From assembly GCF_000316575.1 (NCBI RefSeq), contig NC_019682.1, positions 2,354,001 through 2,418,000 of the forward strand: a stretch of DNA of 64,000 nucleotides, read 5' to 3'. Numbering within the stretch: position 1 is the first letter of the stretch; each line of letters begins with the position of its first letter. The notes under the pieces were generated by a model. The model did not search any database. It was not told the DNA's origin and was given only the letters and a program-made list of their open reading frames with translations. This stretch comes from Calothrix sp. PCC 7507. GTDB lineage: Bacteria; Cyanobacteriota; Cyanobacteriia; Cyanobacteriales; Nostocaceae. The translations under genes were made by a program, and so were the position numbers. Shown one piece after another: positions 1 to 64,000 of this stretch.

Positions 1-38
1 AACAAGATATCCTGTGTGAAAAATTGTCTAGATTTGGG

Positions 39-602
39 TTAAACCTCTGTTCTATGCTGGGACAGCCTGTGGATAGCTAATGGGAGTAGGATCATCCAAA
101 TTCCTGTGAACAAAAAATTAATACCTGCGAATAATCCCAGCACCCAAACTGCGCTAAAAGGCCATTTATATAAAATCAAAATCGCCAGAATAATAGCCAT
201 GATACCGCTAAACAGTACCCAACCCCAGTTGGGGTCACGACGCACTTGAAATGCTGCAATCACTTCAAATACACCCTCAGCAAAAATCACAACTCCCAAG
301 GCTAAGGTGAGAGAAAGTGCAGCACCAAAGATATTACTAATCAACAGAATCCCAGCAATTATATATAGAATACCAATCGCTAGCTGTGGCCAAAATCCTC
401 TTTTTTGCCATGATTGGAATGCGTGGACAAGTCGGACTATACCAACGATAAATATAGTCCATGAGAGTACGACTGTGATGGCAATAGTAGCAACGAATGG
501 TTCTGCGATCGCTGCAATTCCTAGCAATACCATTAAAATTCCTAAGATGATTGACCATTTTGAATTTCTTCGTGCCGATGTTATAGTTTCAGAACTCATC
601 AT
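39..602 (-). CDS. HdeD-like (DUF308) membrane protein
   Basis: A 187-residue integral membrane protein with a short polar N-terminus (residues 1-14) followed by six hydrophobic segments arranged as helix pairs. This is the pattern of the HdeD/DUF308 family, small inner-membrane proteins linked in enterobacteria to acid stress; the role in cyanobacteria is not established. The family assignment rests on the regular segments with GI-x-L-GI-A and W-x-LF-x-GI-MAII motifs. Two ATGs sit side by side at the start, and either could be used. It stands alone, with no gene close enough on its strand to form an operon. Confidence 0.8.
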   Translation of the reverse strand: MMSSETITSARRNSKWSIILGILMVLLGIAAIAEPFVATIAITVVLSWTIFIVGIVRLVHAFQSWQKRGFWPQLAIGILYIIAGILLISNIFGAALSLTLALGVVIFAEGVFEVIAAFQVRRDPNWGWVLFSGIMAIILAILILYKWPFSAVWVLGLFAGINFLFTGIWMILLPLAIHRLSQHRTEV

Positions 603-935
603 TTTTTTAAATTTCTCATTAATGTTTTATAAAAAATCTTAAGTAGTGTAGCCCACCAAAACCCGGATATGGTGGGCATTGCCCACCCTACTAATGTATA
701 TTTCAAAAATCAAATACTAGTCTTATCTAACTTTTGCTTTTATATATGTCTAAAGTATGAGTGAGTTGAGGAATTAAGAAAAACAATTCTCGATAGATAA
801 ATAATATATATTACCTATCTTGCGGCTTCCTCATCCTTTTGTAATAACGTAAGTATTAGTAACTTCTGCAATTTAACTTTAATTATTCTCTCCTCAGAGA
901 GTTGTGCCTTAAACAATTGCAATTGAGTAATAATC
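603..935. other. Spacer with a palindromic dispersed repeat
   Basis: No gene is seen. Bases 641-723 hold a dispersed repeat with the core GTGGGCATTGCCCAC and the right arm TTTCAAAAATCAAATACTAG, also present at 10521-10594. The rest is AT-rich and presumably holds the divergent promoters of the flanking genes, but no convincing promoter stands out. Confidence 0.6.
641..723. repeat. GTGGGCATTGCCCAC dispersed repeat, copy A
   Basis: The core contains complementary halves (GCCCACCAAAACCCGG and GGTGGGCATTGCCCACC) that could fold into a hairpin. Related copies lie at 6766-6816, 9871-9920, 10521-10594 and 52173-52210, all intergenic. The outer arms match the copy at 10521, but the inner part there is inverted. 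Confidence 0.75.
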
Positions 936-1841
936 ATGACTAAACCGATTCAGATTCTGTTACAGACAACGATTCCCACGGATGAAGATGACTGGTATAT
1001 TGGGCGGTTTTCTTTGCTACGAGACTATCTAGCTTCTTTGAAGAGTGAAACTGGGGAACCCCTCTACCAAGTAACAGCACGCGATCGCCAGAGTGCTGCT
1101 GGAGAAAATGATCCTGTTTTAAGTAGTCTAGAAGACTCAGATTTTGATCAACTGTGGCTATTTGCTGTGGATATAGGAGATGGCATAACTCCGAAGGAGT
1201 GTGAAAGCATTAGTGCTTTCCGTCAGCGGGGTGGTGGTTTACTTGTCACCCGCGATCATCAGGATTTGGGTAGTTGTGTTTGCAATCTTGGCGGTGTCGG
1301 ATCTGCTCATTATTTTCATAGCCAGAATCCCGAACCTGATCCCTCGCGCCACTGTCCTGACAACATCGATAATAAGTCTATTTCCTGGCCCAACTATGAT
1401 TCTGGGTTAAATGGTGATTACCAGAAAATTATTCCCCAGGAACCCTTGCACGACTTACTCAAGAATCTATCATTTTCTGGAGAGATTGAATTCTTCCCAG
1501 CTCATCCCCATGAAGGAGCCGTAGGTGTCCCGGCGAACGAGAAGAATGCACGAGTTATCGCTGTGGGTACAAGCCTAGTTTCCGGTCGCAACTTTAATTT
1601 AGTGGTAGCTTTTGATAGTGTCGAGGACGAAGAAGGAAATATTTTAGGCCGGGCGATCGCTCAATCCAGTTTCCACCATTTTGCTGACTACAATTGGGAT
1701 ACCGATCTCGGATCTCCTAGTTTTGTCAGTGAACCTCCTGGAGAGGGGATGAAGCAAAATCAACAAGCTCTGGAAGATATTCAAGCCTATGTGCGAAATG
1801 CAGCTCTCTGGCTAACTTCCAATACGGTTCGGTTAAGGTAA
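936..1841 (+). CDS. Conserved hypothetical protein, possibly class I glutamine amidotransferase-like fold
   Basis: A 301-residue soluble protein with no signal peptide or membrane segment. Its first half has alternating strand-like segments (IQILLQTTIP, DQLWLFAVDIGDG) and a glycine-rich turn before LLVTRDHQD near residues 98-108. This resembles ThuA/GATase-like proteins, in which a flexible-loop residue follows the central sheet. His-rich patches (SAHYFHSQ, PAHPHEG, SSFHHFADYNW) suggest metal or sugar binding. The resemblance is by eye only, and no catalytic Cys nucleophile elbow is clear. It is monocistronic. An ATG at 936 follows an AT-rich leader without a strong ribosome site. Confidence 0.6.
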   Translation: MTKPIQILLQTTIPTDEDDWYIGRFSLLRDYLASLKSETGEPLYQVTARDRQSAAGENDPVLSSLEDSDFDQLWLFAVDIGDGITPKECESISAFRQRGGGLLVTRDHQDLGSCVCNLGGVGSAHYFHSQNPEPDPSRHCPDNIDNKSISWPNYDSGLNGDYQKIIPQEPLHDLLKNLSFSGEIEFFPAHPHEGAVGVPANEKNARVIAVGTSLVSGRNFNLVVAFDSVEDEEGNILGRAIAQSSFHHFADYNWDTDLGSPSFVSEPPGEGMKQNQQALEDIQAYVRNAALWLTSNTVRLR

Positions 1842-2121
1842 GAGACGCGATAAATCGCCGTCTCTACAGAAGACTGATTATTGTTCTGTATTTCTTTCTA
1901 CCTTTGCGTGAAATATAAAAATGTGGTTCATTTAGCGGAAAATCGCTGTAAACGAAAACCTCAATCCTAGTGGTTTCCTGTTCTCTTTTAAACGTTCTAA
2001 AATTGATCGAGTAGGGAAATCCGCATTACCTCTTGGCGGATAACAAGCCTGCGAAGAGAGGCGATCGCATGAATTCTACCCTTAAAATCCTCATTGAGAG
2101 ATTGTCATTTAATTACAAATT

Positions 2122-4113
2122 ATGCTAGAACAAGGCACTATCAGTATTCATACTGAAAATATTTTCCCAATTATCAAGAAGTCCCTCTACTCAGATCACC
2201 AAATCTTCTTGCGGGAACTGGTATCCAACGCTGTAGATGCCATTCAGAAGCTAAACATGGTATCTCGCGCTGGAGAGTATAACGGGGAAATCGGCGAACC
2301 AGAAATTCAACTTGCCATTGACAAAGATCACAAAACCCTCTCCATCACCGATAATGGCATCGGCATGACTGCAGAGGAAGTGAAAAAATACATCAATCAA
2401 GTCGCTTTCTCTAGTGCTGAAGAATTCATTCACAAGTATCAAGGCAAATCAGATCAACCAATTATCGGTCACTTTGGCCTGGGTTTTTACTCCTCCTTTA
2501 TGGTGGCGCAAAAAGTCGAAATCGATACCCTCTCATACCAAGAAGGGGCGCAGGCGGTTCACTGGAGTTGTGATGGTTCCCCAAATTTCACCCTAGAAGA
2601 GTCATCCCGCACAACTCGCGGTACGACAATTACCCTCACTCTCCAAGGAGAAGAAGAGGAATTCTTAGAAGCAGCGCGGATTAAAAATCTAGTCAAGACT
2701 TACTGTGACTTCATGCCAGTGCCAATTAAACTGGAGGGTGAGGTATTAAACAAGCAAAAAGCACCGTGGCGAGAATCTGCGAGTAATCTCAGCCAGGAAG
2801 AGTATTTAGAATTTTACCGTTATTTGTACCCTTTTCAAGAAGAACCGCTGCTGTGGGTACATCTGAATACTGACTATCCCTTTATCATCAACGGAATTTT
2901 ATATTTTCCGAAAATGCGCCCTGATGTGGATGTAACGAAAGGGCAAATCAAGCTATTTTGCAATCAAGTTTTTGTTAGCGATAACTGCGAAGAAATTATT
3001 CCCCAATTTCTTACACCCATGCGAGGGGTAATTGATAGCACCGATATTCCTCTGAATGTGTCACGTAGTGCATTGCAAGGCGATCGCACTGTGCGGAGAA
3101 TCGGCGACTACATTGCGAAGAAAGTAGGCGATCGCCTCAAAGAATTGTACCGCGACAGCCGCGAACAATACATTAGCGCCTGGAAAGACCTCAGCACTTT
3201 TGTGAAATTTGGTGTTCTCAACGACGAGAAATTTAAAAAACAAGTCGAAGACATCATCGTTTTTCGCACCACTGCTAAAGTTGCCCAAAAAGCTATTGCA
3301 GAAACCCCAGTTGTAGAAGTACAGTCACCAGATGGGGATGTTTGGCAAGATGTCACCCCCCCCTCACCCAGTGCAGAGGAAGCAATATCTAGCACTCCCT
3401 ACACTACTCTCAAAGAATATTTAGAACGCAACAAAGAACGCCACGAAAACCGCGTTTTCTACAGCACCGATGAAACAACCCAATCTACATACATAGAACT
3501 GCACAAAAATCAAGGGTTGGAAGTCCTATTTATGGACTCCTTCATCGACACCCACTTTATCAACTTCCTAGAGCGGGAATATAGCGATGTCAAATTTACA
3601 CGGGTAGATTCTGACTTGGATAACACCCTGCTAGATCAAGACAAAGCTGGAGACATAGTTGATCCCAAGACTAATAAAACTCGCAGTGAGTCCATTAAAG
3701 AATTATTTGAGAAATCCCTCAACAAACCCAAAGTCAACATCCGTACCGAAGCGTTGAAATCTGACGATCCTCAAGGAACACCACCGGCGATCGTGCTATT
3801 ACCAGAAATTCTCCGCCGCTTGCGGGAAATGAACGCTATGATGCAGCAGCAGAATGTAGATTTTCCTGAAGACCACATTTTACTCGTAAATACTGCTCAT
3901 CCCTTGATTCAAAATCTGGTGAATATCAGTCAAGGTAGTATCATTCAAGATGATGGTCAGCCGTCTACAAATCCACTAGTAAACTTGATTTGCCAACATG
4001 TCTACGATTTGGCGCTGATGTCTCAAAAAGGATTTGACGCAGAAGGAATGAAATCTTTTGTCGAACGTTCAAATGAAGTACTCACCAAGCTGACAGAACA
4101 AGCTGGTAAGTAG
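2122..4113 (+). CDS. htpG: Molecular chaperone HtpG (Hsp90 family)
   Basis: A 663-residue cytosolic ATP-dependent chaperone of the Hsp90 family, the usual bacterial length. The N-terminal GHKL ATPase domain shows ELVSNAVDAIQKL (residues 30-42), DNGIGMTAEEV and GHFGLGFYSSFMVA, which form the nucleotide pocket and lid. The middle domain carries GVIDSTDIPLNVSRSALQ, the region that senses ATP. The C-terminal dimerisation part ends in LTEQAGK and lacks the eukaryotic MEEVD tail, as expected. In cyanobacteria HtpG supports heat tolerance and phycobilisome assembly. No CIRCE operator is visible upstream. A 14-bp tandem repeat starts on the last base of its stop codon. Confidence 0.97.
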   Translation: MLEQGTISIHTENIFPIIKKSLYSDHQIFLRELVSNAVDAIQKLNMVSRAGEYNGEIGEPEIQLAIDKDHKTLSITDNGIGMTAEEVKKYINQVAFSSAEEFIHKYQGKSDQPIIGHFGLGFYSSFMVAQKVEIDTLSYQEGAQAVHWSCDGSPNFTLEESSRTTRGTTITLTLQGEEEEFLEAARIKNLVKTYCDFMPVPIKLEGEVLNKQKAPWRESASNLSQEEYLEFYRYLYPFQEEPLLWVHLNTDYPFIINGILYFPKMRPDVDVTKGQIKLFCNQVFVSDNCEEIIPQFLTPMRGVIDSTDIPLNVSRSALQGDRTVRRIGDYIAKKVGDRLKELYRDSREQYISAWKDLSTFVKFGVLNDEKFKKQVEDIIVFRTTAKVAQKAIAETPVVEVQSPDGDVWQDVTPPSPSAEEAISSTPYTTLKEYLERNKERHENRVFYSTDETTQSTYIELHKNQGLEVLFMDSFIDTHFINFLEREYSDVKFTRVDSDLDNTLLDQDKAGDIVDPKTNKTRSESIKELFEKSLNKPKVNIRTEALKSDDPQGTPPAIVLLPEILRRLREMNAMMQQQNVDFPEDHILLVNTAHPLIQNLVNISQGSIIQDDGQPSTNPLVNLICQHVYDLALMSQKGFDAEGMKSFVERSNEVLTKLTEQAGK

Positions 4114-4154
4114 TCAGGAGTCAAGGGTCAGGAGTCAAGGGTCAGGAGTCAAGG
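4113..4154. repeat. 14-bp tandem repeat, three units
   Basis: GTCAGGAGTCAAGG is repeated three times without change, beginning on the last base of the htpG stop codon. It is one of the short tandemly repeated sequences typical of filamentous cyanobacterial spacers. Confidence 0.9.
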
Positions 4155-4248
4155 TTATTCTCTCCCTCATCTCCCCCACTCCTAATCTCCCGCTTCTGCT
4201 ACCTAAGTCCTAAAATAGAAAAGCTGTATTCATCTAGAGATACCTATT

Positions 4249-4485
4249 ATGTCCCGTCGCTGCGAATTAACTGGAAAAAAAGCCAATAACGCCTTTGCGG
4301 TTTCTCACTCTCACCGCCGTACCAAGCGCCTTCAGCAAGTAAACCTGCAAAGTAAGCGCGTTTGGTGGCCGGGTGGCAATCGCTGGGTAAGATTGAAGCT
4401 ATCAACTAAAGCCATCAAAACCTTAGACATCAGAGGTATAGAAGCAATGGCCAAAGAAGCTGGAATTAACTTGAATCATTACTAA
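4249..4485 (+). CDS. rpmB: 50S ribosomal protein L28
   Basis: A 78-residue basic protein starting [16 protein letters not shown], the characteristic L28 N-terminus with its S-R-x-C-x-x-T-G-K signature, then SHSHRRTKR and a C-terminal [16 protein letters not shown] segment. It is a component of the large ribosomal subunit near the E site. It appears monocistronic, with a TAAAAT-type -10 element about 35 bp upstream of the ATG. Length and sequence are typical of cyanobacterial L28. Confidence 0.97.
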
Positions 4486-4940
4486 GCATTGAATCAGTTA
4501 ACAGTGAACAGTTAACAGTTATCACGATCCCTGATTTTCGGCGCTGTATTCTCACCGTTAACGCACCCTACTGGCGTGGCAAGGTTAAATTTGTGCGTTA
4601 ACCAAAAATACATCGTACGGGCACGGAACTACTTAGATTATCGGCTTACCGAAAAGATTTAGGATGTTCCCTACGAGAGCAACTCAATGAGATTGTCTTT
4701 TATGGGTGGTTCATTTGATTGAATTAATGCAACATTTTAGTCTTGCCACGCCACTACTGATAACTGATTTACGTCTTACCTCTCCATTGTGGGGAGGTTT
4801 TGCAGTATTTTACCTTAAAAAACATTACTTTCTGAGGAGAAGTAATCAAACTCCAGGATGATGAGCTATGAGCATTTAAATTGCCAAAATCGCTCTAGAA
4901 TGCATGATATTTAGGCGATCGCACAGCAGGATATGGAAGT
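4486..4940. other. Spacer with a MITE-like element
   Basis: There is no gene. Short TTAACAGT repeats follow rpmB. Bases 4569-4756 are bounded by inverted repeats (see the separate entry), and the stretch ends with an AT-rich region and a GCGATCGC site just upstream of the TspO-like gene. Confidence 0.6.
4569..4756. mobile_element. MITE-like element with TGGCGTGGCAAG terminal inverted repeats
   Basis: The left end TACTGGCGTGGCAAGGTTAA is matched in inverted orientation by the right end CTTGCCACGCCACTA, with similarity continuing about 30 bp inward. A second, 110-bp element with the same ends but an unrelated centre lies at 52066-52175. There is no transposase, so movement would need one supplied elsewhere. 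Target duplication may be TA. Confidence 0.65.
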
Positions 4941-5414
4941 ATGATTAAATCTTGGATGGTGATTGGCGGTGTGGCTTTTGTAGTTGCAGCAGCGGCTGGC
5001 TTGATCCCACCAAGCGATCGCAAATGGTTTCAACGGTTGCGAAGACCTAGATGGCTAACTTTTGAGGCAGCAATTCCAATTATCTGGACTGTAATATTTA
5101 TTTGTGGCGCTTGGTCAGCTTATATTGTTTGGGAACGTGAACCAGGAAGCACCAATACCTGGTTACTAATGGGCTTATACTTACTGCTAGAAGTTGTGAC
5201 TATTGCTTACACTGGCGTAATGTCTAGACTGCGGAGTTTGAAGGTAGGCACAATTATCGGCGGTACAGGTTTAATTATTAGTATTATCTTGACAATAGCT
5301 GTATTCAGGATTTCTGGATGGGCAACACTTTTATTAGTTCCTTATTTACTCTGGAGTCCAATTGGTACTTACACAACTTGGCAAATGATGCATCTCAATC
5401 CTCAAGATGCTTAA
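4941..5414 (+). CDS. TspO/MBR-related membrane protein
   Basis: A 157-residue protein with five predicted membrane helices, the TspO/MBR layout. The motif RRPRWLTFEAAIPIIWTVIF around residues 32-52 corresponds to the family's P-x-W-x-x-P signature at the end of loop 1, and GAWSAYIVWE follows. TspO proteins bind porphyrins and tetrapyrroles in the membrane and modulate stress responses. This version is diverged from the best-studied members, so ligand binding is an inference. It converges with the DUF2127 gene, overlapping it by 4 bp at the 3' ends. Confidence 0.8.
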   Translation: MIKSWMVIGGVAFVVAAAAGLIPPSDRKWFQRLRRPRWLTFEAAIPIIWTVIFICGAWSAYIVWEREPGSTNTWLLMGLYLLLEVVTIAYTGVMSRLRSLKVGTIIGGTGLIISIILTIAVFRISGWATLLLVPYLLWSPIGTYTTWQMMHLNPQDA

Positions 5415-5860
5415 TGGTGGTGATGTTTAGGAAAATTCTGGAACAAATACCAGAAAACTCCTATATTCACCAGAAACACAATTAATTTGACTATAGATAA
5501 GCCTTGAATCAACTCATAAATTTCTGGGGGGATACTGATACCGACAAGCACTAATACTAGGATATGTGCCCAACGCTTTTCGTACCATAAACCAGCAGCT
5601 TCAATAGCGGTGACAATGGCATAAATCCCCGTAGCTACACCACTAAAAGCCAACTTTTTAGGATTGAGATTGAGAATTTTGGCTACAATCCAATCAATAA
5701 TTTTAGCTTTACCTTCTAAAACATAATTATCTGAAAAATCCTCAAGATATTGATAATTTTTTAGTGCTAAAAATAAGGTAATAGAAGTAATCAGCAGCAA
5801 CGAAGCCACAAATGTCTTGTAACTAACAATTGCGATTAATCCCAATGAACGCTTTTTCAA
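5411..5860 (-). CDS. DUF2127 family membrane protein
   Basis: A 149-residue protein with four hydrophobic segments. The segment IYAIVTAIEAAGLWYEKRWAH (residues 79-99) followed by ISIPPEIYELI is the DUF2127 hallmark. Function is unknown. It ends in PKHHHH, a natural histidine run that might bind metal. Its 3' end overlaps that of the TspO-like gene by 4 bp on the opposite strand. Confidence 0.8.
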   Translation of the reverse strand: MKKRSLGLIAIVSYKTFVASLLLITSITLFLALKNYQYLEDFSDNYVLEGKAKIIDWIVAKILNLNPKKLAFSGVATGIYAIVTAIEAAGLWYEKRWAHILVLVLVGISIPPEIYELIQGLSIVKLIVFLVNIGVFWYLFQNFPKHHHH

Positions 5861-5930
5861 ATAAACTCCTCAGTGGATATTAGACTAAATTAAATCGGTG
5901 AACCGTGATCATGCCTCTTGTATTGATAAT

Positions 5931-5960
5931 TGATAACTGATAACTGATAACTGATAACTG
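5931..5960. repeat. TGATAAC heptamer tandem repeat
   Basis: Just over four uninterrupted units of TGATAAC lie between two minus-strand genes. The same repeat recurs at 6817-6848. Confidence 0.9.
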
Positions 5961-5974
5961 TTGATACCATACAT

Positions 5975-6682
5975 TTATATTAAACGTCCATAGCGTGCTG
6001 TGAAACAATTAGCTGAATCGGCTTGATTATTTAACCAAGCCCACATCTGATCGCCGCAAGAAAAATGCCACCATTCTTGAGGATTGCGCTGGAATCCAGC
6101 TTTGATCATGACATCTCGCAACAACTGCCGATGAGCATGGTAATATTGTGCCTCTGGATGGGGATGATCAGCATAGTAATCAGGATGCGATCGCTCTGAC
6201 AATTCATCAATCGGTGAACCCATATTCACAACTCTCCCCGTATTATCCACCAAGCTTATATCCACTGCTGCACCTGTAGAGTGGGGAGGAGGTGTTTTTT
6301 CATCCAAACTGGGTACAGCCCAAATTTGATAAACCGCCTCCCAAATTTCTTGGCGTTGATTTGGTGATAACTGGGCTTCAGTCAGTCCCTGCTGTTGAAT
6401 TTCTGCAGCGAAGGTGTAATCTACCATAAACTGCTGTACTGCTACTGGGCGATAAGCATCAAAAATTTGGATTTGCCATTGAGGATGCAGTAATTGTAGA
6501 TAATTTTGCGCTTGGATTAAACTTTCAACAACACTCCGACGCAGATAATAAGGAGAACTTTTTCCATAAGTAGCACCGAGTTTTTCATAAGGGTGAGGAG
6601 ATTCCACCGCAAACAATTCTAAAGGAATTTCCACCAACGGCTCACCACACTCTAAAATTGGGATTTGATGGTAAAGTCTCAT
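5975..6682 (-). CDS. D-alanyl-D-alanine dipeptidase (VanX/DdpX-type, M15D)
   Basis: A 235-residue zinc dipeptidase that hydrolyses free D-Ala-D-Ala. The M15D residues are all present: Arg78 in FDAYRP, which binds substrate; His134 and Asp141 in PHSTGAAVD, zinc ligands; Glu203 as general base and His206 as third ligand in EWWHFSCG. There is no signal peptide, so it acts in the cytosol and probably recycles peptidoglycan dipeptide. No vanH/vanA-like genes are nearby, so glycopeptide resistance is not implied. Confidence 0.92.
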   Translation of the reverse strand: MRLYHQIPILECGEPLVEIPLELFAVESPHPYEKLGATYGKSSPYYLRRSVVESLIQAQNYLQLLHPQWQIQIFDAYRPVAVQQFMVDYTFAAEIQQQGLTEAQLSPNQRQEIWEAVYQIWAVPSLDEKTPPPHSTGAAVDISLVDNTGRVVNMGSPIDELSERSHPDYYADHPHPEAQYYHAHRQLLRDVMIKAGFQRNPQEWWHFSCGDQMWAWLNNQADSANCFTARYGRLI

Positions 6683-6765
6683 TTAATCAGCAGTACAGTA
6701 CTGATACATTTTAAAGAAACCTTAGCATTTTGTGAATAGTACCAAATACAGAAATTCTCAGTATC

Positions 6766-6816
6766 TGTAGAGTGGGCATTGACCACCAAAACCTGGATAT
6801 GGTGGGCATTGCCCAC
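6766..6816. repeat. GTGGGCATTGCCCAC dispersed repeat, copy B
   Basis: Contains GAGTGGGCATTGACCACC and GGTGGGCATTGCCCAC around a CCAAAACCTGGATAT centre, closely matching copy A at 641-723. It abuts the TGATAAC tandem repeat. Confidence 0.75.
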
Positions 6817-6848
6817 TGATAACTGATAACTGATAACTGATAACTGAT
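6817..6848. repeat. TGATAAC heptamer tandem repeat
   Basis: About four and a half units of TGATAAC, directly joined to the palindromic repeat on its left and 6 bp from the end of the DUF1350 gene. Confidence 0.9.
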
Positions 6849-6853
6849 ACTCG

Positions 6854-7792
6854 TCACTGCCGATTTTCTAAATCATCTAAAAATTTAAGTGTAAGACTTT
6901 CTAGTTTTCTCGAACTAATAGGTTTTATGAATTTATCTAATAGGTTTAAATCTACTATATAATTACCGATTTGGACACCAACTGGTTCTAAATGCTTACC
7001 AGGAAGTTCTTGATGTAATAGTGAAAATTTCCGTTGACGTAATTGACTCATTAACCAAGCAACATCACTATTATTTCTGTTTTTTTCATCTTTACATTCA
7101 TCTTTTTCACTACCAGCAATGGTATCCTGATTAAAAGAAATCAGCCCCGTTAAATTAAATAGACTACTTTTATCGATAAAAAACTGAGTTTGCTTTCTCG
7201 TAGGCAGTACTCCTATTGTGAATCTATCGAGAAAATGTGCTACAAAAGCTAGAGGTTGAGGTATGGCACTTTCTGTATCACTAATATCTGGCGCAATTAG
7301 TAAAGAGGCTTGACCTTTAATTGAAACCTTTGAAATAGATAAGAAATCAATACTATTTTCAATACTTTGAAATTGTTGATAGCTTGCACAACTATCTGCT
7401 AAAATTTCTTTCCATTTATCACCACTTAAAAACTCTAAGAGAGTAATATATTTGCATCCGAGGCTGTGCCCAATCCAAAAATACTTTTTCTTATTTTGAT
7501 ATATATCAAATTGATAATTTAGCTTTTCAGCAATTTTAGGTATTTCTTCAGCTAAGATGTTTTGTTCTTTAAATAAGTCAATAGCAATCGGCCAATGACG
7601 AAAGCTAAACCTGAATGGTAACGCCACGATTGTATAACCTTGTGCAAATATTTTGCTTAAAAAATATCGATAAAATACAGTTGGGAAAGTACCAAAAAAA
7701 GCACCCCCAATAAACTGAACTACACCCTTTGGCTGAGGATGAATAGCAACCCAACTAGAGGAAATTGGGCGAAACTTAAATTGTGCGTCCAT
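6854..7792 (-). CDS. DUF1350 family alpha/beta hydrolase
   Basis: A 312-residue protein with an N-terminal strand and oxyanion-type loop (GVVQFIGGAFFGTFP, residues 23-37) and a nucleophile elbow WIGHSLGCK with Ser110. These match the DUF1350 family of alpha/beta hydrolases conserved in cyanobacteria and chloroplasts. A late HLEPVGVQIG segment could supply the catalytic His. The substrate is unknown; a lipid or ester is plausible. Codon use is more AT-rich than its neighbours. It is a single gene on the minus strand upstream of the dipeptidase, about 170 bp apart. Confidence 0.8.
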   Translation of the reverse strand: MDAQFKFRPISSSWVAIHPQPKGVVQFIGGAFFGTFPTVFYRYFLSKIFAQGYTIVALPFRFSFRHWPIAIDLFKEQNILAEEIPKIAEKLNYQFDIYQNKKKYFWIGHSLGCKYITLLEFLSGDKWKEILADSCASYQQFQSIENSIDFLSISKVSIKGQASLLIAPDISDTESAIPQPLAFVAHFLDRFTIGVLPTRKQTQFFIDKSSLFNLTGLISFNQDTIAGSEKDECKDEKNRNNSDVAWLMSQLRQRKFSLLHQELPGKHLEPVGVQIGNYIVDLNLLDKFIKPISSRKLESLTLKFLDDLENRQ

Positions 7793-7868
7793 TAAACATA
7801 ATCCTCAGTGCAAAAGAATCATTGTGAACTACATAATCAAATCACACGATTCCGAAAACACTGAGTAG

Positions 7869-8132
7869 TCATTTGTCACTTGTCATTTCCTCCCTCACTC
7901 CCGCATCTCCTTTTCTTTCCTCCTCTGGAACAGGATCGTAACCTCCTGGATGAAATGGATGACAACGCGAGATGCGCCGAATTCCCATCCATCCACCGCG
8001 CCACACTCCAAATCGCTCAATTGCTTGGATAGCATACATCGAACAAGTTGGCTGAAAGCGACAAGTCGGGAGAAACAACGGTGAAATAAACATGCGGTAG
8101 CCGCGAATCAATCCAATCAATAATAATTTCAT
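7869..8132 (-). CDS. yidD: Membrane protein insertion efficiency factor YidD
   Basis: An 87-residue small protein with the YidD core: [22 protein letters not shown], then [37 protein letters not shown]. The three conserved cysteines and the HPGGxDPVP end are diagnostic. It is amphipathic and membrane-associated, and helps YidC-dependent insertion. It is not beside rpmH/rnpA here. It is transcribed divergently from the polyprenol kinase gene, with 58 bp between the starts. Confidence 0.95.
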
Positions 8133-8190
8133 GGCTGTAACCTAAATCTAATAAAGTAGTAACAAGGGTCTAAATTTTTTAGTAGCGCCT

Positions 8191-8898
8191 TTGTTAAGTA
8201 AACTTCCCGGTTTAGAGTTGATTCCCGCTTTATGGCTAGAGATTGCCATTGTTGCTGTTTGGGTATTACTCATTCTAGCGATCGCCTGGGGGATAAATCG
8301 TTTCGCCAATGATGATCCAGAAATTGTGCGGAAGATAGTTCATATTGGCACTGGCAATGTGATTTTGCTTGCTTGGTGGTTGAACATCCCTGCAAGTGTA
8401 GGCATTACAGCTTCAATTCTCGCAAGTGCTATCACCCTATTATCCTACCGATTGCCGATTCTTCCTGGCATTAATAGCGTCGGCCGCCAAAGTTTAGGCA
8501 CATTTTTTTATTCTGTGAGTTTCGGTATTTTAGTTGCTTGCTTCTGGTACTTACAACAACCCCAGTACGCAGCACTCGGAATTTTGGTCATGACATGGGG
8601 CGATGGACTAGCCGCCTTGATTGGACAGCGTTTTGGTAAACATAAATATAAAGTTTTTGGGGGACAAAAAAGCTGGGAAGGGTCTCTGACTATGACTCTC
8701 GTGAGTTATATTGTCAGTAGCTTAATTTTGCTAGGTGTGCAGGGTAACATCTGGTCAACTTGGGTTATATCATTGGTAGTGGCATTGGTAGCTACAGGCT
8801 TAGAAGCTTTTTCGTTTCTTGGTATTGATAATCTGACAGTTCCGTTAGGTAGTGCAGCCTTGGCTTTTTTCTTAATTCAGATGCTTCCGGTTGGCTAA
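8191..8898 (+). CDS. Phytol/polyprenol kinase family (VTE5-like) membrane protein
   Basis: A 235-residue protein with about seven membrane helices and the motifs EIVRKIVHIGTGN (residues 44-56), LVMTWGDGLAALIGQRFGKH and GQKSWEGSLTM. These are the CTP-dependent kinase signatures of the dolichol/phytol kinase group. Cyanobacterial relatives phosphorylate phytol released from chlorophyll for tocopherol synthesis. The assignment to phytol rather than another prenol is inferred. The start is a TTG; a start further upstream is not obvious. It is divergent from yidD. Confidence 0.82.
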   Translation: MLSKLPGLELIPALWLEIAIVAVWVLLILAIAWGINRFANDDPEIVRKIVHIGTGNVILLAWWLNIPASVGITASILASAITLLSYRLPILPGINSVGRQSLGTFFYSVSFGILVACFWYLQQPQYAALGILVMTWGDGLAALIGQRFGKHKYKVFGGQKSWEGSLTMTLVSYIVSSLILLGVQGNIWSTWVISLVVALVATGLEAFSFLGIDNLTVPLGSAALAFFLIQMLPVG

Positions 8899-9211
8899 TA
8901 GAGTTTGACGGAAATAACTGATTCAAAATAATACAGCACCATTTTTTTTCTGGAGAATCTTTGAAATACATGCTTGATAAAGCCCACCTTCTATATGAAG
9001 GAGGTGGTGAATTTCTACTGGTAGCAATTTTTAATAGGGTAATATTAGTCTATTGAAAGCAAGTGGAAAATCTTGTATCTACTTTAAGGAATAAAATTAC
9101 AAGTTTGATTTCTATCTTGAGATTTATGAATTTTTAGTAAACAGTGTTTATAGTTAAGTTCTTAGGTGGTACGGTCACGATCACCTGATTTTATAAGTTA
9201 GGCTAACAATC
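8899..9211. other. Spacer leading into the peptide island
   Basis: No gene is seen. An imperfect hairpin (CCACCTT / AAGGAGGTGG, near 8986-9012) may end the kinase transcript. Near the right end lies the leader-RNA hairpin of the first small gene (9164-9186, separate entry). Confidence 0.5.
9164..9202 (+). promoter_or_regulatory. Leader hairpin upstream of the first small peptide gene
   Basis: AGGTG (9164-9168) pairs with CACCT (9182-9186) and is followed by TATAAGTTAGG. The same order, a hairpin closed by AGGT/ACCT then TATAAGT and AGG, precedes the precursor genes at 15182 and 16148. Confidence 0.4.
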
Positions 9212-9454
9212 ATGTCCAATCAAATGATCACATCCGAGTTGTTTGCAGAGTTACCTCATCAGCAACAGGATCTGTGCGCTATTGATACCGATTTTGAGCT
9301 AGCTGGTAGTAATTGCGTTAGTAGGTTGGTAAGTTTGCCAAAAACAATCACTACCCCTCTCACCGGCAGCACAGATAACTCTATAGGTACTACGGCTCAA
9401 GTATTGGGGCGATTGAGTGCGCCAACTGTTCCTGGTGTTGGTGCATTGTCCTGA
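9212..9454 (+). CDS. Small peptide with a diverged export leader
   Basis: An 80-residue product. Its first half, MSNQMITSELFAEL, then a QQQDL segment, resembles the leaders of the four double-glycine precursors 6-7 kb downstream (MSxQxIxSDLL-x-DLS-x-EEQQ). Where they have GG it has ELAGSN after an extra DTDFE stretch. The C-terminal part is rich in Thr, Pro and Gly, without Cys clusters. It may be a diverged or decaying substrate of the exporter encoded at 12550. The start has an AGG three bases beyond a TATAAGT element. Confidence 0.55.
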   Translation: MSNQMITSELFAELPHQQQDLCAIDTDFELAGSNCVSRLVSLPKTITTPLTGSTDNSIGTTAQVLGRLSAPTVPGVGALS

Positions 9455-9835
9455 TGGGCTTTTTAGCAAGCGGCATAGGCTGGGCTGTAGCATAAAACAA
9501 ACTAACTTAACGATTTCCATAGGTGAATCAAAAAATCACCTGTTCCATCAAAGCACCTCGCCTCTTGAGGCTGGAAATGGTGCGTGGGGGTTCTTAAAGA
9601 ATCAAAAGTGAAGTTGCTTCCTCCTACCCCTACCAAAAATTTACAATTGTTATTTTAAATATCTGACCATTACAGAACTTACCCTGTTCAATTTTTCCAG
9701 GTAGTTCTTTGATTTGCAATAAGGTTTGGTTAAGAAGTAAGAAATAGATTTCTTACTCAAAACTGAAGTTACAGTTAGCTTATTGTGCAGGATTTTTAAC
9801 TGATATTTTATACCAGTTGCAAGAAGCAATTTAGC

Positions 9836-10095
9836 AGGACTTACGCAGCTGTCACAATTAAATGACCATTTGTAGGGTGGGCAATGCCCACCGAAACCCG
9901 TATATGGTGGGCATTGCCCAACGCCACTTGACGCCAGTTGCCTCTCCCAAGGGGAGACGCTGCACGTAGCTTGCTTCCCCGAAAAGGTACAAGTCGGGAA
10001 ACCCGCCCACGGCGCTGGCTCCTTTAAGCCGGGGAACCCTAGTCGAGCAGTGACTCCCCTACATGATTAAATTCTGTGACAGTTGCGTAAGTCCT
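9836..10095. mobile_element. MITE-like element with AGGACTTACGCA ends
   Basis: The left end AGGACTTACGCAGCTGTCAC and the right end (inverted) AGGACTTACGCAACTGTCAC are almost identical, and similarity extends into AATTAAAT. The 260-bp element has no open frame. It contains the palindromic repeat at 9871-9920 and a GGGAGACGC-rich part. Ends of this kind are common on small non-autonomous elements of filamentous cyanobacteria. Confidence 0.75.
9871..9920. repeat. GTGGGCATTGCCCAC dispersed repeat, copy C
   Basis: TAGGGTGGGCAATGCCCACC and GGTGGGCATTGCCCA flank a GAAACCCGTATAT centre. This copy lies inside the AGGACTTACGCA-bounded element. Confidence 0.75.
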
Positions 10096-10314
10096 ATTTA
10101 GTAGAGTGGGCAATGTACACTTTACTAATAACCAATTTAAAAAATGTAACAGATATCGCAAATTTGCTGTTAGTAACTATTAGCAGCATATGCTACTGTT
10201 TCACGATTAAGGTCAGCATATAGGTACATACGCTCAAGTATTTTGCAATTTCATGATTGCGTTAATTTGTGTTGTCTTCTTCATATAGGAATCCGATTTG
10301 AGTTTTGAAAAAAT

Positions 10315-10522
10315 CTAAGAGGTTGTTTGAAAAGGGTATTTCCATGTCATGTTAAATGCAGCGTAGCGGAATGTAGGCGTAGCCTTCCCGTTCGCGCAGC
10401 GTCTCCGTCAGGAGAAAGCTAACATCTGGATATGTGCCCCAAACCCTAGATTCTTCTTTACGCTACACTCCAGTCAGAATGACAAAATTATACCTTTTTG
10501 GAGTTTTAAAACATCCTCTAAG
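10315..10522. mobile_element. MITE-like element with CTAAGAGG ends
   Basis: The left end CTAAGAGGTTGTTTGAAAAG is matched in inverted orientation by the right end TTTTAAAACATCCTCTAAG. The 208-bp interior has no open frame and includes the dispersed sequence GTAGCCTTCCCGTTCGCGCA. It looks like a non-autonomous transposon remnant. Confidence 0.6.
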
Positions 10523-10594
10523 TATTTGTAGCCCACCATGTTCCGGGTTTTGGTGGGCAATGCCTACTTAATATTTCAAAAATCAAATACTAGT
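10521..10594. repeat. GTGGGCATTGCCCAC dispersed repeat, copy D (core inverted)
   Basis: The outer arms (AAGTATTTGTAG and TTTCAAAAATCAAATACTAG) match copy A at 641-723, but the central CCGGGTTTTGGTGGGC is its reverse complement. This suggests inversion of the hairpin core. Confidence 0.65.
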
Positions 10595-10661
10595 CCTATA
10601 GGACATTGAGATAACCCTAATTTTTGTTCATCGAATAATTGAAAATAAAGGGTAAAGTGCA

Positions 10662-12458
10662 GTGAATTCCTTACAAAATGAGGAAAACTATTTTGAGAAT
10701 AGATTTGATGATGAGCATCTGAGTTTAGTTGCAGCTAATGAATTCCTTCCCCATATTGGTAAATGGATAAATATTGGAGGAGGCGTTTTAGTCAGTACTT
10801 TGGCGATCGCTCTAGGTCTGACATCAATTCTCAATTACAATGTCACAGTCAAAGTTCCTGCAAGTATTCGCCCACAGGGAGAACTACGCGTTATTCAGCC
10901 TGCGATTAGCGGTACTGTGCAAAAGATTGCAGTCACAGAAAATCAATCCGTTACACAAGGGCAAGCGATCGCTTACATTGATGATTCCCGCCTTCAGAAT
11001 CAAAAGAGCCAATTAGAAAGCAATATTCAACAAAGCCTATTACAACTCAATCCCATTGATGCTCAACTCGGTGAAATCAATGCCCAGATTACAGCACAGA
11101 CAAACTTAATTAATCGCACGGTGATAGCTGCACAAGCTGAGTTAGACGGTACTCAACGCAACTATGAAGATACTCTAATCAAAGCCACAGCAGATATGAC
11201 CCAAGCATCAGCCGCCTTGACGTTGGCTAAAGTACAACGAGACAGATTACAACGAGAAAAACTTTTAACAGCAACTGTGGAAGAAACAGCCGCCGCTTTC
11301 AACTTAGCTAGAACGCAACGAGACAGATTGCAACGGGAAAAACTCTTAACAGCAACTGTGGAAGAAGCTGAAGCCGCCTTGAACTTAGCAAAGGTGCAAC
11401 AAGACCGATTACAGCGGGAAAAACTCTTAACTACGACTGTGGAAGAAGCCGAAGCCGCCTTGAACTTAGCGAAGGTGCAACAAGACCGATTGCAGCCAAT
11501 AGTAGCGTCAGGAGCAATTTCTCGCAGTTTTTTTGAAGAAAAAGCCCAAGTGGTGAAATCGGCCCAGGCGAAGCTAGAACAAGCTAAAGCTAATGCCAAA
11601 AATCTCTTGGAAGAAAAAGCCCAAGCGGTGAAATCAGCCCAGGCGAAGCTAGAACAAGCTAAAGCTAATGCCAAAAATCTCTTGGAGGAAAAAGCCCAAG
11701 CGGTGAAATCAGCCCAGGCGAAGCTAGAACAAGCTAAAGCTAACGCTAAAAATCTCCAAGAAGAAAAAGCCCAAGCTCTGACGATCGCACAAACAAATCT
11801 AGAAAAAGCTAAAACCGCTATCAATCCAAGTAACGCCACTGTAACTATGGCATCTGAACGCATTAAACAAGAACAGGCTAGAGGTGAGGCTATCTTAGCA
11901 GCGCTGAATAAAGAAAGAGAGACTCTGCTGCAACAACGCCTAGAATTTCAAAAACAACTTGATACCACTCGCAAACAACTACAACAAGTAGAAACTGACT
12001 TGAATCAGAGTGTGGTGAGAGCGCCAATCACGGGTACTGTGCTGCAGCTAAATCTTCGCAACCCAGGACAGGTAGTGCAGCCAAGTGAAGCGATCGCCCA
12101 AATCGCCCCTCTTAACGCTCCAACAGTGATCAAAGCTCAAGTACCGGCTCAAAGCATTGACAAAGTGAAGATTGGTCAAAAAGTCCAAATGCAAGTTTCA
12201 GCTTGTCCTTATCCTGACTTTGGCACTCTGACGGGGACTGTCAAAACAATAGCACCAGATGCCCTACCAGTAGAAGCCAACAGCATTAAAGTAGCTACCT
12301 ATGAGGTCACTATAGAGCCAAAAACTACATATCTCGGTAGAGGCGATCGCCAGTGTCATTTGAAAACTGGGATGGAAGGTAGAGCCGATATCATTTCCCG
12401 CCAGGAAACAGTACTCCAGTTCATTCTTCGCAAAGCGCGATTACTCACAGACGTTTAA
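10662..12458 (+). CDS. HlyD-type membrane fusion protein for peptide export
   Basis: A 598-residue adaptor with an N-terminal cytosolic part, one membrane anchor (about residues 36-58), a split biotinyl/lipoyl domain (IRPQGELRVIQPAISGTVQKI and later VVRAPITGTVLQLNLRNPGQ), a long alpha-hairpin, and a C-terminal barrel near residues 490-580. The hairpin tip is probably QPIVASGAISRSFFEEKAQ (about 276-294). The ascending arm carries three 27-residue repeats and the descending arm three 25-residue repeats. It would link the ABC exporter encoded downstream to an outer-membrane channel. The start is GTG, overlapping no other gene. It is presumably co-transcribed with the exporter, 91 bp away. Confidence 0.88.
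   Translation: MNSLQNEENYFENRFDDEHLSLVAANEFLPHIGKWINIGGGVLVSTLAIALGLTSILNYNVTVKVPASIRPQGELRVIQPAISGTVQKIAVTENQSVTQGQAIAYIDDSRLQNQKSQLESNIQQSLLQLNPIDAQLGEINAQITAQTNLINRTVIAAQAELDGTQRNYEDTLIKATADMTQASAALTLAKVQRDRLQREKLLTATVEETAAAFNLARTQRDRLQREKLLTATVEEAEAALNLAKVQQDRLQREKLLTTTVEEAEAALNLAKVQQDRLQPIVASGAISRSFFEEKAQVVKSAQAKLEQAKANAKNLLEEKAQAVKSAQAKLEQAKANAKNLLEEKAQAVKSAQAKLEQAKANAKNLQEEKAQALTIAQTNLEKAKTAINPSNATVTMASERIKQEQARGEAILAALNKERETLLQQRLEFQKQLDTTRKQLQQVETDLNQSVVRAPITGTVLQLNLRNPGQVVQPSEAIAQIAPLNAPTVIKAQVPAQSIDKVKIGQKVQMQVSACPYPDFGTLTGTVKTIAPDALPVEANSIKVATYEVTIEPKTTYLGRGDRQCHLKTGMEGRADIISRQETVLQFILRKARLLTDV
11223..11495. repeat. 81-bp tandem repeat in the adaptor gene
   Basis: Three full units start at 11223, 11304 and 11385, with a partial fourth from 11466. 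Each encodes a 27-residue coiled-coil segment containing DRLQREKLLT. Confidence 0.92.
11535..11770. repeat. 75-bp tandem repeat in the adaptor gene
   Basis: Three nearly identical units start at 11535, 11610 and 11685, with a partial fourth from 11760. Each encodes a 25-residue segment containing EKAQAVKSAQAKLEQAKANA. Confidence 0.93.
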
Positions 12459-12493
12459 TCCCCGGACACTGAGCGTAGTCGAAGTGCAATCCC

Positions 12494-12581
12494 CATTCCC
12501 TAACCATGTTCCAAATATTCAAACTCGGTAAAAACTACATTCCCTAACCATGTTCCATATATTCAAACTCGGTAAAAACTA
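12494..12581. repeat. 44-bp tandem duplication across the exporter start codon
   Basis: Bases 12494-12537 and 12538-12581 are identical but for one base. Each holds the start ATG and the first codons of the exporter gene. The first copy therefore forms a 13-codon upstream frame (12506-12547) whose TAA ends 2 bp before the real ATG at 12550. Confidence 0.92.
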
Positions 12582-14718
12582 CCAGTGTGTTTTACAGTCA
12601 AGTGAAGAAGACTGTGGAGCCGCCTGTATAGCCACGATTTGCAAACATTACAAACGCTTCCTTAGCATCACTCGTAGTCGTGAAGCAGTAGGTACTGGAC
12701 AGCTAGGAACAACTTTATTGGGTCTAAAACGTGGATCTGACGATCTGGGTTTTCATGCCAGAGCAGTGAAAGCTGCACCTGCGATCGTAGACAGAATCCA
12801 AGAATTGCCACTGCCAGCCATCATACATTGGCAAGGCTACCACTGGGTTGTTTTATATGCCCAGCAAGGCAGAAAATACATCATCGCCGATCCATCTGTA
12901 GGTATCCGTTATGTTGATCGTGAAGAGTTAACAGCAGCTTGGAATGGAGTCATGCTCTTATTAGAGCCAGATCCAGAGCGCTTTTATGAACAGCCAAAAG
13001 AAGCAGCAAAAGGTGGCTTCGGGCGCTTTTTTCAACGCATCCTACCTTATCGGGGATTGCTAACTCATGTTTTGCTGATCAATATCGTCATGGGTTTACT
13101 GGCTTTAGGTACACCCATCCTCATCCAACTACTCACAGACGATGTTCTGGTTCGTGGAGACACTCAGTTACTCACTGTTGTTGTGTCGGCCGTGATTGTC
13201 ATGAGCTTGTTCAGTAGCAGTCTACAAGTATTGCAAGCCACTATGGTGGCTCATTTTGGTCAACGGCTGCAATTAGGGCTAGTCTTGGAGTTTGGGCGCA
13301 AAATTCTGCACTTACCTTTGAATTATTATGAAGCCCGACGCAGTGGTGAAATTACTAGCCGACTACGTGATATCAATGAAATCAACCAGTTAATATCACA
13401 GATTGTCGTTCTTTTACCTAGCCAGTTCTTTATTGCAGTAGTGTCTTTCTGCTTGATGCTGTTTTATAGCTGGAAGCTGACACTAGCAGTCATCTTCATC
13501 GCGGTTTTAATGACCCTCTCGACTCTCCCTTTTCTCCCCATCCTCCAACAAAAAACCCGCAGTCTCTTGGTTTTGAGGTCAGAAAATCAAGGCGTTTTGG
13601 TGGAAACCTTCAAAGGCGCACAAGTGCTGAAAACTACAAATGCAGCTCCGCAATTTTGGGATGAATTCCAAAGTCGTTTTGGTCGCCTTGCCAATCTTAC
13701 TTTCAGCACCATTCAAATCGGAATTATCAACGACACTGTGTCTCATTTCCTTTCCACCATTGGTGGCGTTATGTTATTGGGATTAGGAAGCATTTTGGTA
13801 ATTCAAGGCGAGTTGAGTATTGGTCAAATGCTAGCTTTTAACGCCTTACAGGTGAATGTGCTGAATTTAGTTAACTCGTTGGTTGGTTTCGTGGATGAAT
13901 ATTTTCGGTCCCAAACCGCCATCTCTCGTCTCTTGGAGGTCATCGATGCTACACCAGAAGTAATCGGCGGTGGTCAAAAGCCGATTGTAAAAATCTCTGG
14001 CGGTGCAGACATTCATTGCTCCCATCTGCAATTTCATCATCCTGGGAGAGTTGACTTATTAGAAGATTTTTCTCTCAGGCTTCCAGGAGGAAAAGCGATC
14101 GCTTTAATTGGTCAGTCAGGTTGTGGTAAAAGTACTTTCGCCAAACTATTAGGTGGCTTATATCAAGCGAATTCCGGCAATATCCGGATCGGTTTTTTTA
14201 ATATACAAGACCTTTCTCTTGATTCCCTACGACAACAAGTCGTTTATGTACCCCAAGAACCTCACTTCTGGAGTCGCTCGATTTTAGAGAATTTTCGCTT
14301 AGGAACACCTAACATTTCTTTTGAGGAAATTGTCAAAGCTTGCCACATTGCTGATGCAGACGGTTTTATCAGTCAACTCCCCAATCAATATCAAACTGTT
14401 TTAGGGGAGTTTGGGGCTAATCTTTCTGGTGGACAAAGACAACGATTAGCGATCGCTCGCTCAATTCTCACCGATCCACCTGTACTGATTCTAGACGAAG
14501 CGACTGCCGGACTCGACCCAGTCAGTGAATCTCATGTGCTAGACCGACTCTTGGAACATCGCAAAGGTAAAACTACAATTCTGATTACCCATCGTCCCAG
14601 TGTCGTCCATCGAGCTGACTGGATCGTGTTACTCAACAAAGGTGAAATACAACTACAAGGAACTCTCGATACTTTTCTCTCTCAGCAAGGAGAACATCTA
14701 AAGTTTTTAACAATTTGA
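12550..14718 (+). CDS. Peptidase-containing ABC transporter (C39 bacteriocin exporter)
   Basis: A 722-residue protein with three parts in order. The N-terminal C39 cysteine peptidase has Gln16, Cys22 in EEDCGAAC, His98 in GYHWVVLY and Asp114 in IIADPSVG. The six-helix ABC membrane domain spans about 160-450. The nucleotide-binding domain has Walker A GQSGCGKST near 520, signature LSGGQRQR near 625 and PPVLILDEAT. Such transporters cut double-glycine leaders and export the core peptide. All catalytic residues are present, so it should be active. Likely substrates are the GG precursors at 15182-16660. A terminator follows at 14886. Confidence 0.96.
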   Translation: MFHIFKLGKNYQCVLQSSEEDCGAACIATICKHYKRFLSITRSREAVGTGQLGTTLLGLKRGSDDLGFHARAVKAAPAIVDRIQELPLPAIIHWQGYHWVVLYAQQGRKYIIADPSVGIRYVDREELTAAWNGVMLLLEPDPERFYEQPKEAAKGGFGRFFQRILPYRGLLTHVLLINIVMGLLALGTPILIQLLTDDVLVRGDTQLLTVVVSAVIVMSLFSSSLQVLQATMVAHFGQRLQLGLVLEFGRKILHLPLNYYEARRSGEITSRLRDINEINQLISQIVVLLPSQFFIAVVSFCLMLFYSWKLTLAVIFIAVLMTLSTLPFLPILQQKTRSLLVLRSENQGVLVETFKGAQVLKTTNAAPQFWDEFQSRFGRLANLTFSTIQIGIINDTVSHFLSTIGGVMLLGLGSILVIQGELSIGQMLAFNALQVNVLNLVNSLVGFVDEYFRSQTAISRLLEVIDATPEVIGGGQKPIVKISGGADIHCSHLQFHHPGRVDLLEDFSLRLPGGKAIALIGQSGCGKSTFAKLLGGLYQANSGNIRIGFFNIQDLSLDSLRQQVVYVPQEPHFWSRSILENFRLGTPNISFEEIVKACHIADADGFISQLPNQYQTVLGEFGANLSGGQRQRLAIARSILTDPPVLILDEATAGLDPVSESHVLDRLLEHRKGKTTILITHRPSVVHRADWIVLLNKGEIQLQGTLDTFLSQQGEHLKFLTI

Positions 14719-14885
14719 CACTAAGTAGTTGGACACAATTAAATTCATTCGTGGAGATAGGGAACAGAAAACAGAAAGATAATGTGTGTAATTAATTCTG
14801 TTTAACTACATACCTGACAAGTACATCTCAGCATCCATTGAGATTTTTCCCAAAACAAAATCGGAACTAATATTATTCCTGAATG

Positions 14886-14918
14886 ATACCCGAATTCTTA
14901 AAAAAATCGGGTATTTTT
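14886..14918 (+). terminator. Rho-independent terminator after the exporter gene
   Basis: ATACCCGA (14886-14893) pairs with TCGGGTAT (14907-14914), followed by a T run. It would end the adaptor-exporter transcript and leave the precursors on their own promoters. Confidence 0.75.
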
Positions 14919-15137
14919 GGTTGGCAATAACTCTAAAAAAAGAGCTATTTAACTTATATTTTGCATACTATCTTTGTTAGAAAAATAAAATATTTGTAAT
15001 CAACAAAAACAAATTATTAAACTTTAAAGAAAGGATATTTTTTAAAGTTATCATGAATCCAAAGAAATATTTTTTTAATACTAGAATTATAACTTTAGAC
15101 TCATTAAAATAATAAGCTAGTTATTAATAATAAAAAC

Positions 15138-15173
15138 ATAGGTGAAGAACACCTATATAACATAAGTGAGGCA
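15138..15173 (+). promoter_or_regulatory. Leader hairpin upstream of precursor 1
   Basis: ATAGGT (15138-15143) pairs with ACCTAT (15151-15156), followed by ATAACATAAGTGAGG, which contains the ribosome site. Precursor 3 has nearly the same block. Confidence 0.55.
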
Positions 15174-15181
15174 ATTAATTT

Positions 15182-15394
15182 ATGTCAACTCAAATGCTCA
15201 TGTCTGATTTGCTAACAGATTTATCCACAGAAGAACAACAGATTCTAGCCGGTGGACAATTTACAAGTGAAGACGAAAGTGAAGACGAAGACAAAGGTGA
15301 AAGTGAAGGTACAGGAAGAGTCCTTGGTTCCCGTCGCCTTTACAGAATTAGGAGCATAGGAAGAGCAATTGTTAGCGTTCAAAAACTGCGCTAA
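15182..15394 (+). CDS. Double-glycine leader peptide precursor 1 (bacteriocin-like)
   Basis: A 70-residue precursor. The leader MSTQMLMSDLLTDLSTEEQQ ends at ILAGG (GG at residues 24-25), the site cut by C39 exporters. The core begins QFTSEDESEDEDKGESE, strongly acidic, and then turns basic (GSRRLYRIRSIGRAIVSVQKLR), a likely amphipathic cationic helix. It matches the short double-glycine bacteriocin-like precursors known in cyanobacteria; activity is inferred. The conserved hairpin and TAAGTGAGG ribosome site precede it. A strong hairpin follows at 15431. Confidence 0.82.
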   Translation: MSTQMLMSDLLTDLSTEEQQILAGGQFTSEDESEDEDKGESEGTGRVLGSRRLYRIRSIGRAIVSVQKLR

Positions 15395-15430
15395 TTTTTG
15401 GAGTTGGTGTGAGGAGAAGAATCATATAAC

Positions 15431-15459
15431 TAGCTCAAAATATAATTTATTTTGAGCTA
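15431..15459 (+). terminator. Hairpin after precursor 1
   Basis: TAGCTCAAAA (15431-15440) pairs perfectly with TTTTGAGCTA (15450-15459). No clean T run follows, so it may stabilise or attenuate rather than terminate. The GCTCAAAA/TTTTGAGC stem recurs after precursor 4. Confidence 0.55.
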
Positions 15460-15682
15460 AACTGGGCAATTTATTATGTTCTTTTAAGGCATTAACTAGC
15501 CTGCCCAGAAAAAAAGAAAGCTAGGTTCTATAATATACTTAGTACCTAGCTTTATCCTTACTCCAAATACAAGTTTTTAATATGTAGCTAAAGTGTTAGC
15601 CATTTTTGCACTCATCAATGTGTTTTTAATAAATGGGTGTGACCCTAAACCAAACCTTTGCATGAAATTGAGGTAAACAATT

Positions 15683-15856
15683 ATGTCATCACAAATTATC
15701 ACATCTGATTTGCTCATGGATTTATCCATAGAAGAACAACAGCTTCTATCTGGTGGAAAAAAAGGAAGCGATGATGACGACGACTGTTTAGAAAAATGTT
15801 TGAAAGATAAAGGATGCTGGAAAAAGTACAAAAAATGTTACGATAAATGCGATTGA
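15683..15856 (+). CDS. Double-glycine leader peptide precursor 2 with twin CX3C core
   Basis: A 57-residue precursor whose leader, MSSQIITSDLLMDLSIEEQQ, ends in LLSGG (GG at 24-25), nearly identical to those of its neighbours. The 32-residue core opens KKGSDDDDD, then carries Cys35, Cys39, Cys45, Cys52 and Cys56, spaced CX3C-X5-C-X6-CX3C, with many Lys. Two CX3C pairs around a turn suggest a disulfide-linked helical hairpin; the fifth Cys could dimerise or be modified. A GAGG ribosome site lies 10 bp before the ATG. It is too short for common gene-calling limits. Confidence 0.82.
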   Translation: MSSQIITSDLLMDLSIEEQQLLSGGKKGSDDDDDCLEKCLKDKGCWKKYKKCYDKCD

Positions 15857-16103
15857 TAGGACGACTGATTAGTCAATCAATCGTATTTACTCGCTAGTTT
15901 GGTAGTTTAAAGTTTCCAGTAGCTATGGGGAAGAGTAGGATTAATTCTATTCTCCCCTTACTACATGTCTAAATATTTTTTTGACTAATTTTAATTTTTA
16001 ATATTTGAAAAGGCATTTCGTATAAGTCAAAAGTCAGATATTTATCTAATTTATTTCTAACTATAGAATAATTTAAATTGGAGGGAAATATTTAATTATA
16101 GAC

Positions 16104-16138
16104 ATATAGGTAATGCCAACCTATATAAGTAAGTGAGG
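16104..16138 (+). promoter_or_regulatory. Leader hairpin upstream of precursor 3
   Basis: ATATAGGT (16104-16111) pairs with ACCTATAT (16119-16126), followed by AAGTAAGTGAGG with the ribosome site. The loop sequence differs from that before precursor 1 while the stem is kept, which suggests conservation of structure. Confidence 0.6.
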
Positions 16139-16147
16139 TAAAAAAAT

Positions 16148-16396
16148 ATGTCGTTTCAAAGCATCACATCTAGCTTGCTAATTGATTTATCCACAGTGGA
16201 ACAGCAGCTTCTAAATGGAGGACAAGTATCGACTCCAGGGGGACAAACTGCGACTCCCAGAGAAGGAGTATCCAGTCCCGAATCCGTCGAAAATGACACA
16301 GAAGAAAGTTCCGAGGAAGATACGTCATCTTGTTCTAAATCCCGCCGTCGTCGCCGCTTTCCCATACGCCTTTCTGGCTATCTTTATTACAGATAA
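16148..16396 (+). CDS. Double-glycine leader peptide precursor 3
   Basis: An 82-residue precursor with the leader MSFQSITSSLLIDLSTVEQQ and LLNGG at 21-25. The core has a Thr/Ser/Pro segment, then an acidic stretch (ENDTEESSEEDTSS), a single Cys and the basic tail SKSRRRRRFPIRLSGYLYYR. The acidic-then-basic order repeats that of precursor 1, although the sequences are not alike. It is probably exported by the C39 transporter. The start is set by the AAGTGAGG ribosome site 10 bp upstream. Confidence 0.8.
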   Translation: MSFQSITSSLLIDLSTVEQQLLNGGQVSTPGGQTATPREGVSSPESVENDTEESSEEDTSSCSKSRRRRRFPIRLSGYLYYR

Positions 16397-16486
16397 TTGG
16401 GCGAAAACTCCAAATTTAGGAATCGCATAATTTAGAATTTGGCAAATAACGTTTCATACCTATTTACAACATGGAGGGAATTAATC

Positions 16487-16660
16487 ATGTCAAATCAAGT
16501 CATCGACTCTGATCTGCTTGTGGAATTATCCACTGAGGAACAGCAGCTTGTATCTGGGGGAAGTTATGGTATCTACGGCGGCTATTCCCCTTCCAGTAAA
16601 TTCTTTGGTCGTTGTGGCTTCTTTGGTCGTCGTAGCTTCTTTGGTCGTGGCTTCTACTAA
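16487..16660 (+). CDS. Double-glycine leader peptide precursor 4 with FFGR repeats
   Basis: A 57-residue precursor. The ATG at 16487 is chosen because GGAGGGAA lies 7 bp upstream and the product then begins MSNQVIDSDLLVELSTEEQQ like its neighbours; the frame is open further upstream without that match. Cleavage would follow LVSGG (21-25). The core is rich in Gly, Tyr, Phe and Arg and contains FFGRCG, FFGRRS and FFGRGF, encoded by three 18-bp tandem units (16601-16654). One Cys is present. It may be a cationic aromatic peptide. Confidence 0.8.
   Translation: MSNQVIDSDLLVELSTEEQQLVSGGSYGIYGGYSPSSKFFGRCGFFGRRSFFGRGFY
16601..16654. repeat. 18-bp tandem repeat in precursor 4
   Basis: Three units of TTCTTTGGTCGT plus six variable bases, each encoding FFGR and two further residues. 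Confidence 0.9.
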
Positions 16661-16735
16661 GACTATAAAGGCAATAGATTAGGTAGTCTCATAGATGAAA
16701 TTTTGTAATTACTGGAGGATAGAGAAGACTTGCAT

Positions 16736-16770
16736 AACTTGCTCAAAATAAATCAAGTTTTGAGCAAGTT
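16736..16770 (+). terminator. Hairpin closing the precursor cluster
   Basis: AACTTGCTCAAAA (16736-16748) pairs perfectly with TTTTGAGCAAGTT (16758-16770), 13 bp. It lies between the last precursor and a convergent minus-strand gene and could serve both strands. The inner stem is the same as that at 15431-15459. Confidence 0.65.
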
Positions 16771-16791
16771 TAACATTCTCCTAAAAGTAAA

Positions 16792-17712
16792 TTATGCCTC
16801 TAGCTGTATAGATTTTAATACTGCCGATCGCTCCCATATCCAGTCCTGTAAAATCGGATTAACTAACTCAGGAGCTTCATCTTGTGGACAATGTCCCACT
16901 CCTTCTAAGGGGATAAACTTTTGCACTTGCGGGTAATTCGCAAACTCTCTCCCCAAATCCACTGGTTCCCAAGGGTCAGCTGTACCCCATAAAATAATTG
17001 CTGGACAAGGTAGCAAAGGTAAAAGGTCTTCAGGTAGAGGCCCTGTTGAATAAGCGGTGAACGCCAAGAACACTGCAGCAGCACCCGGATCACTTGCTGG
17101 TGCAGTCAGTATATCTACTAATTCGTCTGTCACCGTTGCCGAATCAGCATAGGCTTGCAGTAGAATCTTCCGCACAGTTTTTGGCTTGGCGACTTGATTG
17201 AAAAAGAACTCGCCAACTGGTTTTATAGATAATAAACGTTGTAAGAAGGGTGCGCCAAAACGACGCGACCAGGGTAAAGTTGATCTTTTGCGATCGTGTA
17301 ACAGCCTTAGAGAACAATTTAGCAAAGCAACACCCAAGGCAATATCAGGATTGCTCACTACTGCTTGCATAGCTACAATACAACCGATAGAGTTTCCCAC
17401 TAAAAAAGCTGGTTCATTCACCACTTCCCGGCAAAAATCTGCTACTTGCTGTCCCCAAGTTTCTAGTGTGTAAGCAATTTTTCCCCCTGGTTGAGGTTTA
17501 GATGAACTACCAAAACCAATTAAGTCAAGAGCGTAAACACGACAATTCTCTGCTAGCACAGGTATATTTTGCCGCCAGTGCCACCACGAAGCTCCAAAAC
17601 CATGTACGAGGACAACAGCTGGCCCAGTGGTTCCTTGGGTCTGATAGCTGATGGGAAATCCTTGCCAAATCCAAGTTTTGGGTGAGGTAAATGTGTTTGT
17701 AGAAGTTGTCAT
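16792..17712 (-). CDS. Alpha/beta fold hydrolase
   Basis: A 306-residue hydrolase. It has the oxyanion HGFGASWWHW segment near residues 37-46, the nucleophile elbow LVGNSIGC with Ser108, the acid region WGTADPWEP, and the catalytic His in GVGHCPQDEAPE. It resembles the pheophytinase/MenH-like group common in cyanobacteria, some of which act on chlorophyll derivatives; the substrate is not determined. The ATG at 17712 is preferred over an in-frame TTG six bases upstream. It converges on the peptide cluster and is probably not part of it. Confidence 0.88.
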   Translation of the reverse strand: MTTSTNTFTSPKTWIWQGFPISYQTQGTTGPAVVLVHGFGASWWHWRQNIPVLAENCRVYALDLIGFGSSSKPQPGGKIAYTLETWGQQVADFCREVVNEPAFLVGNSIGCIVAMQAVVSNPDIALGVALLNCSLRLLHDRKRSTLPWSRRFGAPFLQRLLSIKPVGEFFFNQVAKPKTVRKILLQAYADSATVTDELVDILTAPASDPGAAAVFLAFTAYSTGPLPEDLLPLLPCPAIILWGTADPWEPVDLGREFANYPQVQKFIPLEGVGHCPQDEAPELVNPILQDWIWERSAVLKSIQLEA

Positions 17713-18157
17713 GATCAATTAAAGCGATGGATACAAGGTTCAGACATGGATTTTTTCTCACCGGAGGCTGCGTTATTTTGTTTGTTATTCAAATAAATAG
17801 TTTAGTAACTAATCCCCAGTCCCTAATCCCCAGTGCCTCTTACATCAGTAATGTTACTTATATTAATTATAATTTACATTTCGTAATTTTCAGTTTTTTC
17901 TCCCAAGCAAGATTACTGAAACTACTGCAATACTTTTACTATTTGTGGTAGCTAGTTTGTGAAAATTACAAGCTTATGGGATGTAATGTGATGAAATTAG
18001 CACCAGTGTTAGATTCAGTAGTTTTACAATTTACGACAAGCGAATTGGTCTATAAAATTGTGGGATATTAAGCATCTGCTAAGGAGTAGTTTGAACTGGA
18101 AAGTGACGCTGAATTTAACAAGATTTTTTTGTTCCTACTTCCTTCGAGTTCAAGAAG
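17713..18157. other. Spacer between divergent genes
   Basis: No gene is supported. It is AT-rich with a short CCCCAGTCCCTAATCCCCAG stretch. Promoters for both flanking genes are presumably here, but none can be picked with confidence. Confidence 0.5.
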
Positions 18158-18712
18158 ATGACCATACTAGAAGCAATTGATACTCCTATTGGCAGCTATG
18201 CACCAGACTTTGAACTGCCAGGAATTGACGATCAAGTACACCATCTCAGCCGTTACCTAAATAAATTTCGTGCAGTTGGTGTCGTTTCTATGTGCAACCA
18301 CTGTCCTTATGTAGAGTTGTATCTAGACAGACTAAAAAATATTCAGGCAGAATTTATTCAAAGCGGTTTTACGATAATTGGACTTAATGCCAGTGAAGCT
18401 ACTGGAGATGCTAGATTAAGCTTGGCAAACTTGAAAGCTTTTTCTCAACGTCACAATTTGAATTTTCCTTATCTGTGGGACCCAACTCAAGATGTGACCC
18501 GGAGTTTTGGTGCTAGGAAAACACCAATGGCTTTCTTAATAGATGGAAACGGTATAGTTCGCTATAAAGGTCAGATTGACGATCGCCCCCACAACCCATT
18601 AGCTGTGGGAGAGGACTATCTCAGAAATGCGATCGCCTCTCTGTTTAAAGATGAAGAAATTCGTCAGCCGGAAACTCCAATAGTCGGTACTTCATTGATC
18701 TGGCGTGACTAG
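18158..18712 (+). CDS. Thioredoxin-fold (AhpC/TSA-like) protein
   Basis: A 184-residue soluble protein with the order of the peroxiredoxin-like thioredoxin fold. There is an N-terminal [17 protein letters not shown] lead-in, a CNHCPY motif at the active-site position (after GVVSM), the cis-Pro region KTPMAFLID, and [13 protein letters not shown]. The CxxC with His between suggests thiol-disulfide exchange rather than a peroxidatic Cys. The partner is unknown. It lies 71 bp upstream of pyrH on the same strand and may be co-transcribed with it. Confidence 0.87.
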
Positions 18713-18783
18713 ACACAGATAGTCACCAGTACTGCTATCTTAAATTGGAGGCAATTGCAACTTTTTTGATAAAGCGTAACTTC

Positions 18784-19512
18784 ATGGGAACGAATTACCG
18801 ACGGGTTTTACTCAAACTGAGCGGTGAAGCCTTAATGGGCAACATGGGCTATGGCATTGATCCAGAGGTGGTAAAAGAAATAGCCGAAGAAGTAGGAGAG
18901 GTGGTAGCCACTGGCGTTCAACTCGCCATTGTCGTTGGCGGCGGCAATATTTTTCGTGGCGTCAAAGCGGCGTCGGCGGGGATGGACAGGGCAACCGCTG
19001 ACTACATCGGCATGATTGCCACGGTAATGAACGCCATGACGCTACAAGATTCGCTGGAACGAATAGGCGTACAGACGCGGATGCAGAGTGCGATCGCTAT
19101 GCAAGAATTAGCGGAACCATATATTCGTCGTCGTGCCATCCGTCACCTAGAAAAAGGACGGGTGGTAATTTTTGGTGCTGGTTCGGGAAATCCCTTCTTT
19201 ACTACTGATACCGCTGCAGCCTTAAGAGCCGCAGAAATTGATGCTGAAGTGATTTTCAAAGCCACCAAGGTAGACGGAGTTTACGATGCGGACCCCCATA
19301 TCTATCCTGACGCCAAACGTTACACTAGTCTCACTTACGCGCATGTGTTGGCTAAAGATTTACGGGTAATGGATAGCACTGCAATTGCCTTGTGTAAAGA
19401 AAATAACATTCCCATTCTTGTATTTGACTTAACGGTGCGAGGTAACATCCACCGTGCAGTCCTGGGAGAATCCATCGGTACCCTTGTGGGAGGTTCTTGT
19501 GAAATTAGCTGA
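18784..19512 (+). CDS. pyrH: UMP kinase
   Basis: A 242-residue kinase that converts UMP and ATP to UDP and ADP in pyrimidine synthesis. It starts [19 protein letters not shown], then [15 protein letters not shown], the phosphate-binding loop, [20 protein letters not shown], the UMP region, and [15 protein letters not shown]. The ATG at 18784 gives the usual length; the frame extends upstream to a TTG. It overlaps frr by 14 bp, the classic pyrH-frr pairing. Confidence 0.97.
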
Positions 19513-20047
19513 AGCTGAGAGTACAATGCAAAAAACCGTCGAGGCAACTCTACGGGCTTTTAACACAATTCGCACTGGTCGCGCTAATGCCAGTCTATTA
19601 GATAAGGTAGTGGTGGAATACTACGGTTCTCCGACTTCCCTCAAATCACTGGCTAACATTAGCACGCCAGATGCCTCGACAATTCTGATTCAGCCCTACG
19701 ATCGCAGTAGCTTAAACATAGTAGAAAAAGCGATTTCCCTATCTGACCTGGGTTTAACCCCCAGCAACGACGGTTCTGTGATTCGGCTGAACATTCCGCC
19801 CTTAACGAGCGATCGGCGCAAAGAATTCGTCAAAACGGCTGCCAAATATGCCGAAGAAGGACGTGTTGGTATCCGCAACATCCGCCGTGATGCTTTAGAC
19901 TCTATCCGCAAACAAGAAAAAAGCGCGGAAATTTCTGAAGATGAAGCGCGGGATCAGCAAGACAAACTACAAAAATTAACCAACAAATACACCACCAAAA
20001 TAGATGAATTGCTGGCGGAAAAAGAAAAAGACATCTCAACTGTCTAA
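19499..20047 (+). CDS. frr: Ribosome recycling factor
   Basis: A 182-residue factor that splits post-termination ribosomes with EF-G. It contains [41 protein letters not shown] and the C-terminal helices with [13 protein letters not shown]. The GTG at 19499 is chosen because it gives the normal length and an N-terminus ([15 protein letters not shown]) typical of cyanobacterial RRF. It lies within the end of pyrH, indicating coupled translation. A strong terminator follows. Confidence 0.96.
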
Positions 20048-20100
20048 ATTTTCTCAGTGCCACCCACACCCACTACCCTAATCTCCGGTTGCGGTAATAT

Positions 20101-20144
20101 CAAGGCTGAAGGATCAAGTGTAAATTCTTCAGCCTTGGTTTTTT
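20101..20144 (+). terminator. Terminator of the pyrH-frr operon
   Basis: CAAGGCTGAAG (20101-20111) pairs perfectly with CTTCAGCCTTG (20127-20137), followed by GTTTTTTC. It has an 11-bp stem with a 15-base loop. Confidence 0.92.
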
Positions 20145-20172
20145 CTAAGAATGTTTCTTAAAATTAGCTATC

Positions 20173-21294
20173 ATGTATGACTGTATCATCGTCGGTGCTG
20201 GGCCAGCTGGTGGAACCGCTGCATATCATTTAGCCAAGCAGGGGCGCTCAGTATTAGTTGTAGAAAAAGAATCTTTGCCCAGATATAAACCCTGTGGTGG
20301 TGGTGTATCACCAGCGATCGCCCAATGGTTTGACTTCGACTTTAGCCCCGCAATTTCTTTGAAGGTAGACACCTTTCGCTGCACTTTGAAAATGGGTGAT
20401 GCAGTAGAAAATAAACTAGAAATTGCCGAACCCGTATGGATGGTACGACGTGAAGTATTTGACCATTTTCTAGTCCAACAAGCCCAAAAACAAGGCGCTC
20501 AACTACAAGACAACACAGAAGTCACAGGAATTGAGCTAAAAACCGATCATTGGCAAGTAAACACAGCCCACGAACAATTTACAGGCCGCTACTTAATCGC
20601 TGCTGATGGTGCCAAAGGCCCAACAGCAAAATGGCTGGGCTTCAAAGACCGCAAACGCCGCTTGGCAGGTGCTTTAGAAGCAGAAATTCCTGCCAGTGTA
20701 GAAAACTGTTCCACTTTTCACTTTGACTTCGGCACTGTCAAAAATGGCTACATCTGGAACTTTCCCAAAGCCGACGGTTATTCTGTTGGGGTTGGTACAT
20801 TCATCGGCAACGAACCCCAAGATTATAAAAAGATATTAACTGATTACGTCCATAATATTGGTTTGGATGTCAAAACTTGCAAGCAGTATGGTTATCCCAT
20901 TTGCCAGTGGGATGGCAATCAAAAATTGCATACCCAAAATGCGGTTTTGGCTGGGGAAGCAGCTTGTATAGTAGACCCTTTTACAGCAGAAGGTATTCGC
21001 CCCTCAATTTTGAGTGGTTTACTAGCAGCAAACGCCATTCATGAAGCCCTTTCTGGCGATATAAACGCTTTAGCAAAATATAGCGATGCGATTAACGAGC
21101 AATGGGGCGCTGATATGGCTTGGGCGCAAAAAATAGCTCTAGCATTCTATCGCTTTCCCAGCCTTGGCTACAGAGTCGGTGTGAAGCGCCCCCCTGGTGC
21201 CCAAGTTATGGGTAAAATTTTCTCTGGTGAACTGCGTTATGAGGATGTTGCTGCTCGCGCCCTCAAGCGTTTAATTCCTGGTTTTGGGGGTTAG
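20173..21294 (+). CDS. Geranylgeranyl reductase family flavoprotein
   Basis: A 373-residue FAD-dependent oxidoreductase. The N-terminal dinucleotide fold has IIVGAGPAGGTAAYHLAKQG (residues 5-24) and VVEKESLPRYKPCGGGV, the GGR-family signature with its Cys. A second FAD motif, GEAACIVDPFTAEGIRPSILSG, is near 262-283. Family members reduce geranylgeranyl chains for chlorophyll, tocopherol or archaeal lipids. It is shorter than typical ChlP, so a paralogous role is more likely than the main chlorophyll enzyme. It is monocistronic. Confidence 0.9.
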   Translation: MYDCIIVGAGPAGGTAAYHLAKQGRSVLVVEKESLPRYKPCGGGVSPAIAQWFDFDFSPAISLKVDTFRCTLKMGDAVENKLEIAEPVWMVRREVFDHFLVQQAQKQGAQLQDNTEVTGIELKTDHWQVNTAHEQFTGRYLIAADGAKGPTAKWLGFKDRKRRLAGALEAEIPASVENCSTFHFDFGTVKNGYIWNFPKADGYSVGVGTFIGNEPQDYKKILTDYVHNIGLDVKTCKQYGYPICQWDGNQKLHTQNAVLAGEAACIVDPFTAEGIRPSILSGLLAANAIHEALSGDINALAKYSDAINEQWGADMAWAQKIALAFYRFPSLGYRVGVKRPPGAQVMGKIFSGELRYEDVAARALKRLIPGFGG

Positions 21295-21309
21295 TACCGC
21301 AGGGCGGAA

Positions 21310-21340
21310 GTCAAAAGTCAAAAGTCAAAAGTCAAAAGTT
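21310..21340. repeat. GTCAAAA heptamer tandem repeat
   Basis: Four and a half units between two convergent genes. Confidence 0.9.
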
Positions 21341-21388
21341 AAAGCTTGTACCTGTTTGAAATGGTAGCTTTATTTCCGCCGTGCTGTA

Positions 21389-22009
21389 CTAAGCTAAAAT
21401 TTTCGACAACGAACCTTGAAAGGGCTGCAATAATATTGCCAAAACTTTCTTGACCTCTTTAATGTAGTATTCAACTGAGTCGATGCACAAAGTACTCTGT
21501 TCTAAAGTTAAAAATCTCCAAGCAGTTCCACTCGTCACGGCTCCATAGATGACTGGAATTTCATTTCCTGCTCTTTGATTAAATATTTGAGCAGCAACCA
21601 TCGTCGCAGCACATTGCCCTAGCCCCGCAATAATATTCTCATTTTTGGCTTCGATTATTGTCACCACTGGAGCGCTGATAAAGTACTGCTCACTGGATGC
21701 GCTGAGAATAAAGTCGCAAAACCCTGAGAGTCCTTGAGCAGGATTAACATTGAACTCTGTGCCAGAAAACAGGCTGATATGATAATTTAACTGTCGTCTA
21801 ACTTCAGACAGCATGGGAGCAATCAGAAATTCAGAACGGGCTTTTTCACTGTTGATAGCAGTTGCTAAACTGAGGTTTTCATCCAGTAGCCGCTTCAGCA
21901 AGTCGGATGGCTGCACTTCTTCTGTAGACTGAAACAAATTGCGTGTTTCTTCTAGATTTAAGCCCAGTGCATCTTGGGCTTTAGCGAGAGTAAATTCACT
22001 GTACGCCAT
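21389..22009 (-). CDS. Hypothetical protein with a PD-(D/E)xK nuclease-like core
   Basis: A 206-residue soluble protein. FCDFILSASS followed by VVTIIEAKNENI has the Asp...Glu-x-Lys spacing of the PD-(D/E)xK nuclease superfamily, and related cyanobacterial proteins are often annotated as restriction-like without proof. A helical N-terminal part (FTLAKAQDALGLN) precedes it. The start at 22009 is taken because residues encoded upstream lie in tandem-repeat-like spacer DNA. No methylase or partner is adjacent. Confidence 0.65.
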   Translation of the reverse strand: MAYSEFTLAKAQDALGLNLEETRNLFQSTEEVQPSDLLKRLLDENLSLATAINSEKARSEFLIAPMLSEVRRQLNYHISLFSGTEFNVNPAQGLSGFCDFILSASSEQYFISAPVVTIIEAKNENIIAGLGQCAATMVAAQIFNQRAGNEIPVIYGAVTSGTAWRFLTLEQSTLCIDSVEYYIKEVKKVLAILLQPFQGSLSKILA

Positions 22010-22147
22010 CGGCTTTTTCCTTATTGGGGAATGGGGACTGGGGATATAAGGGAGATAATAACCTTGACACTTGACACTTGCACAGACGCGATTAATCGCG
22101 TCTCTACTCTTGACCAACGCCAAATGACAAATGACCAATGACAACTA

Positions 22148-23059
22148 TTAAAAATACTCAGAAAACAGCCAAAGAATCACCCCAGTTCCTAGTATGCAAA
22201 TAATCCCGGCTAAACCAGCTAGGGGTTTTTTATGCTTACCCGTATACCATTCGGAGACTGTGCTTGTGTAAGTAATCAGTTCTGCTGTGTCTAGAGTAGC
22301 GATCGCCCATACCCATCCTGCATGTAATCCCCACGCTATCCCTAAATTACCGCGATCGGCAAACCTGGCCAACACTAGCACCATTCCCATGAGCCACAGT
22401 CCTGGTAGTTGGGGGATAGTTTCATGTTGCTCCCAAACTAAGTGTAGTAAAGCAAAAATTAAGCTAGAAATTATCGCTGCTACCCAAATTGGGTAATCCT
22501 GCTCTAATTCAGTAAATATAAAGCCCCGAAAAACTAACTCCTCTATCCCACCTACGAATAGCGCAATTAACAAAGTCGGTAGCAAAATGGATGGTACGCG
22601 CTTAAAATTACACTGCTGCCATTTACACCAACCTAAGTAGAATTGGCAGGTAAATACAGCCACTAGTCCCAGCACTCCCAAGCCAAAACCTAGTAGCAAA
22701 GAATTGACAATTGAGCTATTTTTGACAAAGCCGTAATCAGAAAAAGCCCTAAATCCTAGCCAATTAATTCCCCATAGAACCAAGGGAGCTAATAAATAAA
22801 GGGGTACCAATAAAGGAATTTTTTGCTCTGGCTGTAAAGGTTTTCCAGGTCGCCAATTAAGTATTATTGCTGATACTATTGCTACTGGCAACCAAAGAAA
22901 TACCCAGACAGTAAAAAAAGTCATCACTACAACTAATACTGGTGCATCTTTGAGAAATGCCAGTAAGGTGTCGGCTGATGACTCGAATAAGGTTATGAAA
23001 ATCGACACAAAAAACACGACCAACTTCTTGAAACAGTAGATTTCTTGGTTATTAATCAA
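22148..23059 (-). CDS. CPBP family intramembrane glutamic protease
   Basis: A 303-residue membrane protein with about eight helices. The three CPBP (Rce1/Abi) motifs are present: EELVFRG (Glu173, Glu174, Arg178), His206 in FALLHLVW, and His246 in LHAGWVW. Members cleave within membranes, for example CAAX proteins or bacteriocin-immunity targets; the substrate here is unknown. The start is a TTG, and no good ATG lies nearby, so the N-terminus is uncertain. Confidence 0.87.
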   Translation of the reverse strand: MINNQEIYCFKKLVVFFVSIFITLFESSADTLLAFLKDAPVLVVVMTFFTVWVFLWLPVAIVSAIILNWRPGKPLQPEQKIPLLVPLYLLAPLVLWGINWLGFRAFSDYGFVKNSSIVNSLLLGFGLGVLGLVAVFTCQFYLGWCKWQQCNFKRVPSILLPTLLIALFVGGIEELVFRGFIFTELEQDYPIWVAAIISSLIFALLHLVWEQHETIPQLPGLWLMGMVLVLARFADRGNLGIAWGLHAGWVWAIATLDTAELITYTSTVSEWYTGKHKKPLAGLAGIICILGTGVILWLFSEYF

Positions 23060-23208
23060 GACTCTACTAAAATTAGTGACTTATGCAAGAGGTTTAATCG
23101 TATTTTTTGCTGCAACAAGATTGTCAGAGTGTAAATGCTAGTTCGCTGCAGTGATAGGGATAAGTTATCCAGCATTCACCTTCAACTTATCCCCACCAAG
23201 AGAAAAAT

Positions 23209-23652
23209 TTATTCCTCTTCGTCTAAATCTTCTTCATCTGATTCATCTTCAGAGTCTAAATCGGGCTGGGTTAATTTTTTATCACTTTCACCGAGTTGAA
23301 TCAAGTGAATGTGCTTATATCCCAGTCTAATTTCAAATTCATCTCCAGGTTTTAAACCCATTGCTTTGGTGTATGTAGCACCAATGACAATCTGACCGTT
23401 TTGATGCACGCTAACTCTATATGTCGGTTCGCGACCGCGTCCATCTTTAGGTGCTTCGGGACTTAAGGGAATTCCTCTAGCCGATAGCAAAGCATCATAG
23501 AAGTCAGTGAGATTGACACGAACCTGGTTATTCTTAGTAACAGTGTAATAGCCGCACTGTTTGGCTCTTTCTCGACGTGGTAGGCTGGAAAGTTCTTTTA
23601 CTTTACCAAGCAGTGCTTTTCCGGTTAATGGTGCGGTTGCAGTTTCAGTCAT
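23209..23652 (-). CDS. cyAbrB family transcription regulator
   Basis: A 147-residue regulator starting MTETATAPLTGKALLGKVKE, with KQCGYYTVTKNNQVRVNLTDF and the AbrB-type DNA-binding part TYRVSVHQNGQIVIGATYTKAMGLKPGDEFEIRLG at the C-terminal half. It ends in a very acidic tail (residues about 128-147). In cyanobacteria this family (cyAbrB1/CalA and cyAbrB2) controls carbon and nitrogen genes, hydrogenase and heterocyst genes. The clade cannot be fixed by eye. The ATG at 23652 is preferred over a TTG nine bases upstream. An SdhB-like gene next door is a neighbour I recall for CalA in Nostoc. Confidence 0.9.
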   Translation of the reverse strand: MTETATAPLTGKALLGKVKELSSLPRRERAKQCGYYTVTKNNQVRVNLTDFYDALLSARGIPLSPEAPKDGRGREPTYRVSVHQNGQIVIGATYTKAMGLKPGDEFEIRLGYKHIHLIQLGESDKKLTQPDLDSEDESDEEDLDEEE

Positions 23653-24181
23653 TACGCTCAAAATTTCCTTACTTTCTCCAAACTGATAAACTATATCGTC
23701 GTCATGCCAGTATTTAGCTTTTTAGCATCTGCACAGAGCGAACTGAGACCCTAGGGTGAAGGGTAAATTCCTGCTGATAGAGAGGAATATAAAGTGCCTC
23801 TATTATGGTTACCCACAATAGATCAGAAGTCATGGTCATCACAGGCATTAAATTCGGTGGTTTTACGGCACTTTTAACCATTATTCGCCATTGGAAATGA
23901 AATTATTTTTTCTTTTGGCGCTACTGTAGCGGCGTAACTTGAAGCCACTTTTACGAAGTATGTTGTTTCCACGACTTATTGGCCGTAGAACCAAAAAATC
24001 ACAGGTTTTCCACTTTCAGTGCTTACCTTTTTTGCCCTTGAGTTGTAGGACTTACCCCACTCATCCTCTCCAGCTTTGGACAGCTTGGTATTTGAATCGG
24101 GTTCTACAGGAATACACCCTTTTATCCTCCCAGTAGAGACGTGAATTTTCTTGTCTCTACATTACGAATCAACAAAGTGCT

Positions 24182-24224
24182 AATAGCCGCGCTTGTACGG
24201 CTATTGATACTGGTTTTGTTTTTT
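24182..24224 (+). terminator. Terminator-like hairpin in the spacer
   Basis: AATAGCCG (24182-24189) pairs with CGGCTATT (24198-24205), followed by a T-rich run. No plus-strand gene precedes it, so it may end a small RNA. Confidence 0.45.
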
Positions 24225-24529
24225 CGTAATTTTATATTAAATACTAGCATGGACTAATAATAGCAAAATAGTTGTTTTATTTTGAATTAAAGTTACAGAT
24301 AAATTTTTATCTAAATCTCCTAGCTCCAGGGAGGTAAAAAACGGAAAAAGCGTTGTGAGGTTTCCGGACAAGCTATTTTTCAAGACAGCAGTAAGGATTT
24401 TTCTAAAGCTTTATTACGGTAGTGACGATGGTAGTAAGGATTTTATAAAAATTCATCTAATTCAGATAAGCAGTTTTGAGGTGTGAGTTACATCCTGGGA
24501 TTTTTACAGATTGAAAGGAGACAAAAAGT

Positions 24530-24623
24530 GAAAAGTCTTAGGTGTCCGGGTTTCCCGGCGTGAGAACTTTTCAAAAAAGCGAAAAGTTTGCTGGGGCGGA
24601 TTACCTGTAGTAGGAAACTTTTC
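24530..24623 (+). ncRNA. Candidate structured RNA (two hairpins)
   Basis: Hairpin 1 runs from GAAAAGT at 24530 to ACTTTTC at 24572, with inner CCGGG/CCCGG. Hairpin 2 runs from GAAAAGTTT at 24581 to AAACTTTTC at 24623. The shared arms could also pair across, giving two alternative folds. It is not a known family to me. It lies about 270 bp before the sdhB-like frame and may be its leader or an independent RNA. Confidence 0.35.
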
Positions 24624-24888
24624 AAGAAAGGGGTGGAGGTTTTTAGCTGTTTGTTTATAGCCGTGAGGCAAAAAGCAGTGAGTGTATTCTGTACTTCTGT
24701 CTGTGGGAAGAATAAATCTTCATGCATCTGTCTGATGCTTGATTGGGGGTACCAGATGTCATTATCAGGTTTAACATTTCTATATAATCAAAAATTCCCA
24801 TTTTGTGACCTACTGAGGTGTTTTTACTGCCAATCGCGCTGATTGCTGTGAAAATTCAGATGTAGCGATCGCCTCAGATGGATTTAAT

Positions 24889-25734
24889 TTGGCTATTTTC
24901 CCTAAGCGGGGAATGATCGCCAGTTCCTCTGGTAGTGAACTCAAGGAAAATGTTGGCAGTGAAATTGCTAGATTACAACAGATCCCGTCGCCAAAAGCTC
25001 AGGTAAATACCATTCCAGAAATCACGGTTGCACCTTTGGGGAATATGCCTGTGATTAAGGATTTAGTTGTGAATATGGACAACTTCTGGAATAATTTGGA
25101 GGCAGTTACCCCCTATGTGAGTACAGCAGCGCGACAAGTACCAGAAAGGGAATTTCTGCAAAGCCCGGAAGAGCGATCGCGTCTTGACCAAACTGGCAAC
25201 TGTATTATGTGCGGAGCTTGCTATTCTGAGTGCAATGCTCGCGAAGTTAATCCCGAATTTGTGGGGCCTCATGCTCTCGCCAAAGCTTACCGCATGGTGG
25301 CAGATTCTCGCGATCGCACAACTGAAAGTCGTTTAGAAAGTTATAACGAAGATACTAAAGGCGTTTGGGGTTGTACCCGTTGTTTGTACTGTGACTCAGT
25401 TTGTCCAATGGAAGTAGCACCATTAGAGCAAATCACCAAAATTAAACAAGAAATTCTCACACGCAAACAAGCCAGCGACAGCCGCACAATTCGCCACCGC
25501 AAAGTCTTGATAGATTTAGTCAAAGCCGGCGGCTGGATTGACGAACGACAATTTGGTTTACAAGTCGTCGGGAATTATTTTCAAGACCTTAAGGGATTGT
25601 TGAGTCTTGCACCCCTGGGTTTAAGAATGTTATGTCGCGGTAAATTCCCCCTTTCCTTTGAATCTTCCCAAGGAACCCAACAAGTGCGATCGCTCATCGA
25701 ATCTGTGCAAAAAGTCGAAGGGAATGGGGAATAG
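24889..25734 (+). CDS. sdhB: Succinate dehydrogenase iron-sulfur subunit, N-terminal domain missing
   Basis: A 281-residue frame homologous to the C-terminal two thirds of cyanobacterial SdhB, which passes electrons from succinate to quinone at the membrane. From KENVGSEIARLQQ onward it is intact, with cluster ligands CIMCGACYSEC and CTRCLYCDSVCPMEVAP for the 4Fe-4S and 3Fe-4S centres. The preceding 2Fe-2S ferredoxin domain (normally about 90 residues with a C-x4-C-x2-C pattern) is absent. The open frame reaches only to about 24818. The start could be TTG 24889 or ATG 24913. It may be a truncated gene or a variant using another 2Fe-2S partner. Confidence 0.75.
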   Translation: MAIFPKRGMIASSSGSELKENVGSEIARLQQIPSPKAQVNTIPEITVAPLGNMPVIKDLVVNMDNFWNNLEAVTPYVSTAARQVPEREFLQSPEERSRLDQTGNCIMCGACYSECNAREVNPEFVGPHALAKAYRMVADSRDRTTESRLESYNEDTKGVWGCTRCLYCDSVCPMEVAPLEQITKIKQEILTRKQASDSRTIRHRKVLIDLVKAGGWIDERQFGLQVVGNYFQDLKGLLSLAPLGLRMLCRGKFPLSFESSQGTQQVRSLIESVQKVEGNGE

Positions 25735-25815
25735 GGACTGGGGACTGGGGACTGGGGAATAAGATTTGTTCTTGACCCTTGACCCTTGCCCTTGACTCCT
25801 GACCCCTGACTCCTG
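25727..25815. repeat. GGGGACT and CCTTGAC short tandem repeats
   Basis: Several GGGACTG units follow the sdhB-like stop, then CTTGACCC and CTGACTC units. Non-coding. Confidence 0.8.
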
Positions 25816-25821
25816 AATTCC

Positions 25822-26346
25822 CTAACGTGGTTCTTGCGGGATATTCAATGGTCTGCCAGAGCGGTCATAGACTAAAATATCCCATTGCCCATTGTTACTA
25901 GACTCAAAAGCAATCCTACTGCCATCGGTGCTAATAGTGGGGTTGCGGACTTCTGCTTGCAGATTCGCGGTCAAATTTCGTGATTGGCGGGTTTCCCGGT
26001 CATAGAGAAAAATCGCCGATCGCCCTTGACGACTAGCCGCAAAAACAATGTAGCGACCACTTTCAGACACACTAGGATGAGAAGCGATCGTATCTAAGGA
26101 ATTTAAATCTGGTAAATCAATTAAATTGCTAGTTAGCCGATCAAACAGATAAACATCTTGGCTACCCCGTCTGTCGCTGGTAAAAACAATATATCTCCCA
26201 GAAATATTGGGATTTAATTCCGAAGCCAAACTGTTGAGACTCCTTCCCCCCGGATCAAAAGGATAACTCAGCAGTCGAGGGTAGCCAACACAGCCAGTTA
26301 ACAAAGTTAAACAAGTAAAAATAGGTATAAAAATAGCGCGGGTCAT
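25822..26346 (-). CDS. PD40/TolB-like beta-propeller lipoprotein
   Basis: A 174-residue predicted lipoprotein. The signal MTRAIFIPIFTCLTLLTGC has a lipobox with Cys19. It is followed by three PD40 blades: SGRYIVFTSDRRGSQDVYLFD, then GRYIVFAASRQGRSAIFLYD, then GSRIAFESSNNGQWDILVYD. Such partial propellers resemble the TolB C-terminal domain and probably bind proteins in the periplasm or at the cell surface. It forms a tandem pair with the gene at 26467, probably by duplication. Confidence 0.82.
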   Translation of the reverse strand: MTRAIFIPIFTCLTLLTGCVGYPRLLSYPFDPGGRSLNSLASELNPNISGRYIVFTSDRRGSQDVYLFDRLTSNLIDLPDLNSLDTIASHPSVSESGRYIVFAASRQGRSAIFLYDRETRQSRNLTANLQAEVRNPTISTDGSRIAFESSNNGQWDILVYDRSGRPLNIPQEPR

Positions 26347-26466
26347 GTCAGTTATCAGGTATCAGTTATCAGTTATCAGTTTCTTGTACTGAGTGACTGC
26401 CTTGAGGAAAGTCGAAAGGAATCGAAGTATCAGTTTGTTGACTGATTACTGTTCACTGTTCACTGA

Positions 26467-27036
26467 TTACTGTACCCCAGGCGGTGGAGCCACGGTAGAA
26501 CCGTTAGGAATATCTAACTCCATAGTTGGCCCCCGGTCTAGGACTTCAATATCCCATTGACCACGGCTGGCGGTTTCAAATACTATATAGCGTCCATCGG
26601 GACTGATACCAGGGTTTCTGACCCAGCCGCGATAGATGGGGGTGAGGATTTGTGATTGTTGTATAGCGCGATCGTAGAGCGCTACCACTGGTCTACCTTG
26701 ATCGCTAGTAAGATATACAATATAACGCCCTGTGTAGCTAAGGCTAGGACTTTCGGCAATTGTCTCCGGTCGATTTAAACCCGGCGTAGCAATAAAGCTT
26801 TGTGTTTCCAAATCAAACACTAGCAATTGCTGATTACCATTCCGATTAGAAACAAACGCTAAAAAACGCCCATTGCCACTCAAACTCGGTTGCTCCTCAG
26901 TGTAGCGACTGTTGAGGGAAGTAGAGACAAAAGGGATAGTACCAGGACTACAAGAGACAAGCCCACCTGTCAAGCTAAAAAACAGGCTCCAATGAATTGG
27001 TCTTTGGAGCCAAAATCCAGACGTAAATTTTTTCAC
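26467..27036 (-). CDS. PD40/TolB-like beta-propeller lipoprotein (paralogue)
   Basis: A 189-residue predicted lipoprotein with lipobox LVSC at Cys29 and three PD40 blades: GRFLAFVSNRNGNQQLLVFD, then GRYIVYLTSDQGRPVVALYD, then GRYIVFETASRGQWDIEVLD. It has the same blade number and layout as the gene at 25822, 120 bp away and separated by TATCAGT-type repeats. A full propeller would need dimerisation of two such proteins; this is inference. It is followed upstream by ycf66 on the same strand, 47 bp apart. Confidence 0.82.
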   Translation of the reverse strand: MKKFTSGFWLQRPIHWSLFFSLTGGLVSCSPGTIPFVSTSLNSRYTEEQPSLSGNGRFLAFVSNRNGNQQLLVFDLETQSFIATPGLNRPETIAESPSLSYTGRYIVYLTSDQGRPVVALYDRAIQQSQILTPIYRGWVRNPGISPDGRYIVFETASRGQWDIEVLDRGPTMELDIPNGSTVAPPPGVQ

Positions 27037-27083
27037 CTCAAAAGTTTTCCGTCGCCTCTAAATCTATCTTCACCTTGGTTGTT

Positions 27084-27986
27084 TTAATAACCATCAAATT
27101 TGTTGGAATTATCCTCATCCTCATCTGGTTTTTCCAGTGGTTTGTATTCTACATAATCAGTTGGGATGGCTTCGTCATCTTCCCGCTCTCTGCGAGTCAC
27201 CGAGTCACTAGGTGGGCGTCGTCTTCTCTGTCTGGGAGCAACATCCTCATCACGACTTTCTGGGCGCTGAGGCGCATTATTACCACGACGAGAAGGTTTT
27301 CTAACTTCGTCCCCTGAACTGTCCCAATCATTAACTTCTCTAGACCCAGCACCCCAATTATCTTCATCATTTCTTTCAACAGGACGACTCGCTGGTCGCG
27401 CAGGATTGCGGCGGCGGCCTTTATCAGTTGGTTCCTGCTTGTCCCGACTATTGCGGCGTTCTGAACTGCGGGGAGGCTGATCTTCATAATAGTCATCACG
27501 AGGCGATCGCTCATCCCTGCTACCTCTAATTCTGGCACGTACAGGGCGATCTTCCTCTTCCTCATAAGGCAATGGATCTAACTCTGCATCCACCTCAGCC
27601 TGATACCGCCGATTATAAGAATATTTGTTGCTCACTGGACGGTCTTCGTCCACAATGGGAGTGTTACGTTTAGCTTGCTGGGTAGCTATACTCCTTAAGC
27701 GAATACTTTCAACCGCAAAAAACACAGTCGTACCCACTAAAAGCAACTGACCAAATTGCAAAATCGGGTCTAGTCGCCAACCTTGGAAGATTAAAATAAA
27801 ACCGCAAAGTAAGCCCACCGCTGCAAAAAAGATATCTTGATCTCGTGACAGTTCCGGGCGCACAGTTCGGAGAAAATATAGTGCTGCCCCAGACACAGCC
27901 AGGAAAATTCCCAGAATACTGGCTGAGTTAGTCCCGAAATTTACCTGAGCCAGAAGACTGGCTGAGTTCAGCCCAAAATTTAGCAT
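27084..27986 (-). CDS. ycf66: Ycf66 family protein
   Basis: A 300-residue protein with three or four N-terminal membrane helices (residues about 18-96, including ASILGIFLAVSGAALYFLRTVRPELSRDQD and GFILIFQGWRLDPILQFGQLL), then a long charged, Arg/Asp-rich and probably disordered tail. This is the Ycf66 layout, conserved in cyanobacteria and some plastids with unknown function. psbX lies 256 bp upstream on the same strand, an arrangement common in cyanobacteria. Confidence 0.93.
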   Translation of the reverse strand: MLNFGLNSASLLAQVNFGTNSASILGIFLAVSGAALYFLRTVRPELSRDQDIFFAAVGLLCGFILIFQGWRLDPILQFGQLLLVGTTVFFAVESIRLRSIATQQAKRNTPIVDEDRPVSNKYSYNRRYQAEVDAELDPLPYEEEEDRPVRARIRGSRDERSPRDDYYEDQPPRSSERRNSRDKQEPTDKGRRRNPARPASRPVERNDEDNWGAGSREVNDWDSSGDEVRKPSRRGNNAPQRPESRDEDVAPRQRRRRPPSDSVTRREREDDEAIPTDYVEYKPLEKPDEDEDNSNKFDGY

Positions 27987-28242
27987 TGCTGTTTTCCCAA
28001 TATCAAATCTATGTTAACGAGTCACAATTAAAATCACTACTCTACTAATCAAGCACAATATATTTAAGCTTCAGAAGCTCCTGGCAAAGAAGCTGCTGAA
28101 GCTATTCACCGAAAGCTAAAAATGTTTATGTCGTCAGCTAAGTATACCTTGTCCTTTGTGAGAGGAATTGCTGCTTTTGGTGAAATTAGGTAGATAGCTG
28201 ACAGACAAAGGGGCTAGAGAGTCGAATGGACTCGTAAAAGGA

Positions 28243-28362
28243 TTATGAACGCTGGATTTTATCTTTTTGGCTAATGAAAATTAGCCCAACTGTCGCCGGA
28301 ACAACGACAATGAGAGTACCCCACAACAGACTCCAAAGGAAATTTGCTAAAGCAGGTGTCAT
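28243..28362 (-). CDS. psbX: Photosystem II protein PsbX
   Basis: A 39-residue single-helix membrane protein beginning MTPALANFLWSLLWGTLIVV and ending FISQKDKIQRS, the characteristic PsbX sequence. It is a low-mass subunit near the cytochrome b559 and QB side of photosystem II. It is too short for usual gene-finding limits. It is in the same orientation as ycf66. Confidence 0.95.
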   Translation of the reverse strand: MTPALANFLWSLLWGTLIVVVPATVGLIFISQKDKIQRS

Positions 28363-28618
28363 AGTTCTCAACCTTTTTTTACATACCTGATCATAATTCT
28401 AATGGTGTATCACTTCCTTGAGAAGCCTATAAAAATGAGTTGAGAAATGAAAATTCTTCAGACAAATCATTGATTTAAGGCTTGAGCATGTTTGCTTGGC
28501 AATTCTCCAGAGGAAATGACAGCATTTGGCTAAAATTATAGACGGTGCTTTACAAAGCTTAAATCTCTCTGGCTTGCGCCCAAGTTTTTCCTGTGTTCAC
28601 AGATAGTAGCTCAAACCG

Positions 28619-28912
28619 ATGACTGGTGTTAACCTGACTGCTTGGATTCTCGGACTTGTATTGGGATTGATGATATTTTTGTTTATTTTCCGCATCATTC
28701 TCACTTGGTATCCGCAACTGGATCTAAATCGTTTCCCCCTGAATGTCATAGCCTGGCCTACTGAACCGTTTTTAGCCCTCCTGCAAAAGCTGATCCCACC
28801 CATAGGCGGAGTAGATATCACCCCCATCATTTGGGTGGGAATTTTCAGCTTGCTGCGGGAGATTTTGTTGGGTCAGCAAGGGTTATTGACCATGTTGTCT
28901 CGAGTAAGTTAG
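28619..28912 (+). CDS. YggT family protein (Ycf19-like)
   Basis: A 97-residue protein with two membrane segments and the motifs RIILTWYPQLDLN, WPTEPFLALLQKLIPPIGGVDITPIIWV, typical of YggT/Ycf19. The family is tied to thylakoid and photosystem assembly or nucleoid distribution in photosynthetic organisms. It is a single gene, divergent from psbX. Confidence 0.92.
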   Translation: MTGVNLTAWILGLVLGLMIFLFIFRIILTWYPQLDLNRFPLNVIAWPTEPFLALLQKLIPPIGGVDITPIIWVGIFSLLREILLGQQGLLTMLSRVS

Positions 28913-28928
28913 GGAATGGGGCATTGGG

Positions 28929-29016
28929 CAATTCAATTTTAGATTTTAGATTTTGGATTTTAGATTGAAACCCAATCCAAAATCGTCAATCCAAAATCCA
29001 AAATTCTCGGTTCCCA
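28929..29016 (+). repeat. 88-bp inverted repeat, left copy
   Basis: It is the exact reverse complement of 30953-31040. It consists largely of ATTTTAGATT/CAATCCAAAA units. It ends 12 bp before the 3' end of accC. Confidence 0.93.
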
Positions 29017-29027
29017 GTCCCTGTCCC

Positions 29028-30371
29028 CTAAGAATTTATATCCTGCACAAAACTAGTCGAGACATTACCCTGTAAAAACTGCGGGGTTTCCATAATGCGT
29101 TGATGGAATCCAATAGTGGTAGGTAGTCCAGTGATGGCACATTCCCGCAATGCCCGTTTCATCCGGTTAATGGCAGTGGGGCGATCTGGTCCCCAAACAA
29201 TTAACTTCCCGATGAGGGAGTCATAGTAGGGAGGAATTTGGTAATCGGTGTAAACATGAGAATCAATCCGCACACCGGGTCCCCCAGGGGGGAGATAACC
29301 GCTAATTCTACCAGGGGACGGACGAAAATCATGGTCGGGATCTTCGGCATTGATGCGACACTCGATCGAATGACCCCGTAACACAACTTGATCTTGGGTA
29401 AGTTTCAGTCTTTCCCCTTGAGCAATCCGGATTTGTTCAGCAACCAAGTCGATCCCCGTAATCATCTCTGTTACAGGATGTTCAACTTGAATCCGGGTGT
29501 TCATTTCCATAAAGTAGAACTTACCAGATTTATCGAGAAGAAATTCGATTGTGCCTGCCCCAGTGTAGTTAATAAATTGGGCAGCTTTCACCGCAGCTTC
29601 TCCCATTTTATCTCGCAGGTCTGAGTCTAAAGCCGGGCTGGGAGCTTCTTCCAGCAGCTTTTGATTACGACGCTGTATTGAGCAATCCCGTTCACCTAAA
29701 TGGATCACGTTACCGTAATTATCCGCCAAAATTTGAAATTCAATGTGGCGGGGACGCTCAATAAATTTTTCGATGTAAACGCCGGAATTGCCAAAAGCTG
29801 CACCCGCTTCTCCTTGAGCAGCTAGGTAGAGTTTGACGAATTCGTCTTCAGAACGCACCAAACGCATCCCCCTACCACCGCCACCCGCCGTGGCTTTGAT
29901 CATCACTGGATAACCAATATCCTTGGCAAGTGCTAATCCTTCCTCCTCAGATTCTACTATCCCATCACTACCCGGTACTGTTGGCACACCAGCCCTTTGC
30001 ATGGTTTCTTTGGCGGTGGCTTTATCCCCCATCAAGCGGATGGCTTCGGGAGTCGGGCCGATAAAAGCGATGTGATGATCGGCACAGATTTCCACAAACC
30101 GAGCATTTTCTGATAAAAAGCCGTAACCAGGATGAATGGCACTGGCATTGCGTGTCAAGGCGGCAGCAATAATATTGGGAATGTTCAAGTAACTTTTAAT
30201 GCTGGCAGGTTCTCCAATGCAAACCGCTTCATCGGCAAGTTGCACATGTAGAGCATTTCGGTCAACAGTGGAGTGAACAGCGATCGTTGCAATTCCCATT
30301 TCCTCACAGGCTCGGAGAATGCGAAGGGCAATTTCTCCCCGATTGGCAATTAATATTTTGTCAAACTTCAT
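29028..30371 (-). CDS. accC: Acetyl-CoA carboxylase, biotin carboxylase subunit
   Basis: A 447-residue ATP-grasp enzyme that carboxylates biotin on AccB in the first step of fatty acid synthesis. It has [22 protein letters not shown], the ATP loop [14 protein letters not shown], the [13 protein letters not shown] motif, [18 protein letters not shown], and [18 protein letters not shown] with the catalytic Glu, Asn and Arg. Length and order are standard. It is monocistronic here, as is usual where acc genes are scattered in cyanobacteria. Confidence 0.97.
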
Positions 30372-30796
30372 TTTTTAGCTTCGATATCAGTACCAGTAGA
30401 TTGACATTCTCTCCCATTCGACTTGCAACAATGCTTTCGCCTTATTTCAAATTATGACAGGAGATTCCCAAGCCTCATCCTGAGTGAAGTATGAAGTATC
30501 AAGTATGAAGTATGAAATTACCTCATATGCTTTTGGGCGAGGCTGAAATATTAAAAAATCAGGTTTTTTTTGCCCAATAGGAGAGGTAGTCCGTCGTGGG
30601 GGTTTCCCCTTTGAAGGAACTGCTGTGGGAGATATGTACTGTTTTTTTTGATCCTTCATCCTTGACTCTTCAGACTTTTTCGTGTCCTGCGATCGCTCTA
30701 CTCTTCTTAATATCACTTGTGGAGCAACCACATTTCTGTCAGTCTGGTATCTACTAGGAGAAAATTTATGCTATATTCTTTATTCAGACAACCCGT
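30372..30796. other. Spacer between accC and tRNA-Leu
   Basis: Nothing coding is seen. It has GAAGTATCAAGTAT-type short repeats and a T-rich tract. A minus-strand open frame here is built from repeat DNA and is not accepted. Confidence 0.55.
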
Positions 30797-30877
30797 GCGG
30801 ATGTGGCGGAATTGGTATACGCGCACGCTTGAGGTGCGTGTGGCTTTGCCTTGCGAGTTCGAGTCTCGCCATCCGCA
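30797..30877 (+). tRNA. tRNA-Leu (anticodon GAG)
   Basis: An 81-base class II tRNA. The acceptor GCGGATG pairs with CATCCGC (30870-30876), with discriminator A. The anticodon stem-loop has loop CTTGAGG with GAG. A long variable arm is followed by the T arm GCGAGTTCGAGTCTCGC. CCA is not encoded. It decodes CUC and CUU. Confidence 0.96.
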
Positions 30878-30952
30878 TTTTTTGGTGATTTAGTCAAGAG
30901 TCAATGGTCAATGGTCAAAAAACCCGAGGCCGTTGGCTTTTGTTTTATGGAT

Positions 30953-31040
30953 TGGGAACCGAGAATTTTGGATTTTGGATTGACGATTTTGGATTGGGTT
31001 TCAATCTAAAATCCAAAATCTAAAATCTAAAATTGAATTG
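30953..31040 (-). repeat. 88-bp inverted repeat, right copy
   Basis: It is the exact reverse complement of 28929-29016, 76 bp after the tRNA-Leu gene. The two copies enclose accC and the tRNA. Confidence 0.93.
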
Positions 31041-31115
31041 ACCAATGACCAATGCCCTACCTTATTGCTATTTTTTTATGCTTTTATAGAGATAGGTGAA
31101 CTTTTGTAAATAACA

Positions 31116-31739
31116 TTGACTGTAACTTTTACACCAACCAACAATTTTACTGTGCCAGCAGCTTGGCATCGCCTCACCCCGATTTGGCAAGGTGAGGAGA
31201 AAGTCATTCAACAAGGTTTGCCTCACACTCAGCTAGCACCAGCTTGGCAATTGCTGCTTTTAGGCGACGGTTCGCCAACAAGGCACCTAGAACTGCTCAC
31301 CGGTGAACCCACAGAGGTGGATGTGATTGATATGTCCTTAATTGGTAAGGACTCAGATGCTGCTCCCGACTTAATTCAAGCTGTACCAGGGCCGCGGCTG
31401 CGACGTCAGGTGTGGTTGCGTACTCCCTCCGGTCAACGATTGGCTTATGCGACTTCGTGGTGGGAAGCTAGTCATGTGGATGAGTATTTACAAAACCGTT
31501 CTTTACCAATTTGGGCAAGTTTAGCTCGTCTCCGCACAGAGTTGTATCGTGATGTGCAAGGAATTTATTACGGCTACTCAACTGCATTAGAGTTAGGTTT
31601 TGCCGAAACAGGGCCTTTTTGGGGTCGCCATTATTTATTTTGGCATCATGGGCAGCCTTTGACCTTGATTTATGAAGTTTTCTCACCTTACTTAACAAAA
31701 TATTTGGGAGCTATGCAGCTAGATTTAACAAATCAGTAA
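31116..31739 (+). CDS. Chorismate lyase (cyanobacterial/Ycf21 type)
   Basis: A 207-residue enzyme expected to split chorismate into 4-hydroxybenzoate and pyruvate, the entry to plastoquinone head-group synthesis. The conserved parts are WQLLLLGDGSPTRHLELLTG, RQVWLRTPSGQRLAYATSWW and LPIWASLARLRTELYR, near the Arg and Glu residues that hold the product. It starts at TTG 31116, since an in-frame stop lies three codons upstream. It is a single gene. Confidence 0.88.
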   Translation: MTVTFTPTNNFTVPAAWHRLTPIWQGEEKVIQQGLPHTQLAPAWQLLLLGDGSPTRHLELLTGEPTEVDVIDMSLIGKDSDAAPDLIQAVPGPRLRRQVWLRTPSGQRLAYATSWWEASHVDEYLQNRSLPIWASLARLRTELYRDVQGIYYGYSTALELGFAETGPFWGRHYLFWHHGQPLTLIYEVFSPYLTKYLGAMQLDLTNQ

Positions 31740-31994
31740 AAAGTTGCTGATTGTATGTTCTTCGAGTGCAGTCAAAATTTAGCAGTGTGGAATTAGGCGA
31801 TCGCTCAAGGAAAATAGTCACTAATCCAAAAACATAGCTTTTGAAAGAGTAGAGAAGGTTGATTACCGAAGTATCATTATCATCTAGGGTGGAAAAATTC
31901 ATGTAATTACCTGCCCTAAAACATGGCTAAACCTGTTGGTGTACTTGACTAATCAAGCAAGTAATGAGTTTGCGAGTATGAGGTGTAGGTTTCA

Positions 31995-33746
31995 ATGACA
32001 CCCCCTGTTGTGTCTGCTCCGATGAAGAAAAACAAGAAATCATCTCTGGTGCTGACGCTCTCGGCTGCTGGATTATTGATTGGTGTCGGGAGTGCGGCAT
32101 ACTGGTTGTTGACCCAAGGGCAACCATTTTCTAGAGATTTGCCAGTAGGTGCAAATATTATTCCTCAAGATGCCTTGTTTGCGGTTTCCCTCAGCACAGA
32201 TCCTAGGGAATGGCAAAAATTAAGGGAGTTTGGGACAAAGGAAACTCAAGCAGAATTGGATAAAAGTTTAGTCCAATTACGCGATCGCTTTCTGACTAAT
32301 AATGGTTATGACTTCCAGAAAGATATTCAACCTTGGGTAGGTGATAAAGTAGCGATCGCCATTTTGACACCCCAAGGAAATCCACCTAAACCAGTGGCGA
32401 CTAATGTCGATCCTGCGAGTAATCAGCAGTCCTTAATTATGGTTCTACCGGTGAAAGACCCGGAAAAAGCCAAAAGTATTTTGGCACAACCCAAAACCCT
32501 TAAACAAGGGAAATGGATTGACCGCACATATCAAGGATTTGCCATCAAACAAACTGATGGACAAACTGGGGAAAACCTCTCAGCGACATTATTAGATGGG
32601 CGTTTCCTTGTGATTACCGATAATCCCACCGCGACAGAAAGAGCAATTGACGCCTACAAAAGTAAAGTATCCCTAGCTACAATAGGGGGCTTTGCTGAGA
32701 ATTTCCCCAAAATTGCCAACTACCAACCCTTTGCCCAGTTTTATGTGAATGTACCCAAAGCTGCGAAAATAGCCGCTGCTTCTCCCAATCGTCATTTACC
32801 AGCACAAGTATTAACTCAACTTCAGAATAACCAAGGATTAGCAGGAACAATTACCCTGGAAGCTGAAGGAATCCGGTTAAAGGGCGTTTCTTGGCTTAAC
32901 CCCAATAGTCAGCGCGTGCTAGCGGTGGAAAACAAAGCTGGGAAAATGCAAAACCGCGTACCAGCAGAAACCTTAATGATGTTATCTGGTGGGAACTTAC
33001 AGCGTTTATGGGGAGACTATGTTTTAACATCACAGGGAAATCCCTTGTCCCCAATCACACCAGAACAACTGCGGGGTGGCGTGAAATCTTTAACTACTCT
33101 AGATTTAGATCGGGATTTACTCAATTGGATGAAAGGCGAATTTGCTGTTTCAGTGATTCCCAATACCCCAAAAGAAGGCTCATCAGAAGATTTTCGTGCT
33201 GGGTTGCTGTTTATGGTACAGACAAGCGAGCGCCCATCAGCCGAAAAATCTCTCAAACAGCTAGATGATGTGATGAAAAATCAATACCAATTCCAAATTC
33301 AACCAGGAACAGTTGGAGGGAAACCCGTCGTCAATTGGATTGGGCCTTTTGGTACTTTAACCGCCACCCACGGCTGGTTGGATGATGATGTCGCTTTTTT
33401 AGTCCTGGGCGCGCCCATCACCGATAAAATAGTTCCTAAGCCAAACTACACATTAGGTAGCACAGTCCCTTTCCGACAAACTGTGCCTTCTGAACTCAAT
33501 CCGACAAATGGTCAATTTTTCTTGGATGTAGAACGGACAGCCAAAAATTTCCCCTTACCAACTTTATTTCCCAATCAACAAACATGGCTAGCAATTACAC
33601 GTTCAATTGGTGTGACAACTGCTGTCAGCGATAGTCGCAGTAACCGTTATGACATTTTTTTAGCACTCAAAAAGGCTGACACCTCAACTAGTCCAGTTGT
33701 CATTCCTCTACCTACAGCTACACCATCTGTTAGCAAATCACCATGA
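31995..33746 (+). CDS. DUF3352 domain protein
   Basis: A 583-residue protein with one N-terminal membrane anchor (about residues 17-40) and a large extracytoplasmic DUF3352 part. That part contains PQDALFAVSLSTDPREWQ, a YDFQKDIQPWVGDKVAIAIL segment, and repeated A-E-x-A-I-D-A-Y elements. The family is common in cyanobacteria and has no assigned function. It has no catalytic motif that I recognise. It lies upstream of ccsB on the same strand with a 219-bp repeat-bearing gap. Confidence 0.88.
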   Translation: MTPPVVSAPMKKNKKSSLVLTLSAAGLLIGVGSAAYWLLTQGQPFSRDLPVGANIIPQDALFAVSLSTDPREWQKLREFGTKETQAELDKSLVQLRDRFLTNNGYDFQKDIQPWVGDKVAIAILTPQGNPPKPVATNVDPASNQQSLIMVLPVKDPEKAKSILAQPKTLKQGKWIDRTYQGFAIKQTDGQTGENLSATLLDGRFLVITDNPTATERAIDAYKSKVSLATIGGFAENFPKIANYQPFAQFYVNVPKAAKIAAASPNRHLPAQVLTQLQNNQGLAGTITLEAEGIRLKGVSWLNPNSQRVLAVENKAGKMQNRVPAETLMMLSGGNLQRLWGDYVLTSQGNPLSPITPEQLRGGVKSLTTLDLDRDLLNWMKGEFAVSVIPNTPKEGSSEDFRAGLLFMVQTSERPSAEKSLKQLDDVMKNQYQFQIQPGTVGGKPVVNWIGPFGTLTATHGWLDDDVAFLVLGAPITDKIVPKPNYTLGSTVPFRQTVPSELNPTNGQFFLDVERTAKNFPLPTLFPNQQTWLAITRSIGVTTAVSDSRSNRYDIFLALKKADTSTSPVVIPLPTATPSVSKSP

Positions 33747-33784
33747 CACAATGAAGATGAGAGAGATGGGGAGGATGAGGGAGC

Positions 33785-33903
33785 AGGCTTGCCGTGAGCG
33801 TAGCCGAATGGGGGCAGGGGAGATGAGGGAGTAGCAAAATAACCTATTGCCTATTCCCCAGTCCCCAGTCCCCAATGCCCAATCCCCAATCCCCAATCCC
33901 CAT
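33785..33903. repeat. Dispersed repeat and CCCCAGT/CCCCAAT tandem repeats
   Basis: Bases 33785-33822 (GCAGGCTTGCCGTGAGCGTA and onward) are the reverse complement of a segment inside tilS at 36264-36298. Bases 33852-33903 are tandem CCCCAGT then CCCCAAT heptamers. Confidence 0.85.
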
Positions 33904-33965
33904 TCAAGATAGGATCAGAACAGTGAGAATCTACATTTTCAAAAATCCTCTGGGGAGAACACTTT

Positions 33966-35015
33966 ATGAATCTGGTTGCACTCCAGAATTGGCTAGATAT
34001 TACCTCCTTTGCCGTCTTGTTCTTAACAATGCTGGTGTATTGGGTAGGCGCGGCTTTTCCGAATTTACCGACAATAGCTGCTTTGGGGACAGCTGGGATA
34101 GCGATCGCTAATTTGTGTATAGCTACCCTATTAGGGGCACGATGGATAGAAGCTGGCTATTTTCCGCTAAGTAATCTGTATGAATCTCTGTTTTTCTTAG
34201 TTTGGGGAATTACCGCAGTTCACCTGATTGCTGAAAATAGCAGCCGTAGCCGCCTAGTGGGAGTATTTACTGCTCCTGTAGCGATGGTAATCACTGGTTT
34301 TGCCACCTTGACATTACCATCCCAAATGCAAGTAGCAGAACCCTTAGTACCTGCTTTGAAGTCAAGTTGGCTGATGATGCATGTGAGCGTGATGATGCTG
34401 AGTTACGCCGCTTTAATGGTAGGTTCACTGTTAGCGATCGCCTTTCTCGTAGTCACTCGTGGACAAAATATCCAACTCCAAGGGAGTTCCGTTGGTAATG
34501 GCGGCTACCGCAGCAACGGCTATAAGTTACGCAAAGCAGGCGAATTAGTCTCTGAATCATCCGCACCCGCTGTTGAAAGTAATGGCGTTGTGCGTTTTGA
34601 AAGCAATAACAACGGTAATAGTAACACTGCTGTTTTGGACACAGCAGTACTAACAACCCCTATCCAAAACTCTGAACCACTTTCACCCCAACGCCTTAGC
34701 CTTGCCGAAACCCTCGACAACATCAGCTATCGCATCATTGGACTAGGATTTCCCCTGCTAACAATCGGTATAATTGCTGGTGGCGTTTGGGCTAACAATG
34801 CTTGGGGTTCCTACTGGAGTTGGGACCCGAAGGAAACTTGGGCGTTAATCACTTGGTTAGTCTTCGCCGCTTACCTTCATTCCCGGATTACTCGCGGTTG
34901 GCAAGGCCGTCGTCCCGCAATTTTAGCTACTGCAGGCCTTGTTGTTGTGTGGATTTGTTACCTTGGTGTGAATATTTTGGGTAAAGGTTTACATTCCTAC
35001 GGTTGGTTTTTCTAA
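33966..35015 (+). CDS. ccsB: Cytochrome c biogenesis protein CcsB (CcsA/ResC type)
   Basis: A 349-residue membrane protein of system II cytochrome c maturation. With Ccs1/ResB it delivers and attaches heme to apocytochromes on the lumen side. It has about eight helices, [14 protein letters not shown] in the first half, and the heme-handling WWD motif [19 protein letters not shown] near residues 277-295, with conserved His in [12 protein letters not shown] and [10 protein letters not shown] low-complexity Asn/Gly linker (about 160-235) separates the halves. It follows a GGGGAGA ribosome site. Confidence 0.94.
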
Positions 35016-35184
35016 AAATTTCATCCCTCTGCCCTTGGGGTTAAGGGCGGGGGAACATCAAATTCAAAGTACTGCTGTCAGTATTATTATCATGGTGAAA
35101 ATAATCAAACTCTCATAAGATGTAAAAATAGTTACAGGGGGCACACTAAAAAAAGATTTTTATATCTTGATGAGGAGTGCTTTT

Positions 35185-35466
35185 ATGTTATCGCATTTAA
35201 AGTCTAAAAAAAATATTCTCCAAAATACAAAAATAAGAGTTTCTGGAACTCCTAGTAAAATTGCATTGTGCATTATATTTTTTATAATTCTACCAATTTG
35301 TACTTTCACTACCTTTTCTTATATATTCTCCCTATTCACTTATGATGAAGCTTCGTCCAATCCGACATCCATTCCTTGGATAGATAATAAATCGGAGTGT
35401 TTACATACTCATAGAACTTGGCAGGACAATAAATGTTGGGACGCTGAACATAATCCTACATTTTAA
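35185..35466 (+). CDS. Small single-pass membrane protein, unknown
   Basis: A 93-residue product. The ATG at 35185 is preferred because GAGGAG lies 8 bp upstream. It has a basic N-terminus, one strong hydrophobic segment (about residues 26-52), then a short extracytoplasmic tail with Cys, His and Trp (SECLHTHRTWQDNKCWD) that could hold a disulfide. I do not recognise it. It ends 6 bp before tilS, so the two may be translated together. Confidence 0.6.
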   Translation: MLSHLKSKKNILQNTKIRVSGTPSKIALCIIFFIILPICTFTTFSYIFSLFTYDEASSNPTSIPWIDNKSECLHTHRTWQDNKCWDAEHNPTF

Positions 35467-35472
35467 ATAGAT

Positions 35473-36543
35473 ATGGTATGGACTCCCCTACATGCAAAAA
35501 TCCATCGCACGATCCGATCGCGTCAATTATTTGAGCGCAATCAGCGGCTACTAGTCGCCGTTTCTGGTGGGCAGGATTCTCTGTGCTTAATTAAATTACT
35601 TTTAGATTTACAATCAAAATGGGGATGGTATGTGGCTATTGCCCATTGCGATCATCGCTGGCGTTCTGACTCTCAAGCAAATGCCCAGCATGTAGAAAAC
35701 TTAGCTAAAATTTGGGGAATCAATTTTTATTTAGAGATAGCTAATCAGCCTGTAAATAGCGAAGCATCTGCACGAAATTGGCGTTATCAAGCATTAAGTG
35801 CGATCTCCAAAACACATAACTATCAATATATTGTCACAGGACACACAGCCAGCGATCGCGCCGAAACCCTGATTTATAACTTAATTCGCGGTACTGGCGC
35901 TGACGGTTTGCAAGCGCTGACTTGGGAACGTCCACTAACAACAGGCATGATGTTAGTGCGTCCACTTTTAGAAGTTACTCGTACAGAAACAGCGCAATTT
36001 TGTCAAGAATTTCAACTGCCAATTTGGGAAGATTCTACCAATCAAGACTTAAAATATGCCCGCAACCGCATCCGCCAAGAGTTATTACCTTATTTGCAAG
36101 CAAATTTTAACCCCAAAGTGGAATCAGCCTTAGCCCAAACAGCAGAACTCTTGCAAGCAGAGGTGGAATATTTAGAGCAAGCAGCCGAAAAGTTACGAGA
36201 AGAAGCGACAGAGATGACTTGGACTTCGACTTCGCTCAGTCCACGGAGAGAAGTTTCTCCCCCCTGCTCCCATTCGGCTACGCTCACGGCAAGCCTGCCC
36301 CCTGCCCCCCTGCCCCTTCCCTTGCGGCTAAATCGGCGGGTATTGCAGAAAGCAGCACTAGCCTTACAACGTCGGGTGATGCGTCAAGTATTACAACAAA
36401 TATTGCCTGATGCTCCCAGTTTTGAACATATCGAGAAATTAACGGCTTTAATCAAAGCACCAAACCGATCGCAAACCGATCCATTTCCTGGTGGGGCGAT
36501 CGCTCAAGTAGAAGGTGATTGGATTTATCTAAAACAGTTATGA
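35473..36543 (+). CDS. tilS: tRNA(Ile)-lysidine synthetase TilS
   Basis: A 356-residue enzyme that adds lysine to C34 of tRNA-Ile(CAU) so that it reads AUA. The PP-loop SGGQDS is at 31-36. HCDHRWRSDS, GHTASDRAETLIYNLIRGTGADGLQAL and NRIRQELLPYL are typical. Residues about 249-290 (WTSTSLSPRREVSPP... to LPLPL) look foreign: rich in Ser/Pro, low in helix formers, and encoded by DNA related to intergenic repeats. Outside this the C-terminal substrate domain continues normally, so the protein may still work. Confidence 0.93.
   Translation: MVWTPLHAKIHRTIRSRQLFERNQRLLVAVSGGQDSLCLIKLLLDLQSKWGWYVAIAHCDHRWRSDSQANAQHVENLAKIWGINFYLEIANQPVNSEASARNWRYQALSAISKTHNYQYIVTGHTASDRAETLIYNLIRGTGADGLQALTWERPLTTGMMLVRPLLEVTRTETAQFCQEFQLPIWEDSTNQDLKYARNRIRQELLPYLQANFNPKVESALAQTAELLQAEVEYLEQAAEKLREEATEMTWTSTSLSPRREVSPPCSHSATLTASLPPAPLPLPLRLNRRVLQKAALALQRRVMRQVLQQILPDAPSFEHIEKLTALIKAPNRSQTDPFPGGAIAQVEGDWIYLKQL
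36228..36335. repeat. Dispersed repeat inserted in frame in tilS
   Basis: CTTCGACTTCGCTCAGTCCA, then CCCATTCGGCTACGCTCACG within 36264-36298, then C-rich CCCCTGCC units. The second part is the reverse complement of 33785-33822, with one mismatch over about 35 bases. The first resembles the inverse of 12470-12490. Confidence 0.82.
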
Positions 36544-36611
36544 GTACTGAGTATTGAGTTATGAGTTTGATGCGTTAAACTCAGCACTCACTACTCAATA
36601 CTCAGCACTTT

Positions 36612-38366
36612 TCAAGAGGCTAACAATTGTGGCTGGGACATGAGACTAAGGAGAGTATGACGCATTTGGGCGATCGCCTGGAGTTGATAATCACCAGTTT
36701 CTTGAACCTGAGCCAAAGATTCAGTCATTCCTTGCAACTTTTCTCGCAGACTATCTAGTCCATCTTGAATTGGTCTGAGTGCTTCTTGATAAATATTAAC
36801 TCGACCCCAGCACTCAGCGGTTGCTGTTCGCAGGGATAGTAAATTATCCTCCATCGTTTTCAGTTCTTGACGTTTCTCTTCTAGTTCTTGAGTGTGATTG
36901 TGAATCATACCCTCGGCTAATTCAATACCAGAACGTATTTGCTCAATCTCACGTTCCAGCTTTTGTAATTCTTGTGACTGTTGTTGTCGCTGGGTTTCGC
37001 TTTGTAAAAGAATCGCACTCAAATCAATTTTGGGATCTGTTGGTACATCAGGAACAGCATGTCCTTGTCGCCGTAGCAGTACATTTTGGTGTTGCTTGAG
37101 TAACTTTTGGCGTTCTAATAAATTGCGGCGTTGTCCTACCAAAGTTTCGTTGAGCATTTGGTAGAGGTCTTTTTCATCTGCTAATTCTATTTCTACATTA
37201 ATGACATCTTGATCAGATGCTTGAGTTGCTTTACTTTGTAATTCGTCTATAGTTTGTTGCTTATACGTCAGTTCTTGTTCCTGATCGTGGACAAAGCTGG
37301 AGTCGATATCAAATTTCTCCTGCAAATCTTGCACTAGCTTTTGCAGTTCTTCTAGAGGCATATTTTCTAACGGTTGCACATCTATTTGCGGGCCGACATT
37401 ACCAGAAATTACCGCCAAGGCTTGAATCTGCTGATATAAATCTTCCTGACTTTGTAACTGTGCTTTAAGAATCTGTGCATACTCCTGCTTGCTGGCGAGA
37501 ACTGCAGTATTAACTTTTAACTCAGCTGCTTGTTGCGCCAGAGAATTTTGTGCCTGTTCCCATGCATTTAGGCGATCGCCTAAAGTTTGTCCTAGGCGAT
37601 TGACTTCCTCTTGCTGTTGTGCGGCTACAGTTTTTTGCTCCTCTAATTTTTCCCAATGTGGGTTCAGAGTAGCCTGCTGTTTTTCCACAAATTCAAAAGC
37701 CACCTGGAGATTGTCCCGTAACGTTTCCGTAGGTGCAACGTGACTAGACAAGCGATCGAGTAACTCACTCAGCACTCGACTTTGTTCCTCATCCAAAACC
37801 GTCCCCTGTTGGCAATCTGCCTTATGCTCCTCCAGACGACGCTGCTCACCCCGTAAATGCTCCCAAGCACCTTCTAGTTCCTGACGATTGCGCTCAATTT
37901 CTTGTTGCAAATTTTCAATCTCTGCACGGGATGTCTCAACTTCCTGTTGTTGTGCTTCCAGACGTTGAGAATCATCTTCCATTTGTTGCAGCTGTTCCAA
38001 TCTGGCTTCCATATCCATTTCACGGCGATTTAACTCTTGCGCCTGAAACGTCAAAGACTGCTTCCATTGGTCAATTTCATCTTCCTTGAGCTTAAATTTT
38101 TCCAACTGCCGAGAAAAATTCTGCAAAATATTGACTAGTGGGCGTCCAGCCTCTTGTATCCGCTGTACTTGACGATTCGGATTCAGTTCCACTAATACCA
38201 GTGCGCCATCATTTAATTTGCTTGCATCCTCAGCGCTAATCACCTCTTCCGACACAGTACTCCAATTCTGATCGGTTCGCTGACAAGCGAGTAGCTTCAG
38301 TTCTGTTTTGGCTCCACCACCGAGTAAGCCACCTTTCTGCTTTTGTACTTCTGCTAAATACAGCAC
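36612..38366 (-). CDS. hmpF: Pilus motility taxis protein HmpF
   Basis: A 584-residue protein, mostly coiled coil. The N-terminal 75 residues (MLYLAEVQKQKGGLLGGGAK onward) form the conserved HmpF head. Residues about 85-560 are heptad-rich with many Gln and Glu. In Nostoc punctiforme HmpF localises to cell poles with type IV pili and is needed for hormogonium motility. The start is GTG. It is transcribed away from hmpA-E, with 446 bp between the starts. Confidence 0.93.
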   Translation of the reverse strand: MLYLAEVQKQKGGLLGGGAKTELKLLACQRTDQNWSTVSEEVISAEDASKLNDGALVLVELNPNRQVQRIQEAGRPLVNILQNFSRQLEKFKLKEDEIDQWKQSLTFQAQELNRREMDMEARLEQLQQMEDDSQRLEAQQQEVETSRAEIENLQQEIERNRQELEGAWEHLRGEQRRLEEHKADCQQGTVLDEEQSRVLSELLDRLSSHVAPTETLRDNLQVAFEFVEKQQATLNPHWEKLEEQKTVAAQQQEEVNRLGQTLGDRLNAWEQAQNSLAQQAAELKVNTAVLASKQEYAQILKAQLQSQEDLYQQIQALAVISGNVGPQIDVQPLENMPLEELQKLVQDLQEKFDIDSSFVHDQEQELTYKQQTIDELQSKATQASDQDVINVEIELADEKDLYQMLNETLVGQRRNLLERQKLLKQHQNVLLRRQGHAVPDVPTDPKIDLSAILLQSETQRQQQSQELQKLEREIEQIRSGIELAEGMIHNHTQELEEKRQELKTMEDNLLSLRTATAECWGRVNIYQEALRPIQDGLDSLREKLQGMTESLAQVQETGDYQLQAIAQMRHTLLSLMSQPQLLAS

Positions 38367-38812
38367 ACCGTTAATCCTTGATTGTGTACTTGATATCTGT
38401 GTTTTAGGTTATACCTTAGATAATTCTTGTCTTCCTGTCTGATTTAACCGCAAGCAGGTAAAAAAAGACAGGCAAAACTATTTATAGACGTAGGATGCCA
38501 CGCCTGAATACATAATAGAAGCGACTGAACTGAGTCGCGTTTCTACATTTTGTGCTTATAGCAGCGATAACGACTACCGTGTGATCACTAGCATTGTCAA
38601 AGTGTATTACAAAAGTTTAAAGATGGGGCATGGGGCATCCCTTCGGCTGCGCTCAAGGCAAGTGGGCATTGGGCAAGGAACATGGGGAAGAAGCCTTGAC
38701 CCCTGACCCTTAACTCTTGACCATTTTTCCCCCTTAACCTAAATCTAGAAAAATTCATGGGCAAAATGAACAGAGAACATCAACAGGATAACAAGGAGCT
38801 ATTTTTACCTAA
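38367..38812. other. Divergent promoter region of hmpF and hmpA
   Basis: No gene is seen. It holds short GGGGCATGGGGCAT and CTTGACCC repeats and a CTTCGGCTGCGCTCAAGGCAAG dispersed repeat near 38640. Regulatory sites for both hmp transcripts must be here or in the genes, but no motif can be named with confidence. Confidence 0.5.
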
Positions 38813-40003
38813 ATGCAGGGAAATTTAAATGAAATTGATATTCGTAGCATCCTGCAATTGATTGAGTTGGGACAGCGGACTGGACAACTGTTGGTGAGAG
38901 CCGATAACTTTCACAGTAGCAACAAGCTTAGTGGCGATGAGATGATTCGCCCTCAGCATTTCCATAACTGCAAGCAACAGTCTTGGTTCGTCTTTTTCCT
39001 CAACGGTCAAATTATCTATTGCCAAGAAGGTGATAGTAGTTTGTCTGAGATTAACGACTACCTACGCCATTACCGAGTCGAGATGCGATTTGAAGATATG
39101 CAACTCGCCTCCCTAGGGTCACTAAATGCAGCAGAGTATGGCTATATCTGGGCACTTTTAGAACGGAATATTATCAATCCGAAAGTAGCTCGTAATATCA
39201 TCCACGGTTTGGTGCATGAAACACTGTTTGATCTACTGAGCTTACATGAAGGTAGCTTCATTTTCCATCAGAGTTCCGCACTTACCCCGCAATTAACCAC
39301 TTTGGAGATTGCGCCCTTAGTAGCTAAAATTGCCAAGCAACTGCAAGAGTGGAAACAGCTATATCCACACATTCAATCTCCTGATCAATTGCCGATGTTG
39401 GCTGATACAGTTCAGCTAAACTCTTCACTACCACCCGAAACAGTGAATAAGTTAAAACATTGGGCAGATGGTAAAACATCCTTGCGTCAACTAGCTCGCT
39501 ACCTCAACCGAGACATTTTGACAGTTGCCAAGGCAATATATCCATACGTGCAACAGGGTTGGCTGCAACTTGTATATTCCAGTACAACTAATTTGACTAA
39601 ATCTCCACAGAACTTGATAGTGGAGGAGAATTACAGAGCGCGGATAGTGTGTATTGACGATACGACAACTATCGGTGAGACTGTAGAGTCTATATTGAGG
39701 CCTCAAGGATATGAAGCGATCGCTTTAACAAATCCCTTAGAAGCACTAAGTCTCGTTTTTCAACTCAAGCCCGATCTAATTTTATGTGACATTACCATGC
39801 CGGAATTGGACGGGTATGAAGTTTGCGCCATGCTACGACATGCAACAGCTTTTAGACTTGTGCCAATTATTATGCTTACTGGCAAAGACCAATTTATTGA
39901 TCGCGTCAGAGCTAGGATGGTCGGGGCGACAGATTATTTAACAAAACCATTTGGAGATACTGAGTTAATTATGCTTGTGGAAAAATATATCAAAAAGGCA
40001 TAG
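38813..40003 (+). CDS. hmpA: PatA-type response regulator HmpA
   Basis: A 396-residue regulator. The N-terminal PATAN/DUF4388 domain (MQGNLNEIDIRSILQLIELGQRTG..., about 1-170) is followed by a helical middle part and a C-terminal receiver domain (about 278-394). The latter has Asp326 in LCDITMPELDG, Thr in MLTGKD and Lys in YLTKPF, so phosphorylation is possible. It is the first gene of the hmp chemotaxis operon, whose products set the direction of pilus-driven movement in hormogonia. AAGGAG lies about 15 bp upstream of the ATG. Confidence 0.92.
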   Translation: MQGNLNEIDIRSILQLIELGQRTGQLLVRADNFHSSNKLSGDEMIRPQHFHNCKQQSWFVFFLNGQIIYCQEGDSSLSEINDYLRHYRVEMRFEDMQLASLGSLNAAEYGYIWALLERNIINPKVARNIIHGLVHETLFDLLSLHEGSFIFHQSSALTPQLTTLEIAPLVAKIAKQLQEWKQLYPHIQSPDQLPMLADTVQLNSSLPPETVNKLKHWADGKTSLRQLARYLNRDILTVAKAIYPYVQQGWLQLVYSSTTNLTKSPQNLIVEENYRARIVCIDDTTTIGETVESILRPQGYEAIALTNPLEALSLVFQLKPDLILCDITMPELDGYEVCAMLRHATAFRLVPIIMLTGKDQFIDRVRARMVGATDYLTKPFGDTELIMLVEKYIKKA

Positions 40004-40015
40004 AACATCGGGATT

Positions 40016-40078
40016 CCTGACTCTTGACTCTTGACTCCTGACTCTTGACTCTTGACAAATGACTAATGACCAATGACA
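40016..40078. repeat. CTCTTGA/ATGACCA tandem repeats
   Basis: CTCTTGA units with variants, then ATGACCA-like units, in the hmpA-hmpB gap. Confidence 0.85.
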
Positions 40079-40258
40079 AATAACGAATGACACGCGAAGC
40101 GAGTAAAAAATGTTATCACAGAATCAGCCAACCCCAGTACGACGTTATTATCTAGTAAATTAGTGAAAGAATAGAATTAATTTATACACTAACTACTTGC
40201 GGGGAAATCAGGGAATGTTCCAAAGGGAACGTCTACATCAGGAGGTAGATAGGTATTT

Positions 40259-40624
40259 ATGAGTACAGTTCTGATTGTGGAAGACAGTATCGCTCAAAGG
40301 GAGATGATTACAGACCTCCTGAAGGCAAGTGGCTTAACTGTCACCCATGCCAGTGACGGAGTCGAAGCTTTGGAGGCCATTCAAATAGAACCTCCTGATC
40401 TAGTAGTCTTGGATATTGTCATGCCCCGGATGAACGGTTACGAAGTTTGCCGTCGGTTAAAATCCGATCCTAAAACTCAAAATGTCCCCGTAGTGATGTG
40501 TTCTTCTAAAGGTGAAGAATTTGATCGCTACTGGGGCATGAAGCAGGGTGCAGACGCTTACATAGCCAAACCGTTTCAACCAACCGAGTTGGTAGGAACA
40601 GTCAAACAACTACTGCGAGGATAA
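40259..40624 (+). CDS. hmpB: CheY-like response regulator HmpB
   Basis: A 121-residue single receiver domain with acidic pocket Glu8-Asp9, phospho-acceptor Asp52 in VVLDIVMP, Ser82/Ser83 at the switch position and Lys104 in YIAKPF. It would take phosphate from the CheA encoded at 44217 and pass the signal to the pilus motor. It lies 9 bp upstream of hmpC. Confidence 0.94.
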   Translation: MSTVLIVEDSIAQREMITDLLKASGLTVTHASDGVEALEAIQIEPPDLVVLDIVMPRMNGYEVCRRLKSDPKTQNVPVVMCSSKGEEFDRYWGMKQGADAYIAKPFQPTELVGTVKQLLRG

Positions 40625-40633
40625 GGATGGAAC

Positions 40634-41164
40634 ATGGTCAGCAAACCAAACTTTTTAAGTGGCAGTGGTCAAGATCACTTCCGTCCTGAATTACAAGTAG
40701 AAAGTCCTGAAGGTGAGTTACATTTGCGGTTTTACATTCCCTCGCATCAGGAGTTTGCACTACCTGCAACTGGGATTCGAGAGGTAATGGAACTAAGTCC
40801 TGATAGAATCACTCCGATTCCTAATGCTTCTCCTTTACTTTTGGGTACTCTAAATTTACGAGGTCGAGTAATTTGGGTGGCTGATTTGGGTCAATTTCTT
40901 GGAGAAGCAACCGCGTTAAACACAGATAGAGCAGAAATTCCCGTGATTGCGATTGAAGAGCAAGACACAATCGTGGGACTGGCGGTAGAGGAAATTGGTG
41001 GTATGGAATGGCTTGATGTCCAGCATCTAGTGCTACCAACTCATGTGCCGGATACTATGGTTCCATTTTTGCGCGGAGAGTGGCTATTAGACACTAAAAA
41101 AAATCAGTGTCTGCGACTGCTCGATCAAATGGCAATTTTGCGGAGTGCGAGGTGGGCAGGATGA
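40634..41164 (+). CDS. hmpC: CheW-like coupling protein HmpC
   Basis: A 176-residue CheW domain protein. [24 protein letters not shown] is the first subdomain, and [21 protein letters not shown] is the conserved N-L-R-G-x-V/I-x-x-x-D-L motif of CheW. It bridges the receptor HmpD and the kinase HmpE. It ends 16 bp before hmpD. Confidence 0.93.
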
Positions 41165-41180
41165 AATTGGGAGGGAGGAA

Positions 41181-44111
41181 ATGGCAGCAAGTATAGATGA
41201 TTACCTCGAAATATATAAGCAGGCTTGTACAGCCTACGCGCAACAGAACTATGAAGTTGCCGCCACTTTAGTTGACCAGGTGGTGCAAAATTTACCGGAT
41301 GACCCTAACTCCCATCTGTTAAGGGGCCACATCTACTATGTTTTGCAGCAATATGTTGTCGCCAAGGACGAATATCAAAAAGTATTGTTGTTGTCTGACG
41401 ATTCAGAAATTATTGGTTTTGCTAATAATGGTCTGGAGAATATCAAACAATATCAGCCATTAGATGATAGCGAGCAAATATATTCCACAGGGACATCAGG
41501 TGATTTGCTATCTAATGAACCAGAATTAACAGATTTGGATGATAGTGGCAATTTTGATAGTAACAGCTTTAATTTGAACTCATTCGATGCGGAACAAGAA
41601 GCGATAAATCAAATAGAAAATTTATCATTAGGCAATCCGTTTGATATTCCATCAGACAGTATGGAATTTAACCAAAATTCAAATTCTTCAGCATCTATAA
41701 GCGATGATCCTTTTAATTTGAATCAGCAACAAAAGGAACAAGAATCAAAGTCTAATATTTGGGAAGAGCAAGGAGAATTAGAGTTGCCTGCTTTCTGGCA
41801 GGAAGATCCATCAGAAGGTAGCATTGACAATCCAGGGATAAATAGTAACTTCTTCGATGCTGATGTAAATACAGATAGCAAAAGTAATGATATTCCTATA
41901 AATCATAGTAATTCACCTTTTGATGAAGTTAATTTACCAACTAGTAATACCTGGGAAATACCTACCGAGTTCTTGATGGATGAAAATTCTCAAGAACCAA
42001 GTAGTGGTAACTTGGAATTGAACAAAAATGGACTGGGAAATAAAACCTTACTGACGAATAAAATGCCTCTCCAAGATGGGGCAATCGAAGCCGATAAATC
42101 AAAACACAAAAGTCAAGATAATTTTGCTCAAACTGCGTCAGAAAATTGGGTAAAGCCAATAGAAATACAAGATAATTTTCCAGAAGAGGATTCATCTGTT
42201 AATAGAAACTCTATCAAGGAAGAAAAGGCGATAAAACGGGGCGGAACGGGAATACCAAATAATTTAGAAGAGGATAACTTCGATTTTAAAGCATTTGAAT
42301 CTGCTTTTGGAGCAGAGGAATTTACCTCTGAGCCAGAAACAAACAGCGCATTAGGTGGAGGAAATTCTAAGAGTAATATCGAATTTTTAGATGACTTTGA
42401 TGAATTTGATGATTTAGGAAGTATTCCAGGGTTTGATGGGAATATTCCAGATTTTGATCTGACAGATGGGGAAGCGAGCTTTGGTGAAGTGGCAATGAAT
42501 TCTGCTGCACTAGAAACTGGTAGCAGATCCCGTGGTAAATTTGCAGAGTCTTCCTCAGATCATGAAAATAGCGATCGCGAAGATGAACTATTTTCAATCA
42601 CTGGTTCTCAAGAAGCAGTGCCAATCTTTGCCCAAACGGATGTCTCTAAGCTAGAACCCAACGTCAGCGTCGAGCAAGGTTGGTTAGCTCCCCTAGAAAA
42701 TGCCCCCCTGGAAAAGAAACAATGGTTAATCGCAGGTAGTGTGGGCATTGTCTCAGCCCTGGTTGTAGCCACCGTCAGTTTCGCAGCTACCACATTTTCG
42801 CCACCCCAACAACGGGAGTCTGTGCGGAACACAGGTTGGGCAATGTCACTCGCCGCCGGCATTGCGGGTTTTGCGACTGCAGGCTTTATGGGCAGTCTCA
42901 CCCTCAAGCAAATTCGCCGCACCACCCAGGATCTGCAAAATCAGTTTGATGCTGTCCGCCAAGGTAATCTCCATGTGGAAGCTACAGTCTATTCTGAAGA
43001 TGAATTAGGGCTTTTAGCTACTGGCTTTAACGAAATGGCGCGGGTAATTTTCACAACTACCAATGAAGCCCAACGCAAAGCCGATGAACAAGAGGAAGCT
43101 AAAGAAAACCTGCAACGCCAGGTGATTCGGTTGTTAGACGATGTGGAAGGTGCAGCTAGGGGAGATTTAACAGTCCAAGCGGAGGTGACAGCCGACGTGC
43201 TGGGAGCCGTTGCTGACGCTTTTAACCTGACAATTCAAAACCTGCGGGATATTGTGCAACAGGTAAAAGTGGCGGCGAAGGAAGTGACAAAGGGCGCTAC
43301 GAACTCCGAAACTTTTGCCAGAGCCTTATCTAGTGATGCTTTGCGACAAGCAGAAGAGTTAGCAGTCACCTTAAATTCTGTGCAGGTGATGACCGACTCA
43401 ATTCAGCGGGTAGCAGAAGCCGCACGGGAAGCGGAAACTGTAGCCCGTGATGCCAGCACGATCGCCCTCAAAGGTGGGGAAGCTGTGGAAAATACTGTGG
43501 CGGGGATTTTAGAAATCCGCGAGACTGTAGCAGAAACAACTCGCAAAGTCAAGCGACTAGCGGAATCTTCTCAAGAAATTTCTAAGATTGTAGCGTTGAT
43601 TTCCCAAATTGCCTCGAGAACCAACCTGTTAGCCCTCAATGCTAGTATTGAGGCGGCTAGGGCGGGAGAAGCAGGACGTGGGTTTGCGATCGTGGCGGAT
43701 GAAGTCCGCCAGCTAGCAGACAAATCAGCCAAATCTTTGAAAGAAATTGAACAAATTGTGATGCAAATTCAGAGTGAAACAGGCTCTGTAATGACCGCAA
43801 TGGAAGAAGGGACACAGCAGGTAATTAAAGGTACGAAATTGGCAGAAGAAGCCAAGCGATCGCTAGAAAATATTATTCAAGTAGCGAATCGCATTGATAT
43901 TTTGGTGCGCTCAATTACCTCCGATACTGTGGAACAAACGGAAACTTCCCGCGCCGTAGCTCACGTCATGCAATCCGTAGAACTGACAGCGCAAGAAACT
44001 TCCCAAGAAGCCCAGCGAGTCTCCGGTGCCCTCCAAAACTTGGTGGGTGTCTCCCGCGACTTGATAGCTTCCGTGGAACGCTTCCGAGTAGAAACCCTCG
44101 AATCTCGATAA
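41181..44111 (+). CDS. hmpD: Methyl-accepting chemotaxis protein HmpD
   Basis: A 976-residue receptor. An N-terminal TPR-like helical part (about 1-95) leads into a long acidic, Asn/Ser-rich disordered region with phenylalanine motifs ([22 protein letters not shown]). Then come two membrane helices (about 517-540 and 551-577), two HAMP-like domains ([10 protein letters not shown]..., then [12 protein letters not shown]...), and the coiled-coil signalling domain. Its tip, [20 protein letters not shown], is near residue 815. The ATG at 41181 has GGGAGG upstream. The large cytosolic N-terminus suggests internal sensing. Confidence 0.93.
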
Positions 44112-44134
44112 TTTAGTCAAAAGTCCAAAGTCCA

Positions 44135-44212
44135 AAGTTCAAATAATTGACCCTTGACCCTTGACCCTTGACTCTTGACGCCTGACCCTTGACCCTTGAC
44201 CCTTGACTAAAA
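44135..44212. repeat. CCCTTGA heptamer repeats
   Basis: About nine CCTTGAC-type units with a few variants fill the hmpD-hmpE gap. Confidence 0.88.
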
Positions 44213-44216
44213 AACT

Positions 44217-47200
44217 ATGCTGCCGGAACAACAACAGCGCATTTTGGGTTACTTTATTGAAGAAGCAAGAGATCACCTGAACACAATTGAGCAGGGGTTG
44301 CTGAATCTCGAAAGTACCCTGAACGACCCAGAAATGATCAACGAAGTCTTCCGGGCGGCTCACTCCATTAAAGGAGGAGCTGCGATGCTTGGTTTGAGTA
44401 GCATCCAGCATACATCTCATCGGTTGGAAGATCATTTTAAAGTCCTCAAAGAGAATCCAGTTCAGGTTGACCAAAAGCTAGAATCTCTGTTTCTCGGTGT
44501 ATCTGATACCCTGAAAGCGCTGTTGGAGAATTTGAGTGGTCCGTTTGGTTTGTCGGAAGAGACAGCTAATACTCTGATGTCAGAGACTGAACCAGTCTTT
44601 AAATGGTTGAATGAGCATCTCGAACTATTAGTGCAACAAGGTAACTCGGAAGTAGCATGTAATATTCCAGCCACAGAAATACACCCAGACTCTACAGAAA
44701 ATCATGGTACGATTACACAACTTTTTCTGGAACGGGATTTCTCAGGAGTGGAAGAAGAAGCCCCACAGGTTGCTGTGGAAACGGCTTCTTCTACAGTTAT
44801 AGAAGACAAGCAATCAAAAGCTAATTGGGGTGAGTTTCAAACCCAGGTATTACAAACCCTGCGGGAAATGTTGCAACTGTTTAAACAAAACACAACACCC
44901 GCAACTCGACAAAATCTTCAAGAATGCTGTCATCAGTTAATGCAACTCGGTGAAGTCTCGAATTTGCCGAATTGGTGTAATTTATGTCAAGGGACAGCAG
45001 ATGCGATCACTAATCCTGAAAATACATATCTCACTTTAGCCAAAATTGTCATTACAGAAATTAAACAAGCTCTGGAATTAGTCCTCCAAGGAATGGATTC
45101 TGAGATTGCAATTAGTCAACAACTAAAAGCACTTTTGGCAAGTCCAAAAGTTGATTCGTTAGACAGAACCTCTGATCTATCAGCAGAATCAAGCTTATTG
45201 ACTAACACTATTAAAACAACAGATAATTTTGTCACTGATGCTCAAAACACTATAGCGAGCCTATCGGAGCTATCACAACCGCTTAACCCAGATACAGATA
45301 TTCAAACAGCAAGGGAAAATACCGCTGAAACTTCTCTGTTTCTCAATTCCTTGTCTGACGATGAAAATGATACACCCATTTCCTATAGCAGTACTGACTC
45401 TAAGGGTCCAGTAGTCGGAATAGCTGAGTTAAATACTCTTGCTGATTTATTTGAAGGAGAGACTCCAGAGCTAGATGAAACTTGGCAACAAGAAGAAATA
45501 CTAGATATTAATCCTAACAATCAATTGGGCATCAATCTCGACAGCAACGATACTGATGATGCTGATAGCGATTTAGCTGATTTCCTATTATTTGATGAAG
45601 AAACAAATAGTGACGAGCAGCAAGCAAACACTGCGACAACAGCAGATTTAAATCTACTATTTGGAGACAACTTATTAGAACCAGAAAATCAAGAGAACGC
45701 AGAATCCCTGTCTTCTACAAGCGACCTGAGCAATATTTCAAATCTTAATATCAATCTAAATTCATCTAGTGACGAAATTTTACGAGAATTTTCGCAAGCT
45801 TCCCATGATACATGGCAGCCTCCTATAGAGATTCCCGCACAAGATGTCGTAGAAGATTTATTAGGATTGGAACTGCTAGATGAACCTCAACAACTGTCTT
45901 CTATAGAGATTCCCGCACAAGATGTCGTAGAAGATTTATTAGGATTGGAACTGCTAGATGAACCTCAACAACTGTCTATAGGGGAAATAAGTCAACCAGA
46001 AATTGATCCTGTTGCTAGTGTAGAACTATCCACCAACCAACAAAGCAGTTTTGATAACTTATTTTCAGAACCTGCCAATGTAAATCTGGAGGAGGAAATT
46101 ACTACTAATCAAGATGTAAAATTAAATCTTAATATTTCTCAACAAGAGAGCTTATCTTTAGACAATTTATTTGCTGAAATAGAAGAGAATACGTTACTAT
46201 CTACGGGCGAATCAGAGATAGGAGATTTATTTGGTACTCCATCGCCAAAAACAACGGATTTCTCTGATAATGTTGACGATCAGAACAACTTTTGGAACGA
46301 ACAATTTGCAGCGGAGCAACAGCAAGAATTATCCCTTATTGTTGAGCAGGATATAGCTAAAGAATTAGAGGAGAGTTTATTTACAGCCGCAGCGGCTAAT
46401 GACTTTTTTGGTGATAGTCAGCAACCAATATCCTCCCCAACACCGAGTTTAGATTTGGATGAGTTCGACGCCAATATCCCGCAGCTAGAACAATCACTCG
46501 ATTTGATATTTACATCAGATGACGAGGATGATTTATTTGCAGACTTAACACTCGATAACTCAATAATTCCTTCTGTTGTTAGTCATCATGAATCATCTGC
46601 AACTGCAGGACGGCTTCTACAGTCTGGAAACTCTTCTCAAAACCAGCCTCCAGAAACGTTGGATTTCCTCCCAGAATTTACCAATCAACCTACAGAAACA
46701 GATTCTCATCTAGAAATTGATTTGTTCAAGAGTATTGACGAAAATAGTGACCCGAATTCACAAGTCCTGTTTGAAGATATAGATATTGATAAATCAACTT
46801 ATATTCAACTGCATGATGTCTTAGCAACAGAAAATTCTCTTGATATCGGTGTTGGGGAAACTTTTAGTTCACAAGAATTACTAACTGAATCAGAAAGTTT
46901 AGATACTGAAATAGCGTCTACCTTAGAAAATCCTCAAGAATTAGATCTATTTGACGATTTATTGGTAAATGAAACGATAAATGTCAGTGTTGAAGAAACT
47001 TTTAGTATCCAAGAATTACCAACCAATACAGAAGTAACAGAAACAGTTATTGATGTCGCGGAAACAAATATTATTGACAGAGGTGAATTGTCTTTAGTTG
47101 ATGATTTATTAACAGATGAAAAATCTCATTTAGATGCAGTAAATCACCAAGAAGAGTTATTGACAAATATACGGATTAATGAGTTCGTAGACACGGCGAT

Positions 47201-49706
47201 CGCCGAACCAGAAAATGTAGTTGCATCTAATTTAAATCAGGAAACTGCATTCCTATTAGATGGATTAGAGGAAGCAGCGGATTTATCGGCACCTTTCTTA
47301 GATGTATTTGCTACAGATAAAGATGTATCAATAACTAATGAGGAAAATGCTGCTATTTTCCATGAATTAGAAGTAGCATCAACACTTCCCCCGCAAGAAG
47401 AGGAAGAAGTTACTTCAGAAAATGATACCTATTTCCAAGACGAATTTGCAGACTTGGAAGCATTACTAGGAGAAGAATTAGCACCCAGCCCTAAAGAAAA
47501 TTCTATACCAGAAGAAGATTTTGCCGCTTTAGAAGCACTATTGGGTGGAGACAATGAACAGGAAAAACCTGTTGCACCTGCACCTGTATACTCACAACAA
47601 TTTAAACCAGCTGCTACTCAAAACAATATCAGCAAAGTTGTGACATCACTGGATATGGGTGATGAATTTAGTGATTTGGAGAAGCTGCTGGCAGAAGCAG
47701 ATCAAACGATATCATACTCGCCCAGTGTAAAATCAAACACCAACAAAATCCCACGTCCCTCGACTCGTCGGGCTGGGAGATTTGAAGAAACGATGAAAGT
47801 GCCAGTTAAGCAACTGGACGATATGAGCAATTTGGTTGGGGAATTGGTGGTAAACCGCAATACCTTAGAGCAGGATCACGAACGTCTGCGACAGTCACTA
47901 GATAACTTACTGATTCAGGTGCAGCAGCTCTCAGATGTGGGTGCAAGGATGCAAGAATTATATGAGCGATCGCTACTCGAAGCCTCTCTTCTCGCTAGCC
48001 GTAAAAGTAGAGACATCCCTGTCCCATCCTCAGATTTCAATACAGACAGGGGTTTTAGTGAGTTAGAAATGGATCGGTTCACTCCCTTCCATACCCTATC
48101 TCAAGAAATGATTGAAATGATTGTGCGGGTACGGGAGTCGGCTAGTGACATTGATTTTGTCACCGAAGAAACCGAACGAGTAGCCCGCCAGTTCCGACAA
48201 GTAACCACCCAACTACAAGAGGGACTAACACGAGCGAGAATGGTGCCCTTTTCCCAAGCGATTGACCGTTTGCGGCGAGGAATACGCGACAATGCCATTA
48301 AGTGTGGCAAACAAGTAGAGTTGGTGGTTGAAGGTGAGAATACCTTGATTGACAAGATGATTTTAGATCATCTCACCGATCCATTGACTCATATGCTCAA
48401 CAATGCGATCGCTCACGGTATTGAAACTCCAGAAATTCGCCAAGCCGCTGGTAAACCACCTGTGGGAGAAATCACCATTCGCGCCTTCCACCAAGGGAAT
48501 CAAACTGTGATTTCTGTGGGTGATGACGGCGCAGGTATCGATCCAGCACAGGTAAAAGCTAAAGCGTTGAAGTTGGGGATGATTACAGCAGATGTAGCCA
48601 AAACCATGACCCATGTAGATGTCTACGATTTGCTGTTCCAATCTGGTTTTAGTATCAAAGATCAAGCAGATGAAATATCTGGGCGCGGTGTGGGGATGGA
48701 TGTAGTGCGCTCAGAAATTAGCGAAATTCGCGGGACAGTAAATACTGATTCGGCGATCGGGAAAGGTACCACATTTACAATTCGTCTACCACTAACCCTG
48801 AGTATTTGTAAAGCCCTGTGCTGTGTTTCAGATAAAGCGAGAATTGCTTTCCCGATGGACGGTGTGGAAGATACCTTAGATATCCCACTCAAAAATATCC
48901 AGCAGACTGCTGATGGACAATCATTTATTTCTTGGCGAGATACAACCCTACCATTCCGTCCCTTGAAGGAACTTTTAGCCTTCAATCGTCATATCAGTCG
49001 CGGTAATGTTTATGGTGGCAACCGAGATGATGATATGGTGTCTGTGGTTGTAGTGCGATCGGCAAATAACCTGATAGCCTTACAAATTGACTTGGTGTTG
49101 AGTGAACAAGAAATTGTGATTAAGCAATTTGAAGGGCCAGCACCTAAACCCATCGGTGTGGCTGGTGCGACAGTCCTAGGCGATGGTCGGATTATGCCGA
49201 TCGCTGATGTACTGGAAATTATGGACATCTTCCAAGGACGGATGTCTAGACAAAATAGCAACTCTTGGCAGCAGAAAAATATCCCCATCGACATTCCTGT
49301 TGTGAAGATTGACCCCACAGTATTAATTGTTGATGACTCAATTACAGTCCGGGAGTTACTCTCCTTGACCTTTAACAAAGCAGGTTATCGCGTCGAACAA
49401 GCGCGTGATGGACAAGAAGCTTGGGATAAACTCCGCTCTGGTTTGCCTTGCGATATCGTCTTTTGCGATATAGAAATGCCTCGTTGCGATGGTCTGGAGT
49501 TGCTCTCTCGCATCCAGAAAGACTCCAGCCTCAATCACTTACCGATTGCAATGCTCACCTCGCGGGGTGCGGATAAGCACAGACAAATGGCAATTCAACT
49601 CGGTGCTAGTGGCTACTTTACCAAGCCATATCTGGAAGAAGCGCTACTCGAAGCCGCAGCGCGAATGCTCAAAGGAGAGAAACTCATTAACAGCGCTAGT
49701 GTTTAG
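44217..49706 (+). CDS. hmpE: Hybrid chemotaxis histidine kinase HmpE (CheA-REC)
   Basis: An 1829-residue CheA. In order: Hpt domain (about 1-110, His49 in RAAHSIKGGAAM); a second helical part (to about 310); a very acidic linker (about 330-1180) with many LLF-type motifs; the dimerisation helices (KVPVKQLDDMSNLVGELVVNR); the ATPase (LTHMLNNAIAHGIE, DDGAGIDPAQ, ISGRGVGMDVV, GKGTTFTIRLPL); a CheW domain; and a receiver (about 1700-1825) with Asp1751 in FCDIEMP and Lys in YFTKPY. It would phosphorylate HmpB and itself. The linker contains a 78-bp tandem duplication. Confidence 0.94.
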   Translation: MLPEQQQRILGYFIEEARDHLNTIEQGLLNLESTLNDPEMINEVFRAAHSIKGGAAMLGLSSIQHTSHRLEDHFKVLKENPVQVDQKLESLFLGVSDTLKALLENLSGPFGLSEETANTLMSETEPVFKWLNEHLELLVQQGNSEVACNIPATEIHPDSTENHGTITQLFLERDFSGVEEEAPQVAVETASSTVIEDKQSKANWGEFQTQVLQTLREMLQLFKQNTTPATRQNLQECCHQLMQLGEVSNLPNWCNLCQGTADAITNPENTYLTLAKIVITEIKQALELVLQGMDSEIAISQQLKALLASPKVDSLDRTSDLSAESSLLTNTIKTTDNFVTDAQNTIASLSELSQPLNPDTDIQTARENTAETSLFLNSLSDDENDTPISYSSTDSKGPVVGIAELNTLADLFEGETPELDETWQQEEILDINPNNQLGINLDSNDTDDADSDLADFLLFDEETNSDEQQANTATTADLNLLFGDNLLEPENQENAESLSSTSDLSNISNLNINLNSSSDEILREFSQASHDTWQPPIEIPAQDVVEDLLGLELLDEPQQLSSIEIPAQDVVEDLLGLELLDEPQQLSIGEISQPEIDPVASVELSTNQQSSFDNLFSEPANVNLEEEITTNQDVKLNLNISQQESLSLDNLFAEIEENTLLSTGESEIGDLFGTPSPKTTDFSDNVDDQNNFWNEQFAAEQQQELSLIVEQDIAKELEESLFTAAAANDFFGDSQQPISSPTPSLDLDEFDANIPQLEQSLDLIFTSDDEDDLFADLTLDNSIIPSVVSHHESSATAGRLLQSGNSSQNQPPETLDFLPEFTNQPTETDSHLEIDLFKSIDENSDPNSQVLFEDIDIDKSTYIQLHDVLATENSLDIGVGETFSSQELLTESESLDTEIASTLENPQELDLFDDLLVNETINVSVEETFSIQELPTNTEVTETVIDVAETNIIDRGELSLVDDLLTDEKSHLDAVNHQEELLTNIRINEFVDTAIAEPENVVASNLNQETAFLLDGLEEAADLSAPFLDVFATDKDVSITNEENAAIFHELEVASTLPPQEEEEVTSENDTYFQDEFADLEALLGEELAPSPKENSIPEEDFAALEALLGGDNEQEKPVAPAPVYSQQFKPAATQNNISKVVTSLDMGDEFSDLEKLLAEADQTISYSPSVKSNTNKIPRPSTRRAGRFEETMKVPVKQLDDMSNLVGELVVNRNTLEQDHERLRQSLDNLLIQVQQLSDVGARMQELYERSLLEASLLASRKSRDIPVPSSDFNTDRGFSELEMDRFTPFHTLSQEMIEMIVRVRESASDIDFVTEETERVARQFRQVTTQLQEGLTRARMVPFSQAIDRLRRGIRDNAIKCGKQVELVVEGENTLIDKMILDHLTDPLTHMLNNAIAHGIETPEIRQAAGKPPVGEITIRAFHQGNQTVISVGDDGAGIDPAQVKAKALKLGMITADVAKTMTHVDVYDLLFQSGFSIKDQADEISGRGVGMDVVRSEISEIRGTVNTDSAIGKGTTFTIRLPLTLSICKALCCVSDKARIAFPMDGVEDTLDIPLKNIQQTADGQSFISWRDTTLPFRPLKELLAFNRHISRGNVYGGNRDDDMVSVVVVRSANNLIALQIDLVLSEQEIVIKQFEGPAPKPIGVAGATVLGDGRIMPIADVLEIMDIFQGRMSRQNSNSWQQKNIPIDIPVVKIDPTVLIVDDSITVRELLSLTFNKAGYRVEQARDGQEAWDKLRSGLPCDIVFCDIEMPRCDGLELLSRIQKDSSLNHLPIAMLTSRGADKHRQMAIQLGASGYFTKPYLEEALLEAAARMLKGEKLINSASV
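45823..45978. repeat. 78-bp tandem duplication in hmpE
   Basis: Bases 45823-45900 and 45901-45978 are identical except at the last base. They encode two copies of a 26-residue segment with the sequence AQDVVEDLLGLELLDEPQQL at its centre. Confidence 0.95.
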
Positions 49707-49714
49707 ACTAGGGA

Positions 49715-52015
49715 ATGATCAAAATCTCCTGGACTCGGCTTTTAATCATCTTTTTAGCATCAGCGATCGCTTGCCAGTGGTTGCCGTCTGCTGCTATGTC
49801 TCATGCTACAATTTCTACGGAAGTAGTAGCTAAGAATGTCAGAGATCAGCACAATGGGAAGTGGATAGGAGTTAGAGCCGCCTCCAAGTCCTATGCACAC
49901 AAAACATTTTTATCCCAGATTATGCCTGATTCTCCAAAACGCCTTGCTTACCCACCTAGCCATAAAAGCAATCAAGTCGATAACTACCACGGTGTAACAG
50001 TCGCAGATCCTTACCGCTGGTTAGAAAACCCTGACTCGCCAGAAACAAAAACTTGGATTGATGCAGAAAATCAAGTCACTGCTGCATACCTTGAGGGGAT
50101 TCCAGCTAGAGACAAAATTAAACAACGCCTGACTAAACTTTGGGATTATGAAAAGTATGGTATCCCATTTAAAGAAGGCGAATCTTTACAAGATGGTTCT
50201 AGCGATCGCTACTTTTATTTCAAAAACGATGGACTGCAAAATCAAAGCGTCCTTTATACCCTCAAAACTCTCGACGCATCCCCCAAAGTTTTACTCGACC
50301 CCAACAAACTTTCAGAAGATGGGACTATTGCCCTTTCTGGATTGTCCATTAGCAAAAATGCTCAACTTTTAGCTTACGGTTTATCCACTTCTGGTTCTGA
50401 TTGGCAAGAATGGAAAGTCCGCGATATTGAAACTGGTAAAGATTTACCAGACCATCTCCAGTGGATTAAATTCTCTGGTGTATCGTGGACACACGATCAT
50501 CAAGGCTTTTTCTACAGTCGTTATGATGAACCAAGTGCAAAAACTAAATTAGAAGATGTTAACTATTATCAAAAGCTTTACTATCACAAATTAGGCACTC
50601 CTCAATCAGCAGATAAATTAATTTACCATCGTCATGACCAGAAAGAATGGGGCTTTAATGGTGATGTCACTGAAGATGGACACTATTTAATAATTTCAGT
50701 TTGGCTGGGAACTAACCCCAAAAACTTGATCTTCTACAAAGATTTAACTAATCCCAATGCTGAAGTAGTAGAACTAATCAACAACTTTGAGGCAGATTAC
50801 AGCTTTGTGGAAAATGATGATAGTACTTTCTATTTTCGCACAGACTCAAATGCACCACGCGGTAGACTTATTGCTATTGATACCAAGAAACCAGCACCAG
50901 AAAATTGGCGAGAAATCATTCCTCAATCTGCGGAAACTTTAGAAAGTATCGGCATACTTAATAACCAATTTGTAGCAGATTATCTTAAAGATGCTCGCAG
51001 CCAAATCAAAATTTTTGACCTCACAGGAAATTTTGTGAGGGAAATAGAATTACCAGGAATTGGTTCGGCTGGAGGCTTTGATGGCAAGCGTCACGACACT
51101 GAAACATTTTATAGCTTTACTAGCTTTAATACACCAAATACAATCTATCGCTACAACATGGTGACGGGAAAAAGTGAAGTTTTCCGTCAACCGAAGGTAG
51201 ATTTTAATCCGGCTGATTACGAGACAAAACAAGTCTTTTATCCGAGCAAAGACGGTACACAAATACCGATGTTTATCACCTATAAAAAAGGGATTAAACT
51301 TGATGGCAATAACCCCACCTATCTTTATGGTTATGGTGGTTTTAATGCTTCAATGACACCTAGTTTTTCTGTGAGTCTTTTGGTGTGGCTAGAGATGGGC
51401 GGTGTCTATGCTATGCCAAATATTCGTGGTGGTGGGGAATATGGTGAAGAATGGCATCAAGCAGGGATGAAGGAGAAAAAGCAGAATGTTTTTGACGACT
51501 TTATTGCAGCCGCTGAGTGGCTAATTAAGAATAAGTATACTAAGACCGAGAAGTTAGCGATCGCTGGCGGTAGCAACGGCGGCTTATTAGTCGGTGCTTG
51601 TATGACTCAGCGTCCCGATTTATTTGCTGCGGCTTTACCAGCTGTCGGCGTGATGGATATGTTGCGGTTCCATAAATTTACCATCGGCTGGGCTTGGACT
51701 TCTGAATATGGTTCGTCAGATAATCCAGAGGAATTTAAAACACTTTATGCCTATTCACCACTGCACAACCTGAAACCAAATACAGCTTATCCAGCAACCT
51801 TAATTACCACAGCCGATCATGACGATCGCGTTGTCCCTGCCCATAGTTTCAAATTTGCGGCTACTTTGCAAGCGGCTCAATCAGGTGATGCACCTGTGTT
51901 AATTAGAATTGAGACTAAGGCAGGACATGGTGGCGGTAAACCCACAGCAAAAGTTATCGAAGAAGCAGCAGATAAATGGGCTTTTTTAGTGCGTACTTTG
52001 AATGTGGAAGTTTAG
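49715..52015 (+). CDS. Prolyl oligopeptidase (S9A) family peptidase
   Basis: A 766-residue serine peptidase that cuts after proline in short peptides. An N-terminal hydrophobic segment (about 5-27) looks like a signal peptide, so it may act in the periplasm. A seven-blade propeller lies between about 130 and 490. The catalytic domain has AIAGGSNGGLL with Ser620, TADHDDRVVPAHS near 700-712 and KAGHGGGKP with the His. It starts 8 bp after hmpE, so read-through from the hmp operon is possible, although it is not an hmp gene. Confidence 0.94.
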   Translation: MIKISWTRLLIIFLASAIACQWLPSAAMSHATISTEVVAKNVRDQHNGKWIGVRAASKSYAHKTFLSQIMPDSPKRLAYPPSHKSNQVDNYHGVTVADPYRWLENPDSPETKTWIDAENQVTAAYLEGIPARDKIKQRLTKLWDYEKYGIPFKEGESLQDGSSDRYFYFKNDGLQNQSVLYTLKTLDASPKVLLDPNKLSEDGTIALSGLSISKNAQLLAYGLSTSGSDWQEWKVRDIETGKDLPDHLQWIKFSGVSWTHDHQGFFYSRYDEPSAKTKLEDVNYYQKLYYHKLGTPQSADKLIYHRHDQKEWGFNGDVTEDGHYLIISVWLGTNPKNLIFYKDLTNPNAEVVELINNFEADYSFVENDDSTFYFRTDSNAPRGRLIAIDTKKPAPENWREIIPQSAETLESIGILNNQFVADYLKDARSQIKIFDLTGNFVREIELPGIGSAGGFDGKRHDTETFYSFTSFNTPNTIYRYNMVTGKSEVFRQPKVDFNPADYETKQVFYPSKDGTQIPMFITYKKGIKLDGNNPTYLYGYGGFNASMTPSFSVSLLVWLEMGGVYAMPNIRGGGEYGEEWHQAGMKEKKQNVFDDFIAAAEWLIKNKYTKTEKLAIAGGSNGGLLVGACMTQRPDLFAAALPAVGVMDMLRFHKFTIGWAWTSEYGSSDNPEEFKTLYAYSPLHNLKPNTAYPATLITTADHDDRVVPAHSFKFAATLQAAQSGDAPVLIRIETKAGHGGGKPTAKVIEEAADKWAFLVRTLNVEV

Positions 52016-52065
52016 GCTAATGCAATTAACAATTCGTAATTATTTTTTGATTTTTGAACTATACG

Positions 52066-52175
52066 TAGTGGCGTGGCAAGCCTAAATTTGTGCATTATAT
52101 TGGGATGGAATTAAACGCGGATGAACGCGGATAGGACTTATATTATTGCAACATTTTAGTCTAGACACGCCAGTA
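52066..52175. mobile_element. MITE-like element with TGGCGTGGCAAG ends, second copy
   Basis: The left end TAGTGGCGTGGCAAGCCTAA and the right end (inverted) TACTGGCGTGTCTAGACTAA match those of the element at 4569-4756. The interior differs and is shorter. Confidence 0.65.
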
Positions 52176-52210
52176 GGGTGGGCACTGCCCACCAAAACCC
52201 TGATATGGTT
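52173..52210. repeat. GTGGGCATTGCCCAC dispersed repeat, copy E (truncated)
   Basis: GTAGGGTGGGCACTGCCCACC and AAAACCCTGATATGGTT match the left half of copy A; the right half is missing. Confidence 0.65.
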
Positions 52211-52342
52211 ATGCCGCTTTTACAGGTGAGGTTGGGAGAAAGCGATCGCTCGCCACAGATCGCTACAATTGAATCCCATGCCTAGAAGATATGGATGGCT
52301 CAAAGATAGGTTAAATTGGTAATTTTGCATGTTGAATTGTTT

Positions 52343-55111
52343 ATGAAGCTACGCTTATACATGCTTATAGGATTTTTCCTCAGTCTTCTCCTCAGTGTTG
52401 TGCCGCTTTCTAGCACTTTGATTAATGCGGCTACACCTACAGCAGTTACACCTGTATCTGGTGCTGCTCTCACCCAAGGGGTGCAAAAAACATTACTGGG
52501 AAATGGTTTAACTGTACTCACCAAAGAAGTCCATACCACCCCAGTGGTGAGTGTACAGGTTTGGTATAAAGTTGGCTCACGCAATGAGGGGAAAGGAGAA
52601 AATGGCATCTCCCACCAATTAGAGCATTTAATGTTCAAAGGTACGAAGGAGCGTCCAGTGCAGTTTGGCAGGCTCTTTAGTGCTTTAGGCAGTCAATTCA
52701 ATGCTTTTACCAGCTATGACGAAACGGTATACTTCGGCACAGTGCAGCGAGATAAACTGCAAGCACTGCTAACCCTAGAAGCCGATCGCATGGAAAATGC
52801 TTTAATTGGCACTGAGCAACTCAAGAGCGAAAAACGGGTGGTAATCTCTGAGTTACAGGGTTACGAAAATTCACCAGGCTATCGTTTGGATCGGGCTATC
52901 ATGCGAGTTGCTTTCCCTGATCGTACCTACGGTTTACCTGTGGGCGGAACAAAAGCTGATGTGGAAAAATTCACCCTAGAGCAGGTGCGGAATTACTACC
53001 AAACCTACTACAGTCCAGAAAATGCCACGTTGGTAATTACAGGGGACTTTACCACAGCACCAGTACTTAAAGTAGTTAAAGAAACCTTCGGGAAACTACA
53101 GCAAAGAACCAAAGGAAAAACAACTCCACCCTTACCCGTTGTTACTACCCCAACTGCTAAAAAAGCGCCGATTGTTTTAAAACAGCCAGGAAGTGCAGCA
53201 CTCCTGCAAGCTGTGTATCCTTTACCAGATATTCAGCATCCTGATGTACCAGCGATCGATCTGATGGATACTATCCTCACAGGTGGACGCAGTTCTAGGC
53301 TTTATCAAGCTTTGGTGGAATCAGGACTGGCTAGCTCAGTTAGTGCTGGTGCGGCGGAACTGATTGAACCAGGTTGGTACGAAATTAACGCTACGGCGGC
53401 TCCAGGTCAAGAGTTAAGTAAAATTGCTCAAGAACTCCAATCATCCTTGACAAAACTGCAACAGCAACCAGTTACCTTAGAAGAGTTAAACCGCGCGAAG
53501 ACACAACTACAAGCTTCCTTTATACTGGGTAATCAGGATATTACCAGTCAGGCTAGCCAACTGGGGTACAACCAAACGATCGCAGGGGATTATCACTACA
53601 TCGAAAAGTATCTGAGTGCGATCGCCAAAGTCACCCCACAAGATGTGCAGCGGGTAGCGAAAACTTACCTCAATCCAGCTCAACAAACCATCGGCTTTTT
53701 TGAGCCGACTCAACTAGATGGTAAACCAGGAACTTCCGGTGGTTCTGGCCGCACTGTGGAAAACTTTAGTCCTGGTAAACCTGTAGATCCAGCAGAACTT
53801 GCCAAATACCTTCCTCCTACAACTTCGGCTACGACTGTTAACAAACAGCCATTACCAGAGAAATTTACCTTAGCAAATGGGTTGCGGGTACTCCTGTTAA
53901 CTGACAAAAGTGTCCCCACAATTAACCTCAGTGGACAAATTGACGCTGGGAGTGAGTTTGATGGGAATCAAAAAGCTGGACTAGCAAATCTCACTGCTAA
54001 CAACTTATTGAATGGGACGAAAACTCAAAATGCTTTGACTTTAGCGAAAACCTTAGAAGATCGGGGAGCGAGTCTAGACTTTTCAGCTAGTCGTGAAGGG
54101 GTTAATATTAGTGGTCAGGGATTGTCAGCAGACTTACCGTTATTAATTAATACTCTGGCAAATGTGGTACAAGATGCCACCTTCCCCGCTGATCAGCTAG
54201 AACTAAGTCGTCAACGAGCGTTGACAAGTCTGAAAGTGCAGCTAGATGATCCCAGTGGATTAGGGAGACGAGTATTTCAACAAGCAATTTACCCAGAAAA
54301 TCATCCGTTTTACAGCTTTCCCACAGCCGAAAGCTTAAAAAATATTACCCGTGAAGATTTGCGCCGCTTCTACCAAGAACACTACCGTCCTGATACAACA
54401 ACGATCGCCCTGGTGGGTGATTTTGAGCCAGTCAAGGTGAAAGCGTTGCTCAATCAGACTTTTGGTAAATGGCAAACCACAGGTAAACCGCCGGTTCTGA
54501 ATCTACCAAGTGTCAAATTACCGTCAACTCTCACCCGTTTAAACAAAGTCATTCCCGGTAAGGCAGAAGCTGTGACTTACATCGGCTACAGTGGTATCTC
54601 ACGCAAAGATCCACGTTTCTATGCGGCTTTAGTATTGAATCAGATTTTGGGTGGTGATACCTTATCTAGCCGTTTGGGTACAGAAGTACGCGATCGCCTG
54701 GGTTTAACTTATGGTATTTACAGCGGGTTCGCCGCAGGAATCAATCCCGGCCCCTTCTTGATTCAGATGCAAACTGCTCCCGGAGATACACAAAAAGCGA
54801 TCGCTAGTACCCTGGCTTTACTCAAGCAGCTGCGTGAGCAAGGCGTGACTGAGGCAGAATTAAATACTGCGAAACGCTCCATCTCCAACAGCTACCCCGT
54901 AGAATTAGCTAATCCTAGTGATGTAGCCAGCATCATTTTAAACAACAGTGTCTACGGACTTGCACAAGCGGAAATCCAAGAGTTTCCCCGACACATTGAA
55001 GCTGTAACCCCAGAGCAAGTACAGCAAGCAATCCAGGAGTTAATTAAGCCAGAAAATCTGGTGATTGTCACCGCTGGGCCTGGAGAGACTGTTGTACCCA
55101 AAGGTAGCTGA
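52343..55111 (+). CDS. M16 family zinc peptidase, two-domain
   Basis: A 922-residue insulinase-type peptidase with a signal peptide (about 1-30). The first half has the inverted zinc motif HQLEH (His91, Glu94, His95) in GENGISHQLEHLMFKGT. The second half, from about residue 515, repeats the fold (FTLANGLRVLLLTDKSVPTINLSG) but lacks HxxEH and supplies the R/Y substrate-binding part (GLTYGIYSG). It is thus a fused active/inactive pair. It probably degrades peptides in the periplasm. The ATG at 52343 is preferred over an upstream in-frame TTG because it begins a proper signal sequence. Confidence 0.93.
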   Translation: MKLRLYMLIGFFLSLLLSVVPLSSTLINAATPTAVTPVSGAALTQGVQKTLLGNGLTVLTKEVHTTPVVSVQVWYKVGSRNEGKGENGISHQLEHLMFKGTKERPVQFGRLFSALGSQFNAFTSYDETVYFGTVQRDKLQALLTLEADRMENALIGTEQLKSEKRVVISELQGYENSPGYRLDRAIMRVAFPDRTYGLPVGGTKADVEKFTLEQVRNYYQTYYSPENATLVITGDFTTAPVLKVVKETFGKLQQRTKGKTTPPLPVVTTPTAKKAPIVLKQPGSAALLQAVYPLPDIQHPDVPAIDLMDTILTGGRSSRLYQALVESGLASSVSAGAAELIEPGWYEINATAAPGQELSKIAQELQSSLTKLQQQPVTLEELNRAKTQLQASFILGNQDITSQASQLGYNQTIAGDYHYIEKYLSAIAKVTPQDVQRVAKTYLNPAQQTIGFFEPTQLDGKPGTSGGSGRTVENFSPGKPVDPAELAKYLPPTTSATTVNKQPLPEKFTLANGLRVLLLTDKSVPTINLSGQIDAGSEFDGNQKAGLANLTANNLLNGTKTQNALTLAKTLEDRGASLDFSASREGVNISGQGLSADLPLLINTLANVVQDATFPADQLELSRQRALTSLKVQLDDPSGLGRRVFQQAIYPENHPFYSFPTAESLKNITREDLRRFYQEHYRPDTTTIALVGDFEPVKVKALLNQTFGKWQTTGKPPVLNLPSVKLPSTLTRLNKVIPGKAEAVTYIGYSGISRKDPRFYAALVLNQILGGDTLSSRLGTEVRDRLGLTYGIYSGFAAGINPGPFLIQMQTAPGDTQKAIASTLALLKQLREQGVTEAELNTAKRSISNSYPVELANPSDVASIILNNSVYGLAQAEIQEFPRHIEAVTPEQVQQAIQELIKPENLVIVTAGPGETVVPKGS

Positions 55112-55704
55112 TTGTCATAGGGTGGGGAAACCCCTACCCTACAACAATCCATGCTTTGTGGATTTATATCCCCGACTTTTTGAAGGATACATCTGGGTTA
55201 TTAGGCTGTTCTACACCCTCATAAAGCTAGGAGCAGCCAGTACCCAACACCACTGAATGCGATCGCACCTCCGGCATTATTTTTAGTAGCAAAAGTGACT
55301 ATACTATTAAAACCACTGGAGTGTATTGGCACTTTGTTGATGTAATTGGGATGATTTTGTTCGGATTGTTGTACTTACTTTCAGTATTAATTATTAGTCG
55401 TTCACTCCACGCGAATGACTTACAAAGCCCCCATAAGGGGCTTTTTTTATATAATTGAGTCAATTGTCAAGAGTCAAATAATACCAATTCAAAAGATGGG
55501 ATTAGGGATTGAGGAATTGATGATGATTTGTCTCCAGTCCCTTTTCATGACCAAGCCTTTCTCTACAAGAGGCTGCTTCTAGCGCGTTGCTTAAACGCAA
55601 AGCATAAAGTATAAGCGCTCTTTGAAAAGAACCTACCCGAATAATCAGACTCCTTACCCCTAATTTTAATTATGGGGATTCCCCTCTTGCCCATCAGAAC
55701 GAAC
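55112..55704. other. Spacer with a possible small RNA
   Basis: No firm gene is seen. A -10-like TATACT at 55300 with TG two bases upstream and a good terminator at 55425-55448 bracket about 140 bp that may be transcribed. A 35-codon frame starting at 55350 runs into the terminator and is not accepted as a gene. Confidence 0.45.
55425..55448 (+). terminator. Rho-independent terminator
   Basis: AAGCCCC (55425-55431) pairs with GGGGCTT (55437-55443), followed by a T run. It is more than 300 bp past the M16 peptidase stop, so it may serve a separate short transcript. Confidence 0.75.
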
Positions 55705-56655
55705 CTAGAAATTGAAATGAGAATTGAGCCAACTTAACATCTGCTCTGATAAGTGTTTATTCTCCTCATAACCATCCATTTTATCTACCAAATTTAGATA
55801 TTTTGTAGCTTCATTAACAGCTTTTTCTCGATAAATTTGTGACAAGGCAAAATACAGTCTTCGATAAAGTTCTCTGACTATTAATGCAGTCCCTACATTA
55901 TTTAAATCACTTTGAATTTCTTCAGATTGATTGTGTACAAATATTGGCATTAAAGAATCAGCCAGTTCTGTGCTGCTAGGATTATTATGACCTAATTCTT
56001 TAAGTTTATTTTCAGCCAATAACAGATATTTTTCAGCTTCAAATTCATCACCTTTAGCAGAATAAATCTCGCCCAGATCAATAAGATTTTCTACGGATTC
56101 CAAAGTATCAGGAGATAGAGATTCAAGAGTAATAAGAAGATACTCAATTGCTAGATTAACGTTAAGTTCTAAATTCAATCTTAATTGAGTAAGCTTTTGG
56201 CGGCAGCACTTCGCTGTTTCTGCGCTCCCCTTTTCTGTATGGGCTTGTATTGCCTGATGATAATAAAAGCTAGCCTGTTTATAGTAAAAGCCTGCCTGCT
56301 CATTAGGATCACACATTGCATTATAAATATCAGCAATGTCTTCTATGACATTAGCGATTTTAAACCGCAAGTCTTCAACTGTGTATAGAGAATAATGTGG
56401 TGCTTTAACTTGCTGTAATTTTTTGTATTCCTGAAGAATAGCGATGAATTCTTGCAAAATAGTTTCACTAACTTTGCCTGGTAATTTATTTGGCATTGCC
56501 ATCAGATGACGATGATCAATATCCCTAAGCCACCGCAACTTTTCTTCATCATCTAGAGGTTGATAATTATCATCAACTTCTGGTTCGACTATATTATGCC
56601 AATCACTACTGATTTTCTTCCTCCAGTGTTCAAAAGAATCTGGTATTGGATTCAT
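55705..56655 (-). CDS. Hypothetical helical (TPR-like) protein
   Basis: A 316-residue soluble protein that is almost all helical. Segments such as IANVIEDIADIYNAM, AGFYYKQASFYYHQAIQAH, VENLIDLGEIYSAKGDEFEAEKYLLLAENKL and EATKYLNLVDKM look like tetratricopeptide repeats, giving a protein-binding scaffold. The N-terminal 60 residues are charged and not repeat-like. I do not recognise the family. It is AT-rich compared with its neighbours and has no adjacent partner. Confidence 0.65.
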   Translation of the reverse strand: MNPIPDSFEHWRKKISSDWHNIVEPEVDDNYQPLDDEEKLRWLRDIDHRHLMAMPNKLPGKVSETILQEFIAILQEYKKLQQVKAPHYSLYTVEDLRFKIANVIEDIADIYNAMCDPNEQAGFYYKQASFYYHQAIQAHTEKGSAETAKCCRQKLTQLRLNLELNVNLAIEYLLITLESLSPDTLESVENLIDLGEIYSAKGDEFEAEKYLLLAENKLKELGHNNPSSTELADSLMPIFVHNQSEEIQSDLNNVGTALIVRELYRRLYFALSQIYREKAVNEATKYLNLVDKMDGYEENKHLSEQMLSWLNSHFNF

Positions 56656-57127
56656 GATACTATGTCCCCATCAATTATTTGGTTTTTGCATTTGGCAGAC
56701 ATACTAAAAGTTGTTGCACAGATAATAGGTGTTTTTTGAGCAGCTAAAATCCCTAAATCACAAAAATTTCAGGAAATTTATCTGTGCAAATTAAAAAATT
56801 TATATAACTGATCTGAAGTATGAAATTTCCAAGATATGGCGGTTTTCAGATCAGAAATCTGTTTGGTGCGTCTCTGCGTCAGGTAAATTCATACCTGTAT
56901 TCAGCAACGCCGAAATTTTAGTATCAGCCAAAACAAGCTAGGGTTCCGACTTGATTACGACGAAATAACAACCGCTACAAGATACAATTCACCATAGTCA
57001 TTTTCCGTAAAGTTTTTCGTTCTGATATGAAAAATGAGCCTCATTTTCTCGTAGAGGCACAAAATAGAATATTCGACAGGTTAGAAATTAATAAAAACTT
57101 GAAACTAAGAAACTTGTTGGGGAACAA
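56656..57127. other. Spacer between two minus-strand genes
   Basis: I see no gene or clear RNA in this AT-rich stretch. A weak GCCTC/GAGGC hairpin near 57034-57056 could lie at the 3' end of the WD40 gene. Confidence 0.45.
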
Positions 57128-58186
57128 TTACTGACTGCGCCAAACCTTGATTTGTTTGTCAAATCCACCACTAGCAAGCATTTTTCCATTGGGACTAAAA
57201 GCGATCGCACTTACCCAATCTGTATGTTCATTCAGTGTATTGATTAACTGACCTGTAGTCAAATTCCATAGCTTAATCCCGTCTCTACCAGCACTGGCGA
57301 GGGTTTTGCCGTCGGGGTTAATGGCAATAGCATTCACCCAGTTGTTGTGTCCCACGAGGGTACGCACTAGTTCCCCATTATTAATATTCCACAATTTGAT
57401 TGTGCGATCGCGGCTAGCCGTAATTAAGTTTTCTCCGTTCGGTGTAAAAGCTACGGTGCTAACTGCCTGAGAGTGTGCTGTAAATTCTCGGATTAATTTC
57501 CCAGTACTCAAATTCCACAGCTTAGTTACCCCCTTAAAGTCACCACTAGCCAAAGTCTGACCGTCAGGACTAATCGCTAGTGTATGAATTGAGTTCTCAA
57601 ACCTTACAAGAGTTGACAGAGGTCGCTGTTGTGGCAAATCCCAGAGGCGAATTCCGTCTAAAGCACCACTGATGAGAACTTTACTATCAGGTGATACCGC
57701 TAAAGACATGACATTACTGGTATGTCCCTGAAAAGAGCGGCTAAATTGTTGGCTTTTGAGATTCCAAAGATTAATTGTGTGGTCGCTGCTACAGCTGACG
57801 AGGGTTTGTCCATCTGGCGAAATCACCAAAGAGTCCACTGCTGTTTTATGTGCTTTGCGGATAGTCCCCACTCGGTCACCATTAACTAAATTCCACAAGC
57901 GAATTACACCCTCATTCTCAGCACCACCACTAGCCAGAATTTTGCTATCTGGGCTAAAAGCTAGAGATTTAACAGTTCCGGCATGTCCACGCAAGGTGTA
58001 CAATAACTGAGGATTGGCAAAGCTTTGTGTAGTTTGGGAATCTGGTGTTACTTTAACAGCAGCTTCAGCAACATGGATGTTTACCCCATCCCAGATTGGA
58101 ATTAAAAGGGCAACAGCTGCCATAAATGACAAAATAATCTTAGGGCGAAACACAAAATCACTCCCACCTCTTCCCTGACTCGCCAC
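57128..58186 (-). CDS. WD40 repeat protein
   Basis: A 352-residue protein with an N-terminal membrane anchor or signal (about 17-43) and seven WD40 repeats filling residues 58-352. Examples are LRGHAGTVKSLAFSPDSKILASGG, FTAHSQAVSTVAFTPNGENL, IKLWNINNGELVRTLVGH, and a final SGGFDKQIKVWRSQ. It should fold as a single propeller on the outer side of the plasma or thylakoid membrane and bind partner proteins. It starts at GTG; no ATG fits better. Confidence 0.9.
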   Translation of the reverse strand: MASQGRGGSDFVFRPKIILSFMAAVALLIPIWDGVNIHVAEAAVKVTPDSQTTQSFANPQLLYTLRGHAGTVKSLAFSPDSKILASGGAENEGVIRLWNLVNGDRVGTIRKAHKTAVDSLVISPDGQTLVSCSSDHTINLWNLKSQQFSRSFQGHTSNVMSLAVSPDSKVLISGALDGIRLWDLPQQRPLSTLVRFENSIHTLAISPDGQTLASGDFKGVTKLWNLSTGKLIREFTAHSQAVSTVAFTPNGENLITASRDRTIKLWNINNGELVRTLVGHNNWVNAIAINPDGKTLASAGRDGIKLWNLTTGQLINTLNEHTDWVSAIAFSPNGKMLASGGFDKQIKVWRSQ

Positions 58187-58273
58187 TGTTTATCCTCACT
58201 TTTTGAATCAGCGCCCAAATAAATTTTTCAGAGTTATGAGGCGCAGATGTTTAATTCATAACTCAGTAATTCA

Positions 58274-58567
58274 TTATAAGGGTGGTTTTTTCTTAGTGGT
58301 AGTCAGGGTGGGCAAGGTTGTGCTAGATGAACGAGAGGGTAAGTAATGTTGCACCACAGGTTCTTCTGGCAAGGGGCGACTCTGCTGGATGCGCCATAAT
58401 TTAAAACCAAGGGTTATCCCTGCCATCCCTAAGCCAAAAGCAAATAACGCCCAGCTATCATCTAATCCCCCAATCAGTGCATCTACCACGCCCATCGTAA
58501 TCAATACGCTGATTATTGGTTCTTTCCGGTAGGCTGACTTCAAAAAACGAGGTAATACGGCATTCAT
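58274..58567 (-). CDS. Small membrane protein, unknown
   Basis: A 97-residue protein with two hydrophobic segments (about 18-33 and 40-58) separated by GGLDDSW, then a Thr/Ser/Pro-rich tail ending KKKPPL. ATG 58567 is used rather than the adjacent GTG. It is conserved-looking but not recognised. It lies 88 bp upstream of the WD40 gene on the same strand. Confidence 0.65.
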   Translation of the reverse strand: MNAVLPRFLKSAYRKEPIISVLITMGVVDALIGGLDDSWALFAFGLGMAGITLGFKLWRIQQSRPLPEEPVVQHYLPSRSSSTTLPTLTTTKKKPPL

Positions 58568-58904
58568 CACAGCTTGGTTTGATCCAGTTTAGCTTTTGTA
58601 TCAATTTACCGAGAATATCTAACCCACAATTAGACCGTTTCTGGCCTGTCTTGATGAGAAGCACCTCATATTATAATTTTCTCAGTAGAAGAGGAAGTGT
58701 AGTAATTAACCCTCTTGCATGTAGTAATTGCACTCCAAGGATAATACTTAACTTTTTCTGGTATGCTTCATGGCCATAGACGCTATGTAGTAGGAAGTAG
58801 TTCACGGTTTTCTTGCTTAAGTTAAAACCAGCTAGGATATCCAGCTGGTTCAGACTTTTCTGATTACTAGCTTACAACTTGCACGCCAGTACTTCCTAGG
58901 GTTA
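58568..58904. other. Spacer downstream of hli
   Basis: No gene is seen. An AGCTAGGATATCCAGCTGG imperfect hairpin near 58830-58850 might be the end of the hli transcript. Confidence 0.45.
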
Positions 58905-59078
58905 CTACTTCAGACCGAGCCACGATATGACCCCTTGATTGGTAACATACTCAATTAGTACCATCAAGATGAAGCCAATCATCGCCGCCCGACCATTCAA
59001 GCGTTCAGCATATTCGTTAAAGCCAAACTTCGGTTCTTCTAGTTTGGGGGTATTAGTCGGCTTTGGTTGTGAGATCAT
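58905..59078 (-). CDS. High light inducible protein (HLIP)
   Basis: A 57-residue one-helix chlorophyll-binding protein. FGFNEYAERLNGRAAMIGFI carries the ExxNGR chlorophyll-binding motif (Glu, Asn, Arg), and VLIEYVTNQGVISWLGL finishes the helix. HLIPs protect photosystem II assembly intermediates and store chlorophyll under light stress. The ATG at 59078, with AAGGAATT upstream, gives the family's usual length; the frame is open further upstream. Confidence 0.94.
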   Translation of the reverse strand: MISQPKPTNTPKLEEPKFGFNEYAERLNGRAAMIGFILMVLIEYVTNQGVISWLGLK

Positions 59079-59432
59079 GAATAATTCCTTTTTTTGGCAA
59101 ACTAAACTTGACTGTGAGAAGCATGAACGAAGGTCTCCTCCACTCAGAACTTCGGTGAGTTTTAAACTGATTGCTATACTTGAGTGCCAAGATAGCCTGA
59201 AAAATCCAGCGGGAGCATCCCAGGAAGCTCCCATGTAAACAGAGTGTTTACAATTTTTAATTATTCTTTATATATTTTAGGAAGACTGGGGTAATAGTCA
59301 AGAGTATAGAGATAGCAGTATTGCCTGTGATCTGGAAAAACTTAGGGAAATGATTAAGCTATCTCGAATACGGAAGTAGCCACTCTGAAACTGACAGGCT
59401 ACAGTTAAACAAAAATTTATCAGAGGCTGTAA
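59079..59432. other. Divergent promoter region of hli and ald
   Basis: There is no gene. The region is AT-rich around 59240-59290. Stress control of hli is expected, but I cannot point to a defined HLR1-type site. Confidence 0.45.
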
Positions 59433-60524
59433 ATGGAAATCGGCGTTCCTAAGGAGACAAAGGATCAGGAATTTCGAGTTGGGTTAAGTCCTTCGAGTGT
59501 ACGGGTGCTGCGGGAAAATGGTCATACCATCTTCGTGGAAACACAAGCAGGTACTGGTGCTGGATTTATGGATGGTGAGTACGTAAGCGCTGGAGCGGAG
59601 ATTGTCCCCACACCGGAAGCTGTTTGGCATCGGGAACTAGTTGTTAAGGTGAAAGAACCGCTGACGACTGAGTATAAATTTTTGCATAAGGAACAGATAT
59701 TGTTTACTTATCTGCATCTAGCAGCCGATCGCAAACTGACCGAGTATTTAATTGATTGTGGCACGAGTGCGATCGCCTACGAAACTGTAGAACAACCCGG
59801 TGCTAACAAACTACCTTTGCTCTCCCCCATGAGCATCATTGCCGGTCGGCTATCAGTACAATTTGGGGCAAGATATTTAGAACGCCAGCAAGGTGGTAGA
59901 GGCGTGCTTTTGGGTGGTGTTCCTGGAGTCAAAGCAGGTAAAGTAGTGATTTTAGGTGGTGGTGTTGTCGGTACAGAAGCCGCTAAAATCGCCGTGGGCA
60001 TGGGTGCTACTGTGCAGATTTTAGATGTTAATGTTGAGCGACTCTCCTACCTAGAAACGCTATTTGGCTCTAGAGTGGAACTGCTTTACAGCAACTCTGC
60101 CCATATCGAGGCCGCAGTCAAAGATGCCGATTTGTTAATCGGTGCAGTGTTAGTGCCAGGACGTAGGGCCCCAATATTAGTATCTCGTGAATTGGTCAAA
60201 CAAATGCGTCCTGGTTCTGTAATTGTTGACGTTGCTGTTGACCAAGGTGGTTGTGTGGAGACTTTACACTCTACATCCCACACCAACCCAATTTACCTTG
60301 ATGAAGGTGTCGTGCATTATGGCGTTCCCAATATGCCGGGTGCAGTACCTTGGACAGCAACCCAGGCGCTGAACAACAGTACACTACCTTATGTTGTCCA
60401 GTTGGCAAATCTGGGAATCAAAGCGTTGGCAGTTAACCCAGCCTTAGCTAAGGGTTTAAATGTGCAGAATCATCGCTTAGTGCATCCTGCAGTGCAAGAG
60501 GTATTCCCTGATTTGGTAAGTTAA
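59433..60524 (+). CDS. ald: Alanine dehydrogenase
   Basis: A 363-residue NAD-dependent enzyme that interconverts L-alanine and pyruvate plus ammonia. It starts MEIGVPKETKDQEFRVGLSP, with the substrate Arg. The NAD fold is at VVILGGGVVGTEAAKIAVGMGA (about 170-191), followed by VHYGVPNMPGAVPWTATQALNN. Length and motifs are standard. In filamentous cyanobacteria it contributes to alanine breakdown in heterocysts. Confidence 0.96.
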   Translation: MEIGVPKETKDQEFRVGLSPSSVRVLRENGHTIFVETQAGTGAGFMDGEYVSAGAEIVPTPEAVWHRELVVKVKEPLTTEYKFLHKEQILFTYLHLAADRKLTEYLIDCGTSAIAYETVEQPGANKLPLLSPMSIIAGRLSVQFGARYLERQQGGRGVLLGGVPGVKAGKVVILGGGVVGTEAAKIAVGMGATVQILDVNVERLSYLETLFGSRVELLYSNSAHIEAAVKDADLLIGAVLVPGRRAPILVSRELVKQMRPGSVIVDVAVDQGGCVETLHSTSHTNPIYLDEGVVHYGVPNMPGAVPWTATQALNNSTLPYVVQLANLGIKALAVNPALAKGLNVQNHRLVHPAVQEVFPDLVS

Positions 60525-60986
60525 TATTCAGTTAACAGTTAACAGTTATTCAGTTATCAGTTTTGGTAGGGTGCGTTACGCTTTCAGCTAACGCACGATG
60601 GTCTTAACTTCTAGCATTCGATGGTGATGGTGGGTTACGGCAAAGCCTAACCCACCCTACAAAAGAGCCAAAATCTTGATTTTCAAGCGCTTTAGCTTTA
60701 AGTTGACACCAATGGGCAATGCCATGTCCCTACGGGTGTACCTCACTAGTGGTTTGTCAATTTTGTTTTGAGGGGTTTTTGGTAGTGCGGGCATCTTGCC
60801 CGCGTGAGCGAGACGCTCACACTACAGTCCCTCATTTCAACCCTGACAGACTACTAGGTTAGAAAACGCTATAGCGGTTCCCATTCAGATGCGGTACAAA
60901 ATTATATCGCAAGCTGTAAGGGCACGGCAGTGCCGTGCCCTTACGGGTGTACCTCACATAACCGAGAATTGCTATATAACTGTTTC
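60525..60986. other. Spacer packed with palindromic repeats
   Basis: No gene is seen. It has a GTGCGTTA...TAACGCAC hairpin near 60570-60598, a GTGGGTTA...TAACCCAC hairpin near 60630-60656, a GCGGGCA...TGCCCGC repeat near 60786-60802, and a long palindrome at 60916-60944 flanked on its right by TACGGGTGTACCTCAC, which also occurs at 60731-60746. Confidence 0.65.
60916..60944. repeat. 29-bp near-perfect palindrome
   Basis: GTAAGGGCACGGCA and TGCCGTGCCCTTAC are exact reverse complements separated by one G. It probably belongs to a dispersed element with the 16-bp direct repeat TACGGGTGTACCTCAC (60731-60746 and 60942-60957). Confidence 0.85.
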
Positions 60987-61802
60987 CTAATTAATTAAAC
61001 TATGAATTACTTGAGATAAAGGGTTGATAAATTCTTCGTCAGTCCAATATCCATCATGGCTTTGAGGATTCCATGATTGCCAGATATTTCCTGAATCAAT
61101 CTCTATATCTTGCTCGACAACTAAGTCATAAGAAGGCGACAAAGGTTTCAATGGCCAACCTAAAACATCATCTTTGTCGTAGTAGTTCAGCCATTTAAAA
61201 TCAGCGTTGGGCTTGGGAATTGCTTTAATGTCAGCAAATCCGGCTACAAATAGGGGAATATTGCAACCAGTAGTAAATAGATATTTTAAAGATTTTAATT
61301 TGAGAAAATCTTCTTGCTCTGATTTAAAATCAGGATAATCTAAGCTACCTGTCTGCCAAATACCTTTATTGTTTTGAGCATCCCAAAGATAATTTGAGAT
61401 AACTTGACAACCTAATGAATGGGCTACAATAACAATAGGAATATTATTAGTTTCTAATTCTTTTCTGGCAACTTGCAGAGAATAAATAATAATTTTTTGA
61501 ATTTTTTTATAAACACTACCATCATCTGTAGCTCGATGTTCTAAGGTAGATACATCACTAAAACCAAATAGCATAAATTTTCGCAAATCTTGCCAAGCTA
61601 GTGGGGTACTATGTCGCATATTTTCCCAAACACTATGTTGGTAATGCTGGAGAGCCGTTTGATAGTAAATTGGCTCAAAATGAACTTTACTCCAAATTTC
61701 TTCACCTAGCTGTTTTTCTAGCGCTTGTTTCAAACCTAGGTAATATTCTTTCTCTGTTTCCCCCATGCCGTGGATAGTTATAAATACTAGCTCTTTGGTC
61801 AT
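60987..61802 (-). CDS. Alpha/beta hydrolase (lipase-like), unknown substrate
   Basis: A 271-residue protein beginning with a strand and HGMGETEKEYY (residues 11-21), the oxyanion region. The nucleophile elbow IVAHSLGCQ has Ser129. A late HDGYWTDEEFI part may supply the catalytic His. There is no signal peptide. It resembles cytosolic serine hydrolases of the DUF676/lipase type, which is inference. It is divergent from the tandem protease cassettes. Confidence 0.75.
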   Translation of the reverse strand: MTKELVFITIHGMGETEKEYYLGLKQALEKQLGEEIWSKVHFEPIYYQTALQHYQHSVWENMRHSTPLAWQDLRKFMLFGFSDVSTLEHRATDDGSVYKKIQKIIIYSLQVARKELETNNIPIVIVAHSLGCQVISNYLWDAQNNKGIWQTGSLDYPDFKSEQEDFLKLKSLKYLFTTGCNIPLFVAGFADIKAIPKPNADFKWLNYYDKDDVLGWPLKPLSPSYDLVVEQDIEIDSGNIWQSWNPQSHDGYWTDEEFINPLSQVIHSLIN

Positions 61803-61882
61803 AATAGGTACTGAGTGAGGTGAAAGTGGCTAGTGTATCAGCAGTATTGCAATTCGGGGGTGCGGGGTGATGGGGTGCCGGG

Positions 61883-61907
61883 GCGATCGCCTTTACATTA
61901 CCGTAAA
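61883..61907 (+). promoter_or_regulatory. Conserved upstream block of cassette 1
   Basis: GCGATCGC followed by CTTTACATTACCGTAAA, where TTTAC (61892-61896) and GTAAA (61903-61907) are inverted. The same block occurs at 62672 and 63461. It could be an operator. Confidence 0.4.
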
Positions 61908-61944
61908 ATGAAGTTAAGCCAATTGATCGCTAGATAGGGTGGAG

Positions 61945-62265
61945 ATGATGACGCAATTAACACCAAAACAACCCCCACGCCGAGGACGAATCTTTCCCGA
62001 ACGGACTTTATCGCCAGAGGAACTGGCTAGCCGCAAAGCCGAAGATGAAGCATTTTATCTGCGTTGTTGGGCAATTTTTGAGCGTGTACGTCCCGATTTG
62101 ATTCAAGAACACTATGGCTGGTATGTTGGTGTGGAGCCGGATAGTGGTAATTACTTCATTGATGCAGATAAAATGCAAGCTCATAGAAAAGCCTTAGAAA
62201 AGTACCCAAATACTAGACATTGTGTATTTTGCCTAAATGAGACGGGAACAACTGGCAGAATATGA
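61945..62265 (+). CDS. Small cassette protein, copy 1 (possible DUF5678-like)
   Basis: A 106-residue soluble protein beginning MMTQLTPKQPPRRGRIFPER, then a charged helix (LSPEELASRKAEDEAFYLRC), then GWYVGVEPDSGNYFID, resembling the small DUF5678 fold, and ending NETGTTGRI. Its function is unknown. GGTGGAG precedes two adjacent ATGs (61945, 61948). Its TGA overlaps the ATG of the protease gene (ATGA), so translation is probably coupled. The pair repeats twice more at 789-bp spacing. Confidence 0.78.
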   Translation: MMTQLTPKQPPRRGRIFPERTLSPEELASRKAEDEAFYLRCWAIFERVRPDLIQEHYGWYVGVEPDSGNYFIDADKMQAHRKALEKYPNTRHCVFCLNETGTTGRI

Positions 62266-62624
62266 TTAAGGGTATTTTTGGTGAAAAAGGGCAAATATTT
62301 TTTGAACTTGATTTTTTAACATCTGATGGATTAAATCTGCCTGTTGATGCGATGTTAGATACAGGCTTCACAGGTTTTATGGCAATTAATAAACAAGATT
62401 TAGATGGACTTGACTGGGTTTATATAGGAAATGAACCTCTGCGAACTGCACAGGGGGAAACTATGTTTGATAGCTATTTAGGTAAAGTACTTTTGGATGG
62501 ACAGGAGTATGAAATTCCTATTTATGCAGGGGAAGAAATCACAGAAGTATTAATAGGTTCAGAATGGTTGAAAATTCTGCCTTTGGTGGTGAATTATCAG
62601 GACGGGATATTGAGGCTGGGATGA
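62262..62624 (+). CDS. Retropepsin-like clan AA aspartic protease, copy 1
   Basis: A 120-residue protein with LPVDAMLDTGFTGFMAI near residues 26-42: the D-T-G motif with following Phe is that of the clan AA DTGF family (AF_0612-like). VLIGSEWLKILPLVVNY near the end matches the second psi strand (family pattern G-x-x-W/L-L). One DTG per chain means it would act as a dimer. The substrate is unknown; the overlapping upstream protein is the obvious candidate partner. Confidence 0.85.
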   Translation: MIKGIFGEKGQIFFELDFLTSDGLNLPVDAMLDTGFTGFMAINKQDLDGLDWVYIGNEPLRTAQGETMFDSYLGKVLLDGQEYEIPIYAGEEITEVLIGSEWLKILPLVVNYQDGILRLG

Positions 62625-62671
62625 GTATACTATTTTTTTAACGAAGCGCGAAAAGGGGAAGAGGCTGTGAG

Positions 62672-62696
62672 GCGATCGCCTTTACATTACCGTAAA
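62672..62696 (+). promoter_or_regulatory. Conserved upstream block of cassette 2
   Basis: GCGATCGCCTTTACATTACC followed by GTAAA, the same as before cassette 1. Confidence 0.4.
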
Positions 62697-62733
62697 ATTA
62701 GATCAAGCCAATCGATCGCTAGATAGGGTGGAG

Positions 62734-63054
62734 ATGATGACGCAATTAACACCAAAACAACCCCCACGCCGAGGACGAATCTTTCCCGAACGGACTCTAT
62801 CACCAGAGGAACTGGCTAGACGTAAAGCTGAAGATGAAGCATTTGATCAGCGTTGTTGGGCAATTTTTGAGCGTGTACGTCCCGAATTGATTCAAGAACA
62901 CTATGGCTGGTATGTTGGCGTGGAGCCGGATAGTGGTGATTACTTCATTGATGCAGATAGAATGCAAGCTCACAAAAAAGTCCTTGAGAAATACCCTAAT
63001 ACAGACCATTTTGTATATTGCTTGAATGAGACGGGAACAACTGGCAGAATATGA
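62734..63054 (+). CDS. Small cassette protein, copy 2
   Basis: A 106-residue paralogue of the protein at 61945, with the same start (MMTQLTPKQPPRRGRIFPER), GWYVGVEPDSGDYFID core and NETGTTGRI end. Differences are conservative and clustered in the central helix and near the C-terminus (TDHFVYC in place of TRHCVFC). Its stop overlaps the next ATG by 4 bp, as in copy 1. All features suggest it is intact and under selection, although that has not been tested. Confidence 0.78.
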   Translation: MMTQLTPKQPPRRGRIFPERTLSPEELARRKAEDEAFDQRCWAIFERVRPELIQEHYGWYVGVEPDSGDYFIDADRMQAHKKVLEKYPNTDHFVYCLNETGTTGRI

Positions 63055-63413
63055 TTCAGGGAATTTTTGGTAGTGAGGGGCAGCTGTTTTTTGAACTTGA
63101 TTTGATTACTAATGATGGGCTAAATCTGCCTGTGGATGCTATGTTAGATACTGGTTTTACAGGCTTTTTAGCTATTAATAAACAAGACTTAGATAGTCTT
63201 GATTGGATTTACATCGGTAAGGAACGTTTGCGAACTGCACAGGGAGAGACTAAATTTTCTACTTATTCAGGTAAGATACTTTTGGATGAACAGGAGTATC
63301 AAATTCCTGTTTATGCAGGAGACGAAATTACAGAAATATTGTTAGGTTCAAAGTGGCTGAAAATTTTGCCGTTAGTAGCTAATTATCAGGCTGGGTTATT
63401 GACGCTGGGATGA
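63051..63413 (+). CDS. Retropepsin-like clan AA aspartic protease, copy 2
   Basis: A 120-residue paralogue of the protease at 62262 with LPVDAMLDTGFTGFLAI and LLGSKWLKILPLVANY. The active-site Asp-Thr-Gly is kept. Charge and surface residues differ (GKERLRTAQGETKFSTYSG), so the two proteases may differ in target. The 3' tail of the unit (ACTATTTTTTTAA) is shared with copy 1. Confidence 0.85.
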   Translation: MIQGIFGSEGQLFFELDLITNDGLNLPVDAMLDTGFTGFLAINKQDLDSLDWIYIGKERLRTAQGETKFSTYSGKILLDEQEYQIPVYAGDEITEILLGSKWLKILPLVANYQAGLLTLG

Positions 63414-63460
63414 GTAGACTATTTTTTTAATGAAGTGCGAAAGGGTGGAGAGGCTGTAAA

Positions 63461-63485
63461 GCGATCGCCTTTACACTACCGTAAA
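63461..63485 (+). promoter_or_regulatory. Conserved upstream block of cassette 3
   Basis: GCGATCGCCTTTACACTACC followed by GTAAA. One base in the spacer differs while both TTTAC and GTAAA arms are kept. Confidence 0.4.
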
Positions 63486-63522
63486 ATTGGATTAAGCCAA
63501 TTGATCGCTAGTTGAGGTAGAG

Positions 63523-63843
63523 ATGATGCCGCAATTAACACCAAAACAACCCCCACACCGAGGACGCATCTTTCCCGAACGGACTTTATCACCAGCAGAA
63601 CTGGCTAGACGCAAAGCTGAACGAGAGCAATTTCATCGACGTTGTCGCGCAATTTTTGAGCGCTTGCGTCCCCAATATGTCGAGCAACACTACAGCTGGT
63701 ATATTGCGGTAGAGCCGGAGAGCGGTGATTACTTTATTGATGAAAATATAGAAGTAGCTAGCCATAAAGCACGGGAGAAACACCCCAATGCAGTACATTG
63801 CATGTTTTGTTTAAATGAAACCGGGTCTACTGGTACGATATGA
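63523..63843 (+). CDS. Small cassette protein, copy 3 (diverged)
   Basis: A 106-residue paralogue beginning MMPQLTPKQPPHRGRIFPER. It is more diverged than copies 1 and 2 in the helix (REQFHRRCRAIFERLRPQYVEQ) and middle (YIAVEPESGDYFIDENIEVA), and ends NETGSTGTI. The gene is intact. Its protease partner is truncated, so this copy may be an orphan. Confidence 0.75.
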   Translation: MMPQLTPKQPPHRGRIFPERTLSPAELARRKAEREQFHRRCRAIFERLRPQYVEQHYSWYIAVEPESGDYFIDENIEVASHKAREKHPNAVHCMFCLNETGSTGTI

Positions 63844-63884
63844 TGCAGGTTTTTTTTGTAGTAGGGGAGAGCTTTTTTTTGAAT
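63840..63884 (+). pseudogene. Truncated third DTGF protease
   Basis: The ATG overlaps the previous stop as in copies 1 and 2, and about 45 bp still resemble the start of the protease (ATGATGCAGGTTTTTTTTGT against ATGATTCAGGGAATTTTTGG). Similarity then ends at the start of an antitoxin-like gene, in the same frame. The DTG motif and all the rest are missing. Confidence 0.72.
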
Positions 63885-64000
63885 ATGAATATCCAAATTA
63901 AACCCGAATTAGAGCGAATTATCCAAGAACAAATTGCTACGGGTAGGTATGCGAATCCCGAAGAGGTTATTAGTAAAGCACTAAAACTGCTTTTAGAGTG
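63885..64000 (+). CDS. ParD-like ribbon-helix-helix antitoxin, cut by window end
   Basis: The first 38 codons begin MNIQIKPELERIIQEQIATG and continue RYANPEEVISKALKLLLE, the ribbon-helix-helix form of ParD-type antitoxins (strand, then two helices with the R-Y-x-N/S-x-E-E-V motif). A RelE/ParE-type toxin would be expected just beyond the window. It may start at the ATG or at TTG two codons earlier. Confidence 0.78.
   Translation, partial: MNIQIKPELERIIQEQIATGRYANPEEVISKALKLLLE

Follow-up and report, generated by a model that had tools for sequence, protein, structure and literature searches.

A predicted C39 exporter locus of Nostocaceae with peptide precursors that share a GG leader and, mostly, an upstream DNA module

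The window, that is the whole stretch of 64,000 nucleotides of Calothrix sp. PCC 7507 DNA that was analysed, probably contains a type I secretion locus of the Nostocaceae, in which one C39 exporter and an HlyD adaptor would serve precursors built as copied cassettes with fast-changing cargo. The leader, its GG, a module in front of the start codon and the exporter are conserved and linked to each other, and the same arrangement recurs in roughly half of the sequenced relatives that were searched. What seems to be new here is that the address begins upstream of the start codon, in the module. The genes and the duplication of the locus are as follows:

9212..9454, + strand: fifth gene with the leader, CTB-like; residues 24-25 are ID, not GG
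10662..12458, + strand: membrane fusion protein of the HlyD type, 598 aa, listed with a GTG start; tandem repeats; HlyD_3 E 3.9e-21
12494..12582, + strand: tandem duplication of 44 bp spanning the exporter start; its upper copy reads as a 13-codon mini-ORF from 12506
12550..14718, + strand: C39-peptidase ABC exporter of the short type, 722 aa; Peptidase_C39, ABC_membrane and ABC_tran
15182-15394, + strand: precursor 1, 70 aa; GG leader, acidic spacer, basic tail RLYRIRSIGRAIVSVQKLR
15683-15856, + strand: precursor 2, 57 aa; GG leader, Asp run, five-Cys core
16148-16396, + strand: precursor 3, 82 aa; GG leader, Ser/Pro/acidic spacer, Arg5 then FPIRLSGYLYYR
16487-16660, + strand: precursor 4, 57 aa, within a longer TTG frame; GG leader, FFGR repeats

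The adaptor and C39 exporter genes proposed in the initial annotation are borne out by these domain matches. The Pfam domains of the exporter lie within residues 11-653 of 722, with no CAP_ED (cyclic-nucleotide-binding) domain among the matches, and its C39 domain aligns at 77 bits with solved C39 domains, including Cys22, His98 and Asp114 (numbers read off the alignment); the exporter is apparently intact. The solved exporters (PDB 8vp3, 4ry2 and 7n87, the Cys being replaced in 7n87) are ones that we take to be PCAT1. PCAT1 is not known to use an HlyD adaptor, unlike the exporter described here. The 44-bp duplication at the exporter start was not found in the 58 close loci checked.

Precursors 1-4 have in common a 25-residue leader that ends in GG at residues 24-25, with 16-18 of 25 residues and 53-62 of 75 bases identical in pairwise comparison. 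A profile of 50 relatives' leaders, from which the window's own leaders were excluded, was searched against the 7.0 Mb genome and matched precursors 1-4 at E 2.3e-14, 1.4e-12, 1.6e-11 and 5.9e-9 and gene 9212 at E 4.1e-6, the next match in that genome standing at E 0.28; these values rule out a chance likeness of the leaders. The four open reading frames start where they had been placed, and a single C39 exporter adjoins several GG precursors with a constant leader, as first described. Each of precursors 1-4 has an N-terminal GG leader and a gene adjoining that of the exporter, and all four are predicted to be its substrates. Structure models of precursors 1 and 3 predict helices in the leader at low confidence. 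Gene 9212 keeps the leader but lacks the GG expected of a C39 substrate and is probably decaying, and several relatives' genes upstream of the exporter are likewise decayed. It sits at the start coordinate of the interval first annotated, yet it was absent from that text.

The region in front of the start codons, which had also been missed, carries in many precursors a common module, consisting of a -10-like hexamer, a spacer of 7-8 bases, a palindrome of the form AGGT(G)...(C)ACCT, and a GAGG Shine-Dalgarno site. In the window it takes these forms:

9146..9214, + strand: module of gene 9212; TATAGT 9149-9154, TAGGTGG 9163-9169, CACCT 9182-9186; 46.3 bits, E 8.7e-5; non-training site
15123..15184, + strand: module of precursor 1; AATAAT 15126-15131, palindrome 15138-15156 (ATAGGTG/CACCTAT), GTGAGG; 63.5 bits; training site
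15622..15685, + strand: weak module of precursor 2; 30.9 bits, E 0.14; non-training site
16091..16150, + strand: module of precursor 3; palindrome 16104-16126; 61.2 bits; training site; fold z -1.4

A model of the module, whose training sites were picked for AGGT..ACCT and whose invariant columns are partly so by construction, gave four matches at E <= 10 in the 7.0 Mb genome, all of them ending on precursor starts and two of them non-training sites. Precursor 4 had no module match in this search, and GGAGGG precedes its start. Within the window, only the stretch of precursor 1 folds far better than shuffled sequences (-10.7 kcal/mol, z -3.6); the module of gene 9212 has a longer palindrome loop than usual (z -1.8), that of precursor 2 a clear Shine-Dalgarno site and a poor palindrome (z -0.7), and the remaining precursor stretch a z of +1.1. 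A known RNA family was ruled out by a search of 4227 Rfam models against window positions 8500-17800, which gave no match at E <= 1. A simple sigma-70 promoter scan showed no excess (8 found, 9.1 expected), the -10 signal being visible only when the palindrome is used as an anchor. No description of the module was recognised among the openly licensed papers listed, which is a limited negative.

The link between module and exporter is also present across the family. Of 208 family genomes, 99 have the module at E <= 0.001, and in 97 of these the exporter is present at an identity of at least 76%; the counts are not independent, since the genomes are related. The two others (G044 and G174) have no exporter at that identity among the matches listed. 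Conversely, 103 of 217 genomes have the exporter at 76% identity or more among the matches listed, and six of these are without a module match: G067 and G177 were negative, while G068, G122, G126 and G176 do not appear in the module results, being either negative or outside the search. Among the matches listed, 131 of 150 modules lie no more than 12 kb from an exporter, and the other 19 all start GG-leader open reading frames. The leader is less exclusive than the module to exporter genomes; its profile matches in 43 of 60 family genomes, some with no exporter at >=76% identity, for example G082 (19 matches) and G085 (10), for which none is listed. Downstream precursors, from one to five each, occur in 55 of 60 close loci (window included); of the five loci lacking them, the flank is complete in L031 and L058, and the sequence stops close to the exporter in L033, L064 and L085.

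The elements of the module are enriched one by one. GAGG stands within 20 bases before the start in 61 of 77 upstream precursors and in 129 of 142 downstream ones, as against 21 of 486 control frames. AGGT..ACCT occurs in 31 of 77 and 61 of 142 as against 5 of 486. A distance of 7-8 bases between the palindrome and the best -10-like hexamer is seen in 62 of 92 cases, as against 12 of 219 with random anchors. The drift of the GG site in relatives that had been envisaged is seen in part. Indeed, of 28 places found by the module alone, 21 start a GG-leader frame, one has GR, and six are decayed, cut short or without a recognised start; GG is thus kept at most places, and five of the seven failures, all from the latter six, lie upstream of the exporter at the gene position of 9212.

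How the palindrome would act may be read in two ways. One reading, to which we give somewhat less than an even chance, is a DNA operator located where the transcript starts, as opposed to an RNA hairpin at the 5' end of the message. The arm sequence is nearly invariant, stems at this position whose arm has neither AGG nor GGT do not exceed background (11 of 219 precursors, 28 of 486 controls), and covariation is weak (term -0.06; one of six pairs with changes on both sides), all of which suits an operator. It is less easily squared with a spacer of variable length (6-9 bases, and 7 or 8 in 82 of the 86 distinct sites), with a second outer pair that is Watson-Crick in 66 of 86 sites where shuffling gives a mean of 44 and at most 56, although this pair follows the upstream and downstream classes, or with folding z < -2 in 21% of 77 upstream and 37% of 142 downstream precursors against 10% of 250 controls. 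An antisense terminator fits poorly because the upstream class has no A-tract (one site was scanned for this).

The cores were described as having nothing in common, and within the window this stands, as none of the six pairs of cores 1-4 is clearly better than shuffled cores, the best (1/3) being equalled by 10% of 500 shuffles. Across relatives it does not, as each core has scored matches there (6, 1, 4 and 1 relatives' cores for cores 1-4 score above all 100 shuffled queries). Similarly, the idea of cargo swapped behind a constant leader agrees with cores that differ between neighbours and between species, but these cores are not arbitrary sequences: a common plan, in which an acidic stretch leads into a basic tail, is seen in cores 1 and 3, with the tail conserved. 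The tail of precursor 1 is modelled as a beta-hairpin (strands 51-56 and 62-67, block pLDDT 74-79, pTM 0.25), and no such hairpin appears in the model of precursor 3. Core 2, annotated as twin CX3C, has both C-x3-C motifs and a fifth cysteine between them (C-x3-C ... C ... C-x3-C). A home-made composition rule, descriptive only, divides the 142 distinct downstream cores of close loci into 38 aromatic/Gly/Arg, 30 Cys, 29 acidic-basic and 45 other.

Between core 2 and its match in L029, pS is 0.87 and pN 0.16 (23 codons; 9.5 changing and 7.5 silent differences), and for the core-1 tails of six species, pooled, pS is 0.69 and pN 0.27 (at most 14 codons compared, in pairs that are not independent). 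It is very improbable that the four frames are not real substrates and that the leader likeness is a remnant of duplication with drifting cores; the decay of gene 9212 and of several relatives' upstream genes would agree with this, whereas pN below pS, if over few codons, the retained Shine-Dalgarno sites and the GG leaders kept at module-defined places speak against it.

In the proposed mechanism, a precursor would consist of fast-changing cargo joined to a copied cassette, which typically comprises a -10-like box, a palindrome where the transcript is predicted to start, a Shine-Dalgarno site that is strong, and a leader that is helical. Each precursor gene would be transcribed from its own promoter, the leader would dock in the C39 domain and be cut after GG, and the core would exit via HlyD and a channel in the outer membrane whose gene lies elsewhere. 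The least certain step, proposed by analogy, is that the cargoes are most likely extracellular surface or matrix peptides, like EbfG1-4 in Synechococcus. We regard as evenly balanced the broader proposal that the promoter, the palindrome, the Shine-Dalgarno site and the leader are inherited together as a single cassette. This cassette would define a regulon of exported peptides, orphan genes at a distance from the exporter among them, in roughly half of the Nostocaceae genomes that were searched. The AGGTG/CACCT palindrome at the transcript start would then be a control element not described before, either an RNA hairpin at the 5' end or an operator, by which the messages are co-ordinated or stabilised, and new secreted peptides would arise by C-terminal fusion to the cassette.

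Other roles for the peptides are less favoured. That they are bacteriocins or allelopathic peptides against other microbes is rather unlikely, even though such clusters are classed as bacteriocins in the available part of PMC3140520 and Cys-rich, basic-tailed and Gly/aromatic cores would fit, with a net charge of +5 for core 4. All five genes are weakly similar to the NCBIfam CTB family bacteriocin NF038167, in the leader region and, for gene 9212 (22 bits over residues 1-64), into the core part; all score below its curated cut-off of 32 bits (22, 22.4, 21.9, 12.8 and 28.6 bits), while five of seven precursors in the genome's second cluster, with a different leader, exceed it. A Nodularia CTB cluster, whose correspondence to the present locus is not mapped, is up under phosphate starvation according to the accessible text of PMC9846622. 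However, no immunity gene was recognised by eye in the ORF list for 9212-16792, the net charge of cores 1-3 is 0 to +1, and the one experimentally tested cyanobacterial GG-peptide set in the literature covered, EbfG, makes biofilm proteins (PMC4997328, in the part available). Signals between cells of a filament or population are more doubtful still. Pheromones are also carried by C39 exporters, and Nostoc requires one such exporter, HetC, for differentiation, but HetC has no membrane fusion gene beside it, unlike the exporter here, as far as the available text of PMC10986499 goes; fast core change within the family and low-complexity repeats suit a receptor poorly, and no receptor or kinase gene adjoining the locus was recognised by eye in the ORF list. 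Surface or matrix peptides are the reading retained. Most cyanobacterial GG peptides have no known function, and the module would be a DNA signature that predicts precursors without protein sequence, finds orphan precursors, ties precursors to one exporter and suggests their joint production. The locus offers a clean case of how one secretion address serves fast-changing cargo again and again, along with a few peptides of filamentous cyanobacteria that lend themselves to testing.

The layout appears to belong to a type already described, the cyanobacterial "group III" cluster with a short transporter (Wang 2011, PMC3140520), which in the available part of that source has on average 3.89 GG precursors per cluster and very little conserved cores. 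As in that group, a short C39 exporter with peptidase, ABC membrane and ATPase domains and no CAP_ED is accompanied by HlyD and several GG precursors, with no LanM, second ABC transporter or SurA judging from the ORF list, in which the + strand of 9212-16660 has no long frame besides adaptor and exporter. That portion of the source gives neither a promoter, palindrome and Shine-Dalgarno module nor cross-species core types at one locus, unlike the present case. Prochlorosins, in the accessible text of PMC10783134, likewise combine a conserved GG leader with variable cores and precursors also dispersed in the genome, but they have a Nif11-type leader and a ProcM-type modifying enzyme, and no such enzyme was recognised here. 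The nearest experimental precedent is EbfG1-4/PteB/EbfE of Synechococcus elongatus PCC 7942, where four small GG proteins are paired with one C39 transporter (PMC4997328, PMC9981879, both as far as available). In the former source, the PteB Cys is needed for efficient EbfG1-4 secretion, EbfG peptides beginning after GG or GA were detected, and the mature EbfGs are said to have no homology to other cyanobacteria's proteins. According to the available parts of both, ebfG1-4 are co-transcribed, whereas most precursors here seem to own a separate start module.

The locus consists of the following genes, all on the forward strand:

from 9212, +: leader-bearing small gene, leftmost in the locus
from 10662, +: HlyD adaptor, right of the 9212 gene
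from 12550, +: C39-peptidase ABC exporter, right of the adaptor
from 15182, 15683, 16148 and 16487, +: four small precursor genes (precursors 1-4), right of the exporter

The common leader that the initial annotation saw on precursors 1-4 is borne out. Indeed, a profile built from 50 leaders of other species, the window excluded, recovers all four in their own genome (one contig, 7.02 Mb), where the five sites at E < 0.28 are precursors 1-4 and the 9212 gene. The four agree at 16-18 of 25 leader residues. The leader alone is present in 43 of 60 family genomes, some of them without this exporter at ≥ 76% identity. Starting from the four window leaders, a profile iterated over the window and 80 loci collects 289 precursor-like ORFs at E < 0.01, a set unfit to measure conservation of the terminal GG because the profile itself contains it. 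The same genome holds a second precursor cluster, L021 (9298-11479 and 11914-14070), with seven GG precursors bearing other leaders (e.g. MSVENQTAIELSEQELDVVAGG), for which the genome search with the present leader model lists no match; two ABC proteins and an HlyD lie alongside, together with a CAP_ED-like protein, a response regulator and a histidine-kinase-like protein, named by eye.

Eight C39 domains in the genome pass the Pfam cut-off. The peptidase domain of the exporter scores 77 bits against solved C39 exporters, with aligned Cys, His and Asp that we take to be the catalytic residues. Of its 306 relatives, the 80 kept are labelled cyanobacteria, mostly Nostocaceae. Among 60 close exporter loci, window included, downstream precursors occur in 55, with 1 to 5 each, and upstream precursors in 47; of the five without downstream matches, L031 and L058 have a full flank, while in L033, L064 and L085 the sequence breaks off close to the exporter. 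The core of the upstream gene is fairly conserved across many species (e.g. ADFELAGSNFANRLANLQGTT). Its GG is lost in the window and in L029, and in a same-genus genome the gene is at most a possible remnant (E 0.15).

A 44-bp tandem duplication (12494-12582), absent from the 58 close loci checked, repeats the start region of the exporter; its upper copy forms a 13-codon mini-ORF (ATG at 12506) with a possible dampening effect on translation. The HlyD gene contains two tandem-repeat blocks (11203-11813; 81 bp x 3.6 and 75 bp x 3.2), and in 58 relatives the protein measures 496-710 aa, clustering at about 502, 554 and 606. This spacing of about 52 aa would fit a joint lengthening of the two arms of the coiled-coil hairpin. 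Between the 9212 gene and HlyD, repeat-like stretches at 9860-10060 and 10340-10560 (GTGGGCATTGCCCA; GGCGTAGCCTTCCCGTTCGCGCAGCG) presumably belong with repeats common in Nostoc. An extra leader-like ORF directly follows the exporter in several relatives (L027 +2367, L078 +2199 and L039 +2198 from the exporter start; e.g. NPEWFRDLSEEEQETLAAG); the window's ORF list has none of at least 40 aa there.

Many precursors also share a module before the start codon, where upstream k-mers have AAGTGAGG in common. In the close loci, GAGG lies within the last 20 bases before the start in 61 of 77 upstream and 129 of 142 downstream precursors, compared with 21 of 486 control ORFs (≥200 codons, same loci; starts taken as first ATGs, some perhaps wrong). 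The palindrome AGGT..ACCT precedes 31 of 77 and 61 of 142, respectively (shuffles about 1 and 3; controls 5/486). In 62 of 92 cases, 7-8 bases separate the palindrome from the best -10-like hexamer ahead of it, most often AATAAT or TATAGT (random anchors 12/219), and thus the palindrome would stand at the transcript's 5' end. Further up, conserved sequences differ between upstream and downstream genes.

A covariance model of 39 sites chosen to contain the palindrome, two of them from the window, gives four matches at E ≤ 10 in the own genome, each ending on a precursor start codon: the training sites 15182 and 16148, 9212 (E 8.7e-5) and 15683 (E 0.14). Precursor 4 has no match at this threshold. 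Across 40 genomes, the own included, 27 matches at E ≤ 0.1 are spread over 10. When these and the weak own match were inspected, 21 of the 28 places start a GG-leader ORF and one a GR form. The other six are degraded or truncated, or show no start; five of these precede the exporter, and the remaining one, in genome G174, reads MSCQLIANE and then stops. At E ≤ 0.001, 99 of 208 family genomes carry the module, and at least 103 of 217 carry the exporter at ≥ 76% identity among the hits listed, unlisted fragments being possible. Compared by hand among these hits, 97 genomes have both, 2 the module only and 6 the exporter only, counts that share ancestry and hence are non-independent. Among the 150 module matches listed, 131 lie no more than 12 kb from the exporter. 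The remaining 19 have no exporter that close on their contig, and all start a GG-leader ORF, with the GG shifted in one; some, such as two near a contig end (G208:C8), may come from the exporter locus itself, broken up in the assembly. Nine of the 19 precede orphan precursors of a type that combines an Asp/Arg-rich stretch with a conserved C-x-Y-C-Y-D-C tail (L168, L173, L174, L176, L177, L179-L182).

The cores had been called unrelated, which holds within the window, where the four do not clearly align better than shuffles, but each core has matches in relatives. Among 140 distinct cores from downstream precursors of relatives, 6, 1, 4 and 1 score higher against cores 1 to 4, respectively, than any of 100 shuffled queries. 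The core 1 set combines a variable acidic stretch with a conserved basic tail (consensus YRIRSRSIVRVRRL), predicted with moderate confidence as a beta-hairpin. Core 3 is built to the same acidic/basic plan and ends in a different tail (P-I-R-L-[ST]-G in 7 of the 8 aligned); structure prediction gave no strand for this core. The single strong match of core 2 is in Goleter apudmare (L029), changing differences being rarer than silent ones (pN 0.16, pS 0.87; 23 codons). Core 4 is of an aromatic/Gly/Arg type rich in repeats, which stands last in 30 of the 34 loci having such a core and at least two downstream precursors. Thus, cargo varies within recognisable types.

In other systems, C39 domains remove the GG-ending leader during export (PMC10986499). 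In Synechococcus, efficient secretion of EbfG1-4 depends on the Cys of PteB, and peptides beginning after GG or GA were found (PMC4997328); EbfG4 was located both on the surface and within the matrix, and amyloid structures are reported for EbfG1-3 (PMC9981879). We infer that the present genes supply one exporter with several cargoes, most of them having a separate start signal. The cores may have a bacteriocin role; given the EbfG precedent, the repeat-rich cores and the lack of an immunity gene recognisable by eye at the locus, we lean towards a surface or matrix role. For Nodularia, a phosphate-regulated CTB cluster is reported (PMC9846622), which could not be matched to this locus.

The module common to many precursors and its close linkage with one exporter, orphan precursors included, appear new, no description having been found in a limited literature search. 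The layout, with a constant leader and changing cargo beside one C39 exporter as initially proposed, is of a known kind. It fits the group III clusters of Wang et al. 2011 (PMC3140520), a paper that already stresses low core conservation and 1 to 16 precursors per cluster, so that a fixed leader with diverse cargo is not in itself new.
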